DNA of 64,000 bases from Clostridia bacterium (GTDB taxonomy: Bacteria; Bacillota; Clostridia; Lutisporales; Lutisporaceae), in assembly GCA_029256325.1 (NCBI GenBank), contig JAQSYD010000026.1:1-64000 (forward strand), written 5' to 3'. Below are positions 1-64,000 of this stretch, in pieces (position 1 is the first letter of the stretch; every line of letters starts with the position of its first letter). Below the pieces are notes generated by a model. The model searched no databases. It was not told the origin of the DNA and worked only from the letters and a program-made list of their open reading frames with translations. The position numbers and the translations under genes are program-made.

Positions 1-774
1 ATTTACTCTACTTATCACTGAATAAGCCGGAAAGTATACTGCTTTTATCGTCAAAGGCCCCAGCACCATAATGTTTCTAAAAGCTAAAAATATGATCACT
101 GAACCTGACCAAAGCAATGCAGGAATATACACTTTGGAGGCAGAATTTTTATGGGGCAATGCAGAAAAAATCATCATAAACACAACTGCTTCTCCAAAAG
201 GAAAGGTTATGGAAGAAAGAACTCCGGACAATGCTTTTCCAACGCCGTTTCCCATGATTGGCAAAAGATTATCTATATCCATGCTTGGGATTACAAGCAA
301 GCTAAATAAAACTACCAATACCATTACGAATATTATAAAATATTCAGCGCATTTAGCCATGGTCTCAATGCCTGCCTTAGCACCCCACATACATAGTAAT
401 CCAAACATAATAACAGGTACGATTGCAGGAGTTTCAGGCAATGCTACCGTACTGATGAATTCTCCGAAGTTCCTAAGAACCAAGGCGCCCAAATGAAATG
501 TAAACCATATATAAAGAAGACCTACAAGCTTGCCAAAGAACTTCCCAAAATTCAGTTCTAATATTTCAAATAAATCTCTGCCCGGAAACAAGGATAGGAT
601 TCTTGAAAATACCAAATAGAGAGGTATCGATAATATTACAGCTGCTGTGATGGATATCCACATATCCCGCCCTGCTTCTCCGCCCGTACCCATAATAAGT
701 GTGCTGCCAAATATAAACAGCACCATCAGCTTTATGCCCTGCATATTTGATATTGTTTCTTTGTTCAAATGCAT
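1..774 (-). CDS. Spore germination protein, GerAB/GerKB-like permease (C-terminus runs off window)
   Basis: Reverse-strand translation from ATG at 774: MHLNKETISNMQGIKLMVLFIFGSTLIMGTGGEAGRDMWISITAAVILSIPLYLVF..., typical GerAB/endospore germination permease; adjacent to gerA and gerC genes. Confidence 0.88.
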   Translation of the reverse strand, partial: MHLNKETISNMQGIKLMVLFIFGSTLIMGTGGEAGRDMWISITAAVILSIPLYLVFSRILSLFPGRDLFEILELNFGKFFGKLVGLLYIWFTFHLGALVLRNFGEFISTVALPETPAIVPVIMFGLLCMWGAKAGIETMAKCAEYFIIFVMVLVVLFSLLVIPSMDIDNLLPIMGNGVGKALSGVLSSITFPFGEAVVFMMIFSALPHKNSASKVYIPALLWSGSVIIFLAFRNIMVLGPLTIKAVYFPAYSVISRVN

Positions 775-784
775 TCCCCTTCTT

Positions 785-994
785 TCATTCTCCAATTATA
801 GCTAAGATAAACTGTTTTATCGGCACAGCAGGACTAGGCATCTCTTTCACATATCCACTTGCTATGCCGATTGCACAGGAAAGTGTCATAAGCGTAAAAT
901 AAACGATTAGTTTTACTTTATCCTGTTTATGATAAGTAGCCTTCAAATCTATAATCGAGGTAATTGCATAGGATAAAATCATCATAAAAAACAT
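785..994 (-). CDS. Small membrane protein in ger operon
   Basis: 69-aa ORF between gerC and gerB; a similar-sized TM ORF occupies the same position in the second ger operon (20945-21151). Confidence 0.6.
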   Translation of the reverse strand: MFFMMILSYAITSIIDLKATYHKQDKVKLIVYFTLMTLSCAIGIASGYVKEMPSPAVPIKQFILAIIGE

Positions 995-996
995 GC

Positions 997-2099
997 TTAC
1001 TCTCCTACCTTCAAGGGTGTTCTGGTTGTTGCACTTCCGTTTATCTCAATATTTATATTTACATCCAATTCCAACTCTGCAAAAAACTCATCCCAATGTT
1101 CCTTTATTTGATTCCACACAGCAGGCATTTTCATTTCTATACGCCTTCCAAAGCCGAATACATCTGCATTATATTGATCTCTCGCTATGAAATACATGGA
1201 CATAATGTCTTTTTCCATTTGCTCTTTGGCAGCTTTTATAAGGGTCTGCTTTCCTGCACTGCTTATGAAATCAGTAGTTCCGGCAATTTCTCCAATAACA
1301 GTATCCAAATCAATATCTGCTTTTATTTTTAGCACTTCATTCTCAACAATGGGCGTAATTTTTGTCTTGCTTTTATAAACTTCTAAAGTAACATCATCTC
1401 CCGCTTCTCCTACATCGTATGGTTTTCATCTAAGGTACCGATCATCTTGCCATCCTTAAAAATAGCAGTTCCACCAACTTGCGGCGTCTTCAGTCCGTGC
1501 TGCTCAACCAATCGAACCATAGGTAAAACTGGGGAAACTTGTTTATAAAACAGTCTGTCAAAAAACTCAAATAATTCGATAAACGGAAATCTCGACGTAG
1601 CTTTCTGAGATCTCATGGTATCATCTAATTGAAAGGAAACGATAGGCTTAAGAAGTCCCTTACCACGCAAAATCTCTCCTGCAGTTTTTTCCGTAGAAAT
1701 CAACAGCCAGGTATCTTCCCTCGCTTCTGCATCTCTAAATAAAAAATCCAAGTATTTCACGATATCCACTCTAGCAATTTCTTCGCTAATGACGATCACC
1801 TTGGCGTGACTCCAATAGATCTTTTTGCCTTCCTTGGATATGGCACTTCTGACTGCTTCAAAGAAGGTCTCCCCATCCGATTCAATGTAAACCGGTTCAT
1901 AGCTTACTTGACCGTCTCCCCCAATATTCACCACTTCAATGGTAATATGAATTGTCCCATCTTCATTTCTGTCTACAGCTGCACCTGCAGCAATAGCCAA
2001 ACTTTCTACCTCTCTATAATTCCAGCAGCCTGTAAAAACAATACAGCTGCATATAAGCATCATTATAAATAATACAGCTCTATTTTTTCTCAACTTCAT
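997..2099 (-). pseudogene. Spore germination lipoprotein GerAC/GerKC-like, apparently disrupted (internal deletion plus frameshift)
   Basis: N-terminal half (ORF 1410-2150, lipobox IVFTGC) stops after GTLDENHTM*; C-terminal half continues in another frame as VGEAGDDVTLEVYKSKTKITPIVENEVLKIKADIDL... to 997. Confidence 0.75.
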
Positions 2100-3591
2100 C
2101 ACCGGTCCCTGTCTTATCTGCTGCCCTTTGCACATTTTGCTGCGCAACAAGCTTAGGTCTGGTTTTCATTTTCTGCCAGGGCGCTCTTACTACAACATCT
2201 TTTGCATCGGCAGGCTTTAGGCTGGCAATATTAATCATGTAAGGGATACCAAAGGACCTTAAGGAGGCTAAATGTATAAACATGCCAATTACGCCAAAAA
2301 GATATCCATATAGTCCAATAAAAGAGGCAGCCAGCAGAAAAACAAGCCTAGTCAATATCAATTCACCCTGCATTTTGGGAATAGCATAGCTTGTAATTCC
2401 CGTTAGGGCTGCAACTATAATCATTGGTGCGCTTACGAGTTTAGCTTCCACTGCCGCCTGCCCGATGACCAAGGCTCCTACGATACTTATCGTCTGACCT
2501 ATAACGGATGGAATTCTTACACTGGTCTCCCGAAGCAGCTCAAAAACAAATAGCATTAACACAGCTTCAACAATGGTTGGAAAAGGCACATTCTGTCTGG
2601 AGCTGGAAATACTCAGTAGCAGCTGCGTGGGAACCATCTCTTGATGAAAGGTAATCAAGGCTATATATATGGCGGGCACACTGGAGGCTAAGAAAAAGCT
2701 AAACCATCTTATGATTCTGTTAAAGGTTGCAAAATAAAAATTATTGTAATAATCCTCACTGGCATTAAAATACTCAACAAAAATAAAAGGTACAGTAATG
2801 GCAATAGGTGTTCCGTCACAAAATATAGCAATTCTTCCTTCCAAGAGCTTACCGGCCATCACATCAGGACGTTCGGTGTCTCCAACCGTCTTAAAGGGTG
2901 TTGTGGGCGTATCCTTTATCAATTCCTGAATATATCCCACATCTAAAATCCCATCCATATTAATTTTATCAAGGCGCTGCTCTACCTCTTCCACCAATTT
3001 CTTGTCTACAATATTATCAATAAAACAAATGCAGATTTTTGTTCTGGTTTCAGTACCAATTTCTCTAAATCGCAATTTTAGATTTGCAGTCTTCAGTTTT
3101 CTCCGCAAAAGAACAATATTGGTGCTTATATTCTCTGTAAAGCCTTCTCTAGGTCCAGACACAGTCTTCTCTGAATCAGGCTCGCTGACTGCTCGCTCAA
3201 CAAAATCCACAGTATCGATGATGATGGCTTTGTCAAAATCATTTACAAACAAGGCTGTATGCCCTGACAACAGATCTTGAATGATATCTTCCAGTTTATT
3301 TTTTTGATATACATTCGCTGCAGATATTACTTCCTTAGACAATGTATTTATCATTTGATTGATATCTAGATCATCACTTAAATCTGAATCTGCAACCGGT
3401 TTTATTATCTGATCATGAATGGAATTCTTATCTGCCATTCCTTCTACAAATACAATGCAAAACTCAATAGTCGGGTCTTTTTTGCAGCAAAAATCTCTGA
3501 ATGCAAAGGTTTCATCCTTGTCAAACATTGCTTTTAATTCACTCAAATTGCTCTTCTGCGCTTCCATCTTATTCATATGCCGCTCCTGCAA
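2080..3591 (-). CDS. Spore germination protein GerAA/GerKA family
   Basis: 503 aa; typical GerA signatures (TERPDVMAGKLLEGRIAIFCDGTPIAITVP; TFHQEMVPTQLLLSI). Confidence 0.92.
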   Translation of the reverse strand: MQERHMNKMEAQKSNLSELKAMFDKDETFAFRDFCCKKDPTIEFCIVFVEGMADKNSIHDQIIKPVADSDLSDDLDINQMINTLSKEVISAANVYQKNKLEDIIQDLLSGHTALFVNDFDKAIIIDTVDFVERAVSEPDSEKTVSGPREGFTENISTNIVLLRRKLKTANLKLRFREIGTETRTKICICFIDNIVDKKLVEEVEQRLDKINMDGILDVGYIQELIKDTPTTPFKTVGDTERPDVMAGKLLEGRIAIFCDGTPIAITVPFIFVEYFNASEDYYNNFYFATFNRIIRWFSFFLASSVPAIYIALITFHQEMVPTQLLLSISSSRQNVPFPTIVEAVLMLFVFELLRETSVRIPSVIGQTISIVGALVIGQAAVEAKLVSAPMIIVAALTGITSYAIPKMQGELILTRLVFLLAASFIGLYGYLFGVIGMFIHLASLRSFGIPYMINIASLKPADAKDVVVRAPWQKMKTRPKLVAQQNVQRAADKTGTGDEVEKK

Positions 3592-3687
3592 ACTCTAAGG
3601 TTGTAATCTCTATTTATTATCTTGATTTTGCAGTAAAGTTATACAAAAAATGAAACTTATAGCATTGCAAGAGTAAGAACAAAAGTG

Positions 3688-3732
3688 CACCTCCAAAATT
3701 AGATGCATCTAACATTTGGAGGTGCACTTCAC
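3688..3732 (-). terminator. Intrinsic terminator of MATE gene
   Basis: GTGCACCTCCAAA...TTTGGAGGTGCAC hairpin with T-rich tail on - strand; loop holds palindrome TTAGATGCATCTAA. Confidence 0.75.
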
Positions 3733-3781
3733 AATAGCTCTTCTATTGTAGAAATATAATCAGTTTTTAATTGATTTACTA

Positions 3782-5056
3782 CTAATTTGGGTTGGCTTGC
3801 ATACTTTGATGCTTATCATCTAAATGTCTTAACTCATAGAACAAAAACAAGCCTGTTATAACAGAAGAAACAATATCTGAAAGAGGTCCTGCGTACAGCA
3901 CTCCTTCTAATCCGAAATATCCCGGTAGAATAAGCATAGCAGGGATCAATATCAATACTTGTCTCGACAGGCTTAACAATCCTGCCTGCAATGGCTTTCC
4001 AACTGCTTGGAAGTAGTTGGAGGAAACAATCTGGAAGCCTATGATTGGCATGAATATTAAAAACACCCTTAAGGCATGAGCACCAAAAGCAATCAATTCA
4101 GGATCCTTCGCATTGAAAATTGATATCAATTGTGTCGAGAACAGTCTTGTTACAATAAAACCAAAGATAACCAGGGTTGTGGCTGCAAATATTCCCAGCT
4201 TCAAGGCTTCTTTTACACGGTCATATTTATGTGCACCATAGTTGTAGCCAATGATAGGCTGTACCCCTTGGTTTATTCCAAATATCGGCATCAAGAACAG
4301 CATCGTGATGCTCATGACTGCACTCATGCCAGACACCGCTACGTCCCCACCATACACTGAAAGGCTTCTATTCATGATAGCATTCAATATGCTTGCAGCA
4401 AACTGCATCAAAAATGGTGCTGCACCAATAGCTACAATTTTACCAATAACCGCAATCTTTAGCTTAAAATTCTTAACCTGCAGCTTAAGAATACCTTTAC
4501 CATATAAAAAGTGATAAAGCACCCATGCTGCAGAAACAGCTTGTGATAATATGGTCGCATAAGCCGCTCCTGCTATACCCCAATTAAAAACAAATATGAA
4601 CAGCGGGTCTAAAATTGTATTTAGTATTGCTCCTATCAGCATGGTAACCATAGCTATTTTAGGATTTCCTTCTGAGCGAATAAAATTATTCATACCCATA
4701 CCAACTGATTGAAAAATTGCACCAAAAAGTATGATTCTCATATACTCCCTTGCATAGGGTAGTACGGCTTCACTGGCTCCAAATGATCTCAATAAAGGAT
4801 CTAAAAACATCAAGCCAAAGAACGCTATGATAGCAGGAAGCACCACCAATAATACCAGGGGAAAGCCGATGGCTGCTCCCGCTATCCCGTTGGAGCCCAC
4901 TCCATTTCCTATAAATATTCTATCGACGATATTATATAAGGCATTCACCAGCATGCCTATTATTGCAGGTATTGAAAACTTGACTAATAAATTTAATACC
5001 TTTTCTTCACCTAATTGCTTTGATTTATCCAAGTTGTTTCCCCCTTCAAACTCCAT
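3782..5056 (-). CDS. MATE-family multidrug efflux protein (shorter than usual near TM2)
   Basis: MATE-like N-terminus VLNLLVKFSIPAIIGMLVNALYNIVDRIFIG and multi-TM protein; follows marR. Confidence 0.85.
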   Translation of the reverse strand: MEFEGGNNLDKSKQLGEEKVLNLLVKFSIPAIIGMLVNALYNIVDRIFIGNGVGSNGIAGAAIGFPLVLLVVLPAIIAFFGLMFLDPLLRSFGASEAVLPYAREYMRIILFGAIFQSVGMGMNNFIRSEGNPKIAMVTMLIGAILNTILDPLFIFVFNWGIAGAAYATILSQAVSAAWVLYHFLYGKGILKLQVKNFKLKIAVIGKIVAIGAAPFLMQFAASILNAIMNRSLSVYGGDVAVSGMSAVMSITMLFLMPIFGINQGVQPIIGYNYGAHKYDRVKEALKLGIFAATTLVIFGFIVTRLFSTQLISIFNAKDPELIAFGAHALRVFLIFMPIIGFQIVSSNYFQAVGKPLQAGLLSLSRQVLILIPAMLILPGYFGLEGVLYAGPLSDIVSSVITGLFLFYELRHLDDKHQSMQANPN

Positions 5057-5110
5057 TTGATTGCTGAATATTTTTTGTAAATCTCTTTATTAAATACATG
5101 ACCTTGCTCC

Positions 5111-5566
5111 CTAAGAATCTAAGTTTTCAATCATTCTCATTAAATACTGCTTCAACTGCTCAACCTCATTCTCACCAAAGCCTTTTGTGGCTTTTTCCAA
5201 GGTGCTCTCGCTTAAATGCTCTAGCTTCGGTATCAGTCCCTTTGCCTTGTCAGTGAGAAGTATGATTTGAGACCGCCCATCCTTTGGGTTAGAAATTCTA
5301 TATGCCCAGCCCTGCTTAACCAATTTTTCTACCATACAGGAAACAGTTGGCCTATCCGCACGCAACCTTTCTGCTATAGCTGCAGGCGTAAGCTTAAGCA
5401 GTCTTTCTTCATCATTGCCGCACATCTTTTCATTTATGCAAATATCTCGAATCAAGCCCCACTGCGTCGAGGTTATACCTAACTCTGCCAAGGAATGATT
5501 TAAATCCCATTTCGTCATCCTAGCTGCTTTATTGACTAAATATCCCAAATTGTTACTGTAGTCCAT
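5111..5566 (-). CDS. MarR-family transcriptional regulator
   Basis: winged-helix MarR signature LRADRPTVSCMVEKLVKQGWAYRISNPKDGRSQIILLTDKA; start at 5566 preceded by GGGAGG SD. Confidence 0.88.
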   Translation of the reverse strand: MDYSNNLGYLVNKAARMTKWDLNHSLAELGITSTQWGLIRDICINEKMCGNDEERLLKLTPAAIAERLRADRPTVSCMVEKLVKQGWAYRISNPKDGRSQIILLTDKAKGLIPKLEHLSESTLEKATKGFGENEVEQLKQYLMRMIENLDS

Positions 5567-5596
5567 GCTAAACCTCCCTTGTTTGAGATCCATATA

Positions 5597-5640
5597 GTTA
5601 GTATGCTAACTATTAATAACAATATGATTAGTATACTAAC
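5597..5640. promoter_or_regulatory. Tandem palindromes, probable MarR operator
   Basis: GTTAGTATGCTAAC (5597-5610) and ATTAGTATACTAAC (5627-5640), directly upstream of marR. Confidence 0.7.
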
Positions 5641-5700
5641 TATAATATGTTTATGCAATAGTCATTCATTATTTTATGCAGCTTTTCATTTTATCAAACG

Positions 5701-5736
5701 TATACTAGCAGATTTTTCCATAAATCTGCTAGTATA
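5701..5736. repeat. 15-bp perfect inverted repeat/hairpin upstream of DUF2935 gene
   Basis: TATACTAGCAGATTT-TTCCAT-AAATCTGCTAGTATA. Confidence 0.7.
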
Positions 5737-5767
5737 TAGCGTATATTGTATTTAAGGAGGTATTTAT

Positions 5768-6517
5768 TTGAATATCAAAGATGAGTTGCTGTTTTGGACG
5801 AGTATTATGAAAGATCATGCTAATTTCCAAGTAGATGCATTCGCGCCAAAGGAAGAAGTGTATATTGAAAACTCCACGTATTATATGAATTTCTTTAGTC
5901 AAATTCATGAAGAAATTGAGGGCTCAGATAATCTTAATCAAATATATCCCAAGCTGTTACACAGTCTGAGATGCTTTATCGATTACAAAAGAACGATATT
6001 AAAAAACCAACTCACCTGCAGTATCGCCATTAACCTGCCGCCTACAGCCATTAATCACCAAATAAACGAGGCGAATCAATTTTTGATGGTTTTTTCCAGC
6101 CCGGCTCCGGAGCATATGGATAAAAACATGCGTACGATGCTATTCTCTGAGCAGTTAAAGCTTTGGGCTGCTGACAGCGCAGGTCATGCTGCATTGATGA
6201 CCTCTTTTCTGGAGCCTGTAGAGGGAACCTATATCCAACAAGCTTTAAATTTCAAGATGAGTTTTGAGAAGCTTACAATTAAAGCCTCTGAGCTGCAGAT
6301 GATGCTCATGTACACTGATCTGGAAAATGGGACGCTCATGCAGCTCGGGCAAGAGGAAATAGAGTATATGACGGACTTCATCCGCTTCTGTGAAAAAATC
6401 AAAGAGCTTCGCCAAGCATGCAAGGTCATGGCTCAAGGTACCTTTACCCCATTGGTACCGGATCACTTTATCAGAGAGCACATGCACTGGATTATGAAAA
6501 TCAAGGAATATCAATAG
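5768..6517 (+). CDS. DUF2935-family protein (hemerythrin-like fold)
   Basis: 249 aa, FWTSIMKDHANFQVDAFAPKE...; SD aaggagg. Confidence 0.75.
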   Translation: MNIKDELLFWTSIMKDHANFQVDAFAPKEEVYIENSTYYMNFFSQIHEEIEGSDNLNQIYPKLLHSLRCFIDYKRTILKNQLTCSIAINLPPTAINHQINEANQFLMVFSSPAPEHMDKNMRTMLFSEQLKLWAADSAGHAALMTSFLEPVEGTYIQQALNFKMSFEKLTIKASELQMMLMYTDLENGTLMQLGQEEIEYMTDFIRFCEKIKELRQACKVMAQGTFTPLVPDHFIREHMHWIMKIKEYQ

Positions 6518-6546
6518 CGGGATGATTTAATCTCATCCCGCCTCTG

Positions 6547-6954
6547 CTACAGCAATACATATAATTCCTTATCTTCTCTGCTTATTCTGTTTTCCAAGGC
6601 TTCTACTATACCCTTCGTATCACTTATGTATGCATCAACATTGGTTAAGATTCTTGAGCTTATATTATACTTTACCTTATATGCTGTAAAAACCTGTGAC
6701 AAGTTTCCCATTTCCTTCGAAAAACGTTCTGCGATTTCTTTTACCTTTGCATCATTTCCTTCCAGCAGCCTTGGATATAAGCTATCATCCTCTGATATCA
6801 GATGTATTCTCAATTTTCCTGCGAGAAAGCTTATATTTTGAGCCAAATGAGAAGCCTCTGACCTTACTTTGCTTTCCTGTAAGTGATTCTTTAGAAAGTC
6901 TATCATCTCTCTTATTTCTTTATGCTGTCTTATCAAATCATTTTTATTTGCCAT
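6547..6954 (-). CDS. Hemerythrin HHE domain protein
   Basis: MANKNDLIRQHKEIREMIDFLKNHL...HLISEDDSLYPRLL hemerythrin-like motifs. Confidence 0.75.
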   Translation of the reverse strand: MANKNDLIRQHKEIREMIDFLKNHLQESKVRSEASHLAQNISFLAGKLRIHLISEDDSLYPRLLEGNDAKVKEIAERFSKEMGNLSQVFTAYKVKYNISSRILTNVDAYISDTKGIVEALENRISREDKELYVLL

Positions 6955-7023
6955 TTTATATACTCCTGCAATCTTTCGTATTATTTGTTATGTTTAATTA
7001 TATAGATGAGAAATAAATATGCC

Positions 7024-7039
7024 TATGATTTGAATCACA
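7024..7039. promoter_or_regulatory. FNR/CRP-type palindrome upstream of hemerythrin gene
   Basis: TATGA-N6-TCACA. Confidence 0.5.
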
Positions 7040-7114
7040 TTTATCCAAGTTTTCCATCATAAATTTTCCAATAAAAAATGCTCAACCAAACTGATTGGCT
7101 GAGCATTTTTGTTA

Positions 7115-9028
7115 TTAGCTTAAACCTAACTTCTTACGTTTTGATATGATATGTGCTTCAATGTTATTTGCCACCTCAACAGGGTCATCACCTAATGCTA
7201 CCTTGCCGCCAGTCAAGCCTTCTACATCCTCTGTCAACAGCTTAGCTAATAATGGAGCCCCTGTCACAAAAGGTGTAGGAGACAGATGTGTATAAGCTCC
7301 ATAAGCTACAGCAAATATACCATCTATTGTTGCTTTTTGCTCCATCCACTCAGGTGCAGTAACCGCTATCGGAAGATCAGGTATATCAACATCAAGATGG
7401 TCAGCCAAAGCTGTAACCAGCATTGAAATTCTTCCTGTATCTGTGCAGGTACCAAAGCTTAATACCGGTGGTATCTTAAGCAGATTGCATACTGCCTTTA
7501 GACCTTCTCCTGCCATATCAGCCGCTTCTAAGCTGCAAAGTCCTGCTACTTCAAGTGCATGGTTTCCGCAACCTCCGGCTACTACTAAAATGTCTTTTTT
7601 AATTAATTCCTTCGTAAGATTTACTGTATTCCAGTCTTGAGGGCCGTTTCTTAAGGTTGAACAGTTTGCTAAGGCTACTACACCCTTTAGAGTTCCTGCT
7701 GCAATTACTTCAACCAGCGGATCAAGCTTGTTGCCAAGTGCCCCTAAAACTGCCTCAGTAGAGAAGCCTGCGATAGCCTTTTGAATCTTCTTAGGCACCA
7801 TTGGCTTTATTTTACCATGACGTTTTTTGAAGTTTTCAATTCCTAGTTCAATCAACCTTTCTGACATCTTATCAGCCTCTGCCGGATAATAAGGCATCTT
7901 CTCTTGTATGCGAGGTACGCCAATGATTGTGCTAATACTTACAAGTGCTACTTGATATTTTTCTGCATAGCTGTCAATTGCAGGTGGCGAGCAGTTTTCT
8001 TCCATTGCCAAAACGTCTATCCCACCTGTAGCCAGCATAGGTTCGATTGCAAGCCAGTTACCCATTAATCCTACAAATACGTCATCCATTTTATATCTTT
8101 GCAGCAGTTCTTGACCTGTTTCTATAGATCCTATTACTCTGATACCCTTTGCTCCTGCAGCTTTTCCTTTTGCCTGATACTCTGGACTTCTAAGTTTTTC
8201 TATCGTTACAGCACCAATCCAAGGCTGGTGTCCATTAAAAACAATATTGATATAGTCGGGATCTATGATCCCCAAGTCTGTATTAACCTCATGGGGCATT
8301 GGAGTTCCAAATATGATGTCCTGCACCATCTCAAGACCAATTTGCGAATTATATATAGTAGCCAAGCCTAGGCGAAGCGCTTTTACTGCAAGAGATACAT
8401 AGTCTCCATCTACGTTTGTCAAACAGCTGGCTACACAGTTTTGCTCTTCATGAACAGTACCCGCAGGATACATGTTTAGTTTTCTCCATACTTCTTTTCT
8501 TTTCTTAGGAGCAAAAGCTTCTACCATGAGGTTAGGCTCTTCTGTTCCGACATTTTGCTGGCGTTCAAGAAGGTCAGCAAGCTGTACTGCCATCTTATTA
8601 TTATCCTGATCTGTGCTTATACCAAGCTTCTCGCACATCCATTTCAGCTTGTTTTCATCTTTAATCTTGAAGTTTGATTTTCCTTCTCCTATAGACTTCA
8701 ATGTTCTATACGCCTCATAAGCATGATGACTGTATGTACCTGCACCTAAGGTGTTTTGTATCAAAAGCTTTCTCATTGCATTGGCATCAGGTCCTATGCC
8801 GCAAACACCTTTGTCAATACCCTTCTCCACATTCCATCGGCAGGGTCCATGTGAGCATAGCTGACAGCTCAAGCCTTCCAAACAGAATTTGCAGCGTATT
8901 TTCTCTTGCTGTACCCAACGATCAAACACATTGGTCATTCCGTCTTCCCTTATTCTAACTAGCATCTCCTCTACCGAATCATGATAGCTGACTCGGCCTT
9001 CTGTTTTTTCCAGAATAGTTTCTCCCAT
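7115..9028 (-). CDS. cooS: Carbon monoxide dehydrogenase catalytic subunit (Ni-Fe-S CODH)
   Basis: RCKFCLEGLSCQLCSHGPCRW cluster B/D motif, GTCTDTGR; start at 9028. Confidence 0.95.
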   Translation of the reverse strand: MGETILEKTEGRVSYHDSVEEMLVRIREDGMTNVFDRWVQQEKIRCKFCLEGLSCQLCSHGPCRWNVEKGIDKGVCGIGPDANAMRKLLIQNTLGAGTYSHHAYEAYRTLKSIGEGKSNFKIKDENKLKWMCEKLGISTDQDNNKMAVQLADLLERQQNVGTEEPNLMVEAFAPKKRKEVWRKLNMYPAGTVHEEQNCVASCLTNVDGDYVSLAVKALRLGLATIYNSQIGLEMVQDIIFGTPMPHEVNTDLGIIDPDYINIVFNGHQPWIGAVTIEKLRSPEYQAKGKAAGAKGIRVIGSIETGQELLQRYKMDDVFVGLMGNWLAIEPMLATGGIDVLAMEENCSPPAIDSYAEKYQVALVSISTIIGVPRIQEKMPYYPAEADKMSERLIELGIENFKKRHGKIKPMVPKKIQKAIAGFSTEAVLGALGNKLDPLVEVIAAGTLKGVVALANCSTLRNGPQDWNTVNLTKELIKKDILVVAGGCGNHALEVAGLCSLEAADMAGEGLKAVCNLLKIPPVLSFGTCTDTGRISMLVTALADHLDVDIPDLPIAVTAPEWMEQKATIDGIFAVAYGAYTHLSPTPFVTGAPLLAKLLTEDVEGLTGGKVALGDDPVEVANNIEAHIISKRKKLGLS

Positions 9029-9175
9029 TACAAAAGCTCCTTTCAAACATTGCCTTTTATGATCAATGCTGTAGATTTTCAATATTAGTATTGCGAATGA
9101 TTGGAATAATATACTCATATTGTGATAATGTATGTGTACTATACCAACCTACTTTTTTTGGGCAAATTTGCATAG

Positions 9176-9191
9176 TGTGACCGAAATCACA
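9176..9191. promoter_or_regulatory. FNR/CRP-type operator between cooS and RIC gene
   Basis: Perfect TGTGACCGAAATCACA (TGTGA-N6-TCACA). Confidence 0.65.
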
Positions 9192-9293
9192 TAAAGATGT
9201 AATATTTGTGTTTATAATAAAGACATAAGGATAAGAATTAAATGCTGTAATATGCAAAACCTAAAAGAGAACATTCAAATTGGAGGGATTTTT

Positions 9294-10016
9294 ATGAACA
9301 ATAAATTTTCAAGTGCCGATACAATCGGCAATATCGTTGTTAATTTTCCAAAAGCAATTGAAACCTTTAAGGAGTTCAATATTGATTTTTGTTGTGGTGG
9401 TCACAGACCGCTTGCCGAAGCACTAAAGGAACAAAACCTTAGTGAAAGTACAGTCATTGACAGGCTTAATCAGGAATATGAAAGCTTCAAGGACAGTATT
9501 CATTCCGATATCGACTGGAGAACTGCATCCTATTCTCAGTTAATCGATTATGTTGTACAAAAGCATCATACTTTTTTGCAAAATGAGCTGCCAGCGCTTG
9601 GCCAATTAGTAGCGAAAATACTCAGAGTCCATGGAGAGCATCACGTAGAGCTTGCCAGAGTTCACAAGCTTTTCAATAGCCTTAGAACTGAGCTTGAATC
9701 GCATTTAATAAAAGAAGAAGAGGTTCTTTTCCCCATTATTAAGAAATATGAAAAAGAGCCTTCCCCAGAGCTATTAGATAAAGCGCTAAAAACTATTACT
9801 GAACTGGAAAGCGAGCATACTGGCGCTGGAGATATTTTGAAGGAGCTTCGCAAAATTACGGACCAATATCAGACTCCCGCCGATGGCTGCACTACTTATA
9901 GCTTAACTTATCAAAAGCTATATGAACTGGAGTCAGACTTATTCCAGCACATACACATGGAAAACAACATCCTGTTCCCAAGGCTGCAAGCACTAAAGGG
10001 CGCACACGTACATTAA
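9294..10016 (+). CDS. scdA: Iron-sulfur cluster repair di-iron protein (RIC/ScdA/YtfE)
   Basis: NIDFCCGGHRPLAEAL N-terminal DUF542 motif plus hemerythrin HHE region; SD ggaggg. Confidence 0.92.
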   Translation: MNNKFSSADTIGNIVVNFPKAIETFKEFNIDFCCGGHRPLAEALKEQNLSESTVIDRLNQEYESFKDSIHSDIDWRTASYSQLIDYVVQKHHTFLQNELPALGQLVAKILRVHGEHHVELARVHKLFNSLRTELESHLIKEEEVLFPIIKKYEKEPSPELLDKALKTITELESEHTGAGDILKELRKITDQYQTPADGCTTYSLTYQKLYELESDLFQHIHMENNILFPRLQALKGAHVH

Positions 10017-10027
10017 CCTGTTTTTTT

Positions 10028-10099
10028 GGTGCCAGGCACCACGGATACAGGATATGATAACCTGATAACTGTGGTGCCTGGCACCATTGTTATCAGGTT
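10028..10099. repeat. Nested GGTGCC(A/T)GGCACC palindromic intergenic element, probable bidirectional terminator
   Basis: GGTGCCAGGCACC (10028-10040), GGTGCCTGGCACC (10073-10085), flanked by AACCTGATAAC/GTTATCAGGTT inverted repeat and T runs. Confidence 0.8.
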
Positions 10100-10100
10100 T

Positions 10101-10910
10101 TTAATAAGAATGATAGCCTGCCAGTATGGTATTTACACCAATGTAGGTGAAAAGTATAGATAAAAATCCTACCACTGCATACCAAGCGGCTTTTTTATTT
10201 TTCCAGCCTCTATTCAATCTCACATGCAGGTATATTGCATATATAATCCAGGTAATGAAGCTCCAGGTCTCTTTGGGGTCCCACTGCCAGTACCTTCCCC
10301 AAGCCCTTTCAGCCCAGATCGCACCTGTAATAATCACAATGGTAAGCATGAAAAATCCAAAGGTGATTGCCTTGTAGCTCATGTTGTCCAGTATACTTAA
10401 CTGCGGCATATGGTTGGAGGTAAAATCACTCTCCTTAAGCCGGTCACGTATTATGAACATAATAGACACAGCACAAGCAATTGCAAAGGAGCCATAGCTG
10501 AAAATGGCCGTACTGACGTGGACAAACAGCCATTTGCTCTGAAGCGCAGGCATAAGAGGCTTTATCTCTGAGGATTGAAGCGCTGCATAAAATGTCACAA
10601 TCAGTATCAAAGGTGTTGCAAAAGCACCTAAGCTTCTTATCTTATACTTCCATTCAAAACCTACAAAAAACAGCGATATACCCCAGGCAAAGCTGGTAGC
10701 AAATTCATATTGACTGGTTAGCGGCAAATAGCTGGTTTCTATAGTCCGCATAGCTAATGCTAACGTATGAAAAATTAAACCTGCTCTCACAAACCAGCTG
10801 CCATAGGTTGAAAGTTTAAGCTTTTTCGAAACCAAAAACATGATATAAGTTAAGGCAGCTAAGCTGTATAACATTAATGCCATTAAAAAACCTTGTTTTT
10901 CACTTAACAT
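10101..10910 (-). CDS. ccsA: Cytochrome c biogenesis protein CcsA/ResC-like
   Basis: WGRYWQWDPKETWSFITWIIYAIYLHVR WWD motif. Confidence 0.93.
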   Translation of the reverse strand: MLSEKQGFLMALMLYSLAALTYIMFLVSKKLKLSTYGSWFVRAGLIFHTLALAMRTIETSYLPLTSQYEFATSFAWGISLFFVGFEWKYKIRSLGAFATPLILIVTFYAALQSSEIKPLMPALQSKWLFVHVSTAIFSYGSFAIACAVSIMFIIRDRLKESDFTSNHMPQLSILDNMSYKAITFGFFMLTIVIITGAIWAERAWGRYWQWDPKETWSFITWIIYAIYLHVRLNRGWKNKKAAWYAVVGFLSILFTYIGVNTILAGYHSY

Positions 10911-12210
10911 CTATACCGTCCTCCTTGTTGTTTATAAAATTTTCTATGCTTAACGTATTCATTCCACTGTTGTTTCTATTTTGTTCTGCTGCTTTACCAT
11001 ATATGAACAGCATTTCCCCTTCTTGCTTTATGGCTAGTTCCCTTGGCTTCACATAAAAGGTTAGGGCTAAACCGAGAATAATAAGCAATCCTCCTATGGC
11101 AGCGCCTAGCTGTCCCCTCATTTTATTTACCTTCAGATAGGTATACCTCCTAAAGTTATCTATCGTAAAACTATAATCATTCCACTGGATATACTCTCCA
11201 GGCTTTACAATATCCATTTTAACAAGCTCATTCCTATAGAATATTGAATATAGCAAAGCGGGATTATTTGGTTTGTCGGACAGAGAACTAAAATTCATGC
11301 TATCTGCTGCAAAATCGGGATAAAACTTAGTGAGTGCTATAGCTATATTTTCCTCAGGAATATTCAGCGCAGTTTTTTCATATATTAATTGACTCTTTAG
11401 AGGTATAAAAGCTTTAAACGCCTCACACTCAGCTGCCCAGCCCATACTGGTTTGATAAAAACTATAGCCTCTATATCTCATTGGATTATTAACACTGATA
11501 CTTCCATGCTGCCGTTGTTCTCCTGAAGTATCTTGAAGCTGCAGCTCAGTGATGTACTGTTCAACAGATCCATCCTCCCGATAGCTCACATCAAAGGACC
11601 TGATCTCTGCAAAAACCTCTGTTCCTTCAAGGTTCATCCTTTCACCAGGCACACCAAATACCTCTCCCGAAAAAAAAGTTGCCTGCCCGTAGATATAGGA
11701 CAATATAATAAGCATGATACCCAAGTGCAGAAACCAAGACCCAAAATATCCAAGGGTATTTTTTGAAGAAAAATATATACCCTCCTTACATTTATACTTA
11801 AATATTCCTGCTGCCCCGTAGCCTTTAAAAATATAACTTAGAGCCAATGAATCATTCATTGGCTTGGTCAGCTTATACGAGCTTATTTTCTTCATAGCAG
11901 CAATATTATAGCGCTGCCTCACTTTTCTAATTGTTTTCCCCAGTCTCATTGTATTGCATAAAAGCAAGTTAATAGCTAAAGCCCCGAATAGCATCGCAAA
12001 TAATGAAGAGGTATATATATGGTCCAACCCCAAAATAAATATCAATTCAGCCAGATATTCGGAATAACCCTCTACATAGAACTGCACCTCTTGATTCTGA
12101 GGCAATATTGTACTGATGACTGACAGTATTAAAATGAATACCAATAAAAATATACCAAAGCCCATGGATTTCAAGAATCCAAGTCTTTGTAACAAGCCCT
12201 TACCCTTCAT
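10900..12210 (-). CDS. resB: Cytochrome c biogenesis protein ResB/Ccs1-like
   Basis: ResB-family protein with GSWFLHLGIMLIILSYIYGQ and MRYRGYSFYQTSMG, operon with ccsA. Confidence 0.9.
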   Translation of the reverse strand: MKGKGLLQRLGFLKSMGFGIFLLVFILILSVISTILPQNQEVQFYVEGYSEYLAELIFILGLDHIYTSSLFAMLFGALAINLLLCNTMRLGKTIRKVRQRYNIAAMKKISSYKLTKPMNDSLALSYIFKGYGAAGIFKYKCKEGIYFSSKNTLGYFGSWFLHLGIMLIILSYIYGQATFFSGEVFGVPGERMNLEGTEVFAEIRSFDVSYREDGSVEQYITELQLQDTSGEQRQHGSISVNNPMRYRGYSFYQTSMGWAAECEAFKAFIPLKSQLIYEKTALNIPEENIAIALTKFYPDFAADSMNFSSLSDKPNNPALLYSIFYRNELVKMDIVKPGEYIQWNDYSFTIDNFRRYTYLKVNKMRGQLGAAIGGLLIILGLALTFYVKPRELAIKQEGEMLFIYGKAAEQNRNNSGMNTLSIENFINNKEDGIDVK

Positions 12211-12296
12211 AAATCCTCCTTATAAAAAACTACAGCATGACGGCTATAGTTTTCCTCTATAACCACCTAGCTGTAGTTTTCCCATTTTCTTCAATA

Positions 12297-13544
12297 TTAT
12301 AGCTTCTCCACAATGTCTAATGCTTCTTCAGCATACTTCTCCGCATCATTTAAAGCGTCTTTAGCTTTTGTTTCATTATGGAAGCCTGTGCTGTTTTCAA
12401 CAAATACGAAATCCCATCTATACTGCGCTTTTCTGTGCAGACTTCTCAGGTTTTCCAGTGTTTTATCATCCAGCTTTTTAGCTTCTATTGCAGCTGTCAA
12501 ATCCTTCGTCAATTTCACTAGCTTGTCGCTGACATCTACTTCCATTTCGTCAATTTCCTTCTGTATTTTTTCAACTTCAACAACCATGTTCTTCGCTTGT
12601 GAACCATGACATTTACCGCAAGATTCTTCAGGTGTCTTTAAGGGGCTTTTTGCCCAGTGAGACCTATATTCCTGATTATTTTCAACTACCTTCGGCATAT
12701 GACAATCTACACAGCTAACCAGCATTGTGTCATGAGCGCTGCCAGAATACATCTCAAATTCCGGGTGCTGTACTTTTATCAGCTGTGTTCCTGTTCTGGG
12801 ATGCTCCCAATCATAAAAACCCATTTCATCATAATAGGACTCTATCTCATCCACGCCAATTCCATTTTTCCAAGGAAGTATAACCTGCTTGGTCTTTTTA
12901 TCAAAGTAGTATTCAACGTGACATTGGGCACAGGCTTGAGTTCCAACCTTCGGTTCATTTTTCAGCAGCTTCATGCCTTCGGAAAATTGAGGTGATGTAA
13001 TTTGCACCTTTTCTCCCGGCGTATTCCTATGACAGTTGTAGCAAGTAATACCAAATTCTACGTCTTGCACTGTCTCCTGAAAGTCTTTTGCAAATACAGC
13101 TTCTCCTTGCTCTACAATAAGCTTTTCATACTCCGATGTTTTACACGCCAGACAGGATGCTCCTGGTTTTGGTCTAGCAGTGCTCACCACGTCCTCAATT
13201 GCATAATAATGGCCTCTTGCCTTATAATACTCTTTACCAAAGCCTGTTCCTTCATAAAGTATCGCTATGTTTGGATTTTCTTTTAGATAATCGATAGGGT
13301 GCTGTCCTCCCAAATCTTCACTTTCTTTTGTCGCATCCCCCATCATTGAGGTTTTCATGAAGGATTCATAGACAAGGGGGTACTTATCCTTCCATTCCTT
13401 TGGATCCAGTATCATTTTATCAACTGCGGGTATATCTGGATTTACTGCTTGAGGAGGCTGTGGAGCCGGCTGTTCTTGCTGCGTACAGCTGCACAATGCA
13501 ATAATCGCTATAAAAACAAACAGTGACAAAATAACTTTTTTCAT
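12297..13544 (-). CDS. nrfA: Ammonia-forming cytochrome c552 nitrite reductase, lipoprotein form
   Basis: CxxCK (CLACK) plus four CxxCH (CYNCH, CAQCH, CVDCH, CGKCH); lipobox ALCSC. Confidence 0.93.
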   Translation of the reverse strand: MKKVILSLFVFIAIIALCSCTQQEQPAPQPPQAVNPDIPAVDKMILDPKEWKDKYPLVYESFMKTSMMGDATKESEDLGGQHPIDYLKENPNIAILYEGTGFGKEYYKARGHYYAIEDVVSTARPKPGASCLACKTSEYEKLIVEQGEAVFAKDFQETVQDVEFGITCYNCHRNTPGEKVQITSPQFSEGMKLLKNEPKVGTQACAQCHVEYYFDKKTKQVILPWKNGIGVDEIESYYDEMGFYDWEHPRTGTQLIKVQHPEFEMYSGSAHDTMLVSCVDCHMPKVVENNQEYRSHWAKSPLKTPEESCGKCHGSQAKNMVVEVEKIQKEIDEMEVDVSDKLVKLTKDLTAAIEAKKLDDKTLENLRSLHRKAQYRWDFVFVENSTGFHNETKAKDALNDAEKYAEEALDIVEKL

Positions 13545-13601
13545 ATGTATTCTCCTTTCCTGTAATTTTGATACTAGCACCGCAGATATCCTTATATCCG
13601 T

Positions 13602-13614
13602 GGTGCCTGGCACC
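13602..13614. repeat. GGTGCCTGGCACC palindrome, third copy of the intergenic element
   Basis: Flanks match the 10.03 kb copy (CACCACGGATA..AGGATAT on - strand). Confidence 0.8.
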
Positions 13615-13628
13615 ATAGAATCAGGTTT

Positions 13629-14816
13629 TTACAACTGAGCCGCCAGTTTCCGTCCAAATTCCTTACATTTTTCTATTCCTGCTTCGTCGGGCACCCAGAA
13701 TACCTTAAGACCTTCATCGATTAGTTCAAAGCCGCCCTTCTTCAATTCCTCATTTAATATTGCTACTGATTCCCCGCTCCAGCCATAGCTTCCAAAGGCA
13801 GCCGCTTTTTTGCCCTTAAAGGACAGACCTCGCATCATTTCCAGCAGTCCATCTATAGAATATAAAATACCTTTGTTTATGGTAGAAGAGCCTGCTATTA
13901 TAAGCTTAGACTTGAAAACTTCAGTTATTATATCATTTTTATCCGTTCTAGCAGTGTTATAAAGCTTTATTTCTACTTCATTGTTCGTACTCTTTATCCC
14001 CTCAGCAATTGCCTCTGCCATTTTTCTAGTGGCATCCCACATGGAATCATAGATCAAAGTCACTTGATTTTCATTGTAATCCTTTGCCCATTCCATGTAC
14101 TTATTTACAATTTGCAGCGGGTTGTCTCTCCAAATGATGCCATGGCTGGTGCAAATCATATTTACAGGCACATTCAGCGCTACTACTTCCTCAATCTTTT
14201 TCTCCACCAGCTTGCTAAAGGGAGTAAGTATGTTTGCATAATATTTGATGGCTTCGTGATATAGCTCTGCCTGATCTACCAGATCATTGAACATAAATTC
14301 TGAAGCATAGTGCTGTCCGAAAGCATCATTGCTAAACAGTATGCCATCACCGGTTAAGTAGCTGAACATTGTATCCGGCCAATGCAGCAGTCTTGCTTCT
14401 ATAAAAATAAAATCCTTGCTGCCTATGTTTAGCTTATCCCCAGTTTTCACTTCAACAAAATTCCAATCCTGATGATAATGTCCTTTCAAGGAGCTTACGC
14501 AATTCTTCGTGCAATAAATCGGTGTATTGGGGATCTCTCGCATCAACTCCGGCAGTGCTCCGCTGTGATCCGGTTCTCCATGGTTTATGATGATAGTATC
14601 AATTTTGTTTAAATCAATTTCCTTTTTTAAATTTTCTACAAATTCCTTGGCAAAGGGTCTCCACACAGTATCTATCAACACGGTCTTTTCCCCTCTTACT
14701 AAATACGAATTATAGCTGCTGCCTTTATGTGTGGAATATTCATCACCGTGAAACTTTCTAAGCTCCCAATCAATTTTCCCGACCCAGGTAACACTGTCAT
14801 TAATCTTAAAGCTCAT
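13629..14816 (-). CDS. Flavodiiron protein FprA, copy 1
   Basis: HGEPDHSGALPELM di-iron beta-lactamase motif plus C-terminal flavodoxin domain; start at MSFKIND (14816). Confidence 0.93.
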   Translation of the reverse strand: MSFKINDSVTWVGKIDWELRKFHGDEYSTHKGSSYNSYLVRGEKTVLIDTVWRPFAKEFVENLKKEIDLNKIDTIIINHGEPDHSGALPELMREIPNTPIYCTKNCVSSLKGHYHQDWNFVEVKTGDKLNIGSKDFIFIEARLLHWPDTMFSYLTGDGILFSNDAFGQHYASEFMFNDLVDQAELYHEAIKYYANILTPFSKLVEKKIEEVVALNVPVNMICTSHGIIWRDNPLQIVNKYMEWAKDYNENQVTLIYDSMWDATRKMAEAIAEGIKSTNNEVEIKLYNTARTDKNDIITEVFKSKLIIAGSSTINKGILYSIDGLLEMMRGLSFKGKKAAAFGSYGWSGESVAILNEELKKGGFELIDEGLKVFWVPDEAGIEKCKEFGRKLAAQL

Positions 14817-14962
14817 ACAATCATCCTCCATCATCAAATTGTTTTTCATAAACATTAACAAAAATATTATTATCCACAAAGAGTTTTTATAACCATATAT
14901 TTTGTCGTGATTCAAAAGCCCTTTGAATATAATTTAAGGAATGCAATTACTGGAGGGGCACT

Positions 14963-16885
14963 ATGAAAGCTGAAGTAATCAATAAATATTCTATTTTACT
15001 TATGTTGTTTATGATTCTATCTACTTTAAGCAAAATATACTTTATGTATCTGAATACTTTTGCACCCAGCAGTGTCGTACTTGCTTTGATTAGGACTTTG
15101 ATAATCCTTGCAACATTATATTTTATATTAAATTACATATTATTTAGGAAAAGCTTTGTTTTTAAGCTGCTAATACATGAGCTGCTGGCTGTGATCATAC
15201 TTGCAGATATTCTATATTTCAAATACTTTAATACATTACCCTCAGGTACTGATTTGCAGCTGCTGCCAGTCATCCCCTCAATTTGGGACAGTATTACAGA
15301 GTTATTCAAACCGGAATATACCCTTCTATTTATAGATATCCTCCCATTGTTCATTTGTCAGCTTATCTGGGGTCGAAAAGTAAAACCTCAAAAGAAAGGT
15401 CTTAAGCTTCATTTTTTAATAACCGCGTTTTTGATCTTGGCAGTGTCTATTGACTATGGTATCTTCGGAAGCAGTAACAGCTATCAGAACTTTGACAGCT
15501 TTGGCTTGGTTCATTTTCATGGAAGTCAGTTCAAGGAAATGCTGCTGCGTAAAGAAGCCTATAATAAAAACACGCTATCTATAAAAAGCTTGGAAGAGGA
15601 AGCAGAGAAAAATAGTTTTCAGCCCAAGCATTTTGGTATAGCACGGGATAGAAATGTCATCCTGATACAGGTTGAAGCACTTCAAGGCTTTACAATAAAT
15701 AGATATTATAACGGTCAGGAGATAACCCCTAACCTCAATAAATTAGTCAGGCAAGAGAGCCTATACTTTGACAATTATTATCATCATATTGCAAAGGGCG
15801 GAACCTCTGATGCTGAATTCACTACGCTGCACTCCTTATATCCATCCTCTGACCTTCCTTCCTATAACAAATATGTAGATAAAAGCTTATATGGCTTACC
15901 CAAAATACTAAAGGATAAAGGCTATACAACGATAGCCTTTCACGGCTACAAGCCTGAATTCTGGAATAGAGCAGAAATGTATTCTTCCATTGGCTTCGAC
16001 AAATTTATAAGTGGCAATGAATTAAAGAGAAGTGATGTCATAGGCTGGGGAGTAAGCGATAAAGCTTTTTTCAAGCAGGTCTCCAGGTACTTGGCTAAGG
16101 TAAGACAGCCTGTATTCGCCTTTTCCATTACTCTTTCCAATCACTATCCATACAATTTGCCGGAAAAATATAAAACGTTCAAACTGCCCGAACAACCGCA
16201 AAACAACTTTATTGGACGTTACCTGCAATCTGTCAATTATACAGATGCTGCCATAGGTGAATTCCTTGCTGAGTTAAAAAAATTAGGTCTCTATGAAAAT
16301 TCCATTATCGCGATTTATGGAGATCACCATGCAATCAATAACACCGATATCCGTCTGTATAGGCAAATGTCTCAGCTGCTCGGTTATAAATACAGTGTAG
16401 AGGAGATGACCCAGGTACCTCTAATCATTCACATTCCTAACTCTGAACTCAATGAAACTATCACAACAGTGGGAGGACAGCTTGATTTCCTTCCCACCAT
16501 GCTAAATTTGCTGGGAATTCACGAGGGAAATATCAAGTACTATGGCCAGGACCTGTGTAATGCCATCAACGGCTTTGCTACAACGCAGATGATGCTGACC
16601 AAGGGCTCTTTTATTGATGAGCAAAAGGTATTTATCATGTCGGCAGATGGAATATTCGAGAATGGAAGGGCTTGGAATCGCATCACAAAAGAGCCCGTAA
16701 GCACAGAACTGTGCCGTGCAGGCTATGAAAAGATCATGAAGGAAACAGAAGAGTGCAGTTATATGCTTACGAATGATTTGTTGTTGAAAATAGATGTGGA
16801 AGCAAATAAAAAGATTCGTACAACCACACATTTAGATGTGTTTAAATATAGGGTTTTACAGATTATTAATGTAATGTTTAAATAG
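14963..16885 (+). CDS. LTA synthase family sulfatase (membrane phosphoglycerol transferase)
   Basis: N-terminal TMs plus NVILIQVEALQGF, GGTSDAEFTTLHSLYP, GDHHA. Confidence 0.9.
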   Translation: MKAEVINKYSILLMLFMILSTLSKIYFMYLNTFAPSSVVLALIRTLIILATLYFILNYILFRKSFVFKLLIHELLAVIILADILYFKYFNTLPSGTDLQLLPVIPSIWDSITELFKPEYTLLFIDILPLFICQLIWGRKVKPQKKGLKLHFLITAFLILAVSIDYGIFGSSNSYQNFDSFGLVHFHGSQFKEMLLRKEAYNKNTLSIKSLEEEAEKNSFQPKHFGIARDRNVILIQVEALQGFTINRYYNGQEITPNLNKLVRQESLYFDNYYHHIAKGGTSDAEFTTLHSLYPSSDLPSYNKYVDKSLYGLPKILKDKGYTTIAFHGYKPEFWNRAEMYSSIGFDKFISGNELKRSDVIGWGVSDKAFFKQVSRYLAKVRQPVFAFSITLSNHYPYNLPEKYKTFKLPEQPQNNFIGRYLQSVNYTDAAIGEFLAELKKLGLYENSIIAIYGDHHAINNTDIRLYRQMSQLLGYKYSVEEMTQVPLIIHIPNSELNETITTVGGQLDFLPTMLNLLGIHEGNIKYYGQDLCNAINGFATTQMMLTKGSFIDEQKVFIMSADGIFENGRAWNRITKEPVSTELCRAGYEKIMKETEECSYMLTNDLLLKIDVEANKKIRTTTHLDVFKYRVLQIINVMFK

Positions 16886-16956
16886 TATTTCAGGGCAGGT
16901 GCTTCACCTACCCTTGCAATGCAGATATTCAGTTATTTTAACTGCTTTGCGCTTGT

Positions 16957-17835
16957 TTATTCAGACTTTGGATTTGCCTCCTCCATATATTTAATCTCAA
17001 GGATTGCTTGCTTCATTCGAGATGTAAGCTTATTCATAATTTCTTCGAAGTCGTTTCCTTCTTCAGGATATGTGACAAATGAATTTGCAATATGATAATG
17101 TTCCAGTCTTATATCCGAATTCTTAACTTCACTAAATCTCTTTATTATCTTATTATGTATAATGCTTGTATTGTTTAGATTGCAAAAGGGGAAAATGCCA
17201 ATAAAGCTTTGATTTCCATAGGGTATATATATATCACTCACCCAAAATAATTCAGCTAAATTGTTATATATATCTCCTGATAAGCGTTTATACTCGTTTT
17301 CCTGCTTCAAATCTAATTCATCAACAGGCTTAAAGAATGTAGTCATTAATACTGAAAATCTATACTTACCTTTGTTTGCTTTGGATATTTCAGATTTCAC
17401 ATACTCATCCAGACTTTTTGAGATAATCTTTGCTCCTTCATTGGATCCATCTGCTTTAACCTGCATGAATCTTTTTACCCGTTCTTTAAAAAATTGATCA
17501 TCAAAAGGCTTCAAGATGAAATCATTTACCCCTGCTATTATACTTTTTAAAAATATCTCTTTTTTATTATTAGATGTTAAGATAATAATGGGTACCTTAG
17601 GATTCTTCATTTTGACCTTATTTAATATTGAAAATCCTTCTTCTATACCCATATCAAAATCAATGATTACAAGGCTAATGTTATTTCCCAGCTCTTTTAC
17701 AATACTAAGCAATTTCAATGGATCCTGCGCTTCAAGGATAAGCCTATCGTCTGCACTCATTATGGTATGTATTCTATTGCTCATATGAGTAGTCTGAACT
17801 AGTAAAGCTATATTTGTGATGTTATGCATATACAT
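16957..17835 (-). CDS. Response-regulator receiver protein with degenerate C-terminal GGDEF-like region
   Basis: REC motif VIIDFDMGIEEGFSIL, KPFDDQFFKERV; C-terminal domain lacks GGDEF. Confidence 0.65.
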   Translation of the reverse strand: MYMHNITNIALLVQTTHMSNRIHTIMSADDRLILEAQDPLKLLSIVKELGNNISLVIIDFDMGIEEGFSILNKVKMKNPKVPIIILTSNNKKEIFLKSIIAGVNDFILKPFDDQFFKERVKRFMQVKADGSNEGAKIISKSLDEYVKSEISKANKGKYRFSVLMTTFFKPVDELDLKQENEYKRLSGDIYNNLAELFWVSDIYIPYGNQSFIGIFPFCNLNNTSIIHNKIIKRFSEVKNSDIRLEHYHIANSFVTYPEEGNDFEEIMNKLTSRMKQAILEIKYMEEANPKSE

Positions 17836-17961
17836 TCCCCCCGTTCATTCAAAAAAGCAGTTAAGCTGTTTTATTATTTATATCTATTACATCGACTCAT
17901 TACATGATTATCTTCACATAGATATACCCTTTCGTGTATGAATCTACAAATTCTGTCGCCC

Positions 17962-18192
17962 TTACAGCTCTTCAAACCTATTTATTAGCTGTCCTTCAGC
18001 CTCTACCTGTTCCAAAAACATCTCTAAAGGTCTTACCCAAATTCCCATTTCTCCATATAGAGCCTGATATACAACAAGCTCTTCCAAGGTTTCTGAGTGC
18101 TTTGCCAAATGAAGTACTAAATACTCATTGCCTTTAAAATGTCTATATTTCTGACCTATCTTTATCCTTCTCTTATCTATCATGAACCCCAT
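17962..18192 (-). CDS. DUF1653-like small protein
   Basis: KIGQKYRHFKGNEYLVLHLAKHSETLEELVVYQALYGEMGIWVRPLEMF. Confidence 0.8.
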   Translation of the reverse strand: MGFMIDKRRIKIGQKYRHFKGNEYLVLHLAKHSETLEELVVYQALYGEMGIWVRPLEMFLEQVEAEGQLINRFEEL

Positions 18193-18341
18193 CCCCTTCT
18201 AGCATGTTTGTTTCATTATACTGAATCTGCGAAGGCTATGCAATCATCAAGTATTTTCTTGGCATATTTGGATAATCTAAATATTTATCAGCCTTTTGGG
18301 AAAATCTATGTTGTATAGCGAGGTACTATTCGGGAGGTATC

Positions 18342-19748
18342 ATGATGTCTAATTATAAAGGCAACTACAAAAATGCAGATAAGACTATATTGGAAGAAAC
18401 CTTCGATTATACGGATTTAGAACTAACTTACATGAATATCGACGCAATACTTGGCGTCAATTCTGATTTCATACACAGACAAATTTGCATCAATAATAAT
18501 CGGGATATGGAGACTTCTATCATTTATATAGATGGAATGGTCAATCTGCAATTAATTAGTGATTTTGTCTTGAAACCACTTATGCAGTCAGACCAATTTG
18601 ACAATTGCAGCTGTGAATCCGATGTCATAAAGGTTATAGATGAAGGCACTGTATATTTTGCTGATACAAAGAAACGAACCAATATCAACGATGTACTGAA
18701 TGATGTTTTGACAGGCAGTGTAGCAGTCATATTTAATAAGCAGAGAACTGCCTTCACCTTTGAAACAAAGGGCTTTGAAAAAAGATCTGTTAGTGAACCG
18801 GCAGTAGAAAATGTAATAAAAGGGGCTAAGGATGCTTTTAATGAAACAATCCGTGTCAATACCGCCACCTGCAGGCGCAAGATAAAATCCCCCAATTTAG
18901 TCATTGAAGAAACCATTGTAGGTAAGCAGACAAAAACCCCAGTAGCAATTTGTTATATGAAAAACATCGCCAACGAAAGCTTGATTCAAGAAGTAAAAAA
19001 AAGATTAGATAATATGTGTGTGGATAATATAATGAGCACTGAGTTTCTCGAGGAATCTATTGTGGACGATAAATCATCCCCTTTTCCTCAAATTCAATAT
19101 ACCGAGAGACCGGACAGATTTTGTACGAATCTATTAGATGGAAGAGTAGGACTCATTGTTGACAGCCTTCCCATTGCTTATATTATTCCGGGTACACTTC
19201 TTCAGTTTGTTCAAGCCCCGGAAGATTATGCGCAGCACTTTTTAATAAGCTCTGCCATACGTTACATGCGGTTTACAGCATTGTTTATTACCTTGCTGCT
19301 GCCTGCCTTTTACATAAGCATAACAACCTTCCATCAGGAAATGATACCTACAGAGCTATCCTTTTCAATCGTAGCTGCCAAGCAGGGGGTACCCTTCCCT
19401 ATGTTTGTAGAGGTATTGCTGATGCTTATAGCCTTTGAGCTGTTAGTTGAAGCAGGATTAAGGCTTCCTCAAACCATTGGCCAGACTGTATCTATTGTCG
19501 GTGCCTTAGTGGTAGGTCAAGCTGCCGTAGAAGCAAAGCTTCTTTCTCCAGCCACCGTTATTACTATGGGCTTATTTTTATTAATTTATCAATGGTGCCA
19601 AATGGATACTTTTGGGGTTCCTTATTTAAGTCCTTTTATAGGTGATGAGAAGATACAGCTTCAAGACAGTTTATTTACATTGCCTATATCATCACTGAAG
19701 AAAAGACCTAACAGCTTAAAATTAAAGAACAAGCAAAGGATAGAATAA
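18342..19748 (+). CDS. Spore germination protein GerAA/GerKA family, shortened in the C-terminal membrane region
   Basis: TERPDRFCTNLLDGRVGLIVDSLPIAYIIP, TFHQEMIPTELSFSI; about 38 aa fewer than the paralog at 2080-3591 before FGVPYLSP. Confidence 0.9.
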   Translation: MMSNYKGNYKNADKTILEETFDYTDLELTYMNIDAILGVNSDFIHRQICINNNRDMETSIIYIDGMVNLQLISDFVLKPLMQSDQFDNCSCESDVIKVIDEGTVYFADTKKRTNINDVLNDVLTGSVAVIFNKQRTAFTFETKGFEKRSVSEPAVENVIKGAKDAFNETIRVNTATCRRKIKSPNLVIEETIVGKQTKTPVAICYMKNIANESLIQEVKKRLDNMCVDNIMSTEFLEESIVDDKSSPFPQIQYTERPDRFCTNLLDGRVGLIVDSLPIAYIIPGTLLQFVQAPEDYAQHFLISSAIRYMRFTALFITLLLPAFYISITTFHQEMIPTELSFSIVAAKQGVPFPMFVEVLLMLIAFELLVEAGLRLPQTIGQTVSIVGALVVGQAAVEAKLLSPATVITMGLFLLIYQWCQMDTFGVPYLSPFIGDEKIQLQDSLFTLPISSLKKRPNSLKLKNKQRIE

Positions 19749-20935
19749 TGGAGGCTCCTATGAAAAGGTTTTTTGTGTTTTCTATTTTTCTAGTATTAAT
19801 ATTTATGTTAACAGGCTGCTCTCAGCTTATGCGAAATAGAGCAGAGATAGATAGAATCTTTAATACCAGAATTGTTGCCATTGATAAGCTAGAGGAAAAC
19901 AAAGTATTATATACCATTTCCACAAAAGCAGCCGTTCCAAACACACAACAGCAGGGTACTATACAAAGGACATCTGAATTTCTAGTTTCTGAAGGTACTA
20001 CAGTATTTGAGGCTGCCAGAAATATGGCGCAATATGCCCATAGAAGGCCCCATTACGGTCATACAGAATTTATTATTTTTGGAGAGGATACCGCAAAGGC
20101 GGGTATCCTCCCGTACCTGGACTTTATTAGCAGGAATCAAGAATTCAGATATAATGCAAAAATATACATCATTCAAGGGTATTCTGCCAACTCATTTATA
20201 ACCAGTGTTAGTACAGAAAGTATATTCTTAGCAGATAGATTATCTATTTTAGAAGATAATTCCTTTGCGCAATCAAGGTCGGGTAAGGTCACTTTATCTG
20301 AAGCATTATTTATCTTGAGTAAAGATAACGTAGCGACCTTCCTGCCTGTAATTATCGTGGCTCCATCTAAAGAAGGCCCCAATTCTACTGATGGCGCCTA
20401 TGATTTGATATTAAAAAGCTATGCAGTATTCAAAGAGGATAAGCTGCAGGATTTTTTAAATGAAGAATTATCAAGAGGTGTAAATTGGGTTAAAGACAGA
20501 ACCCAATCCGGTACAATTTTAGTAGATGCTCCCGATAAAAAAAAGGTTTCTTTAGAAATTATACAAAGCAAAACCTCCATAAAGCCTTATATGGATGAAA
20601 GTGGTCTTCAATGCACCATTGGCATCAAATTTAATACAAATATTGCTGAATCACTTTCTTCGGAGGATATATTTACCATAGAGGTTCTTGAATCTTTAAA
20701 ACAACAGCAAGAAGAGCAAGTTGAGACAGAAGTTAAAAAGATATTAAGCTATGCACAAGAAAGAAATATGGATATATTCGGCCTTGTATCAAATTTCTCA
20801 ATGAAATATCCCATGATGAAAAATGAGCTTAGAGAAAATTGGCCACAGCTCTTTCCTGAAATTAAATTTAATGTAGAGATAGACTCTAATATCAATAGAA
20901 CTTATCTTATTAAAGATCCTGCAACCAGTAAATAG
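19748..20935 (+). CDS. Spore germination lipoprotein GerAC/GerKC family
   Basis: lipobox MLTGC, Ger(x)C family layout. Confidence 0.88.
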   Translation: MEAPMKRFFVFSIFLVLIFMLTGCSQLMRNRAEIDRIFNTRIVAIDKLEENKVLYTISTKAAVPNTQQQGTIQRTSEFLVSEGTTVFEAARNMAQYAHRRPHYGHTEFIIFGEDTAKAGILPYLDFISRNQEFRYNAKIYIIQGYSANSFITSVSTESIFLADRLSILEDNSFAQSRSGKVTLSEALFILSKDNVATFLPVIIVAPSKEGPNSTDGAYDLILKSYAVFKEDKLQDFLNEELSRGVNWVKDRTQSGTILVDAPDKKKVSLEIIQSKTSIKPYMDESGLQCTIGIKFNTNIAESLSSEDIFTIEVLESLKQQQEEQVETEVKKILSYAQERNMDIFGLVSNFSMKYPMMKNELRENWPQLFPEIKFNVEIDSNINRTYLIKDPATSK

Positions 20936-20944
20936 AAGGGTAAG

Positions 20945-21151
20945 GTGAAATTGATGATTCTCCTTATTTGTATTGTATTAATTATCAGTTTTCTTGATCT
21001 TAGCGCCATGATTAAGAATAAACAGCAAACCGATATCATCTGCTTTATAATAATAGCAGTTGGAACTGTACTATATGGATATTATTATAATACTCATATT
21101 TATACTGCCAGTTTCATTGGGTTCGTGCTTAAATTGTTGCAAGTGCAGTAA
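20945..21151 (+). CDS. Small membrane protein in ger operon
   Basis: 68-aa TM ORF in same operon position as 785-994. Confidence 0.6.
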   Translation: MKLMILLICIVLIISFLDLSAMIKNKQQTDIICFIIIAVGTVLYGYYYNTHIYTASFIGFVLKLLQVQ

Positions 21152-21164
21152 AGGAGCGATAAGT

Positions 21165-22262
21165 ATGCAGCAAGCTCAAAAAACAAGGGATAAAGTTTCA
21201 ATGAGACAGTTGGTTATGATATATATTATAACCGGCTTTTCTCCTGCCATAAGATTTCTTCCTGCTTTCACAGCACAGGTCGCAAAGGAAGCAGGTTGGA
21301 TATCACCTGTCGCTGCTTTAATTCCTATAGGTCTTACTGTATTTTTTCTGCACAGTGTGTTTAGTAAGACGAAAGACAAAAGTACCTTTGAAGTTACTAC
21401 CGATATACTTGGAAAGTATGCCAGTGCGTTCATCCTTTTTATACATCTAATATGGGTATTATTTCTGCTAGGCTATTATGTCCGCTTACATGGAGAAAGG
21501 CTAGCAAGTACTTTATTTCCGAATGTCAATATGACTTTTTTTATTGTAATTATCTTAGCTATAACATCATTTATACTCCGTTCAGGGGCTACAGCCATTG
21601 CTAGAATGGGAGAATTTATAACCCCTATCCTATTGTTGTTATATGCATTTATATCCGCTTTTTTATTACCTAACGTCAGAGCAGATGCCTTACTGCCTGT
21701 ATACTTCAATGATGCAATCCCCATTATTAAAGCAAGCGTTGGTACACTTTCTCTATTCTCATATGCATTTATTATATTTATGTTTAGTTCTATGATAACC
21801 AGTAAAGAAAAAACCGCTATCATTATGATAAAAGCCGGCTCTGTTTATTTTTTGATGTTAATCATATTACTAATTATGAGTATTGGACTTTTAGGCAGCG
21901 CTGTAACAGCAAGAGCTTCTAACCCATTTCTCATTATAGTAAAGCAAATTTCCATATTGGATACAATTGAAAATATTGAATCTCTTGTAATAGCGATGTG
22001 GCTTCTTTCTGATGCTATGATGATTGTCACCTTGGCTTTAGTGGCATTAAATATTATGAAATGTCTTTTTAAGCTTTCTGACCAAAGAAATCTTATTAAC
22101 ATACTATTTGTATTCATCTATATTTTTTCTCTAGGTATTGCATCTAATAGATTTCAAATGGACTTGTTTGCCAGTTCTATAATTATATACCTGAATACCT
22201 TCATTGGTTATGGAACTCCTGCACTTTTATATGTGGTTGGCAAGGCACGACAGAAGATATAG
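21165..22262 (+). CDS. Spore germination protein GerAB/GerKB-like permease
   Basis: VSMRQLVMIYIITGFSPAIRFLPAFTAQVAKEAGWISP; start 21165 with GGAG SD. Confidence 0.9.
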   Translation: MQQAQKTRDKVSMRQLVMIYIITGFSPAIRFLPAFTAQVAKEAGWISPVAALIPIGLTVFFLHSVFSKTKDKSTFEVTTDILGKYASAFILFIHLIWVLFLLGYYVRLHGERLASTLFPNVNMTFFIVIILAITSFILRSGATAIARMGEFITPILLLLYAFISAFLLPNVRADALLPVYFNDAIPIIKASVGTLSLFSYAFIIFMFSSMITSKEKTAIIMIKAGSVYFLMLIILLIMSIGLLGSAVTARASNPFLIIVKQISILDTIENIESLVIAMWLLSDAMMIVTLALVALNIMKCLFKLSDQRNLINILFVFIYIFSLGIASNRFQMDLFASSIIIYLNTFIGYGTPALLYVVGKARQKI

Positions 22263-22282
22263 CAAATAAAGGTTGTTGAAAT

Positions 22283-23308
22283 CTATAAAATCTCAACAAC
22301 CTCATAATCTTTACTGCTTAACATCTCAACATATTTGTCTTCAATCTTTATTATTGGATTTAAAATATCCTGTGGCGGAATATAGACGATTTCACCTATC
22401 AAATTATTTCTCAGCAAAACTTTTGAACCTAAGTAGCAATTTGGTAGATTCTTGAGAAATACATTTAAAACCTCTAAATCAAATAAGGATGCGCCAATTG
22501 TTTTAAACATCTCAAAAGCTTCAAAGGGTGTAGCCCTTTTTTTATACACACGTTCAGAAGTCATCGCATCATATACATCAGCAACTGCAATAATCTTTGA
22601 AAATAAATTAATTTCTTTTGGAGATACTTGCAATGGATATCCAGATCTATTAACCCTTTCATGATGTAAAAGTGCAGCCTGCTTAACTTCCGGTTTTATA
22701 TCTATAACATCTTTTATCAAATCAAAACCAAATACTGTGTGCTTCTTTACCAACTCATATTCTTCTTGTGTAAGCTTCCCTTTTTTATTTAATACTTCTT
22801 TTGGAATTTTAACCTTACCTATATCATGTAAAAGTCCTGCTTCTATTGCTAGTTTTGTTTCATACATGGATAGCCCTATCCATTTACTTATAAGCATTGC
22901 ATAAAAAGCAGTATTAATACAATGAGTATAGGTATAGTCATCCTCCTGCCTAATTTCATTTAGACATTGAACAATTGTATCCTTTTCATTAATGCCTAAA
23001 TAAATCAGCTCTGATGTTGTTGAAATATCGGAATAATTTAAACCTTTACCGGAAGCAAGATCTTTTACAGCCGTCTTTAGCAAATCAACTGATTTTATAT
23101 AATTATTTCTTATGAATTGTTTGGTTTCATTTTTCGCTTTATTAAATACGCTTACCTTTCTTATTCCAAGGCCCTTTAGACGTTCGATCATATATTCATT
23201 AAGAAACACGTCTTTAACCAATAATACAACTCCATTGTCATCAAATATATCTATCGCCAGCAAGTCACCTTGCCCGCATTCAGCAATCGAGATATCCCTA
23301 ACGTTCAT
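22283..23308 (-). CDS. HD-GYP domain protein (putative c-di-GMP phosphodiesterase)
   Basis: HDIGKVKIPKEVLNKKGKL ... HHERVNRSGYP. Confidence 0.88.
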   Translation of the reverse strand: MNVRDISIAECGQGDLLAIDIFDDNGVVLLVKDVFLNEYMIERLKGLGIRKVSVFNKAKNETKQFIRNNYIKSVDLLKTAVKDLASGKGLNYSDISTTSELIYLGINEKDTIVQCLNEIRQEDDYTYTHCINTAFYAMLISKWIGLSMYETKLAIEAGLLHDIGKVKIPKEVLNKKGKLTQEEYELVKKHTVFGFDLIKDVIDIKPEVKQAALLHHERVNRSGYPLQVSPKEINLFSKIIAVADVYDAMTSERVYKKRATPFEAFEMFKTIGASLFDLEVLNVFLKNLPNCYLGSKVLLRNNLIGEIVYIPPQDILNPIIKIEDKYVEMLSSKDYEVVEIL

Positions 23309-23333
23309 GCTTATATCCTCATTTAATTTATTT

Positions 23334-23738
23334 TTAGTCTTCTTCCTTAATTAAACCTAGTTTTTTCATAACATCTAAGAACTTGACTGTATCTATAGGT
23401 TTTGCTGCATATGCTTCACAGCCAATTTCAAAAGCATTTTTAACATAATCAGCTTCTGCCAAAGCCGTAGTCATAATTATCTTTGCTCTTTTTTCTGGCA
23501 GCAATCCTTTTTGAGTTTCTAAATCTCTAATTGTCTTTAATACTTTAACCCCATCCACTTTAGGCATCATAATATCAAGACATATCAAATCATAGTACTC
23601 TCCATCTTGTAATGAAATGAGAAAGGCATCCAGTGCTTCCAATCCATCTACTACAATATCACACTCACCATATTTGGATAAAAACCCACTTAAAAACCTC
23701 CGACTTACTAAATCATCTTCTGCTATCAATATTCTCAC
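23334..23738 (-). CDS. Single-domain response regulator
   Basis: REC: LIAEDD, DLICLDIMMPKVDG, KP. Confidence 0.88.
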   Translation of the reverse strand: MRILIAEDDLVSRRFLSGFLSKYGECDIVVDGLEALDAFLISLQDGEYYDLICLDIMMPKVDGVKVLKTIRDLETQKGLLPEKRAKIIMTTALAEADYVKNAFEIGCEAYAAKPIDTVKFLDVMKKLGLIKEED

Positions 23739-23751
23739 TCTATGTCTCCCC

Positions 23752-26700
23752 CTATCTAGTTATAGTCTTTTTTAAAATATCAAAATCATGTTGAATCTGC
23801 TTTGCTTGCTTTAAGATTTCTTCTACATTCCCTCTTCTGGCAGCAAGCTCAATTTTAAATGCAGAGCTTTTCAGCTCATAGGCATTTATAGAATCAGAAA
23901 GCTTCTTAATCTGATTTGACAGTTTTTCAATCAACTTGATATCCTTAGCAAATATTGCTCGTCCAAGTTCTTCAATATTGTTAGATATTAACTGCACATT
24001 ATAGAATGTCTCTTCATTTATGATTATCTTGCTGCTATCAATCAGTATAATCTCTCCTGCATTGTTAAAGCTTATGCGCTCAACATCATTTTGTATCCTT
24101 GTTTGTATCGCTATCTTCTCCAGTTTATCAAAAAGCTCTTCCAGCCTAACAGGCTTCGCTATATAATCGTCCATACCCATAGCGATAAATCTCTCTCTGT
24201 CTCCCTGTAAAGCAAAGGCAGTCATTGCAATAATAGTAGTATGATAATTCACATGTTTTTCAATATCCCTTATCATTTTCGTTGCCTCTATACCGTCAAG
24301 TTCCGGCATTTGAATATCCATTAGAATCACATCATATAAGGAGACTAAGTACATTTCCACAGCTTCATGTCCGTTTTTTGCCAAATCCACTAAATGTCCT
24401 TGTTCCCTTAGTATTTGCATGAATACTTTTTGATTTACAACATCATCTTCTGCCAATAATATTCTTAAAGGTGCTATTTGCTTTCTGTAAGGCTTAAAAA
24501 CATCCTTTTTGACCTGCAGGTTTTGTCCTATATCAAATCTTATCGTAAAGTAAAACTTACTTCCTCTTCCTTTTTCACTTTCTATCCAAATTTCTCCACC
24601 CATCATTTCTACAAGTTGTTTTGAAATTACAAGACCTAGTCCGGTACCGCCATGTTTCTTGGTTATTGTGCTGTCCAATTGACTGAAGCTTTTAAATAGC
24701 TTAGGCTTCTCTATTTCATCAATTCCAACTCCAGTATCCGATACTGTAAATAATAATTCTATGATTCCTTGCTCCATAGAATTTTTCTTTACTGCGACAT
24801 GCACTTCCCCATGATCAGTAAACTTTATGGCATTGCTGATTAAATTGTTCAGTATCTGACTTAGTCTATGGGGATCGCCTATTAGATATTGTGGTACCGC
24901 TGATGAAAGCTGATAATTAAGCTCTAGGTCTTTATCTATTGCTTTAATTGCATGCAGCTTTATGGTTTCTTCAATTAATCCCTTCATATTGAAATTAACT
25001 TGTTGGATTGAGAGTTTTCCTGCTTCCAGCTTTGAAAAATCTAGTATGTCATTAATAATATTCAGCAGTGAATCGGCACAGGTTTTAGCTGTCTTCAGGT
25101 TTTCTCTTTGTTCTCGGTTTAGCTCTGTATACATTGTAAGGTCAATCATGCCTAACATACCATTTAAAGGCGTTCTGATTTCATGACTCATATTGGCTAA
25201 GAACTCACTTTTGGCTCTATTGGCAGCCTCTGCTGCTTCTTTTGCCTTTGTCAGTTCCAATTCAACCAGCTTTCTATCATGTATATCTGTAAATATTGTA
25301 GTGAAATAGTATTTTGCAGGGCTATAGATTGCCACCGAATACCACCTATGACTGACTTTCGAAAAGAATTCTTCTTTATATTCACTCTTTTCAGTTAATG
25401 CCACCTGACAGAAATGTTGCGAATCAAAATTATCTTTTAAAAAAGGAAACTTATCTGTAAAGCGCCTTCCTATTAACTCCTCTTTACTATAACCAAAATA
25501 CTGTTCAAAAGCACTATTAACCTGGATATATTCAAAATCAATAACTACTCCATTCTCATCTAAAATGACCTTATGATAAGCAATTGCATGGTTCATATTC
25601 ATAAATAAGGAATAGTATCTTTGCTGGCTTTCAAAAATCTCTTGTTCTGCTTCCTTACGCTCTGTTATATCTCTAATGATGCTAAGCAAAATTGTTTTTC
25701 CTTCAATAATTGTACTTTGAGAACTCACCTCAACAGGAAAGCTTGTACCATCCTTTCTGTAATGTATAGATTCAAAGGTAATTCCACTTATAGCATCTTT
25801 AAGATGTTGTGATGTAACATCATAATCTTCACGAAAGTTAAATACTGATAGAGCTAATAACTCTTCATATGTATATCCATACGCCTTAATTGCCGCCTCA
25901 TTTGCTTCAACAATATTCCCCTGAGTATCTACAAAAAGTATAATATCTCTTGCATGCTGAGATAAAAGCTGATATTTCTTTAACTCCTCTTCGACCAATC
26001 TCTTTTCTGTTACATCATATAAACTCCCTACATAACCGGCAAACTTACCTTCAAGATCGTAATAAGGACATCCTCTACCTAAGCACCAACGATATTGACC
26101 ATCATAACGCCTAATTCTAACCATTCCTTCAAAATCTGCTTGCTTCTCAAAAGCATCTACATATACCTTTAAGTAACTTGCTTTATCGCTGCCATGAAGT
26201 AGTCCATACCACCCATATCCCAAGGCACTTTCCATTTCCAATCCCGTAAAATCAAGGTAGCTCTTATTTACATAGTCACATTCATTATTTATATTGGTGC
26301 TCCAAACTAATCCCGGTAAATGATCTATTACATTCAAGCAAAAGTCTCTCGATTTGCTAATAGCTATCTCTTTATTCTTATTACTGGTTATATCCATAAT
26401 TGAAATAACAACACTCTTCTTGCCTTCTATAGTTATTGGTATTACGCTTGCCTTAAACCAATAATCTTGATCTTTTCCTTGCTTTACTAATACTTTATTG
26501 ATTTCAATATCTCTTTTATCAGTTCCTGAATCAAAAGCTACATCACTAGCAATCTTTAATTCACAGAATTTACATATTGAACTTGTGCCGCATTCCATAT
26601 CTTCGATTTTACTGCCTTTGCAGTCGAAGCTTTCACCCATACTTTTCCCTAATACTGCTTCTCGTTTTTTCTCCATTATTATCAATGCTGCATCATTAAC

Positions 26701-26826
26701 TTGACTGATTCGCCTATTACTATTTAACGTTATCATTCCAACAGGCGCAGAATTTAAAATCAGCTTGAGATTTCTGCCTTCTTCTTCCAAATACTCTTTA
26801 GTGCTGTTCATGTCGCTATGATACAT
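23752..26826 (-). CDS. Hybrid sensor histidine kinase (multiple PAS, HisKA, HATPase, REC, degenerate HPt-like tail)
   Basis: NMSHEIRTPLNGMLGMI; HGGTGLGLVISKQLV; DVILMDIQMPELDG. Confidence 0.92.
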   Translation of the reverse strand: MYHSDMNSTKEYLEEEGRNLKLILNSAPVGMITLNSNRRISQVNDAALIIMEKKREAVLGKSMGESFDCKGSKIEDMECGTSSICKFCELKIASDVAFDSGTDKRDIEINKVLVKQGKDQDYWFKASVIPITIEGKKSVVISIMDITSNKNKEIAISKSRDFCLNVIDHLPGLVWSTNINNECDYVNKSYLDFTGLEMESALGYGWYGLLHGSDKASYLKVYVDAFEKQADFEGMVRIRRYDGQYRWCLGRGCPYYDLEGKFAGYVGSLYDVTEKRLVEEELKKYQLLSQHARDIILFVDTQGNIVEANEAAIKAYGYTYEELLALSVFNFREDYDVTSQHLKDAISGITFESIHYRKDGTSFPVEVSSQSTIIEGKTILLSIIRDITERKEAEQEIFESQQRYYSLFMNMNHAIAYHKVILDENGVVIDFEYIQVNSAFEQYFGYSKEELIGRRFTDKFPFLKDNFDSQHFCQVALTEKSEYKEEFFSKVSHRWYSVAIYSPAKYYFTTIFTDIHDRKLVELELTKAKEAAEAANRAKSEFLANMSHEIRTPLNGMLGMIDLTMYTELNREQRENLKTAKTCADSLLNIINDILDFSKLEAGKLSIQQVNFNMKGLIEETIKLHAIKAIDKDLELNYQLSSAVPQYLIGDPHRLSQILNNLISNAIKFTDHGEVHVAVKKNSMEQGIIELLFTVSDTGVGIDEIEKPKLFKSFSQLDSTITKKHGGTGLGLVISKQLVEMMGGEIWIESEKGRGSKFYFTIRFDIGQNLQVKKDVFKPYRKQIAPLRILLAEDDVVNQKVFMQILREQGHLVDLAKNGHEAVEMYLVSLYDVILMDIQMPELDGIEATKMIRDIEKHVNYHTTIIAMTAFALQGDRERFIAMGMDDYIAKPVRLEELFDKLEKIAIQTRIQNDVERISFNNAGEIILIDSSKIIINEETFYNVQLISNNIEELGRAIFAKDIKLIEKLSNQIKKLSDSINAYELKSSAFKIELAARRGNVEEILKQAKQIQHDFDILKKTITR

Positions 26827-26863
26827 TTTTACACCTTCTTATAATTTTATATATAGGCTTTCC

Positions 26864-27901
26864 TTATCTATCTTTCTTACTTAATATATTATAAATCATA
26901 TGAGGTATCATATCTAAGGATATTTGCTTCTCTACTGCCCCAATATCTTTAGCAACCTTAGGCATACCGTATACTACAGAGGTTTTTTCATCCTGCCCTA
27001 TAGTTCTTGCACCTTTTCTTTTCATGGCTAAAAGTCCCTTGGCGCCATCATAACCCATGCCCGTCAATATTATTCCGATTGCCTTATCTCCGACTTCTTT
27101 AGCCACAGATTCAAATAATACGTCAACAGAAGGACAATGACCATTCACCTTGCTATCAAAAAAAACTTCTACTTTAAACTTGTCCCCAATTTTCTTAATT
27201 CTCATATGCCGGTCTCCCGGTGCAATCAATACCTTTCCAGGTTCGATATAATCGCCGTTCTCTGCTTCTTTAACGCTAAGGCCGGTCGTATTATTCAGTC
27301 TTTCTGCAAACATTCGAGAAAATATTGGCGGGATATGCTGTACGATTACTATACCAGGAGTTGTTTGAGGAAGATGCCTTATAACTTTAGCAATTGCTTC
27401 AGTTCCTCCTGTGGAAGCTCCTATGGCAATAAGCTTTATACCATCATAAACTTTGTCTCCAACAACAACATCTGTACCTTGCAGACTACTTGTCTTAGAC
27501 ACATTTGCATTTGCTGCGATTTTGATTTTGCTTATAAGATCAGCTATAAAATTTTCAACGCTCTTAGGTGATTGAACATCTGGCTTAGTTACAAAATCTA
27601 CTGCACCGACATTCATGGCGTCAAATACCGCTTCACTGATTGTACTTACCACAATTACAGGTAATGGATACTGCGGCATAAGTCGTCGGATAAACTCAAT
27701 ACCATTCATTTTAGGCATCTCTACATCGCAGGTCATTACATCCGGCTGAAACTCTAGTATCTTGTCCCTTGCGTCGAAGGGGTCAACTGCTTTTGCGACT
27801 ACTCTTATGTTAATGTCGGATGTAATACCCCTAGATAACACTTCCCGAAAAACCAAACTATCATCAACAACCAAAACTTTTATAACCCTACTTACACCCA
27901 C
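26864..27901 (-). CDS. cheB: Protein-glutamate methylesterase CheB
   Basis: REC plus CheB domain (IAIGASTGGTEAI, VIVQHIPPIFSRMFAERLN). Confidence 0.95.
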   Translation of the reverse strand: MGVSRVIKVLVVDDSLVFREVLSRGITSDINIRVVAKAVDPFDARDKILEFQPDVMTCDVEMPKMNGIEFIRRLMPQYPLPVIVVSTISEAVFDAMNVGAVDFVTKPDVQSPKSVENFIADLISKIKIAANANVSKTSSLQGTDVVVGDKVYDGIKLIAIGASTGGTEAIAKVIRHLPQTTPGIVIVQHIPPIFSRMFAERLNNTTGLSVKEAENGDYIEPGKVLIAPGDRHMRIKKIGDKFKVEVFFDSKVNGHCPSVDVLFESVAKEVGDKAIGIILTGMGYDGAKGLLAMKRKGARTIGQDEKTSVVYGMPKVAKDIGAVEKQISLDMIPHMIYNILSKKDR

Positions 27902-27957
27902 TCTAACACCTCACAGTAAACCGACTCTACCAATCTATATTTTTTTATTGAAGAAGA

Positions 27958-28857
27958 CTATTCCTTTCTATAAACTGCCGGCATTATGTACTTAAACTTT
28001 GTAGTCTCTCTATTAAGTGATTCAGAATGCCCTATAAAAAGATACCCTCCATATTCCAAACAGTCATAAAATTTCTGAACCAATTCATTCTTTGTTTTAT
28101 TATCAAAATAAATCATTACATTTCTGCAAAATATCACATGGAATTTCTTCTTGAAAGGAAAAACCGGATCCATTAAATTAAATTTTCTATATATGACTTC
28201 ATTCCTTAACTTTTCAGTTAGAACGTAATTTTCATTATCAAGCTTTTTTAAATAGTTAGACTTCCAAATTGATGGAAGAGACTCTATTTTTTCATTTTGA
28301 TATATTCCTTTTTTTGCAATATCTAAAACCCTGTTTGAAATATCTGTAGCTAAAATTTTCGAATCCCAATACATTTTATCGCTATCCAGATATTCATCAA
28401 TAATCATAGCAAGGGTATATGCCTCTTCACCGCTAGAACAGCCTGCGCTCCATATTCTCAGGTCTCTATTCTCCACCACTTTAGTGAAAAATGGAAGTAA
28501 CTTTCTTTTAAAGTAATCAAAATGATTCGCTTCCCTCATAAAAAAAGTATGATTTGTAGTGATTTTATCTATAAGCGTTGCTACCCCGTCCCCTGTCTTA
28601 TCAGATACTATGTACTCATAGTAATCAGAAAAATTATTAAAGTTTTTCTGAGTTAGTACATTATAAAGTCTTCCGGTTATTAATGACTTTTTTTCCTGTT
28701 TCAGATGTATACCATAATTAGTCTTAATATAGCTAGTAAGCATAGTAAATTCTTTATCAGTAATAGTAATCAAAGTATGCACCTGCCTTTTTTGAAGCGG
28801 GAGAGGAACAACTCCCTCTCCCCCCATAATCTTAGTACTTTCCAAACTCTTTGTCAC
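27958..28857 (-). CDS. cheR: Chemotaxis methyltransferase CheR (true start possibly TTG 28773)
   Basis: RIWSAGCSSGEEAYTLAMII, FDVIFCRNVMIYF-like motif; longest ORF start overlaps mcp. Confidence 0.93.
   Translation of the reverse strand: MTKSLESTKIMGGEGVVPLPLQKRQVHTLITITDKEFTMLTSYIKTNYGIHLKQEKKSLITGRLYNVLTQKNFNNFSDYYEYIVSDKTGDGVATLIDKITTNHTFFMREANHFDYFKRKLLPFFTKVVENRDLRIWSAGCSSGEEAYTLAMIIDEYLDSDKMYWDSKILATDISNRVLDIAKKGIYQNEKIESLPSIWKSNYLKKLDNENYVLTEKLRNEVIYRKFNLMDPVFPFKKKFHVIFCRNVMIYFDNKTKNELVQKFYDCLEYGGYLFIGHSESLNRETTKFKYIMPAVYRKE
28799..28822 (-). promoter_or_regulatory. Intercistronic hairpin between mcp and cheR
   Basis: 8-bp stem GGGAGAGG/CCTCTCCC, no T-tract on - strand. Confidence 0.6.
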
Positions 28858-30679
28858 TTAATACAATCTTTTTAGAGCCGGATACGGCTGCTTCTGATTG
28901 TGTTTCAATGCTTGAAGACTCATTAAATCTCCTTTTTCCTGACATATTCTCCAGCATTTCTAACACATCCGGATTTAAGCTCTCTAAGCCACTATAGGAT
29001 TTATGTATATTTTTTCTCAATTTAAATCTGCTTACTTGTTCTCTTAATAGCTCTGCTTGTCCAGAAAGCTCTTCACTGGCTGCCGCGCTTTCCTCAGAGG
29101 TAGCAGAATTTGTTTGAACCACTTGCGACACCTGCATAACACCTTGATTAATTTGTGATATACCTGAAGCTTGCTCATTTGATGCAATTGCTATATTGTT
29201 TACAAGATTAGCAACCTTTGCAACACCGTCAACTATGTTATTCAATGCTTCCGCTGTTTCTCTCGCAATCTTGGTGCCACCATCAACCTTCTTTATTGAG
29301 CCCTCTATCATATCTGTTGTCTCTTTAGCTGCATTGGCTGAACGTGCCGCAAGGTTTCTTACTTCTTCAGCCACTACAGCGAAGCCCTTACCATGCTGTC
29401 CAGCTCTTGCAGCTTCAACAGCTGCGTTAAGTGCTAGTATATTGGTCTGAAATGCTATTTCATCAATTACCTTTATAATTTTAGATATATTCGCAGAGGA
29501 CTCATTGATTTCTTCCATTGCTTTAAGCATTTCTTTCATTTGATCATTTCCTTGAATAGCATTCGCCTTCGCATCTTCTGCAAGTGCATTTGCCTTATTT
29601 GCACTATCGGCATTCTGATTAGTCTGTACTGAGATCTCTTCTATTGAAGCGGTTAATTCCTCAATTGAGCTTGCTTGCTCCGTTGCTCCCTGTGAAAGTG
29701 AAATACTTGAATCTGATACCTGCTTTGCTCCCGAAGCCACCTGCTCCGAAGCAGTAGATATATTCGTAAGTATCTCATTATTCTTTTCCACCATTTCAGC
29801 TAGCTTTTTGCCAAGAAGGTCATTTTCGGATCTCACCGCAACATCTATTGTCAGGTCTCCAGCTGCTATTTTTTCAGCAGCTAATGCTTGTCCACGTATA
29901 TTCTCTATCATTTTACCAAAAGATGTTGCAAGACTTCCAATTTCATCTTTAGTATCTGCTTGAATATTTACATTAATATCTCCAATTGCGAGCATATTTG
30001 CAGCCTCAACCATTTTATTTACAGGCTTGCTAATGATACGAGATATAAATAGTCCAAGTGCAATAGCAATTGCTATGCCGCCCACTATTACTGAAATCAT
30101 TGTTACTGTTGCTGTTTTTGCAGCCTTTGTATTAGCCTCAGAGCTTTGTTTTGCCAGCTCCGTTTTTAATCTCATCAGCTCATCTGTCGTATTTTGAACT
30201 GCATCTGCTATATTTTTAGCACGACTGCTATTCAAAAGATTATATGCCTCATCCTTTTGATTTGATTGAATAAGATTTACAAATTCGTCACGGAATTGGT
30301 TAAAATCGCTTATCGCTTTGGATAATGCATCGAAATTTGCCTGCACTTTAGCATCCTTTATACCAGCTTCAAAATTCATCAGGCTATCAGCTATGGATTT
30401 GTCAAATTCTTGGAACTGGTTTATTATATCTTGTCTCTTTGCTATATCGTTTTGTATATATACATCTCTTAATCCAACCCTAGCTCTCTGATAAGTTCTA
30501 GCTATATTTGCCAAATCAGGCATTGTTGCAGTGTGACGCACATACATTTCTGTATCTAAAGCATCCATTTTGGAAATATTCACAACCCCTACTGCCCCTA
30601 CCACACCTGCTATAAGTGCAACAATAATAAAACCAGTTAATAGTTTGGCAGCAATTTTCATATTATAAAACCATTTCAT
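28832..30679 (-). CDS. Methyl-accepting chemotaxis protein (4HB sensor, HAMP, signalling domain)
   Basis: IDEIAFQTNILALNAAVEAARAGQHGKGFAVVAEEVRNLA. Confidence 0.95.
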   Translation of the reverse strand: MKWFYNMKIAAKLLTGFIIVALIAGVVGAVGVVNISKMDALDTEMYVRHTATMPDLANIARTYQRARVGLRDVYIQNDIAKRQDIINQFQEFDKSIADSLMNFEAGIKDAKVQANFDALSKAISDFNQFRDEFVNLIQSNQKDEAYNLLNSSRAKNIADAVQNTTDELMRLKTELAKQSSEANTKAAKTATVTMISVIVGGIAIAIALGLFISRIISKPVNKMVEAANMLAIGDINVNIQADTKDEIGSLATSFGKMIENIRGQALAAEKIAAGDLTIDVAVRSENDLLGKKLAEMVEKNNEILTNISTASEQVASGAKQVSDSSISLSQGATEQASSIEELTASIEEISVQTNQNADSANKANALAEDAKANAIQGNDQMKEMLKAMEEINESSANISKIIKVIDEIAFQTNILALNAAVEAARAGQHGKGFAVVAEEVRNLAARSANAAKETTDMIEGSIKKVDGGTKIARETAEALNNIVDGVAKVANLVNNIAIASNEQASGISQINQGVMQVSQVVQTNSATSEESAAASEELSGQAELLREQVSRFKLRKNIHKSYSGLESLNPDVLEMLENMSGKRRFNESSSIETQSEAAVSGSKKIVLSDKEFGKY

Positions 30680-30718
30680 TACTTATCTCCCCTTTATCAT
30701 TATTAACAACCTTGATTA

Positions 30719-31216
30719 TTATAATGCCTCGTTAATATCCACTATCTCATCTTCTGTCAACAGCTTTTCACAGTTTAGCAACAGCTTTACATCATTGCCA
30801 ACCTTCCCAATCTTCTTTATATATCTGTTGTTAAATCCCCTATTCATTTGTGGAGGTTCTACAATATCCCGTTCTGGTATGTTAAGTACCTCTGATACAC
30901 TATCTACTATAAGTCCCACAGATATATCCTTAATGTCAACAACTATGATACAGGTCCTATCGTTGTACTCCCTAAATGTCTTTTTAAATCTTAGCCTAAC
31001 ATCCATAACAGGTATTATCTTACCCCTAAGATTGATTATTCCCCTTATATACTCAGGAAGCTCAGGCACTTCAGTAATTACTTGTATACCTATAATTTCA
31101 GTTACATATTTTATTTCAATGCCATAGAATTCAGTACCAATGTTAAATGTAAGGTATTTTCCCTTCTGTGTATCCTCTACCTCAAACAACTCATCCTGCA
31201 TTAATATATCAGCCAT
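30719..31216 (-). CDS. cheW: Chemotaxis coupling protein CheW
   Basis: YLTFNIGTEFYGIEIKYVTEIIG...YIRGIINLRGKIIPVMDVRLRF. Confidence 0.93.
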   Translation of the reverse strand: MADILMQDELFEVEDTQKGKYLTFNIGTEFYGIEIKYVTEIIGIQVITEVPELPEYIRGIINLRGKIIPVMDVRLRFKKTFREYNDRTCIIVVDIKDISVGLIVDSVSEVLNIPERDIVEPPQMNRGFNNRYIKKIGKVGNDVKLLLNCEKLLTEDEIVDINEAL

Positions 31217-31286
31217 GGTTACAGCTCCTTTCTTTTTTATTATGTATATTTAAAGTTGATCCAGCATAAGCATTATGGTGGATCAA

Positions 31287-33359
31287 CTACTGCTTATTTA
31301 TATTTGTCAAGCCTGCTGCATCAAGTATAAGGCTAATGCTTCCGTCTCCAAGTAATGTGCAGCCAGATAAACCCTCTATTTTTTTAATTCTCTTTATATA
31401 TGTTGGTAAGGTCTTTACAACTACCTGCTGTTCCCCAAGCAGTTCATCTGCAAATATACATACAGTCTTGCCTTCATTTTCCACCATAACTAATATTCCT
31501 TTATGAAAATGTACCTGGGCATCTTTTACTTTGTAAAGCTTATGCAATCGCAGTATTGGATAACACACACCTCTTACCATAATCATTTCATTACCATGCG
31601 GATCCCTGATTATGTCTGTTTCTTTTGGTCTAAAGGATTGTTTTATAGCTATTGTAGGTATTGTGTAACAAGACCTTCCAACACTGATATTCATACCGTC
31701 AACTATTGCCAAGGTCAAAGGTATTTTCATGGTTATTGTTGTACCAAATCCCATTACACTATCGACAGATACAGAACCTCCAACTTTTTCTATATTTTTT
31801 ACTACAACATCCATTCCCACTCCCCTACCTGAAAACTCGGTGACTGCATCATTGGTAGAGAAGCCTGGAATAAAAATAAGATTAAATATCTCTTTATCAC
31901 TCATCTCATTTTCAGATTTATGTAATAACCCATTTTGTTTTGCCTTTTCAAGTATCTTATCCTTACTTAAACCTTTGCCATCATCTTTTATTAATATAAC
32001 AACATCATTGCCCGCATTTTTAGCTTCTAGCGTCACTCTTCCAAGCTCGTTCTTGCCATTTGATCTGCGGTCTTCCACGGATTCTATTCCGTGATCAATG
32101 GAATTTCTAACCAAGTGCATTAACGGGTCAGAAATGTGTTCAATTATACTTTTATCTACTTCAGTTTCTTCACCGATGATTTCCAGCTGCACTTCCTTAT
32201 TTAGTTTCTTGTTCATATCTCTTACAATACGGTGCATTTTATGAAATGTACTTGATAAAGGAACCATCCGTATAGACATCACCATATCTTGAACCTCGCT
32301 GGTTATTTTTCTTAGCTGTCTTGCCGCTTTGCTAAAATTATCTAAATTAAGTTCTTTTAGATCTGGATTTTGTGTAACCATAGCTTCAGCAATAACCATT
32401 TCGCCAACCAAATCCATTAACTTGTCCATTCTTCCCACAGGTACACTTATAAATCCCTGTGTTGTAGGTCCTTGGTTTTCATTATTACTTTCACTTTTTA
32501 TCTTTTGATTTAATGGGATAATTCCCTTTATAATATTGCTGCTGATCTCTACCTGCACAGCATTATCTGCAGGCCAAGACTCATCATCTTGTAGCTCTGT
32601 AAGTTCCAAGTCCTTTAGAAATAAACTTTTCATAAAGAACTCATGCATTTCATTGAAAGTTTGATTCGCTTTAAAATAAATTACAAAGCCCTGTTCTCTG
32701 ATTTGCTGTATTGTTCCATCATTTTCTATGATGTCCGTCGGAATATGTTTTATTTTACTGGTAATATTTTTCAAGTTATGTATTATGGTATAAGCTCTGA
32801 TATTTTCCATTTCACAACCATCTTCAAAAAATATCTCTGCTTTATAATAATGCTTATAATTCAGTATATCTGAAAAAGACTGGCTTATATAATATTGAGT
32901 TTTTGTTGTCTCTTGTTCTGTAGGTTTATCTTCACTTATATCAGTGTTACTATTTTTCAGTTGATGAATATAAACCTTTAGCTGATCTACAATAGAAGCC
33001 GCAGCTCCATCAGCTTTATCACCATTTTTTATCTTTTCTATTTCCAACTTAATAAAATCGACACTTTCAAAAACCAAATCAGTTAATGTAGAATAATCAA
33101 GATTTGTTGGTTTTTCTTCACGAAGGAAAAAAAACAAGTCTTCTATGACATGTGCAAGATTTGATATCTCGCTAAATAGCATCATGGCAGAAGAACCTTT
33201 TATGGTATGCATTATCCTGAATATCTCATTAATTGCTTCTGAGCTATAGCCTCCAGATTTTTCACCGTTAAGCACAGTTTCCTCCAGCTGCTCAATTAGA
33301 TGAATAGTTTCAAATATGTATATGTCCAGCATAGGTTCATTTGTATATTGATCAGACAT
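31287..33359 (-). CDS. cheA: Chemotaxis histidine kinase CheA
   Basis: HPt IMHTIKGSSAM; HLVRNSIDHGIE; FSGRGVGMDVV; C-terminal CheW-like domain. Confidence 0.95.
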   Translation of the reverse strand: MSDQYTNEPMLDIYIFETIHLIEQLEETVLNGEKSGGYSSEAINEIFRIMHTIKGSSAMMLFSEISNLAHVIEDLFFFLREEKPTNLDYSTLTDLVFESVDFIKLEIEKIKNGDKADGAAASIVDQLKVYIHQLKNSNTDISEDKPTEQETTKTQYYISQSFSDILNYKHYYKAEIFFEDGCEMENIRAYTIIHNLKNITSKIKHIPTDIIENDGTIQQIREQGFVIYFKANQTFNEMHEFFMKSLFLKDLELTELQDDESWPADNAVQVEISSNIIKGIIPLNQKIKSESNNENQGPTTQGFISVPVGRMDKLMDLVGEMVIAEAMVTQNPDLKELNLDNFSKAARQLRKITSEVQDMVMSIRMVPLSSTFHKMHRIVRDMNKKLNKEVQLEIIGEETEVDKSIIEHISDPLMHLVRNSIDHGIESVEDRRSNGKNELGRVTLEAKNAGNDVVILIKDDGKGLSKDKILEKAKQNGLLHKSENEMSDKEIFNLIFIPGFSTNDAVTEFSGRGVGMDVVVKNIEKVGGSVSVDSVMGFGTTITMKIPLTLAIVDGMNISVGRSCYTIPTIAIKQSFRPKETDIIRDPHGNEMIMVRGVCYPILRLHKLYKVKDAQVHFHKGILVMVENEGKTVCIFADELLGEQQVVVKTLPTYIKRIKKIEGLSGCTLLGDGSISLILDAAGLTNINKQ

Positions 33360-33376
33360 ATTATCAGCTCCCGTTT

Positions 33377-33757
33377 TTATAATGCCAAAACTTTGTTTAT
33401 CGTCTTTATAATGTGATCTTCTTTAAAAGGCTTAACAACAAAGGTCTTAGCTCCTCTAATTATGGCATCTCTAACCATAACCTCCTGGCCCATGGCCGAA
33501 AGCATAATAACCTTCGCGTTAGGATCATACTGTATTATAGCCACAAGCGCAGTTAATCCGTCCATTTCAGGCATCGTGATATCCATAGTTACTACATCTG
33601 GATTACACTCTTTATACTTCATAATAGCTTGAAGTCCATTCTCAGCCTCTCCTACTATGTCAAAGTTATCCTTTTCCAGCATTTTTCTTATTGCCATTCT
33701 CATAAAGGCAGCATCATCAACAATTAATACTCTTTTCAATTTTATCCCCCTTTTCAT
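33377..33757 (-). CDS. cheY: CheY-like response regulator
   Basis: VLIVDDAAFMRMAIRKML, DVVTMDITMPEMDG, VVKPF. Confidence 0.9.
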   Translation of the reverse strand: MKRGIKLKRVLIVDDAAFMRMAIRKMLEKDNFDIVGEAENGLQAIMKYKECNPDVVTMDITMPEMDGLTALVAIIQYDPNAKVIMLSAMGQEVMVRDAIIRGAKTFVVKPFKEDHIIKTINKVLAL

Positions 33758-33763
33758 AGAAAG

Positions 33764-34351
33764 CTATGGTTTAAATGCATCTAATACAACTTTTAAGGTG
33801 AGCATTGTACTATCTTTAAGAGAGAAGCTAAAACCGTCCAATCTCCACTTTAAGCAAATATAGCTTTTATGTCCTAAAATTATATCTGTCAGGATCTCGC
33901 TTTCTATTTCAGATTTTACCTCTCCGGCTTGCTTCGCTCTATCTATCAATGCCATAAGTATATCTCTTCTATAGTTAAATACTTCTTTTATCTTCATAGC
34001 TAATGAATTATCGCTGGCTAATACATCATAGGCTTGATTAATCGAAGTTATAGCGGGATAGTTCTCATAATATTCAACGTACGAATTTACCCAGAATTCT
34101 ATTGCCTCTCTTGCTGATAATTGTCTCATTTCTGTAGATTTGGCAATATCGGAATCAAATTGTGAATAAAAATCTAATACAGCAATCAACAACTCATTTT
34201 TCGACTTATAATGTCTAAATAAAGTCGCTTCAGATACACCTTGTCTTTTTGCAATCTCTCTTGTTGACAAACCTTGAATTCCCAGTTCGTTCATTACATC
34301 TATAGTCGTTAAAATTAGACTGTCTTTTCGATGCAATAACCCTTTATCCAT
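33764..34351 (-). CDS. TetR-family regulator
   Basis: GLSTREIAKRQGVSEATLFRHYKSKNELL. Confidence 0.88.
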   Translation of the reverse strand: MDKGLLHRKDSLILTTIDVMNELGIQGLSTREIAKRQGVSEATLFRHYKSKNELLIAVLDFYSQFDSDIAKSTEMRQLSAREAIEFWVNSYVEYYENYPAITSINQAYDVLASDNSLAMKIKEVFNYRRDILMALIDRAKQAGEVKSEIESEILTDIILGHKSYICLKWRLDGFSFSLKDSTMLTLKVVLDAFKP

Positions 34352-34463
34352 ATTTTACCTCCTAGCGTAGTAAGCACTCACTGCTATCAGTTTATATCTA
34401 TTATGTTCCATTGTCAATCCTTGTATTATAATGTTATATTTTGTATCCATGCACTAAATTTCC

Positions 34464-34507
34464 TTATATAAAAAGACCATGAATATTTAATATTCATGGT
34501 CTTTTTA
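34464..34507 (-). terminator. Intrinsic terminator after the small UGA-containing ORF
   Basis: AAAAAGACCATGAATATT / AATATTCATGGTCTTTTT hairpin (- strand). Confidence 0.75.
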
Positions 34508-34511
34508 CACA

Positions 34512-34664
34512 CTATCTTCGTCCAATAAAATTGTCTTTTTTATATTTGTTCTCTGCTTTACAAGCAGTGTCATGGATGCCTCATTGTCCATAGAAATCAA
34601 ATAATTCTTTGCCCATTTCTACATTTTTGTTTTTCTTAAAGTAATCACAGTTTTCGCACTTCAT
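34512..34664 (-). CDS. Candidate 50-aa selenoprotein/UGA-readthrough CxxC protein (27 aa if UGA is a stop)
   Basis: Strong SD GGAGGTG; MKCENCDYFKKNKNVEMGKELFDFYGQ-[UGA]-GIHDTACKAENKYKKDNFIGRR*; 6-bp hairpin CTGCTT-GTA-AAGCAG 13 nt after UGA. Confidence 0.55.
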
Positions 34665-34709
34665 TGTATCACCTCCATGATACAATTAGTTTTTGTTTTT
34701 CTTTAAGTT

Positions 34710-35489
34710 CTATGCTTTTTTCTCCAGACTGTGTACAAAGTTATCCCATTTATCATAAAAATCGCTTCCAAATTTCAAATCTGTTTCATCAAATTTAACT
34801 TGCAGCTCATCTATTTGAGCAGCACTCATTCCCTTTTCAATCCATGGATATAATATTTCATCCTCTTTCTTGATATGCTCTGATAAAAGTTCTCTATAAT
34901 GCTTCAAGCTGTAGGTAATAAAAGAAGCATCTCCTGTTTCCAGACCTAAAAGCACAGATTTTACATAATATCTGCCCTTTTTATGGTCCTCCAACATAAC
35001 ACTGATGATATCTGTGTTGCCTTTTGCATAAGCAAATAGTATATCCTCTTCCTTGGCATGATGGAATTTGTCTGCAAATTGTCTTATAAATTCTACACTT
35101 TTAAGTATAACTTCTCTATTGCTTTCTAAATCTGCATTCACGCTGTCACATACATCAGGTATTAATGCCAAAAGTCTTTTAATAAGAGTATGTTCAGCAA
35201 CTAGTCTATGAATTGGCTCTGCATATATTATTTCTCTTGGAGTCAGCATATTGAGATCTTCCATAGCTTCCTCAGCAGCTGTATCATTTCCCTCTATAAC
35301 AGCCTCAATTTTTTTCATCATTTCTGCTTCTATATGCTTTGGTACATTGTGTATTTCAATGATATCCTTTAACAAGCAGGTTCCAACGCTGCAAGTAACA
35401 CAGCCTATTTCATAATCATTCAGTATTGTTCCTACTTTAGGAAACTCTGTAATAACTGATTTAATTGTACTATTTAAATACTTTTCCAT
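34710..35489 (-). CDS. Hemerythrin-domain protein with N-terminal cysteine-containing region
   Basis: YEIGCVTCSVGTCLLKDIIEIHNVP; hemerythrin motifs FHHAKEEDILFAY, HIKKEDEILYPW. Confidence 0.82.
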   Translation of the reverse strand: MEKYLNSTIKSVITEFPKVGTILNDYEIGCVTCSVGTCLLKDIIEIHNVPKHIEAEMMKKIEAVIEGNDTAAEEAMEDLNMLTPREIIYAEPIHRLVAEHTLIKRLLALIPDVCDSVNADLESNREVILKSVEFIRQFADKFHHAKEEDILFAYAKGNTDIISVMLEDHKKGRYYVKSVLLGLETGDASFITYSLKHYRELLSEHIKKEDEILYPWIEKGMSAAQIDELQVKFDETDLKFGSDFYDKWDNFVHSLEKKA

Positions 35490-35544
35490 ATGAAGCTCTC
35501 CTCAAAATTTATTTATTAATTTCATTTTATACAAAAAAATAGAA

Positions 35545-35572
35545 GCAGTAAGTGATTTGCATCACTTACTGC
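35545..35572 (-). terminator. Terminator hairpin containing an FNR-like core
   Basis: GCAGTAAGTGAT-TTGC-ATCACTTACTGC, T-rich tail on - strand; core AGTGA-N6-TCACT. Confidence 0.7.
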
Positions 35573-35592
35573 TGTGATATTAGCGACTTATT

Positions 35593-36309
35593 TTACTGTT
35601 CCCTGCACTTATTTTTATGCCCTTCCTTAAATGACTTTCTTAGCTCTTGAACTTGTTCCTTGGTCAATACGCCGTCTTCTACCAGTTTATTCATCACGTT
35701 ATTCCTCTTGTGCTCTTTGAAAAATGCTTTCCTTTGTTCTTCAGTCATATTTTGCAGCTTGCTGCGCATTTCTTCTTTTTCTTTTCTTGCATTCTCAAAA
35801 TACACTTTAACCTTATCGGCTTGCGCTTGTGTGATTGTACCCTTTTGAACCATTGCAGTTAATTTTTCGTTTAAAGCTGCCTCTTTTATTTCTCTAAATT
35901 TGCTTCTAATAGCTTCTGCTTCAGTATCACTTATAATCTTTGCGTCAACAAGATCCTTTACTAAACCATATTTATAACCGTTATAAAAGCTTCTTTTTTC
36001 CCCATCTTTAAGGTTTTTTTGTTCTTCTTTCTTTTGTTGTATAAATTGATCTATTTGGTCTGCTTTTGCTCTGCTTAGCTTGCCTTCTTCTACCAGCTTA
36101 TCAATAACAGCCTTGAAGCCTTCATGTCTATTTCTTGCTATTGTTGGGCTAGGAGCATTTTTTACCAGAGTAGCAGATTTCATATTATCTACCAGCTCAC
36201 TGCTGTTTTCTGCAAATACAGGAATTCCCGAAACAAAAGTCATGCTGCATACCAAAAGACTGCACAGTAGTCTGTTAATCCTTGTATGCCTCAAATTATC
36301 ACCCCTCAA
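35593..36309 (-). CDS. Secreted DUF2680-like protein
   Basis: signal peptide; repeated helical KGTITQAQADKVKVYFENARKEKEEMR, GVLTKEQVQELRKSF. Confidence 0.6.
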   Translation of the reverse strand: MRGDNLRHTRINRLLCSLLVCSMTFVSGIPVFAENSSELVDNMKSATLVKNAPSPTIARNRHEGFKAVIDKLVEEGKLSRAKADQIDQFIQQKKEEQKNLKDGEKRSFYNGYKYGLVKDLVDAKIISDTEAEAIRSKFREIKEAALNEKLTAMVQKGTITQAQADKVKVYFENARKEKEEMRSKLQNMTEEQRKAFFKEHKRNNVMNKLVEDGVLTKEQVQELRKSFKEGHKNKCREQ

Positions 36310-36412
36310 AAAAATTTGTCATATTTCATGACATTTATATTTTGCCCTTTTCACATGAAACTAGTATTGAAAAAGCCATATAATATGGATACAGCTTCCA
36401 TATCATATGGCT

Positions 36413-36940
36413 TTATTTTTGAAGATTTTTTTTATACAAATTTAAGCTTAAAGTATATTCTCCGGGTGGCAGAGGTTTTTTTGTTTTTTCATGAAGGGGG
36501 GCCCAAAAAACCAAATGCTCGTTTTTGTACTCTTCTGAAAGTACAATTTTAGCTGTTTGTGAATTGCCTGTAACAATGATGTCTCCTCTTGTTGGTACTG
36601 CAGTCTTAAGCTTTATTGTGATATAATCCTGCATTGTATTCTCCATATAAAAAATTTTTCTTGGTGATATGTCAAAGCTTATTATCTCAGATGTTGAAAT
36701 TCTCAAGTCTGTTTCCTCTGTCTGTGCTTCATTCAAACTTCTTCTGTCATCGACAACACTGCTGGTTTCTGTTCCTATTCGATTATCAGGCACCCAAAGC
36801 TTAAGACCTGACGAAAGGCGTGAAACCCAAGGTCTATTATATTTCATGATCTCTTCTACTGTGGTATTAAATCTTTTTGCGATTTTATATAAAGTGTCTC
36901 CGCCTTCGACATAGTATAATTTTAATTTTTGCTTCGCCAT
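36413..36940 (-). CDS. LysM-domain protein
   Basis: YYVEGGDTLYKIAKRFNTTVEEIMKYNRPW. Confidence 0.85.
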   Translation of the reverse strand: MAKQKLKLYYVEGGDTLYKIAKRFNTTVEEIMKYNRPWVSRLSSGLKLWVPDNRIGTETSSVVDDRRSLNEAQTEETDLRISTSEIISFDISPRKIFYMENTMQDYITIKLKTAVPTRGDIIVTGNSQTAKIVLSEEYKNEHLVFWAPLHEKTKKPLPPGEYTLSLNLYKKNLQK

Positions 36941-37102
36941 ATTTACCCTCCTACAAGCTCAGTAAAGCATAGCTTCTATTTTTATTAGGAAACCTTAGCT
37001 TCCCTAAAATTATCTTGCTGTGTTTTTTCTTTGATTTACGTATTATTACATCTTATTCCACGCAGGCTAGAAACGTTACAATAACTGCCTTATGATGATC
37101 TA

Positions 37103-37159
37103 TTGAAAAAATGTCAATAATAAGTTAAAATGAACTTATCCCCCACGGGGGTACGGGTA
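37103..37159 (+). promoter_or_regulatory. Sigma-A-like promoter with overlapping CsoR-like operator
   Basis: TTGAAA-17-TAAAAT (37103-37131) then ATCCCCCACGGGGGTACGGGTA (37138-37159). Confidence 0.6.
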
Positions 37160-37176
37160 TGTTTATAAGGAGGTAA

Positions 37177-37779
37177 ATGATGTCTCACAAATTTGATATA
37201 AAACATAAACAAAAGCTAGACAGCCCAAGACGCCGGAAAGTGCTTCCCCCAAAAGAGGTATTGTTGAAGCTTGGTCTTTCTAATACAGATACTTTCGCTG
37301 ACATTGGATGTGGTATAGGATATTTCACCCTTCCTGCTGCACAAATTCTAGATGAAACAGGTAAAGTTTATGCTGTGGATGTCTCACAGGAAATGCTAGA
37401 GGAAGTAAAGAAATCCGCTGAAGAAAATGCCTTTACCAATATTGAATTAATTAAAAGTGAAGAATACGCTTTGCCACTGCCGGATGACAGTGTAAGCTAT
37501 TGCTTCAGTTGTAATGTATTGCATGAAATAAAAGACCTAAAGCATTTTATAAAAGAGCTTATTAGAATAGTGAAAAAGAATGGAAAGCTTGTTATTATAG
37601 AATGGAACGATCATATAGCAGACTGGGGACCTAGCGCAGATCATAGACTGCCTAGCAGTGTGTTACAAGAACTGATTCAAGCAGAAGGCTTGCAGGTAGA
37701 TTCGCCTATAGATATAGGAGGCTATTTCTATGGACTTATATGCAGAAAGGATTATAATGATGAGACAAAAACTGATTAG
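37177..37779 (+). CDS. Class I SAM-dependent methyltransferase
   Basis: FADIGCGIGYFTLPAAQILDETGKVYAVDVSQEMLEE; SD aaggagg. Confidence 0.88.
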   Translation: MMSHKFDIKHKQKLDSPRRRKVLPPKEVLLKLGLSNTDTFADIGCGIGYFTLPAAQILDETGKVYAVDVSQEMLEEVKKSAEENAFTNIELIKSEEYALPLPDDSVSYCFSCNVLHEIKDLKHFIKELIRIVKKNGKLVIIEWNDHIADWGPSADHRLPSSVLQELIQAEGLQVDSPIDIGGYFYGLICRKDYNDETKTD

Positions 37780-38053
37780 TGTTGCCTCCATCTTTACAGC
37801 GCTGGCTGCCTCCCTCTGTTGAAGCGGCGGCCTAATTTTGGCCTCCCTAGGTTTGGGAGCATCAGGCTTTGCCTTTCTAGGCGGTTTATCAAAATATAGA
37901 AGCTTGTTTGTTATTTTAACAGGCATTATGCTAGCAGCTGGTTATTGGCTTATGGAGTCCAAAAATACAAGTAAATCAAGCAAAATCGTATACTGGATTT
38001 CTGCAGTATTGGCGATCTTCATGCTATATCTTCCTACTATTTTAAGTTTATGA
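37757..38053 (+). CDS. MerT-like small membrane protein, candidate selenoprotein (UGA 37820-37822)
   Basis: MMRQKLISVASIFTALAASLC-U-SGGLILASLGLGASGFAFLGGLSKYRSLFVILTGIMLAAGYWLMESK...; MerT-like CC motif position occupied by C-UGA; hairpin CTCCC-TAGGTTT-GGGAG downstream. Confidence 0.75.
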
Positions 38054-38062
38054 TAAAGTGAA

Positions 38063-38087
38063 AGGCATCCATTGAGAGATGCCTTTT
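38063..38087. terminator. Intrinsic terminator
   Basis: AAGGCATC...GATGCCTTTTT. Confidence 0.75.
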
Positions 38088-38093
38088 TAGCAT

Positions 38094-38813
38094 TTAAATC
38101 AATTGTTCCAAAGCTGATATATCCTTAATGATTACCTTCTTATTGCCTTCAAATTCTAATATACCTTCATCCTGCATTCCTGCAAGCTTCCTGCTAATCG
38201 TTTCTCTGGTCGTACCGATGAAGCTTCCCATTTCCTCACGGTTAAGCGGCAGCTCCATTAAAACACCATTCTTCGCTTCTTTGCCGCTTTCTTTGAGAAA
38301 GCCGATCAGCATTGTAGCAATCCTGGCATCTATATCCTTGGTATTCAGGTTCTGTACCAGCAGTTCAAGTTTAATTAATCTATCATGTAAAGCCTCTAAA
38401 ATCCTCAAGGTAATATCCGGATTTTGCTTAATAATTAAATCAAAATGCCGCTTTGAAACAGTACAAAGACTTGTATCTTCAAGGGCTGCAGCATTAAATT
38501 CAAAATTAGTTTTTTTGAGCAGGCTCAATTCACCGATAAAATCGCCTTCATTCAGAAGATATAAAATTTGTTCCTTGCCTTCTCGTGTATAATTAAAAAT
38601 CTTCATTCTTCCTGAGTTCACTATATATAATCTGTCTGATATTTCGCCGGTTTTAAAAACCAAATCACCCTTGGCATAATGTTTTCTTTCTATATTGTTT
38701 ACAACTTCTCCAAGCAGCTGATTGCTTAGCTCTGAAAATATCGTTACTTTTTTTGCACAATAATCGCCGGAACAGCTTCTATGCTTGCAATTGGCACATG
38801 AATCACAACCCAT
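38094..38813 (-). CDS. Crp/Fnr-family regulator with N-terminal cysteine cluster
   Basis: MGCDSCANCKHRSCSGDYC; cNMP-binding fold; HTH EEMGSFIGTTRETISRKLAGM. Confidence 0.88.
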   Translation of the reverse strand: MGCDSCANCKHRSCSGDYCAKKVTIFSELSNQLLGEVVNNIERKHYAKGDLVFKTGEISDRLYIVNSGRMKIFNYTREGKEQILYLLNEGDFIGELSLLKKTNFEFNAAALEDTSLCTVSKRHFDLIIKQNPDITLRILEALHDRLIKLELLVQNLNTKDIDARIATMLIGFLKESGKEAKNGVLMELPLNREEMGSFIGTTRETISRKLAGMQDEGILEFEGNKKVIIKDISALEQLI

Positions 38814-38895
38814 TTAGCACCCTCCTATAAACTCACTAAAGCTTTGTATTTATATTGTACTTGTTTTTAAACTTAATTAGTAAAAAAATGATAAT

Positions 38896-38911
38896 TGTGA
38901 TTATAATCATA
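38896..38911. promoter_or_regulatory. FNR/CRP-type site between crp/fnr gene and fprA2
   Basis: TGTGA-TTATAA-TCATA. Confidence 0.5.
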
Positions 38912-38986
38912 TTTTTCGCACTTCATTTATATTATAATAAACTTATAAGCAAATGAAAACTGACAGATGTAAAGGAGAGGAATATT

Positions 38987-40177
38987 ATGAGCTTTAAAAT
39001 TAATGATACTGTAAAATGGGTAGGAAAAATTGACTGGGAACTTAGAAAATTTCACGGTGATGAATATTCTACTCACAAAGGCAGCAGCTACAATTCATAT
39101 TTAGTACAAGATGAAAAAACAGTTTTAATTGACACCGTTTGGGCACCCTTTGCAAAGGAATATGTTGCAAATCTTAAAAAAGAAATTGATTTAAATAAAA
39201 TTGATTATATCATCGTGAACCATGCAGAGCCGGATCACAGCGGAGCGCTACCAGAGCTGATGAGAGAAATCCCTAATACACCGATTTATTGTACTGCAAA
39301 TGCAGTGAAGTCTATAAAAGGCCATTACCATCAAGATTGGAACTTCGTAGAGGTTAAAACGGGAGATAAATTAAACATAGGCAGCAAGGAACTTGTCTTC
39401 ATTGAAGCAAGAATGCTGCACTGGCCTGATACAATGTTCAGCTACTTAACCGGTGATCACATATTGTTTAGCAATGATGCTTTCGGTCAGCACTATGCTT
39501 CAGAGTATATGTTCAATGATCTGGTGGATCAAGCAGAGCTTTATCAGGAAGCAATAAAATACTATGCAAACATACTGACTCCTTTCAGCAAGCTTGTTGA
39601 GAAGAAAATTGAAGAAGTTGTAGCTATGAATGTACCTGTAAGTATGATATGCACAAGTCACGGCATCATTTGGAGAGATAATCCTCTTCAAATTGTAACA
39701 AAGTATATGGAATGGGCAAAGGATTATCAAGAAAATCAAGTGACAATTCTATATGATACCATGTGGGATGCTACAAGAAAAATGGCTGAGGCTATTGCAG
39801 CGGGAGTAAAAAGTGCCAATCCGGAAATGAACATTAAGATATTTAACACAGCAAAAGCAGATAAAAACGACGTAATCACAGAGGTTTACAAATCAAAAGC
39901 CATTTTGGTGGGATCGTCAACAATAAACAAAGGCATACTACACTCAGTAGCAGGCATGCTTGAACAAATAAAAGGCTTAGGCTTTAAAAACAAAAAAGCA
40001 GCAGCCTTCGGAAGCTACGGCTGGAGTGGGGAATCCGTTCAAATAATTACAGAAGAGCTTAAAAAAGGTGGCTTTGAGGTCATAGACAACGGTGTAAAAG
40101 CACTTTGGAACCCAGACAAAGAAAGCTTAGACAAATGCTTTGAATTAGGAAAGCATTTTGGAGAAGCATTGAAATAA
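38987..40177 (+). CDS. Flavodiiron protein FprA, copy 2
   Basis: Close paralog of 13629-14816; HAEPDHSGALPELM, flavodoxin domain. Confidence 0.94.
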   Translation: MSFKINDTVKWVGKIDWELRKFHGDEYSTHKGSSYNSYLVQDEKTVLIDTVWAPFAKEYVANLKKEIDLNKIDYIIVNHAEPDHSGALPELMREIPNTPIYCTANAVKSIKGHYHQDWNFVEVKTGDKLNIGSKELVFIEARMLHWPDTMFSYLTGDHILFSNDAFGQHYASEYMFNDLVDQAELYQEAIKYYANILTPFSKLVEKKIEEVVAMNVPVSMICTSHGIIWRDNPLQIVTKYMEWAKDYQENQVTILYDTMWDATRKMAEAIAAGVKSANPEMNIKIFNTAKADKNDVITEVYKSKAILVGSSTINKGILHSVAGMLEQIKGLGFKNKKAAAFGSYGWSGESVQIITEELKKGGFEVIDNGVKALWNPDKESLDKCFELGKHFGEALK

Positions 40178-40182
40178 TTTTA

Positions 40183-40221
40183 AAATAGCTTATGCAATTT
40201 TAATGCATAAGCTATTTTTTT
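40183..40221. terminator. Terminator after fprA2
   Basis: AAATAGCTTATGCA...TGCATAAGCTATTTTTTT. Confidence 0.8.
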
Positions 40222-40278
40222 GTCATTTTAGGGAATTCTATTTTTGAAGATATTATTAAAGAATCAGGAGGTAAATCT

Positions 40279-40425
40279 ATGACTGACAATAATCAAAATA
40301 ACAAACAAGCAACCTGTGAGTTTTGCAAAGCAACTGAAAATGACAAACCCATATTTACAACAGATTATCAAGGAAGAAAGCTGCTGGTTTGTGCACGCTG
40401 CCTGCCAGGCTTGATACACGGATAA
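40279..40425 (+). CDS. Small zinc-ribbon-like protein, 48 aa
   Basis: SD caggagg; MTDNNQNNKQATCEFCKATENDKPIFTTDYQGRKLLVCARCLPGLIHG*; two CxxC. Confidence 0.7.
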   Translation: MTDNNQNNKQATCEFCKATENDKPIFTTDYQGRKLLVCARCLPGLIHG

Positions 40426-40463
40426 AAGTATTGTGGGACGCTGCTGGCAGCGTCCTCTAATAA

Positions 40464-41306
40464 TTAAAATGCTGCTACAATGGCTCCTTGGTACTTCTCT
40501 TCAATAAATTTCCTAACTTCTGCACTATTTAAAACTTCTACTAATTTCTTAATTTCTGCTCTTTCCTGATCACCATTTCTGATTACAACATTATTAGCAT
40601 AAGGTGAATCTGCACCTTCGATGATTAAAGCATCCTTTACCGGGTTCAAGCCGGCCGGCAAAGCAAAGTTCGTATTGATGATTGCAGCATCTACATCCTC
40701 TAAAACTCTTGGAAGCTGCGCTGCTTCTGCCAATTCAATTTTAAAGTTCTTTGGATTTTCTACGATGTCCTTTTCTGTAGATGCAATAGATCCGCCGTCT
40801 TTTAGCTTTAAAATACCGTTTGTTTGAAGAAGCAGCAGGGCTCTTGCAGCGTTAGCAGAATCATTTGGTATTGCTATTGTTGCACCGTCTTTCAGTTCAC
40901 TTATATTTTTCACACTCTTTGAATATAAAGCTAATGGCTCAACGTGTACAGATCCTGCTGATATTAAGTTCTGGCCTCTTTCCTTATTAAAGCTGTCCAA
41001 ATATGGCTGGTGTTGGAAGAAGTTTGCATCCAATTCCTGATCCACTAAAGCGGTATTCGGCTGCACATAATCCTGAAATACGACTACTTCAAGTGTAATA
41101 TTTTCTTTCTCCAAAATTGGCTTAACAAAATCCAGCAATTCAGCATGAGGAACTGGTGTTGCGCCAACTTTTATCACGGCTGCCGCGGTCGCTTCTGCCG
41201 GTGCCGGAGCTGCTCCTGTTGCTTGTTCCGCTGGCTTTGCAGTGCAGCCAACTGCACCTAGTAAAGTTATTGAAATTGCTAGTAATAATGCTATAATTTT
41301 TTTCAT
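40464..41306 (-). CDS. metQ: Methionine ABC transporter substrate-binding lipoprotein MetQ/NlpA
   Basis: lipobox LLGAVGC; EPLALYSKSVKNISELKDGATIAIPNDSANAARALLLLQ. Confidence 0.92.
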   Translation of the reverse strand: MKKIIALLLAISITLLGAVGCTAKPAEQATGAAPAPAEATAAAVIKVGATPVPHAELLDFVKPILEKENITLEVVVFQDYVQPNTALVDQELDANFFQHQPYLDSFNKERGQNLISAGSVHVEPLALYSKSVKNISELKDGATIAIPNDSANAARALLLLQTNGILKLKDGGSIASTEKDIVENPKNFKIELAEAAQLPRVLEDVDAAIINTNFALPAGLNPVKDALIIEGADSPYANNVVIRNGDQERAEIKKLVEVLNSAEVRKFIEEKYQGAIVAAF

Positions 41307-41378
41307 TTTATTCTCTCCTTTAATTTCTGTATTATTTATTTTAATCTTTAACAATTGGGTCGGCATGGAAACCGACCC

Positions 41379-42047
41379 CTACCTTAAAAGTCTTTTATAT
41401 ATCTTGTCACCTAAAAATTGTACCAGTTGAACTATAATAAGCAGTACGATTACTGTTCCTATCAACACATCCTCTTGAAAGCCTTGATATCCAAAGCGTA
41501 TTGCCAAATCCCCCAGGCCTCCGCCGCCTATCGCTCCCGCCATAGCGGAATAGCTTATTAGGTTTATTACTGTCAGCGTTATTCCTGACACAATGGAGGG
41601 CAAAGCTTCCGGCAAAATCACCTTAAATATGATTTGTCTTACATTTGCGCCCATGGACAATGCAGCTTCGATAATCCCCCAAGAAAGCTCTTTGACTGAG
41701 GCTTCAACCAGCCTCGCTACAAATGGTATTGCTGCAATTGTCAAGGGAACTATGGCAGCGGTTGTGCCAATTCTTCTGCCCACCAAAAGCTTGCTTAAAG
41801 GGAAGACTGCAATCATGAGTATGATAAAGGGCAGTGATCGCGCTATATTTATCAATAAATTCAATACCTTGTTTAAACTCTTATGTGGCCATATATGCGT
41901 TTCCTCTGATACAGCTGTTGCAATTCCCAGAGGAGTGCCAAACAGAACAGAAAACACAGTTGCCGATACTACCATATACAAGGTCTCCAGTAAGGGCTGG
42001 GGCATTAATTCCAACAGTTTCAGCAATATGTTATACAACTCGTTCAT
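41379..42047 (-). CDS. metI: Methionine ABC transporter permease MetI
   Basis: 222 aa, typical MetI permease; operon metNIQ. Confidence 0.92.
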   Translation of the reverse strand: MNELYNILLKLLELMPQPLLETLYMVVSATVFSVLFGTPLGIATAVSEETHIWPHKSLNKVLNLLINIARSLPFIILMIAVFPLSKLLVGRRIGTTAAIVPLTIAAIPFVARLVEASVKELSWGIIEAALSMGANVRQIIFKVILPEALPSIVSGITLTVINLISYSAMAGAIGGGGLGDLAIRFGYQGFQEDVLIGTVIVLLIIVQLVQFLGDKIYKRLLR

Positions 42048-43053
42048 CTTCCACCAGCTCCTCTACATATAAATTTTTCTCTATCAAGTATTGCAATGCA
42101 TTTTCTAATGTCTCGCTGGCTCCGGACAACTCAATCACAAGATTCCCATAGGACTTTCCCTGTACATTACTGATATGCCCCGCAATGATGTTAACTTCCA
42201 CCCCTGTTGTCTTAATCAATTGTGAAATAACAGGCTGATGAGCTGATTCCTGTAGAAAGGTGAGTTTATACAACCTAGAGCTTTTGTCTTTTGCATGATA
42301 AACCCAAGTGCCTTCCAAGCTTTTATCCCCTATAAATCTTTTGGTCACAGGATGACTGGGCTTTGAGAACAGTTCAAAGGTTGCTCCCTGCTCCACAATT
42401 TCACCTTCAGAAATCACAGCTACCTTATTGCATATTTCTTTTATGACCTCCATCTGATGCGTAATTAATATCACTGTAATACCTAATCTTGCATTAATTT
42501 CCTTCAGCAGCGCCAATATGGACTTGGTTGTGCTAGGATCTAAAGCAGAGGTAGCCTCATCACAAAGCAGTATGTCAGCATTTGAAGCCAGCGCCCTGGC
42601 TATTGCTACTCTTTGCTTTTGACCTCCGCTTAACTGGCTGGGATAGCTGTGCTTTTTATCCTCCAATCCAACTAAGGCTAAAAGCTCATCTACTCTTTTA
42701 TCAATATCGTTTTTATGGCAACCAGAGACTTCCAAGGGGAATGCGATGTTTTTGCTGCAATCTCTACGACTTAATAAGTTGAAGCTTTGAAAAATCATTC
42801 CTATTCTTCTTCTAACCTTCAGCATATGCTCATCCTTCAGCTTCATAATATCTTGGCCATCAATGACTACACTGCCCGAAGTAGGCTCCTCCAATCTGTT
42901 TATGCATCTTATAAGAGTGGATTTACCGGCTCCGCTAAGGCCAATTATTCCATAGATATCTCCTTTCTCTACCTTTAGGTTGATATTCTTTAGCGCTTCA
43001 ATTGTGCTGTTTTTATCTATAAAGCTTTTGCTTAAATTTATAACTTCTATCAT
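42031..43053 (-). CDS. metN: Methionine ABC transporter ATPase MetN with NIL domain
   Basis: IGLSGAGKSTLIRCINRLEEPTSG; LSGGQKQRVAIARAL; C-terminal NIL-like domain. Confidence 0.94.
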   Translation of the reverse strand: MIEVINLSKSFIDKNSTIEALKNINLKVEKGDIYGIIGLSGAGKSTLIRCINRLEEPTSGSVVIDGQDIMKLKDEHMLKVRRRIGMIFQSFNLLSRRDCSKNIAFPLEVSGCHKNDIDKRVDELLALVGLEDKKHSYPSQLSGGQKQRVAIARALASNADILLCDEATSALDPSTTKSILALLKEINARLGITVILITHQMEVIKEICNKVAVISEGEIVEQGATFELFSKPSHPVTKRFIGDKSLEGTWVYHAKDKSSRLYKLTFLQESAHQPVISQLIKTTGVEVNIIAGHISNVQGKSYGNLVIELSGASETLENALQYLIEKNLYVEELVEDERVV

Positions 43054-43233
43054 GCATTCACCTCATTCTAAATAGCTGTTTTACAGCCTAAAAAATATTT
43101 ATACTAAATCTTCTTATACGAAGTCATATATATGAATATAAGAAGCTTTCTTGCTGCACTGTAACTTATACACATGTTTATCACCACCCTTCAAATCATC
43201 CAATAGAAAGTTATACTTTTCTATACAATAAAA

Positions 43234-43256
43234 AACCTCTTTCAATGAAAGAGGTT
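43234..43256 (-). terminator. Riboswitch-controlled terminator (metNIQ)
   Basis: AACCTCTTTC-ATT-GAAAGAGGTT followed by T run on - strand. Confidence 0.8.
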
Positions 43257-43284
43257 ATAAATATAGCTATAGCTATACTGTGTC

Positions 43285-43405
43285 CTCTCTCATCTTTCAG
43301 TAATTACTTACTGCAGGAATTGACACCGTGCATTCAAATGAAAAATGTCGGTTGTCGGGCTTCATCGGGCCAGTCCCTCTAATTATATTAGTTAGATTTG
43401 AGAAT
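43285..43405 (-). ncRNA. SAM-I (S-box) riboswitch upstream of metNIQ
   Basis: - strand: AGAGGGACTGGCCCGATGAAGCCCGACAACC...GGTGTCAATTCCTGCAG...GAAAGATGAGAGAGG. Confidence 0.93.
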
Positions 43406-43871
43406 TATGCACGTCCTGACAAACATCAACCCAAACTGCATTTGTCAGCTCTTGCATTTCATCTACAGAAATTTTCATAATAGCGGTTTTTGAGCCTGCT
43501 GCAGGATACACTTCTTTGTATGCCTTCAGTGATGTATCCAGATAAATCTCCAGCGCTTGTACTAAACCAAAGGGACAAACTCCACCAACCGGGTGTCCCG
43601 TTACTTGCTCAACCACTTCAGCATCTAACATCCTTGCCTTTTCGCCAAAGAAATCCTTATACTTTTTGTTGTCTATTTTAGCTACACCGCTTGCCACAAT
43701 CAAAATATACTTATCCTTAAGCTTGAAGGATAACGTCTTTGCAATTTCTCCTGGCTGTACCCCTATAGCTTGGGCGGCCAATGCCACAGTGGCTCCACTT
43801 TCCTCAAGTTCATATACAGGATCCTTTAACCCTCTGTCAGTAAAATGTCTTCTTACATTTTCCACACTCAT
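43392..43871 (-). CDS. YbaK/EbsC-family aminoacyl-tRNA deacylase
   Basis: KTLSFKLKDKYILIVASGVAKIDNKKYKDFF...GHPVGGVCPFG. Confidence 0.9.
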   Translation of the reverse strand: MSVENVRRHFTDRGLKDPVYELEESGATVALAAQAIGVQPGEIAKTLSFKLKDKYILIVASGVAKIDNKKYKDFFGEKARMLDAEVVEQVTGHPVGGVCPFGLVQALEIYLDTSLKAYKEVYPAAGSKTAIMKISVDEMQELTNAVWVDVCQDVHNSQI

Positions 43872-43894
43872 ATACTCACCTACTAAAAAAAATT

Positions 43895-43917
43895 CCTCTT
43901 CTGAAAAACAGAAGAGG
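43895..43917 (-). terminator. Riboswitch-controlled terminator (ybaK)
   Basis: CCTCTTCTG-TTTTT-CAGAAGAGG then AATTTTTTTT. Confidence 0.85.
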
Positions 43918-43933
43918 TTTAAATCTCGCTCAT

Positions 43934-44036
43934 CTATCTTTCAGCTATCATCCTTAGATTCAGCTGCTGGATTTGGCACCTCGCTTTCGCAGGTTGCCGG
44001 GTTTCGTAGGGCCAGTCCCTCCACCACTCTTGATAG
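43934..44036 (-). ncRNA. SAM-I (S-box) riboswitch upstream of ybaK
   Basis: - strand: CTATCAAGAGTGGTGGAGGGACTGGCCCTACGAAACCCGGCAACC...GGTGCCAAATCCAGCAG...GAAAGATAG. Confidence 0.95.
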
Positions 44037-44124
44037 TTTATTTTATTGAAACTTATTATACTGTATACAAAATATTATGTCAAGCATGGATTGAAAATTA
44101 TTTTTACACAGCTTTATATTTATT

Positions 44125-44448
44125 CTACTTTATCATATCCCTTGGATTTGGTGCCTTCACTACAAAAAACTCAAGCATTTCATCATGATGGTTCTTTACA
44201 TTCATTTTTGTTTGAAAAGGAATATGAAGGATCGTTCCTTTTTCATGTATATTCGCCGTTTCTTCATTTAGCTGAATTGTCATGGATCCTCTTACAATGA
44301 TCATATAAACATTGGAGTTGCTATAGTGCTCCGGCAGTCCGGAATCCTTTGGAAGAAGCATGTGATTGATGACAACATGATCATCATCAACAAGCTTTTC
44401 AACAACCTTTTCGTCTAATGAAATAAATGGAAACTTCTTTTCTATCAT
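44125..44448 (-). CDS. Cupin-domain protein
   Basis: LPEHYSNSNVYMIIVRGSMTIQLNEETANIHEKGTILHIPF. Confidence 0.75.
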   Translation of the reverse strand: MIEKKFPFISLDEKVVEKLVDDDHVVINHMLLPKDSGLPEHYSNSNVYMIIVRGSMTIQLNEETANIHEKGTILHIPFQTKMNVKNHHDEMLEFFVVKAPNPRDMIK

Positions 44449-44577
44449 TTTTTACTCTCCTTTAAAATCTATAATTGATATTTTTTTGTATGCCAGGGAA
44501 AATATTTACACTGCCCAGTATTCCCAGACGCTATTGATTTATATCTTTTATTGTAATACCATATATTGAGAAAGTAT

Positions 44578-44591
44578 GTAACTTAGGTTAC
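44578..44591. promoter_or_regulatory. Palindrome between cupin and crp genes
   Basis: GTAACTTAGGTTAC. Confidence 0.5.
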
Positions 44592-44622
44592 CAAAATCGC
44601 TATGATAGGATGGATTATTTTG

Positions 44623-45297
44623 ATGTATATTATTAAAGCGCTGCAATTATGTGAGCTATTCAAAGGATTTTCAGACAGTGATATCCAGGCTATGCTGCAA
44701 AGTACCCCTTATTCGCTTATATCCTATGGAAAAAATCAAATTATTGCTGTGGAAGGTGAAGCCTGTTTCAGCATTGGTATTGTTATAACGGGCAGTGTGG
44801 ATATAAAAAAAATATTTGCTTCAGGCAAAACAGTGACCATCATGAATATGAATACGGGAGATATTTTTGGAGAAGTACTTGTTTTCTCCAAATCAAACAA
44901 GTACCCATCCACTATAATGGCTGCCAAGGATACTAAAGTCCTATTCATATCAAGAGATTCAATTTTGAGGTTATCTCATAATAACCTAAGCTTCTTAAAT
45001 AATATTATGAGCGTTCTTGCAAATAAGGTTCTCATGTTTAACGATAAAGTCAAGTATCTTTCCATGCAGACCATTAGGCAAAAAATTTCAAATTTATTAA
45101 TAGACTATTACAAAAAACAAAACAGCCTTTCTCTTATTCTTCCCATAAAAAGAAAAGAGATGGCTGAATTGCTTGATATACCACGCCCATCATTATCAAG
45201 AGAAATGATTAAAATGAGAGAGAATGGCATCATAAGCTTTCATAATAATCACATTGAAATACTTGATTTAAATGCACTGGAAAGCGAGCTGTTTTAA
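44623..45297 (+). CDS. Crp/Fnr-family regulator
   Basis: MYIIKALQLCELFKGFSDSDIQAML; HTH KEMAELLDIPRPSLSREMIKM. Confidence 0.87.
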   Translation: MYIIKALQLCELFKGFSDSDIQAMLQSTPYSLISYGKNQIIAVEGEACFSIGIVITGSVDIKKIFASGKTVTIMNMNTGDIFGEVLVFSKSNKYPSTIMAAKDTKVLFISRDSILRLSHNNLSFLNNIMSVLANKVLMFNDKVKYLSMQTIRQKISNLLIDYYKKQNSLSLILPIKRKEMAELLDIPRPSLSREMIKMRENGIISFHNNHIEILDLNALESELF

Positions 45298-46562
45298 TTG
45301 TTTCTCATATATTTATCCAAGGTATCTGTTATTTTGTTATTCAATTTTTCAATATCTGCCCTTTGTACTGTATCATCCTGTAAATGATAGTCTTGCTTCA
45401 GCTTTAAGATTCTATAAACACTTTGATCTATTCTTTCTTCCTCTATAATCCCATCAAGTACTGCTTTGTTAAGTGTATGAAACGTGAATAGTGCATTTTC
45501 ATACTTATGCGCTACCAATATAATATCATTGCCTGCCTTAACTGCTTGTATAGCTGCAGCTGCCAAATCATAGTTCTTCGTAATGGCTGCCATAGTCATA
45601 TCATCTGTTATCACTACACCCTCGAAATTAAGCTGTTTTCTTAAAATATCGGTTATCATGATTGATGACAGGGATGCCGGATTTTCTGCATCTATTTGAG
45701 GCAGCAATATGTGGGCTACCATTACACATCCTGCCCCATTATTGATTGCTGCCTCAAAGGGAATGAGTTCAAAGCTTTTTAATCTTTCCAAATCATGCTC
45801 CACAGTAGGCAAGCCTACGTGAGAATCAACAGATGTATCTCCATGTCCGGGAAAGTGTTTGATAACAGGGACTGCTCCACCAGCTTTTATACCCATCATG
45901 GTTTGAACTCCTAAATCAGTTACCACTTCTGACGCTGATCCGAAAGCTCTATCACCTATAACAGGATTTTTAGGGTTGCTGTTAATGTCTAAAACCGGTG
46001 CAAAGTCCATATTGAAGCCAAAAGCCTTTACCTTTTCAGCCAAAAGCAATCCAATCTCATAGGAGAATTTCTTATTATTTATTTTTCCGATAGCTTTATT
46101 GGCGGGTAGATTTTTAATCACCTTTGGTATTCTGCTTATCCTGCCGCCTTCTTCATCTACAGATAAAATAAGTGGTATTTTGCTTTGTGAATTTGCACTT
46201 CTCAGCGAGTTGTTAAGCGCAAGCAGCTGCTCAGGGCTTTCAATATTTCGTCCGAACAAAATAAAACCGCCTATATGATAATTTTGTATAAGCCCTTTTT
46301 CATTTTCATTCATCTCATAGCCATCAATACCGGCAATGATCATCTGTCCTATTTTTTCATCCAAGGTCATCGTTTTTATCTGCTCTGCAATAGGATCTTT
46401 TTCTATGGGCTTCGGTTCCGGGCTTGGGCTTGGGCTTGGTACGGGCTGCACAGGACTTGGTTTATTATTATTCTTATTATCGTCAATATTTCTAGGTGTA
46501 CAGCCGATAAGCAGGCTTGCATAAATTAAAACAACCAACCATACGCCTATTCTTTTATACAT
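45294..46562 (-). CDS. nagZ: Beta-N-acetylhexosaminidase, glycoside hydrolase family 3 (NagZ-like lipoprotein)
   Basis: PVIKHFPGHGDTSVDSHVGLPTV; lipobox LLIGC. Confidence 0.92.
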   Translation of the reverse strand: MYKRIGVWLVVLIYASLLIGCTPRNIDDNKNNNKPSPVQPVPSPSPSPEPKPIEKDPIAEQIKTMTLDEKIGQMIIAGIDGYEMNENEKGLIQNYHIGGFILFGRNIESPEQLLALNNSLRSANSQSKIPLILSVDEEGGRISRIPKVIKNLPANKAIGKINNKKFSYEIGLLLAEKVKAFGFNMDFAPVLDINSNPKNPVIGDRAFGSASEVVTDLGVQTMMGIKAGGAVPVIKHFPGHGDTSVDSHVGLPTVEHDLERLKSFELIPFEAAINNGAGCVMVAHILLPQIDAENPASLSSIMITDILRKQLNFEGVVITDDMTMAAITKNYDLAAAAIQAVKAGNDIILVAHKYENALFTFHTLNKAVLDGIIEEERIDQSVYRILKLKQDYHLQDDTVQRADIEKLNNKITDTLDKYMRNN

Positions 46563-46626
46563 ATATCATTTACACCTCAATTCAGGCATTTGATTTTTTT
46601 AATAATAAAACTTGATCAAGAAACTA

Positions 46627-46677
46627 TTGCAAATTGGATTTACTTATTATATAATTAATTCATACCCCACGGGGGTA
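46627..46677 (+). promoter_or_regulatory. Sigma-A-like promoter with CsoR-like operator
   Basis: TTGCAA-17-TATAAT (46627-46655), TACCCCACGGGGGTA (46663-46677). Confidence 0.6.
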
Positions 46678-46785
46678 GCGGTACCCCACCGTATTATAAT
46701 GACTAAGTTTGCTTCACAAACCAACTCCCAAAGCCTCTATACTGATGCAAAGTACCTCGACGTCAGTGTAGGAGGCTCATTTTTT
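46662..46785 (+). ncRNA. Candidate short transcript ending in intrinsic terminator
   Basis: promoter above plus AGCCTCTATACTGA (46732-46745) / TCAGTGTAGGAGGCT (46763-46777) hairpin and CATTTTTTT. Confidence 0.4.
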
Positions 46786-47009
46786 TATTCCAGATCCATA
46801 TTCATTAATATTTCTTTCAGCTTCTTTAAATCTTCCTTTGAAAGCGTGACACCTTTACCCATCATTTCATCCTCTGGCGCCCATTCTCTTATATCATATT
46901 TGGGTTCTCTATTATTCCAGCTTATACTTCTTAATTCTTTTGTCCAGCCCTTAGCTGACACTGATAAAATGCCTAAGGACTCTTTTACCTCATACTTTAT
47001 TTCTGCCAT
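46785..47009 (-). CDS. YdbC/PC4-like small protein
   Basis: MAEIKYEVKESLGILSVSAKGWTKELRSISWNNREPKYDIREWAPEDEMMGKGVTLSKEDL. Confidence 0.8.
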   Translation of the reverse strand: MAEIKYEVKESLGILSVSAKGWTKELRSISWNNREPKYDIREWAPEDEMMGKGVTLSKEDLKKLKEILMNMDLE

Positions 47010-47090
47010 TTTTCCACCTCATATTTATTTTTAAAATATTTTATCCTAATTTTAGCACTTCAATGCCTTGAACTCAAATTTATAAAAAGC

Positions 47091-47121
47091 TGCCTTGAAA
47101 CATCAAGGCAGCTTTACTTTT
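47091..47121. terminator. Intrinsic terminator after larE-like gene
   Basis: AAAGCTGCCTTG...CAAGGCAGCTTT. Confidence 0.75.
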
Positions 47122-47122
47122 A

Positions 47123-47980
47123 CTATTTGCTTTCAACACTTTTTTCATCTTCTGACAAGGTATAATTCATACTTCCTGTTTTGTAGCCTGCCAAATCCAA
47201 GGTAACATATAGGAAACCCAGGGATTTGACCTTCTCAACGATTTGATCGGAATAAGCAATGATTTTTCCCAAATCAGCTTTGCCAATTTCAATTCTGGCA
47301 ATATTATCATGATGTCGAACTCTTAATTCTTTAAATCCCAAATCTCTGATAAAGTCTTCAGCTTCGCCAATAACAGTAAGCTTTTCCGGTGTAATTTTTG
47401 TACCATAAGGGAATCTTGAGGATAAGCAGGCAAAAGAAGGTTTATTCCAGGTACTTAATCCAAATGCCTTAGAAACTTCACGTATATCATCCTTCGTCAT
47501 CTCTGCTTGTTTGAGCGGGCTAACTACGCCAAGCTCTTTCGCTGCACGCATTCCAGGTCTATGATCATTTCTGTCATCATAGTTTGAACCGTCAAAAACA
47601 TATTCTATTCCATTTGACTTTGCTATTTCTGTAAGCTTTGAGAACAACTCATGCTTGCAGTAAAAGCATCTGTCCGGCGGATTATCTGCAAAACCAGCTA
47701 TTTCAAGCTCCAAAGTCTCAATAACGATATGTCTTATGCCCAAGGACTCCGCAAAAGCTTTCGCTTCCTCCAGCTCCCTTTTAGGATAGGTTTCTGAATT
47801 GGCAGTTACTGCCAGTACTTTGTCTCCTAAAACATCATAGGCTACCTTAAGCAAAAAGGTGCTGTCCACGCCTCCGGAAAATGCAACCACTGCTCCACCT
47901 GTATTTTTTATAATTGTCTTAAGACTTTCCAATTTTGATAATGTTAACTCTTTCATTGTTTCCTCCACGCTTAGCATCAT
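47123..47980 (-). CDS. larE: LarE-like ATP-dependent sacrificial sulfur transferase
   Basis: VVAFSGGVDSTFLLKVA; PPDRCFYCKHELF; PSFACLSSRFPYG. Confidence 0.92.
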   Translation of the reverse strand: MMLSVEETMKELTLSKLESLKTIIKNTGGAVVAFSGGVDSTFLLKVAYDVLGDKVLAVTANSETYPKRELEEAKAFAESLGIRHIVIETLELEIAGFADNPPDRCFYCKHELFSKLTEIAKSNGIEYVFDGSNYDDRNDHRPGMRAAKELGVVSPLKQAEMTKDDIREVSKAFGLSTWNKPSFACLSSRFPYGTKITPEKLTVIGEAEDFIRDLGFKELRVRHHDNIARIEIGKADLGKIIAYSDQIVEKVKSLGFLYVTLDLAGYKTGSMNYTLSEDEKSVESK

Positions 47981-48183
47981 TTCGTTTTAATACTATTCTA
48001 TAGTGATAGGACAAGCAATTCAAGTTAATTCATGATGTTATCTTTTTATTAACAATTTACTATTCATATTTTCTATTATGGTCAGTATGGTTATCGATAA
48101 CATCAATTAGACAGTGTTTTACATAATATCGTATAATTCTACTGTTATACAGCAGAATTAAAATAAATCTAAAAAAATATGAG

Positions 48184-49083
48184 GTGTACTACATGAAAAA
48201 ATTAATTGTATTTATACTATGTATAATCTTACTAGTATCTTTGACCTCCTGTGCACAAGAGAATAAACAGCAAACAGCTGAAAATGATCTCGTATTTAAA
48301 ATCGGTGCGATACCTGATCAAAATGCTGCAGATTTAAATAGAAATTTTAGCGCTATGGCAGAGTACTTAAGTACAGCTACAGGTTTAAAGGTTGAGTTTG
48401 TGCCTTCTGTGGATTACGCAGCCTTAGTTACAGCCTTTGGAAGAGGTGAAATCCATATGGCTTGGTTTGGTGGACTTACAAGTGTACAGGCAATAAATGC
48501 AGTTCCAGGAGCTGAAGCTATCGTTCAGAGACCTAGAGATGCGCAATTTCATTCAGTATTTATCGCACAAAAGGATTTGAATGTAAATAAGCTTGAAGAC
48601 CTTAAGGGTTTAAGCTTTACCTTTGGCAGTGAAAGCTCAACCTCTGGTCACCTTATGCCTCGATATTTCGTAATGGAAACAGGTTTGGATCCGGCAAAGG
48701 ATTTTGATGGTGCACCTAATTTTTCAGGTTCCCACGACAATACCTATAATCTGGTTCAAGCAGGGACCTTCCAAGCCGGAGCTCTAAACGAAGCAGTTTG
48801 GGAAAAGGCTGTTGCTGAAAACAAAGTGGATTTAAACAAGGTAAAGGTTTTCTATACAACACCTGCCTACTATGACTATAATTGGACGATCAACAGCCCG
48901 GACAATGTGGATAAGGTGTTCGGCGAGGGAACCATACAAAAGGTGAAAGATGCATTGTTATCAATGAATGAGGAGCAAGCAGAACTATTAAAGCTTTTCC
49001 AAACAGATAAATTCATAGAAACTAAAAATGAAAATTATATAGCAATTGAAACAGTTGCAAAAAAGCTAGGAATTATAAAATAG
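48184..49083 (+). CDS. phnD: PhnD-like substrate-binding lipoprotein
   Basis: lipobox LTSC; FGRGEIHMAWFGGLTSVQA; FGSESSTSGHLMPRYF. Confidence 0.85.
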   Translation: MYYMKKLIVFILCIILLVSLTSCAQENKQQTAENDLVFKIGAIPDQNAADLNRNFSAMAEYLSTATGLKVEFVPSVDYAALVTAFGRGEIHMAWFGGLTSVQAINAVPGAEAIVQRPRDAQFHSVFIAQKDLNVNKLEDLKGLSFTFGSESSTSGHLMPRYFVMETGLDPAKDFDGAPNFSGSHDNTYNLVQAGTFQAGALNEAVWEKAVAENKVDLNKVKVFYTTPAYYDYNWTINSPDNVDKVFGEGTIQKVKDALLSMNEEQAELLKLFQTDKFIETKNENYIAIETVAKKLGIIK

Positions 49084-49094
49084 GAGAATACAAC

Positions 49095-49856
49095 ATGACA
49101 GTAAATAAAATGTTTGTATTAAAAAATATATCTAAAACATACGGGGAGATGAGGGCATTGTCTTCCCTTTCTCTTATTGTGGAGAAGGGTGAGATGATTG
49201 CGCTTATCGGCCCAAGCGGTGCTGGTAAAACCACACTGCTTAACATACTGGCAAATACTATACTCCCTGATAGCGGTGAGGTTATAGTTGACGGTATAAC
49301 GCTTCATGCATATAAAAGTACAAAGCAGTTTGCAGATAAGGTAGGAATGATCAGACAGCAATTTGATCTGGTAGGTCATCTAAAGGTTATTCATAATGTG
49401 TTGGCCGGAAGGCTTAAGGATTGGGGCTTCTTCAAAGCTCTTTTATCTTTGATTATCCCACAGGACAGCAAAATAGCTGAAAGTGCTTTAGAAAAGGTCG
49501 GCCTTAAGGATAAGCTTTATGAAAGAACAAGCAGCCTATCAGGTGGCGAGCAGCAAAGGGTTGCAATGGCAAGGCTTTTGGTTCAAAATCCCCAGGCGGT
49601 ACTGGCAGATGAGCCGGTGGCTTCCCTAGACCCTGTTAGAGCTAAGGATATATTATATATGCTGACAAAGCTTGCATCGGAGGAACAACAAACCCTTATA
49701 GCCAGCTTGCACTCCGTAGAATATGCTAGAAAATACTTCAAAAGAATCATAGCCCTTCAAGCAGGAAGGGTTTATTTTGATTTACCTGTTGAAAAAGTCA
49801 CTGAGGAGCTTTTGTCCTCCCTGTACAGTCTGGAGGAAGAGAAGCAGCATGAATAA
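49095..49856 (+). CDS. phnC: PhnC-like ABC transporter ATPase
   Basis: GPSGAGKTTLLNILA; LSGGEQQRVAMARLL; MIRQQFDLV. Confidence 0.9.
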   Translation: MTVNKMFVLKNISKTYGEMRALSSLSLIVEKGEMIALIGPSGAGKTTLLNILANTILPDSGEVIVDGITLHAYKSTKQFADKVGMIRQQFDLVGHLKVIHNVLAGRLKDWGFFKALLSLIIPQDSKIAESALEKVGLKDKLYERTSSLSGGEQQRVAMARLLVQNPQAVLADEPVASLDPVRAKDILYMLTKLASEEQQTLIASLHSVEYARKYFKRIIALQAGRVYFDLPVEKVTEELLSSLYSLEEEKQHE

Positions 49857-50622
49857 ACGTAGCTATCTATCAACCATATTAATCATTGTTTTCCTATTCA
49901 GTCTAACCTCTATTCAATGGAATAAAGAGCTATTCCATTCCGGCGGCGGTGAAACCTTATTGCAAATAATAAAGTCTCTGTTTCAGCCGGATTTATCAAT
50001 AAGCACGCTACTGCTTGCATTGAAGTCTGCATGGATTACTTTAGCCTATGCAGTTACCGGAATAAGTCTTGCACTGCTCATTGCCTTTATTCTGGGCATA
50101 CTGGCTTCTGGTGTTTTGTTCAATAGCGGCTTTGGCCGCTGGCTGTCCTTCGGTGTATTCAGAGGTACTTTAAGCTTTATGCGAGCTATTCATGAGCTTG
50201 TTTGGGCGTGGCTTTTTGTTGCTGCTATTGGTCTTTCACCCTTTGCTGCTATATTTGCATTGGCAATAGCCTACGGAGGTGCTTTGGGAAGAGTTTTTGC
50301 AGACATATTAAATGATGTTCCCCAGGAGCCCCTAAACGCACTAAAATCTTCCGGTGCATCTAAGCTTCATATCCTGTTGTATGCATATCTGCCTATGACA
50401 GCATCCAATATGTTGAGCTATACTATGTACCGATTTGAATGTGCAATACGCTCTTCAGCTATTATGAGTTTTGTAGGCTTGGGGGGCTTAGGTTATCAAA
50501 TTCAGCTTTCCTTATCGGAGTTACGCTATCATGAGGTTTGGACTTTTATGTTTTTCTTGATCGTTTTAGTTTCAGCAGTAGATTTATGGAGCAATATGCT
50601 CAGAAAAAGGTTGATTTTATGA
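49849..50622 (+). CDS. phnE: PhnE-like permease 1
   Basis: Translationally overlaps phnC; typical BPD permease EAA-like loop. Confidence 0.85.
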   Translation: MNKRSYLSTILIIVFLFSLTSIQWNKELFHSGGGETLLQIIKSLFQPDLSISTLLLALKSAWITLAYAVTGISLALLIAFILGILASGVLFNSGFGRWLSFGVFRGTLSFMRAIHELVWAWLFVAAIGLSPFAAIFALAIAYGGALGRVFADILNDVPQEPLNALKSSGASKLHILLYAYLPMTASNMLSYTMYRFECAIRSSAIMSFVGLGGLGYQIQLSLSELRYHEVWTFMFFLIVLVSAVDLWSNMLRKRLIL

Positions 50623-51458
50623 TGCTAAAAGCAAAACTTAATTTTATAAAACTGTCATTGATTGCTGCCGCGTTGTTAATTCTTATCTCGTGGCTATTTA
50701 TATTCATCGTTGAAGATGCCAGTATTTCAGCTTTATTCTCCGCAAAAAACGCCCTTCACACGAAACAGTTTTTCCAAGGCTTAGTCGGAATTCATGAGGA
50801 GCAGCCTGCCTTTTTTAATATAGAAAGCTGGAAAGACGCTTTAAGCTTAACCTATGATACATTGATGATAAGTATTATAGCCATTGGCTTTTCAGCGATT
50901 GGAATGCTGCTGACAGTAATACCTGCCGCAAGAAATGCCGCAGAAGGTACATTAACACTGTCAAGAAAGTGGTATAACTGGCTTATATTTGGATTTATAC
51001 GCTGCATATATGTGTTTTCCAGATCCGTTCCCGAGCTGGTATGGGCTATGGTCATCGTATTTGTATTGAAACCGGGCATTCTGCCTGGTGCCTTAGCTTT
51101 GGCACTTCATAACTTTGGCATATTAGGAAAGCTGTGTGCAGAAGTCGTAGAGGATTTGGACATGAGACCTGTCAGAAATTTGGCTTCCAGTGGTGCTTCT
51201 TCAGGTCAACTTCTGTTTTATGGCGTACTGCCCGCTGTAATGCCAAAATTTATAACCTATATGTTATACAGATGGGAAGTAATCATTCGCACAACGATTG
51301 TAGTAGGCTTTGTAGGCGCAGGAGGTCTTGGCCAGCAGTTCAAGCTCAGCATGAGCTGGTTCCATTATACAGATGTAACCCTGATACTGATATGCTATTT
51401 ACTGCTGGTAGGCTTTGTTGACCTGTTTTCTGAAGGCTGCCGCAGATTACAAAAATAA
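50619..51458 (+). CDS. phnE: PhnE-like permease 2
   Basis: Overlaps upstream permease by 4 nt; RSVPELVWAMVIVFVLKPGILPGALALALHNFGILGKL. Confidence 0.85.
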   Translation: MMLKAKLNFIKLSLIAAALLILISWLFIFIVEDASISALFSAKNALHTKQFFQGLVGIHEEQPAFFNIESWKDALSLTYDTLMISIIAIGFSAIGMLLTVIPAARNAAEGTLTLSRKWYNWLIFGFIRCIYVFSRSVPELVWAMVIVFVLKPGILPGALALALHNFGILGKLCAEVVEDLDMRPVRNLASSGASSGQLLFYGVLPAVMPKFITYMLYRWEVIIRTTIVVGFVGAGGLGQQFKLSMSWFHYTDVTLILICYLLLVGFVDLFSEGCRRLQK

Positions 51459-51616
51459 GAAGCATCTCATGTTCTACCGACATAGATAAATCGCACTAAT
51501 GTTTTAACACTGAAAAAACAGTACTTTTTGCGATTTATAAACAGCGGATAACATGACCTGCTATTTTGTGAATGCAATTTGTTTAGCACGAAATATATTG
51601 ATGCTTCTTATTTTTT
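51451..51616. other. Nested structured element (multi-helix inverted repeats)
   Basis: AAAAATAAGAAGCATC (51451-51466)/GATGCTTCTTATTTTT (51600-51615); TCATGTT/AACATGA; ATAAATCGCA/TGCGATTTAT; TGCTA/TAGCA. Confidence 0.6.
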
Positions 51617-51761
51617 AAATTTTACTTTCCTCTTTTATCTTAAGGCAGATTCTTTCCATGCCTTTGCTCATCTTGGCAAAACCTGTACTTTGTATCGTAA
51701 CAGGAGCAGCCCTTCTTATCATCATTTTGTTCTTCTTCAACTTAGCTCTTAACTGGTTCAT
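51615..51761 (-). CDS. Small basic protein, 48 aa
   Basis: MNQLRAKLKKNKMMIRRAAPVTIQSTGFAKMSKGMERICLKIKEESKI*; resembles the product at 51867-52079. Confidence 0.55.
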   Translation of the reverse strand: MNQLRAKLKKNKMMIRRAAPVTIQSTGFAKMSKGMERICLKIKEESKI

Positions 51762-51866
51762 AGCATACCACCTTTAACCTTATTCTAACCAATCGTATTA
51801 GATATATATGCGATGGGACAAAAAAGTATTAAAAGCTGCACATATTGTACAGCTTCATTTTCAACA

Positions 51867-52079
51867 CTAAAATATTCTAGATAATAAAGACCTTCCGGCT
51901 TTTTTCTTTTTTGTTTGTACCTTCCTATAAAGCTCTTCGCCTTTGCTTTCTAACGCTGTCATCCCTTTATTCTCAACTGTTATAGGTGCAGCATGCCTAA
52001 CCATCCTTTTATTTTTTTCTACATTGTTTTTTAATTTCACCAGTCCCGGTCTATCTTCCAGCAGCATTTGTTTCACCAA
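51867..52079 (-). CDS. Small basic protein, 70 aa, paralog of preceding
   Basis: shares LKxNxxxNKxMxRxAAPxT...KG core with 51615-51761. Confidence 0.6.
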   Translation of the reverse strand: MVKQMLLEDRPGLVKLKNNVEKNKRMVRHAAPITVENKGMTALESKGEELYRKVQTKKKKAGRSLLSRIF

Positions 52080-52100
52080 TTTATCCTCCCTAATCGATCA

Positions 52101-53099
52101 TTACTCGGATACTTCTTGTTCACAGGGATACTTCAGATCAAAAAGCTCAATTTCACTAAAAATCAGTTCATCTATGCCTACAATTATATTTTGTATGACA
52201 TATGCTTCCGCGTCAAGTATTTGACTTTCATTATGGCTTAAAACCATAATGAAAATTCCCCCATCTATCACTCGACTTTGAACAGGGGATACCACCATGC
52301 TTTTTCCAACTTCCTCAATCACAGTAGTATTGCCATCCATGTAGGTATTGTCTCTAATAAGATTTATACTATGCTGACAAATATTATATACTATTTTTAT
52401 TTTATCATAATTCAATTCATTCTTCCAATATATATCAATTTTGTAGTCATTTTCTATTGATTTCTGCAGCATTTGATACTCAACTAATACATTCTTCATA
52501 TTATATAAATATACACCTTTAGGATCATCCGATATGGTTATTTCCTCAAAAATATAGCTGCAGTGCTCTTTAAGTGCCAAGAAAATTTTGTTCTGGGCAT
52601 AAAGCTTCTCATTATATCTCTTTATAAGCTTGTCTACAGTATTTTTATATTCAATGACATCCACGGAGTCTGATTTAGACAGCTTAACTCCACCAATAGC
52701 CAGTTCTCCTATGTGAAAATTGGCATATAGGATTGAATAAATGATGATCTCAGCCAAAAAAAGCAGTCCTCCGAAGAAAATATAAGGCGATACTGACATC
52801 CCGTTTTTTCCCAATATAAGCATTGCAGGTGAAGGTATTATAATAAGGCAAATTAAATTTGCTACCAGAAGCAAACCTATTCCAATTTCTTTCATCAGCC
52901 GCTCTGATATTCTTTTTAAGTAAGGTGATTCAGTACTGTCCACAAGGTCCTTCAAAGATGTCTTTTTGTACCCAAATACATAGGCAAGCTTAAAAACGAT
53001 ATATAGCACATACATTCCTAACAATAAGGCTAAAGCTTCTAATACTTTTGTCTTCATAAAACTCCCTCCTATGCACAATAAACAACCGGTTAATGTCAT
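52101..53099 (-). CDS. Uncharacterised membrane protein
   Basis: 332-aa ORF with several N-terminal TM segments. Confidence 0.6.
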   Translation of the reverse strand: MTLTGCLLCIGGSFMKTKVLEALALLLGMYVLYIVFKLAYVFGYKKTSLKDLVDSTESPYLKRISERLMKEIGIGLLLVANLICLIIIPSPAMLILGKNGMSVSPYIFFGGLLFLAEIIIYSILYANFHIGELAIGGVKLSKSDSVDVIEYKNTVDKLIKRYNEKLYAQNKIFLALKEHCSYIFEEITISDDPKGVYLYNMKNVLVEYQMLQKSIENDYKIDIYWKNELNYDKIKIVYNICQHSINLIRDNTYMDGNTTVIEEVGKSMVVSPVQSRVIDGGIFIMVLSHNESQILDAEAYVIQNIIVGIDELIFSEIELFDLKYPCEQEVSE

Positions 53100-53249
53100 T
53101 ATAAATTACCATGCCAATATCATCCACCCTCTTGCATTAAAACATCATGCAAATAATGCATTTATAGTTACTCTTATAATACCATTATATTACAGCCCCA
53201 GGATAAAAATAATAGGACTAAATACCTATAAATATTCTTAACAAATAAA

Positions 53250-53282
53250 GGTATGCAGCTTCAAAAACCTGCATACCTTTTA
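53250..53282. terminator. Bidirectional intrinsic terminator
   Basis: AAAGGTATGCAG...CTGCATACCTTTT. Confidence 0.75.
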
Positions 53283-53294
53283 ATTCTATTTCTA

Positions 53295-53894
53295 TTATTT
53301 GAATACTTTCACCCTAGCTTCTAAGGGGTGGAACTGCTTCTCTCCCGGCTCTGCAGTCGGCTTGCCGAAAGGCATTTGTGCTATAAGCTTCCAGTTAGCC
53401 GGTATACTCCACTGCTGTCTAATTTCTTCATCTATCAGAGGATTATAGTGCTGCAGGGAAGCCCCCAGCCCTTCCAACTCCAAAGAAGTCCATACCACAA
53501 ATTGCAACATGCCATTGCTATGCTGAGACCAAACCGGAAAATTATCCTTATAAAGCGGAAACTGCTGCTGCAGTCCTTCTATGATGCTCATATCCTCGAA
53601 GAATAAAACTGTACCGTATCCGTTTTTAAAGGAATTGATTTTTTCATCTGTAGAAGCGAACTTATCTGCCGGTACAAGCTTCCTTAATGTTTCTTTTGTT
53701 ATATCCCATAATTTATCATGATTATTTCCAAACAACACAATAACCCTGGCACTTTGAGAATTAAAAGCTGATGGGGTGTGCATCACTGCATTATTTATAA
53801 CCTCTTGTATCTTATCTTGCGAAACATTTACTTCTTTACTAATTCCATAAATACTTCTCCTATTTTTTAAAGCTGAATTAAAATCTTTACTCAT
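53295..53894 (-). CDS. Nitroreductase-family protein
   Basis: MSKDFNSALKNRRSIYGIS...HTPSAFNSQSARVIVLFG. Confidence 0.87.
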   Translation of the reverse strand: MSKDFNSALKNRRSIYGISKEVNVSQDKIQEVINNAVMHTPSAFNSQSARVIVLFGNNHDKLWDITKETLRKLVPADKFASTDEKINSFKNGYGTVLFFEDMSIIEGLQQQFPLYKDNFPVWSQHSNGMLQFVVWTSLELEGLGASLQHYNPLIDEEIRQQWSIPANWKLIAQMPFGKPTAEPGEKQFHPLEARVKVFK

Positions 53895-54055
53895 CATTTT
53901 TCCTCCATTATGTAGTACGGATAATTATTATCCTTTATATTAGTTTAAACCTTTTATGAAAAAATATCCATTTTTAATTTTTATTTTCAGTACATAAATT
54001 AAGAATTGCATAGTAAAAATATATTGTAGAAATTAATGGAGTATAGGAGCATAGA

Positions 54056-54829
54056 ATGTCAGTCAATAAAAGATTCCTCATTCAAATTATCATTTTATCT
54101 ATTATTTGTATTAGTTTATTTACGATTGTACTGGATTTTTCAAGATTATTTGGTTCCAGCATTTTATATACTGCCTATCCCAATCACATCATAAAGAGGA
54201 TCAACGTGGTTTTGGCAGCGCTATTAGTTTGGTTGGCTGGCAAAGATAGCTTGAATAAGCAAGACAACAACATGATGAAATTTGTTTTTATTGGGATTAG
54301 CTGTGGTGAGATATGCTTTCTTTTGGCAGAACCTGCTTTAGCCATAGGCTTTTTCACATACTGTCAGTGTCTTCTGATTATAAGACATTGTAAAGGGTTA
54401 CGGGTTAAATTAATAAGAGCAAGCTCAGCACAAAAGCTTAAGCTTGCTCTTCTATTACTGACTTTGATTACAATGTTATTCTTAGGAATTTTTATACTTT
54501 ACCCTATGTTAAACCTTGATGCTCTCCTATTTATGGGTATTTTTTACGGCTTTGTTTTAAGCATATCCTTATGGGCAGCTCTAACAAACCATATTCTCGG
54601 CTTGTTCCCCCTAAAAAACTCAAAAATGATTGCGCTAGGCATGTTGTGCTTCTATCTCTGTGATATCTCTGTAGGGCTTGACGGACTGCTATGGTCTGGT
54701 ACCGCATGGTTGTTAGCCACCAGCCTTACTTGGGTATTCTACACGCCAGCTATTACCTTATTAGCTTTGAGCTGCTATAAGTATGAAGTAGAATTATCTA
54801 CTACCCAAAAGAAAATGAAGTCCTTTTGA
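54056..54829 (+). CDS. Multi-TM protein, possibly YhhN/TMEM86 lysoplasmalogenase-like
   Basis: 257 aa, many TM segments; GEICFLLAEPALAIGFFTYCQCLLIIRH. Confidence 0.45.
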   Translation: MSVNKRFLIQIIILSIICISLFTIVLDFSRLFGSSILYTAYPNHIIKRINVVLAALLVWLAGKDSLNKQDNNMMKFVFIGISCGEICFLLAEPALAIGFFTYCQCLLIIRHCKGLRVKLIRASSAQKLKLALLLLTLITMLFLGIFILYPMLNLDALLFMGIFYGFVLSISLWAALTNHILGLFPLKNSKMIALGMLCFYLCDISVGLDGLLWSGTAWLLATSLTWVFYTPAITLLALSCYKYEVELSTTQKKMKSF

Positions 54830-56047
54830 CAATGTGATCTGGCAATCAAAATTCGTATGCCCACCCATGAACTCTTCAAATTTCGCTTTATAGCCTTTAT
54901 CTTTCAGAATCTCCAACAGCCTTAAGTGAGCATTCAAATGGTAATCGAATTTCTCAAATTCACCAAGACTCATAAATAATTCTATAGGCAGTTTGTCAGC
55001 TTGCTCAAACTTGTCTACCAATACAGCTCCTGTCATATCCTCATTATATCCCCAATAAAATGCACCGGATTGCGACAATACCTTGCCAAATATATTTGGA
55101 TATAGGAATGCTGTATAGCCTGCAGTAAGTCCTCCTGCACTAAAGCCTCCAATCAAAGCATCATTAGGGTCCTTTGAAATATTACATATGCCCTTTATCC
55201 AAGGTATTATTTCTTCTGCAATAAAGTCAATAAAAACTGTGTTAAGTCTTAAATCCTCTATCCGGTTATCTCTATTATCGATAAATACACCTACCATTGG
55301 AGGGATTACACCTTCAGCTATCATATTATCCAATATCACGGCTGCTTTTGTCTCATGCAGATATTCCCATCCATCAAAAAATACGGCAAGTCCACAGGAC
55401 TTTTTCAGCTTGTCATAATGTGCAGGCTTATATAGCCATACACGTTTGCTTCTTCCTAATATTGCGCTGTCGAAAGTAAGCTTTTCTATACTCCCTTTTG
55501 GAGTCTCGAGTTTTTCCTGTACATATGGACACTCTTCAAACCCAGGCAGCTCTATCATAGATTCCTGTTTAAACATAATACAGTACTCATTTGGATATTC
55601 TTCATCTTCTGTACAGGTGACTATATGCGCATTGAATGGATCCAGCCTTATATCCAAATCTGCCAATTCGTCTTCAGGTTTTTCGTTTATAAAGAATACA
55701 TACAAGGATCGCGCATTTTTCGCTGCTTTATAAGTTCTATACCAAAGATTTGTATCATGGAGTTTTTCCAGTCTTGTTTTTTCTGTATTCATTCCAAAAA
55801 GCTCTCCAAACACAGAAATAGTTTCAATATCTCCTGCATCCTTCCACAATACTGTTACCAATACATTTTTATCATCCCCTGGTATTGCTTCAATGAGAGG
55901 TGCACCGTTTTTTTCAATACTCCTCCAGAACTGGTTTATAGCTTCATGGTTCCCTTGTAAAACTGCTTCAGCCAATTCCTTAATTTTGGGACTAACTATA
56001 CCTTTTATATTCATGATAATCTGGCCTCCCAAATTATGTAATATCAT
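54794..56047 (-). CDS. Fes/esterase-D-like alpha/beta hydrolase
   Basis: LAVFFDGWEYLH; ALIGGFSAGGLTAGYTAFLYPNIFGKVLSQSGAFYW. Confidence 0.85.
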   Translation of the reverse strand: MILHNLGGQIIMNIKGIVSPKIKELAEAVLQGNHEAINQFWRSIEKNGAPLIEAIPGDDKNVLVTVLWKDAGDIETISVFGELFGMNTEKTRLEKLHDTNLWYRTYKAAKNARSLYVFFINEKPEDELADLDIRLDPFNAHIVTCTEDEEYPNEYCIMFKQESMIELPGFEECPYVQEKLETPKGSIEKLTFDSAILGRSKRVWLYKPAHYDKLKKSCGLAVFFDGWEYLHETKAAVILDNMIAEGVIPPMVGVFIDNRDNRIEDLRLNTVFIDFIAEEIIPWIKGICNISKDPNDALIGGFSAGGLTAGYTAFLYPNIFGKVLSQSGAFYWGYNEDMTGAVLVDKFEQADKLPIELFMSLGEFEKFDYHLNAHLRLLEILKDKGYKAKFEEFMGGHTNFDCQITLSKGLHFLLGSR

Positions 56048-56109
56048 ATAAATTTTAGTATATCGGTCCTTCTTTGTAAATGGTTAGAAAATGTATAATT
56101 ATTTTTGCC

Positions 56110-56649
56110 TTAATCCGCTGCTACAATAGCCAATACCTGATGGTCCTCCCACCTGCCATTTATCTTCACATTTTTTACAGCAATACCTTCCTTATGGAAG
56201 CCTGCTTTTTCAAGTACCCTCATAGACCTTATGTTATGCGGCATAACACCAGCCTCGATTCTGTGAAGCTTTAATTCACGAAATGCAAAATCAACTGCCA
56301 GCTTTACAGCTTCAGTCATGCAGCCTTTGCCGTTTTGCTGTTGATCAAGGTAATACCCAATATAGCAGCTTTGCAAAGAGCCTCGCAGAACCTCTGTTAG
56401 GGCTACATTTCCTATCAATTCATCTGTCTCATTAAGAAAAATACCAAAGGAATATCGAACATCATTTTTACTTTGTTCTATGTCTTCCTTAATAATTTTT
56501 AATTGCACTTCCAAGGTATAAAAAGCTTCCTCCCTCTTGGGTGTATAGGTTTGAAAAAATTCTTTATTATTTAGGTTTAATCTTAGTCTTGCTTCTGCAT
56601 CAGATTGTTCCAAGAGGCGTATGTAAATATTTTCTCCTACGTATTTCAT
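56110..56649 (-). CDS. GNAT-family acetyltransferase (RimJ/RimL-like)
   Basis: IYIRLLEQSDAEARLRLNLNN; IGYYLDQQQNGKGCMTEAVKLAVDFAF. Confidence 0.9.
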   Translation of the reverse strand: MKYVGENIYIRLLEQSDAEARLRLNLNNKEFFQTYTPKREEAFYTLEVQLKIIKEDIEQSKNDVRYSFGIFLNETDELIGNVALTEVLRGSLQSCYIGYYLDQQQNGKGCMTEAVKLAVDFAFRELKLHRIEAGVMPHNIRSMRVLEKAGFHKEGIAVKNVKINGRWEDHQVLAIVAAD

Positions 56650-56696
56650 TATTAATACCTGCCTTTCCTACTTCATTGCATTTACTTTATTCTACA

Positions 56697-56728
56697 AAAA
56701 AAGCGCAAGAACCTTCTTGCGCTTTTTT
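56697..56728. terminator. Bidirectional intrinsic terminator
   Basis: AAAAAAGCGCAAGAA/TTCTTGCGCTTTTTT. Confidence 0.85.
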
Positions 56729-56745
56729 AAATTCCAACTATTAAA

Positions 56746-57678
56746 TTAGTATCTCACTTTGAGCTCTGATCCAAGATATTTAGCAATTGTCGCCATTCCG
56801 GATATTCCAGCTGCTTCTTCAGCATCGGCATTGTAATTTGTATTTGTGTTTACATCATAAGTATAAATCTCGCCCTTTTCATCCATTATAAACTCAATTC
56901 CTGCAATATGAATCCTATTATTTTCAAGGAATTCAGCATATCTTTCAAGGATTGGATTGCTAAAACCCTCAAGTATTTCGAACTTAGGCTTCTGTTGTTT
57001 CTCACCAACGGGACAGAAGGCGTCTCCAATCTGACATGCATCTGCCGGACATAACTGGAAGCCCTGTGATGTATCCACCTGAACCGCATATAAGAATCTG
57101 CCTCCAATAAACTCACAGCGTGTTATATAAGGTTGTGCAGCTTGAATATATTCCTGTATAAGTGTAATTCCATCAACAGGCATTTCAAAATCTGGACCTT
57201 CTAAGTAGTTCTTTAACGACTCTTGATTCTGAAAAAGTTGAACGCCCAGTCCCTTTCCGCCTCTATTGTGCTTCGTTATAAAAGGCCCCTGGAATTTCTG
57301 TCCTGCTTCTATAATCCTTTCTTTCCCAACAACGGCAATTGTTTTAGGTGTACGAATACCATGCGCCTCAAGAGAAGTATACTGCGCTACCTTGCTTACT
57401 TCCAACTGTAAAGCACGACTGGAGTTTATCACCCTCCGATCATGAGCTTCCAACCATGATAACAGTGCAGCTGTATATTCTGCAGAATAGCGGTGATCTC
57501 TAGTATGGGATGAAGCACTCATACGATTGTAAAAAACGCCCTCTGGTGGTGTTTCTGTAAGATTCAACATTCCTTTGTCAATAAACCAATCCTCATATGG
57601 CAGCTCAAGAACCTCTAGATTCTTAATAAGTGGTGCAGTCCACTCGTTATTTTCATGAATAATGTAAATTTTGGCCAT
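56746..57678 (-). CDS. RimK-like ATP-grasp protein
   Basis: PFITKHNRGGKGLGVQLF; AGIEFIMDEKGEIYTYDVNTNTNY. Confidence 0.85.
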   Translation of the reverse strand: MAKIYIIHENNEWTAPLIKNLEVLELPYEDWFIDKGMLNLTETPPEGVFYNRMSASSHTRDHRYSAEYTAALLSWLEAHDRRVINSSRALQLEVSKVAQYTSLEAHGIRTPKTIAVVGKERIIEAGQKFQGPFITKHNRGGKGLGVQLFQNQESLKNYLEGPDFEMPVDGITLIQEYIQAAQPYITRCEFIGGRFLYAVQVDTSQGFQLCPADACQIGDAFCPVGEKQQKPKFEILEGFSNPILERYAEFLENNRIHIAGIEFIMDEKGEIYTYDVNTNTNYNADAEEAAGISGMATIAKYLGSELKVRY

Positions 57679-57729
57679 CTGATATCTCCTTATATCCGTA
57701 ATGTTTTTTCAAATGATGTTCATTATATG

Positions 57730-58386
57730 CTACTGATTTGTAGGCCATAGCTTAATAAAGGGTCCGTGTCCCGGAGCTATATCCTTAATATTGTACTGCA
57801 GCAAGGTTGTCTTTAGTCTTTCTATTAAATGGCCATCGGGGATTTGCTGTTCTGTAATCCTTTCAAGCTCATCCTCAAGATTTGAATTTACAGCAATTTC
57901 ATTTATTTTATCAAAGTGGATAAAGAGGTCACTGCTAAACAGCATTCTTTGCTTGGCTTCCATTACCAACAAGCCCTCCCACAAATGAACCTCTGATGGA
58001 TAAGCTATAAACTCAAGCTTGTAATCGCTGGTTTCCAAGGTTTCTCCGGGATTCTTGATCATTATATTATATTCCAAGCCAAAGCTTGCTAATTGCCTTG
58101 CTGTAATTTGCGAGCATATGGGTAAAGCCTTAGGGAAGCTCTCCATTACTTGACTGATACCGCCACACTCATCTCCTTCAAAGTGTGAAATAAATATATA
58201 AGACAGGGTGCGGTTGCCTAATATGTCTTTTAGCATAGGTATCAGCTCTACAGCCTGCTTACTGTTTCCTGTATGTATCAACAAGGGTTCCTCCCCCATA
58301 ATCAAATATTGATTGAAGGTTATAGGAATATTGCCTCCTCCACTTCTAAATAGATACAAATTATGAGAAATTTTAAATTGCTCCAT
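57730..58386 (-). CDS. MBL-fold (oxygen-binding di-iron-like) protein
   Basis: YIFISHFEGDECGGISQVM; LFSSDLFIHFD; APGHGPFI. Confidence 0.8.
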   Translation of the reverse strand: MEQFKISHNLYLFRSGGGNIPITFNQYLIMGEEPLLIHTGNSKQAVELIPMLKDILGNRTLSYIFISHFEGDECGGISQVMESFPKALPICSQITARQLASFGLEYNIMIKNPGETLETSDYKLEFIAYPSEVHLWEGLLVMEAKQRMLFSSDLFIHFDKINEIAVNSNLEDELERITEQQIPDGHLIERLKTTLLQYNIKDIAPGHGPFIKLWPTNQ

Positions 58387-58500
58387 AATCCAACTTCCTT
58401 CCCATGTACCATTTAAGATAATTTTACTCGGTTTAATCCTGTAAATTATATATATTTAACATCATTATATTCTCCATATATGAAGAAATTATGGAGTTAA

Positions 58501-58538
58501 GTTAAAAGAACGACAGTGTTATAACACCGTCGTTCTTT
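58501..58538. terminator. Intrinsic terminator
   Basis: AAAGAACGACAGTGT-TAT-AACACCGTCGTTCTTT. Confidence 0.8.
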
Positions 58539-58562
58539 AACTATTATTTCATGAAATTTTGT

Positions 58563-59117
58563 TTAGAATATGCTCTTAAACCATTCAACAATACCTTTAA
58601 AAAATGTCTCAAAGAATGATGCCTCTTTTTCAACAGCCATACCTGACTGTGCTGAAATATCAGCTGTTGTAACTAAATCTAATGGTACTGCCTGTTCTCC
58701 AGCTACAACTTTTACCATATCCTCGCCGAACAGCTCATATAGATAATCCGCATTCTTCACATCATAAGGTGTAATGCTTACTTCTACAACATCTCCTACT
58801 ACACCGGTGCTTGTTACTATGATGCCTTTCTTTTCAAGCTCTTCCTGATGTTGCTCAAATACATACTGGTCAATTTCCATTTGCTTTTTTGAAAGTACGT
58901 CTTCATTATTCACTGCTGCAATTTGAATAGTCATGATTTCAGACTCGTCATTCACCTCTTGGATTATAGCTGGCTTCACCTCAACATTATTTGTATCAGC
59001 ATATACACCAGCCATAGAACTAAGGGTTAAACATGCGCCGATAATTAGTGCCTTAGCTGCTTTATTTTTTATCACTTTTTGTACCTCCTTTATTTTGGTT
59101 ACACTTGTTAGATACAA
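58563..59117 (-). CDS. Putative secreted protein of unknown function
   Basis: signal peptide AAKALIIGACLTLSSMAGVYA. Confidence 0.6.
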   Translation of the reverse strand: MYLTSVTKIKEVQKVIKNKAAKALIIGACLTLSSMAGVYADTNNVEVKPAIIQEVNDESEIMTIQIAAVNNEDVLSKKQMEIDQYVFEQHQEELEKKGIIVTSTGVVGDVVEVSITPYDVKNADYLYELFGEDMVKVVAGEQAVPLDLVTTADISAQSGMAVEKEASFFETFFKGIVEWFKSIF

Positions 59118-59178
59118 AACCTATTGTTTTTGTTCCAAGCAAAATAAACCAAATTTAAAAAGGTTCACGTCATGTACG

Positions 59179-59679
59179 CTAAAATGGTGAAAAACCTGCA
59201 TCGAACCAATTGCTGTGGAAATGCTCCTGATACACTTTATAAAGAGCATTCTTATGCTCCACTTCCCAATCTGAAAGAGCTAGAAATAGCTTCTTTCCTT
59301 CCGGATTGTCAATGTTATCCGCTGCTTTTTTATAAAACTCAGCCAAATCATTTTCAATTAAATATGCCATTCTTAGTATCGTAATATCACTTAAGTCAGA
59401 TTCTAAATCAGCTTTTGTAGTTTTCTCAGCCTCGAACCTAGCTTGAAAAACACTTGCACCTTTTATATCCTCTAAAACAGGCAGCCACTCTCCTGTTTCC
59501 TTTAAGGTTTTATATCGTCCACGCAGAAGCTCCCCATGCTCTTTCTCCATCTCTGCTAAAGCTTCTAACACAGCTTTCGTTTCTTGTGAATTTACACGTT
59601 TGAGATTTTCCTGATAAAACTTTTCACCCTCTTCTTCTCTTTTAATGGCATAAGCTAAAATATTTAATACATCAGACAT
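59179..59679 (-). CDS. Ferritin-like/rubrerythrin-domain protein
   Basis: YAIKREEEGEKFYQENLKRV...ALAEMEKEHGELL; IENDLAEFYKKAADN; LSDWEVEHKNAL. Confidence 0.82.
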   Translation of the reverse strand: MSDVLNILAYAIKREEEGEKFYQENLKRVNSQETKAVLEALAEMEKEHGELLRGRYKTLKETGEWLPVLEDIKGASVFQARFEAEKTTKADLESDLSDITILRMAYLIENDLAEFYKKAADNIDNPEGKKLFLALSDWEVEHKNALYKVYQEHFHSNWFDAGFSPF

Positions 59680-59758
59680 AGTAAAACCTCCTAATTTCTA
59701 ATATTTTCAATTTGTCATAACCTAATTTTACCTTTTTATGATAATAAAATACATCTAT

Positions 59759-61126
59759 TTATTTCTTTAATGCAATCACATGCTTAAATTTTCCACTTCT
59801 TTCATCTCTTGCAATAGGCTCATTAGATCGCCTTATCTGTACATTTTTAATGCCATTTTGCAGAAGCAAGTGTTGTACTCTTGCTATAGCCTTTTCCGCT
59901 ATTTCTTGATGTTTATGGGATGAGTTAAATTCCAGTCTCAATTCCAAGGTTGAATGATCATGTTGAACTACTTGGAATCTCATAATCCCTTCTGTCTCCT
60001 TTAGCAAAGCGTATATTGCCAGTGGTGCGATACCTATCTTTTCTTCCCCCTCTACAAAATATAAAATGTCATCCGTTCTTCCCTCTACCTCTATATAAGG
60101 CATTGGATTACCACATTTACACTGTTCCTTATATAAGATTACTCTGTCACTGATTTCATATCTAATGATGGGTTGAGTAAAGTTTGATAAATTTGTGATT
60201 AAAACAGCGTGAGATAATACGCCATCCGGTACTGGATTTCTGTTTTCATCCACCGGCTCAATGATAAGCCAATCACTATTTATATGCAAGTGTCCCTCCA
60301 CACATTGAAAAGCCATCATTCCACCTTCGGTACTTCCGTAGTTTGTTTGTACGTGGCATCCAAATACCGTTCTTAGTTCTTGTGCCAGTTCAGGACTAAG
60401 ATACTCTCCCCCTGTATTTATGAATACAGGATGAATCTTTAGCCTGCCAGCGCGTTTTTCTTCAATCAATAGCTCAACAGCCGTTGGATAGCCTCCCAAT
60501 AAGGCAGGCTGAAAATCATTTAGTTTTGATACAATTTCATGTAAAGGGCTGAATACTGAAAAAATACCTAACTGCTTTGCTTTTCGAGGATTTTGCATCT
60601 GTTTTCTTCTCACACTTGAATAACCAAGGTAAAAGCCTTCTGTAGCATAGATTGCAGCTGATTTTCCGCCAGCCTTGATTAGCTTCCAGAAGTCCTCCTT
60701 GTGCGCAGTTGCACGAACAAAAGACATTGCATCCATCACATTCATAGCAGTTTTATCATATAGAACTACAGCTGGTATTCCTGTAGATCCCGATGTAGTG
60801 CAAACTAAATATTTGCCCAAAAACATTCTTCCGATATTATCTTTATCTTCCATAAAAGCATTCACTTTCTCTAAAGTAACATCTTTATCTGTAATCCATT
60901 GATTAAAATTTTCCATCAACTCTTTCTTGGTACTGATTGGTATTTCACTGTAATTGGGTTCTACAGCAAGACCTTCATATTTTTTAAATAAGTATTCTGA
61001 GTTCTCACGGCCATAGTTAAAAAGCTTTTTAAATCTTTCATGTTGAAGCTTTTTAATATCCTCTATACCCATTTTGTTTGTCTTTCTCAGTATAAATAAG
61101 GCTTTCATGATTCCTGTATGCTTCAT
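59759..61126 (-). CDS. Phenylacetate-CoA ligase/CapK-like adenylate-forming protein
   Basis: YLVCTTSGSTGIPAVVLYDK; QTNYGSTEGGMMAFQC. Confidence 0.85.
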   Translation of the reverse strand: MKHTGIMKALFILRKTNKMGIEDIKKLQHERFKKLFNYGRENSEYLFKKYEGLAVEPNYSEIPISTKKELMENFNQWITDKDVTLEKVNAFMEDKDNIGRMFLGKYLVCTTSGSTGIPAVVLYDKTAMNVMDAMSFVRATAHKEDFWKLIKAGGKSAAIYATEGFYLGYSSVRRKQMQNPRKAKQLGIFSVFSPLHEIVSKLNDFQPALLGGYPTAVELLIEEKRAGRLKIHPVFINTGGEYLSPELAQELRTVFGCHVQTNYGSTEGGMMAFQCVEGHLHINSDWLIIEPVDENRNPVPDGVLSHAVLITNLSNFTQPIIRYEISDRVILYKEQCKCGNPMPYIEVEGRTDDILYFVEGEEKIGIAPLAIYALLKETEGIMRFQVVQHDHSTLELRLEFNSSHKHQEIAEKAIARVQHLLLQNGIKNVQIRRSNEPIARDERSGKFKHVIALKK

Positions 61127-61138
61127 CTCTTACCCTCC

Positions 61139-61792
61139 CTAAGCTTTTAATATGCCATATTTTATAATATCAAGGTAATCCTTCAGCTCAACTAAAACCG
61201 GTTCAGGGTTATTGAAAAACGATGGAATATCACTCTTATATTCCTTTAAGACCTTCATAGTATATATGTCTAGGATACCAATCATTATTGTGTACACCTT
61301 GTCAATTGAAATATCTCCTCTGAGATTTAACATTCTCAAAGCCTCAATAAATATCTTATATCTTAGCCTTTCATTTTCCTGGGTATATCTAAGTGTAGTC
61401 TCATTTAATTTCTCTTTGATCTCTTCGCTTTTCTCCGAAAAAGCGGTTATTATAAAATTCATTTCCAAAGGCAGCTCTCTATATAAAGCTAATTTTGCAT
61501 TTAGCATAAAAGTAATACATTCAAACAAGTCCTTTGAATCTAATTTTTCCAGCTTGGTTTTGATTTGAAACAGTATTTTATCTACCGCTTTATTTAATAT
61601 ATAAAGAAAACATCCTTTCTTGCTGCCAAAATAATTGAATAAGCTTCCTTTTGCAATATCACTTTCCAAAGCTATTCTGATTGTGTTTGCATCATTGTAG
61701 CCATATTGTGCAAATTCATTGATCGCACTTACATATATCTTATTTTTCTTATCTTCTTTTAATTTCTCATAGTGCTCTAAAGACATAAACAC
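61139..61792 (-). CDS. TetR-family regulator
   Basis: KIYVSAINEFAQYGYNDANTIRIALESDIAKGSLFNYFGSKKGCFLYIL. Confidence 0.85.
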   Translation of the reverse strand: MFMSLEHYEKLKEDKKNKIYVSAINEFAQYGYNDANTIRIALESDIAKGSLFNYFGSKKGCFLYILNKAVDKILFQIKTKLEKLDSKDLFECITFMLNAKLALYRELPLEMNFIITAFSEKSEEIKEKLNETTLRYTQENERLRYKIFIEALRMLNLRGDISIDKVYTIMIGILDIYTMKVLKEYKSDIPSFFNNPEPVLVELKDYLDIIKYGILKA

Positions 61793-61810
61793 CGCCTCCT
61801 CAACTATATA

Positions 61811-61856
61811 ATGACCTATAGGTCATATTATATATCTTTTTGACCCTTGGGTCAAA
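61811..61856. promoter_or_regulatory. Two palindromic operators, probable TetR sites
   Basis: ATGACCTATAGGTCAT (61811-61826) and TTTGACCCTTGGGTCAAA (61839-61856). Confidence 0.7.
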
Positions 61857-61864
61857 CTAGGCTT

Positions 61865-61895
61865 AAAAAAACACCTGTTCTCTAATAACAGGTGC
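61865..61895 (-). terminator. Terminator of anti-sigma operon
   Basis: CACCTGTT-ATTAGAG-AACAGGTG-TTTTTTT on - strand. Confidence 0.85.
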
Positions 61896-61906
61896 CAAAA
61901 TTCAAT

Positions 61907-63574
61907 CTACTTCTTAACTATCGGATCATAACCCACAACAGTCCAAACTCCTGTAGCGTCTTGTCTTATAAGCCTCTTTAGATATACCTTGCTAATTGGT
62001 GTTTTATCACCTTTCACCTCTAGAATTGCTTCTCTGCCTGTATTTTGTACAATCTTAAAATTCTCATATTGTACAGGATATTCCCCTTGAATTCCTTCCG
62101 GAGAAATCTGAAGATTTACAAATACTTGTGCAACAAAAGCCGGATCAAGCTTCCAAGGTGTATGACCTGCATCAACACTCTTTTGCTCATTTTCTTCCAC
62201 TTCTAAATCCACAGCAACCTCTACTTTAGGCTTTATGGATGACTTATCATCTATTGTTGGAATTTGAACACTTCCATTTGCGATTCCCTTTATAAACACG
62301 TTCATATCTTCAATAGCTGCATCACCTACAACTGCATATTCAAATCCTTTCTCCTGCCAACGAATAGAGCTAAGGTTTGTGATTCCTGCGTATACTCCGC
62401 CGCCAGTAAAAATTCCGGAATCTCCTGCAACCGGTGACTGAATTTCTGCTATATTGTTGCCCACCTTGCCTAATACAGCAGTTGAAGCGGGTTTGAGCTC
62501 ACCAGCTGCTTTTCCTTGCAGAACAACTACATTATTTTGCTTATCCTTGTCTATATAGTAGATCTTAACAATCTTCTTATCAAGTTCTACGGTAACACCC
62601 TCCATGCTAAATTCTGCTAAATCTTTAGGCATCTTAAGCTCAAATCCCACAGCTTCCTCAGCCTCCTCTATATTGTTTAGCAGTTGTTCTGTGCTTGTAT
62701 TGATTTCCTCAAAACCGGTTGGAAGATTGTAAGAAATCAGTGCTGATGGTATCGCATCAATAAACTCAATATCGCTATAGGTTACAGTATACTGCATTGC
62801 ATTTTGCATTGCTCCTTGCTTCTTCAAAGGCAGCTTTGTTTCTTTGTCAACCCATAGCTTATATGGTATGCCTCCCTTAGGCGATACTTCAAGAATGATG
62901 GCTGCTCTTCCCGATACAGTATCTTCGTCAATGAGTTTAGTACTTATAGCATTCTTTACATCCTCTACTTCATTACCCAGTTCGAAGGTAAAGCGATATG
63001 GATCAGGAAATGCCGAGAAGATATATGCATGCTTTGAATCTGGTCGCAGCTGCCACTTCTGTTCTCCGTTATTTACGGTTACCAAACCCTTTTGCGAACC
63101 CTCTAATTCTTCTATATAGTATTGTCCGTCCTGATTAGCCCAAACCTCTCTTTTTGCTTGTATAGTCTCTTTTCCTTCCCCATTGGTTTCAATAATTTCT
63201 AGGACCCCATGATATGCCTTCACTCCTTGGAAGGCTTGCTCCATAGCATAGACAATATTATTTTTAGCAAAGGTTAAATTCAGTATGAAGATTAATACAG
63301 CAGCTGCAGCAACAGTGCTTAAGCCCACAAACCATGCTCGTTTTGGCTTTTTCACCACTGATTTATTAGATAACTTGCCGGCTACAGCACTGGCAACTTT
63401 TCGGGGATAATCTGAAGGGGGCAGAGTTGGTTCCTTTAAACTCTTAACCAATCTTACTGTATCCATAAGTTCCTCCAGCTCCTGTGAATCAATTTCGTTC
63501 TGATGCTCCTTCGGCTTTTTCTCTTCATTAAGTGTATCAATATATTTCGATAAATCATTTTCAATATTACTCAT
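61907..63574 (-). CDS. Anti-sigma factor-like membrane protein with LolA/MucB-like and DUF4367-like regions
   Basis: N-terminal cytoplasmic region, single TM, LolA-like central domain; operon with ECF sigma factor. Confidence 0.7.
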   Translation of the reverse strand: MSNIENDLSKYIDTLNEEKKPKEHQNEIDSQELEELMDTVRLVKSLKEPTLPPSDYPRKVASAVAGKLSNKSVVKKPKRAWFVGLSTVAAAAVLIFILNLTFAKNNIVYAMEQAFQGVKAYHGVLEIIETNGEGKETIQAKREVWANQDGQYYIEELEGSQKGLVTVNNGEQKWQLRPDSKHAYIFSAFPDPYRFTFELGNEVEDVKNAISTKLIDEDTVSGRAAIILEVSPKGGIPYKLWVDKETKLPLKKQGAMQNAMQYTVTYSDIEFIDAIPSALISYNLPTGFEEINTSTEQLLNNIEEAEEAVGFELKMPKDLAEFSMEGVTVELDKKIVKIYYIDKDKQNNVVVLQGKAAGELKPASTAVLGKVGNNIAEIQSPVAGDSGIFTGGGVYAGITNLSSIRWQEKGFEYAVVGDAAIEDMNVFIKGIANGSVQIPTIDDKSSIKPKVEVAVDLEVEENEQKSVDAGHTPWKLDPAFVAQVFVNLQISPEGIQGEYPVQYENFKIVQNTGREAILEVKGDKTPISKVYLKRLIRQDATGVWTVVGYDPIVKK

Positions 63575-63593
63575 CTATTTTTACCTCCTTCAA

Positions 63594-64000
63594 CTAATCA
63601 TTGTTTTTAAGAATTGCAGCGAGATTTTGTAACGCCCGGTACTGCAGCACCCGAATATTTCCTTCTTGTTTGTTCATGATTTCTGCAGTTTCTGCTACAG
63701 AATATCCTTTAATAATTCTTAATTCAATAACGGTACGATGCTCTTCTTTCAGTATTTTTAGCGCATCTTGCAGCATTTCCTTCTGCGCACTTGCTTCAGT
63801 AGGGTCCTCAACTGCTGCTTCCTTTGGATTGATAGCTTCGATATCAATGACTTTCCCCTGTCGCTTGCTTTTACGCCATTTATCTCTCAGAACATTTAAG
63901 GAAACTGTTTTTAAAAATCCAATATGCTTATCTATTTTAATATTGTTTTTTTGAAAATGGGCTAAAGCTTTCGCATAGGTTTCCTGTGTAATATCCTCTG
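63594..64000 (-). CDS. ECF-family RNA polymerase sigma factor (5' end beyond window)
   Basis: - strand: EDITQETYAKALAHFQ...KHIGFLKTVSLNVLRDKWRKSKRQ...LKEEHRTVIELRIIKGYSVAETAEIMNKQEGNIRVLQYRALQNL. Confidence 0.9.
   Translation of the reverse strand, partial: EDITQETYAKALAHFQKNNIKIDKHIGFLKTVSLNVLRDKWRKSKRQGKVIDIEAINPKEAAVEDPTEASAQKEMLQDALKILKEEHRTVIELRIIKGYSVAETAEIMNKQEGNIRVLQYRALQNLAAILKNND

Follow-up and report, generated by a model that had tools for sequence, protein, structure and literature searches.

A 50-residue protein encoded beside a hemerythrin gene in one lineage of uncultured Clostridia is a probable selenoprotein of an apparently uncatalogued family

The locus lies on the minus strand of the window, by which we mean the whole 64,000-nucleotide stretch of DNA that was analyzed, and consists of a hemerythrin-domain gene followed by a short gene whose frame is interrupted by a UGA codon. 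Upon re-reading the sequence, we found the frame, the codons and the coordinates given in the initial annotation to be correct; its description of the gene was likewise accurate, although the minus strand had been left unstated. The features, in the direction of transcription, are as follows.

34710..35489, minus strand: upstream gene, 259 aa, with a DUF1858-like N-terminus (CVTCSVGTC) and a hemerythrin domain, from Pfam and NCBIfam profiles
34670..34676, minus strand: Shine-Dalgarno-like GGAGGTG, from sequence
34512..34664, minus strand: coding sequence of the putative selenoprotein, 50 aa, MKCENCDYFKKNKNVEMGKELFDFYGQ-U-GIHDTACKAENKYKKDNFIGRR, with a TAG stop, translated with the UGA read through
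34664-34662, minus strand: start codon ATG
34581..34583, minus strand: in-frame UGA at codon 28, putatively decoded as selenocysteine (Sec); UGA in 6/6 genes of the subfamily, Cys (TGY) in relatives
34553..34567, minus strand: SECIS-like hairpin CTGCTT-GTA-AAGCAG, intact in all six UGA genes
34514-34512, minus strand: stop codon TAG
34470..34506, minus strand: terminator-like inverted repeat AAAAAGACCATGAATATT-A-AATATTCATGGTCTTTTT, ending in T, read directly, 5 nt after the TAG

The hairpin is separated from the UGA by 13 nt, and its loop by 19 nt. The inverted repeat was not flagged by a consensus terminator scan; comparable inverted repeats lie 3′ of the TAG or TAA in the other UGA genes.

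A UGA at the same codon was found in six genes: the window gene and those at loci L042, L043, L044, L045 and L046. All six come from one uncultured Clostridia lineage and have the common frame MKCxxC...GQ-UGA-G...ACKAE, the other five proteins being 60-86% identical to that of the window; the leader TCATGGAGGTGATACA-ATG is common to the window gene and L042, L044, L045 and L046. When the 22 genomes of the taxonomic family were searched, four further genes had exactly one TGA, in the same place and all within the same genus, and nine genes were free of stops and carried Cys instead. The Cys relatives within this family number at least nine, a paralogue in the window's own genome included. A scan of GTDB genomes recovered L042, L044, L045 and L046 and added the fifth UGA gene, L043, from another bin. 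Sec and Cys paralogues occur side by side in the window's genome and in three others (G009, G011 and G012). Outside the taxonomic family, a class sample of 392 genomes yielded Cys relatives only; the more distant ones, in other Clostridia, include those of two MAGs (L051 and L053) and of Petroclostridium sp. X23 (L052). Since a phylum sample of 399 genomes gave no relatives beyond the window's own genome, the family looks narrow, and all of the UGA genes found represent one narrow lineage. One MAG, G011, contains two different UGA copies (L042 and L044), each behind its own hemerythrin gene, which may mean that the gene was truly duplicated or that two strains or species were placed in one bin.

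In every Cys relative that we aligned, the column of the UGA is occupied by Cys (TGY). These relatives align over nearly the full length of the window protein, and in most of them the frame stays open to a similar length. Homologs that consistently ended at this position would have spoken against a selenoprotein; what we found there was either UGA or Cys, after which the frame reads on. C3, C6 and C/U28 are among the residues invariant over 13 sequences. The C3-x2-C6 pair is accordingly constant, and one further Cys, C35, is present in the UGA genes. Because the same UGA recurs in five other genes and the frame downstream of it is conserved, the arrangement is more than a chance occurrence.

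The protein encoded upstream matches the Pfam Hemerythrin profile (6.8e-18) and, weakly, DUF1858 (0.031), and its N-terminus weakly resembles the TIGR03980 redox-disulfide domain (4.8e-4). Its predicted structure had a pLDDT of 68; Foldseek gave no match to this model at E 0.001, with YtfE ranking first at E 0.14 and superposing poorly, and a sequence search of the PDB with the protein gave no match. At all five loci for which upstream sequence was available, the UGA gene follows a hemerythrin gene on the same strand at a distance of 46-139 nt, and the hemerythrin proteins of these loci are 74.7-100% identical to the window's. The link to hemerythrin proposed in the initial annotation therefore holds for the UGA genes (5/5), but it does not extend to the Cys homologs, and in one member of the genus the hemerythrin gene is present but the small gene is not.

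We consider it close to an even chance that the small gene encodes a selenoprotein with no functional tie to its neighbor, the adjacency being simply gene order at the level of the genus. The wider gene order is common to close relatives. The surroundings of L044, L045 and L046 include a CRP/FNR-like gene and a gene that starts like the window's flavodiiron protein. Cys paralogues do not neighbor this hemerythrin gene; cupin and RluD-like genes are examples of what they lie next to. The small gene is missing from two relatives that do have the hemerythrin gene, G010 and G014; in G010 (L087, contig C107), the gene after the hemerythrin ortholog (71% identity) is the one found downstream of the UGA gene in L045. 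On the other hand, the pair keeps its spacing and strand down to 60% identity, and it is kept where the genes further downstream differ (L042 vs. L044 and L045). Since G010 and G014 lack the small gene, the partnership is not obligatory, and the selenoprotein would be an accessory rather than a fixed subunit. At L051 and L053, the Cys homolog is preceded by two small genes (~67-90 aa) in the same order in both, whose products by eye resemble spore coat or ferritin-like proteins.

Among genes for NO defense, the window also encodes a flavodiiron protein of the NO reductase type (757 bits against NF008887, above its cut-off), a confirmed CRP/FNR-type regulator of the CRP family, the iron-sulfur repair protein RIC (9252-10016, 264 bits, over the TIGR03652 cut-off) and an NrfA-like cytochrome c552 (12297-13616). 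With its stretch from 7115 to 14915, the window is rich in genes for nitrite and NO handling. By eye, a carbon monoxide dehydrogenase-like open reading frame lies at 7115-9118 and a second flavodiiron-like protein at 13629-14915. A literature search for hemerythrin together with a selenoprotein or with DUF1858 returned nothing relevant.

If the UGA were an ordinary stop, the gene would encode a 27-residue peptide, and the remainder would be untranslated or decaying. Little room is needed for this reading, with a TAG or TAA and a terminator close by, and the hairpin, taken alone, is weak. The Cys homologs, however, run through the site to about the same length, and the six UGA genes keep both the frame and the residues after the UGA: when these genes were pooled, codons 29-50 had a pN of 0.22, a pS of 0.55 and a dN/dS of about 0.26, and codons 2-27 had a pN of 0.11 and a pS of 0.77. 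Moreover, a profile built from Cys sequences only recognized the isolated post-UGA peptide in five of the six UGA genes (E 3e-7 to 0.007); the window's own post-UGA peptide scored 5.2 bits by itself, inside the range of shuffled sequences (best shuffle, 8.7). Judged by these comparisons, the post-UGA sequence shows protein-like evolution. The dN/dS value, the matches to the Cys-only profile and the Cys homologs together make an ordinary stop very unlikely, and we rejected this reading, along with that of a nonsense mutation, on the basis of the six UGA genes, the Cys homologs and the evolution of the post-UGA sequence.

The absence of Sec machinery would have been a second argument against the proposal, and the machinery is present. 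The window's genome contains an apparent selD-selA-selB operon, in which selB and selD were recognized from their sequence and their position in the operon, and SelA is found here and in each of the taxonomic family's 22 genomes. An Rfam search of the whole genome identified a tRNA-Sec candidate on the same contig (49.8 bits vs. a cut-off of 47); ARAGORN reported no tRNA in the sel region examined. The genome's own SelD has an in-frame UGA, TKSSG-UGA-AAKIG (L029 1601-1603, contig C55 of G000), which we take to be the well-known Sec position of SelD and which causes standard ORF calling to truncate the gene. That the UGA of the small gene is read through by other means, as Trp or by near-cognate suppression, draws on the fact that Sec insertion here is deduced from sequence and on a hairpin that misses the published energy threshold, but we find this scarcely credible given that the relatives have Cys rather than Trp at the site, that the Sec system is complete with SelD using the same codon, and that ten window ORFs of at least 100 aa end in TGA (these being mechanically called ORFs, the last point is only suggestive).

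We conclude that the locus very probably encodes a genuine 50-residue selenoprotein with Sec inserted at codon 28, as the initial annotation had proposed. The equivalence of UGA and Cys in the alignment, the protein-like evolution after the UGA and the full Sec machinery are the grounds for this assignment.

The hairpin contributes less. The published consensus model of bacterial SECIS elements specifies an upper stem of 4-16 bp, a loop of 3-9 nt that begins 16-37 nt from the UGA and has a G in its first two bases, and a minimum free energy of at most -7.5 kcal/mol (PMC13188914, Fig 2A). All six UGA genes have this geometry, with a 6 bp stem, a GUA loop and a 19 nt spacing. At -5.8 kcal/mol, the window hairpin misses the energy cut-off; the L045 hairpin passes it (-12.7 kcal/mol), that of L043 passes in one of the two stretches folded (-6.4 or -9.3 kcal/mol), and the energies of the hairpins in the UGA genes other than these two are -5.8 to -6.7 kcal/mol. 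Pairing is intact in 36/36 pair cells in the six UGA genes; the six Cys genes compared lack the hairpin, with 31% of cells paired in the corresponding columns. Five of the stem pairs are invariant, and the sixth changes from U-A to U-G (AAA to AAG in L046), a single-sided substitution that keeps the pairing; the compensatory variation that had been suggested as a check, in its double-sided form, does not occur in the stem among the six UGA genes. Third positions vary less inside the hairpin than elsewhere, at the margin of significance (Fisher p 0.10; 0.047 when codon 33 is included). Synonymous recoding of the window protein also yields a 6-bp stem at this place in 14% of cases, and the folding energy does not stand out (z -0.6). 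Taken by itself, the hairpin could be a product of chance, and we rejected it as independent proof of Sec. We regard it as a plausible, weak SECIS and as likely to be the element responsible.

The small protein had no match among Pfam and NCBIfam profiles at E values up to 1. A recent catalogue lists 119 prokaryotic selenoprotein families and subfamilies (PMC13188914 [2026], Table 1), and on reading through it we saw no entry that fitted the 50-aa protein. Relative to these three sources, the family is apparently uncatalogued. The nearest catalogue entry by name and motif is the dual-CxxC small selenoprotein NF041197 (OS_HP3, or hypothetical protein DW), which is also a small CxxC selenoprotein, with a model of 53 positions and a GxU/RxU motif (PMC13188914, Table 1) comparable to the G-Q-U of the window protein. 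In contrast to that dual-CxxC family, the window protein has no second CxxC and has U-x6-C instead. Membership in NF041197 was rejected, as a search of the window's own genome at E up to 10 gave no match at the locus (cut-off, 40 bits). DUF1858-domain selenoproteins (PF08984, CxxU) form a redox-disulfide family with Sec forms (PMC13188914), and the neighboring hemerythrin protein is DUF1858-like; however, this domain has no match in the small protein, and the neighbor has Cys rather than Sec. The neighbor also resembles RIC/YtfE/ScdA (TIGR03652, E 1.7e-6) in combining an N-terminal Cys domain with hemerythrin, but it scores 28 of 204.7 bits, far below the cut-off, and the genome encodes a separate RIC protein. 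Structure prediction for the small protein gave no usable fold (pLDDT 47). Its one PDB sequence match, a designed PPR protein, was dismissed for want of a significant stretch.

The cysteines of the family suggest how the Sec form may have arisen. Cys relatives from sister genera have all five of C3, C6, C28, C35 and C41. In most Cys paralogues of the genus, C41 remains but C35 has been lost; five of the six UGA genes show the opposite pattern, with C35 retained and C41 lost, and L046 has both. We infer from this pattern that a five-Cys ancestor was duplicated, each copy keeping four functional residues, and that the hemerythrin-linked copy would have undergone the change from Cys to Sec. With 50 residues, the tree does not have the power to establish whether Sec had a single origin.

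We somewhat favor the view that C3, C6, U28 and C35 form a site that either binds metal through four ligands or carries out thiol/selenol redox chemistry. The initial suggestion that a metal-ligand Cys would be expected at the position of U28 is plausible as a putative role.

Taken together, the features of the locus suggest the following course of events. The hemerythrin and selenoprotein genes, presumably co-transcribed, would be translated from a single mRNA, and at codon 28 SelB, helped by the downstream hairpin as putative SECIS, would deliver Sec-tRNA at the UGA. Sec insertion would then allow the ribosome to read on to the TAG that precedes the terminator; when selenium is absent, a 27-residue fragment would be expected. 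As to function, adjacency and gene context lead us to propose, tentatively, that the small protein is a redox partner of the hemerythrin protein, acting through its metal or thiol site, in defense against NO, O2 or peroxide. Under such stress, it would most likely keep the DUF1858-like/hemerythrin di-iron protein reduced or loaded. A fuller version, which we regard as doubtful, would make Sec28 the selenolate ligand or redox partner in a C3-C6-U28-C35 site of a protein dedicated to the hemerythrin di-iron protein, forming a selenium-dependent branch of NO, O2 and peroxide defense, with descent from a duplicated five-Cys ancestor whose copies kept different fourth cysteines.

A second UGA frame was observed in the window at 37730-38053 on the plus strand, a MerT-like membrane protein with AASLC-UGA-SGG, in which the UGA stands beside a Cys. 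With the UGA read as Cys, this frame matched PF02411 (6.2e-6) and NF033560 (8.8e-13), both below cut-off, and an 8-bp hairpin lies downstream. This frame is probably the first selenoprotein candidate of the initial annotation. Sec forms of mercuric transport proteins have been catalogued (PMC13188914).

Annotation routinely overlooks or truncates small genes that contain a UGA, and the present gene would add to the smaller selenoprotein families a new one that is apparently uncatalogued. The Sec and Cys paralogues in the same genomes offer a built-in comparison for asking why Sec is used here and Cys there. If the partnership is real, then it would link selenium to defense against NO and O2 in anaerobes, in a context of hemerythrin, flavodiiron, RIC and nitrite reductase-like proteins.
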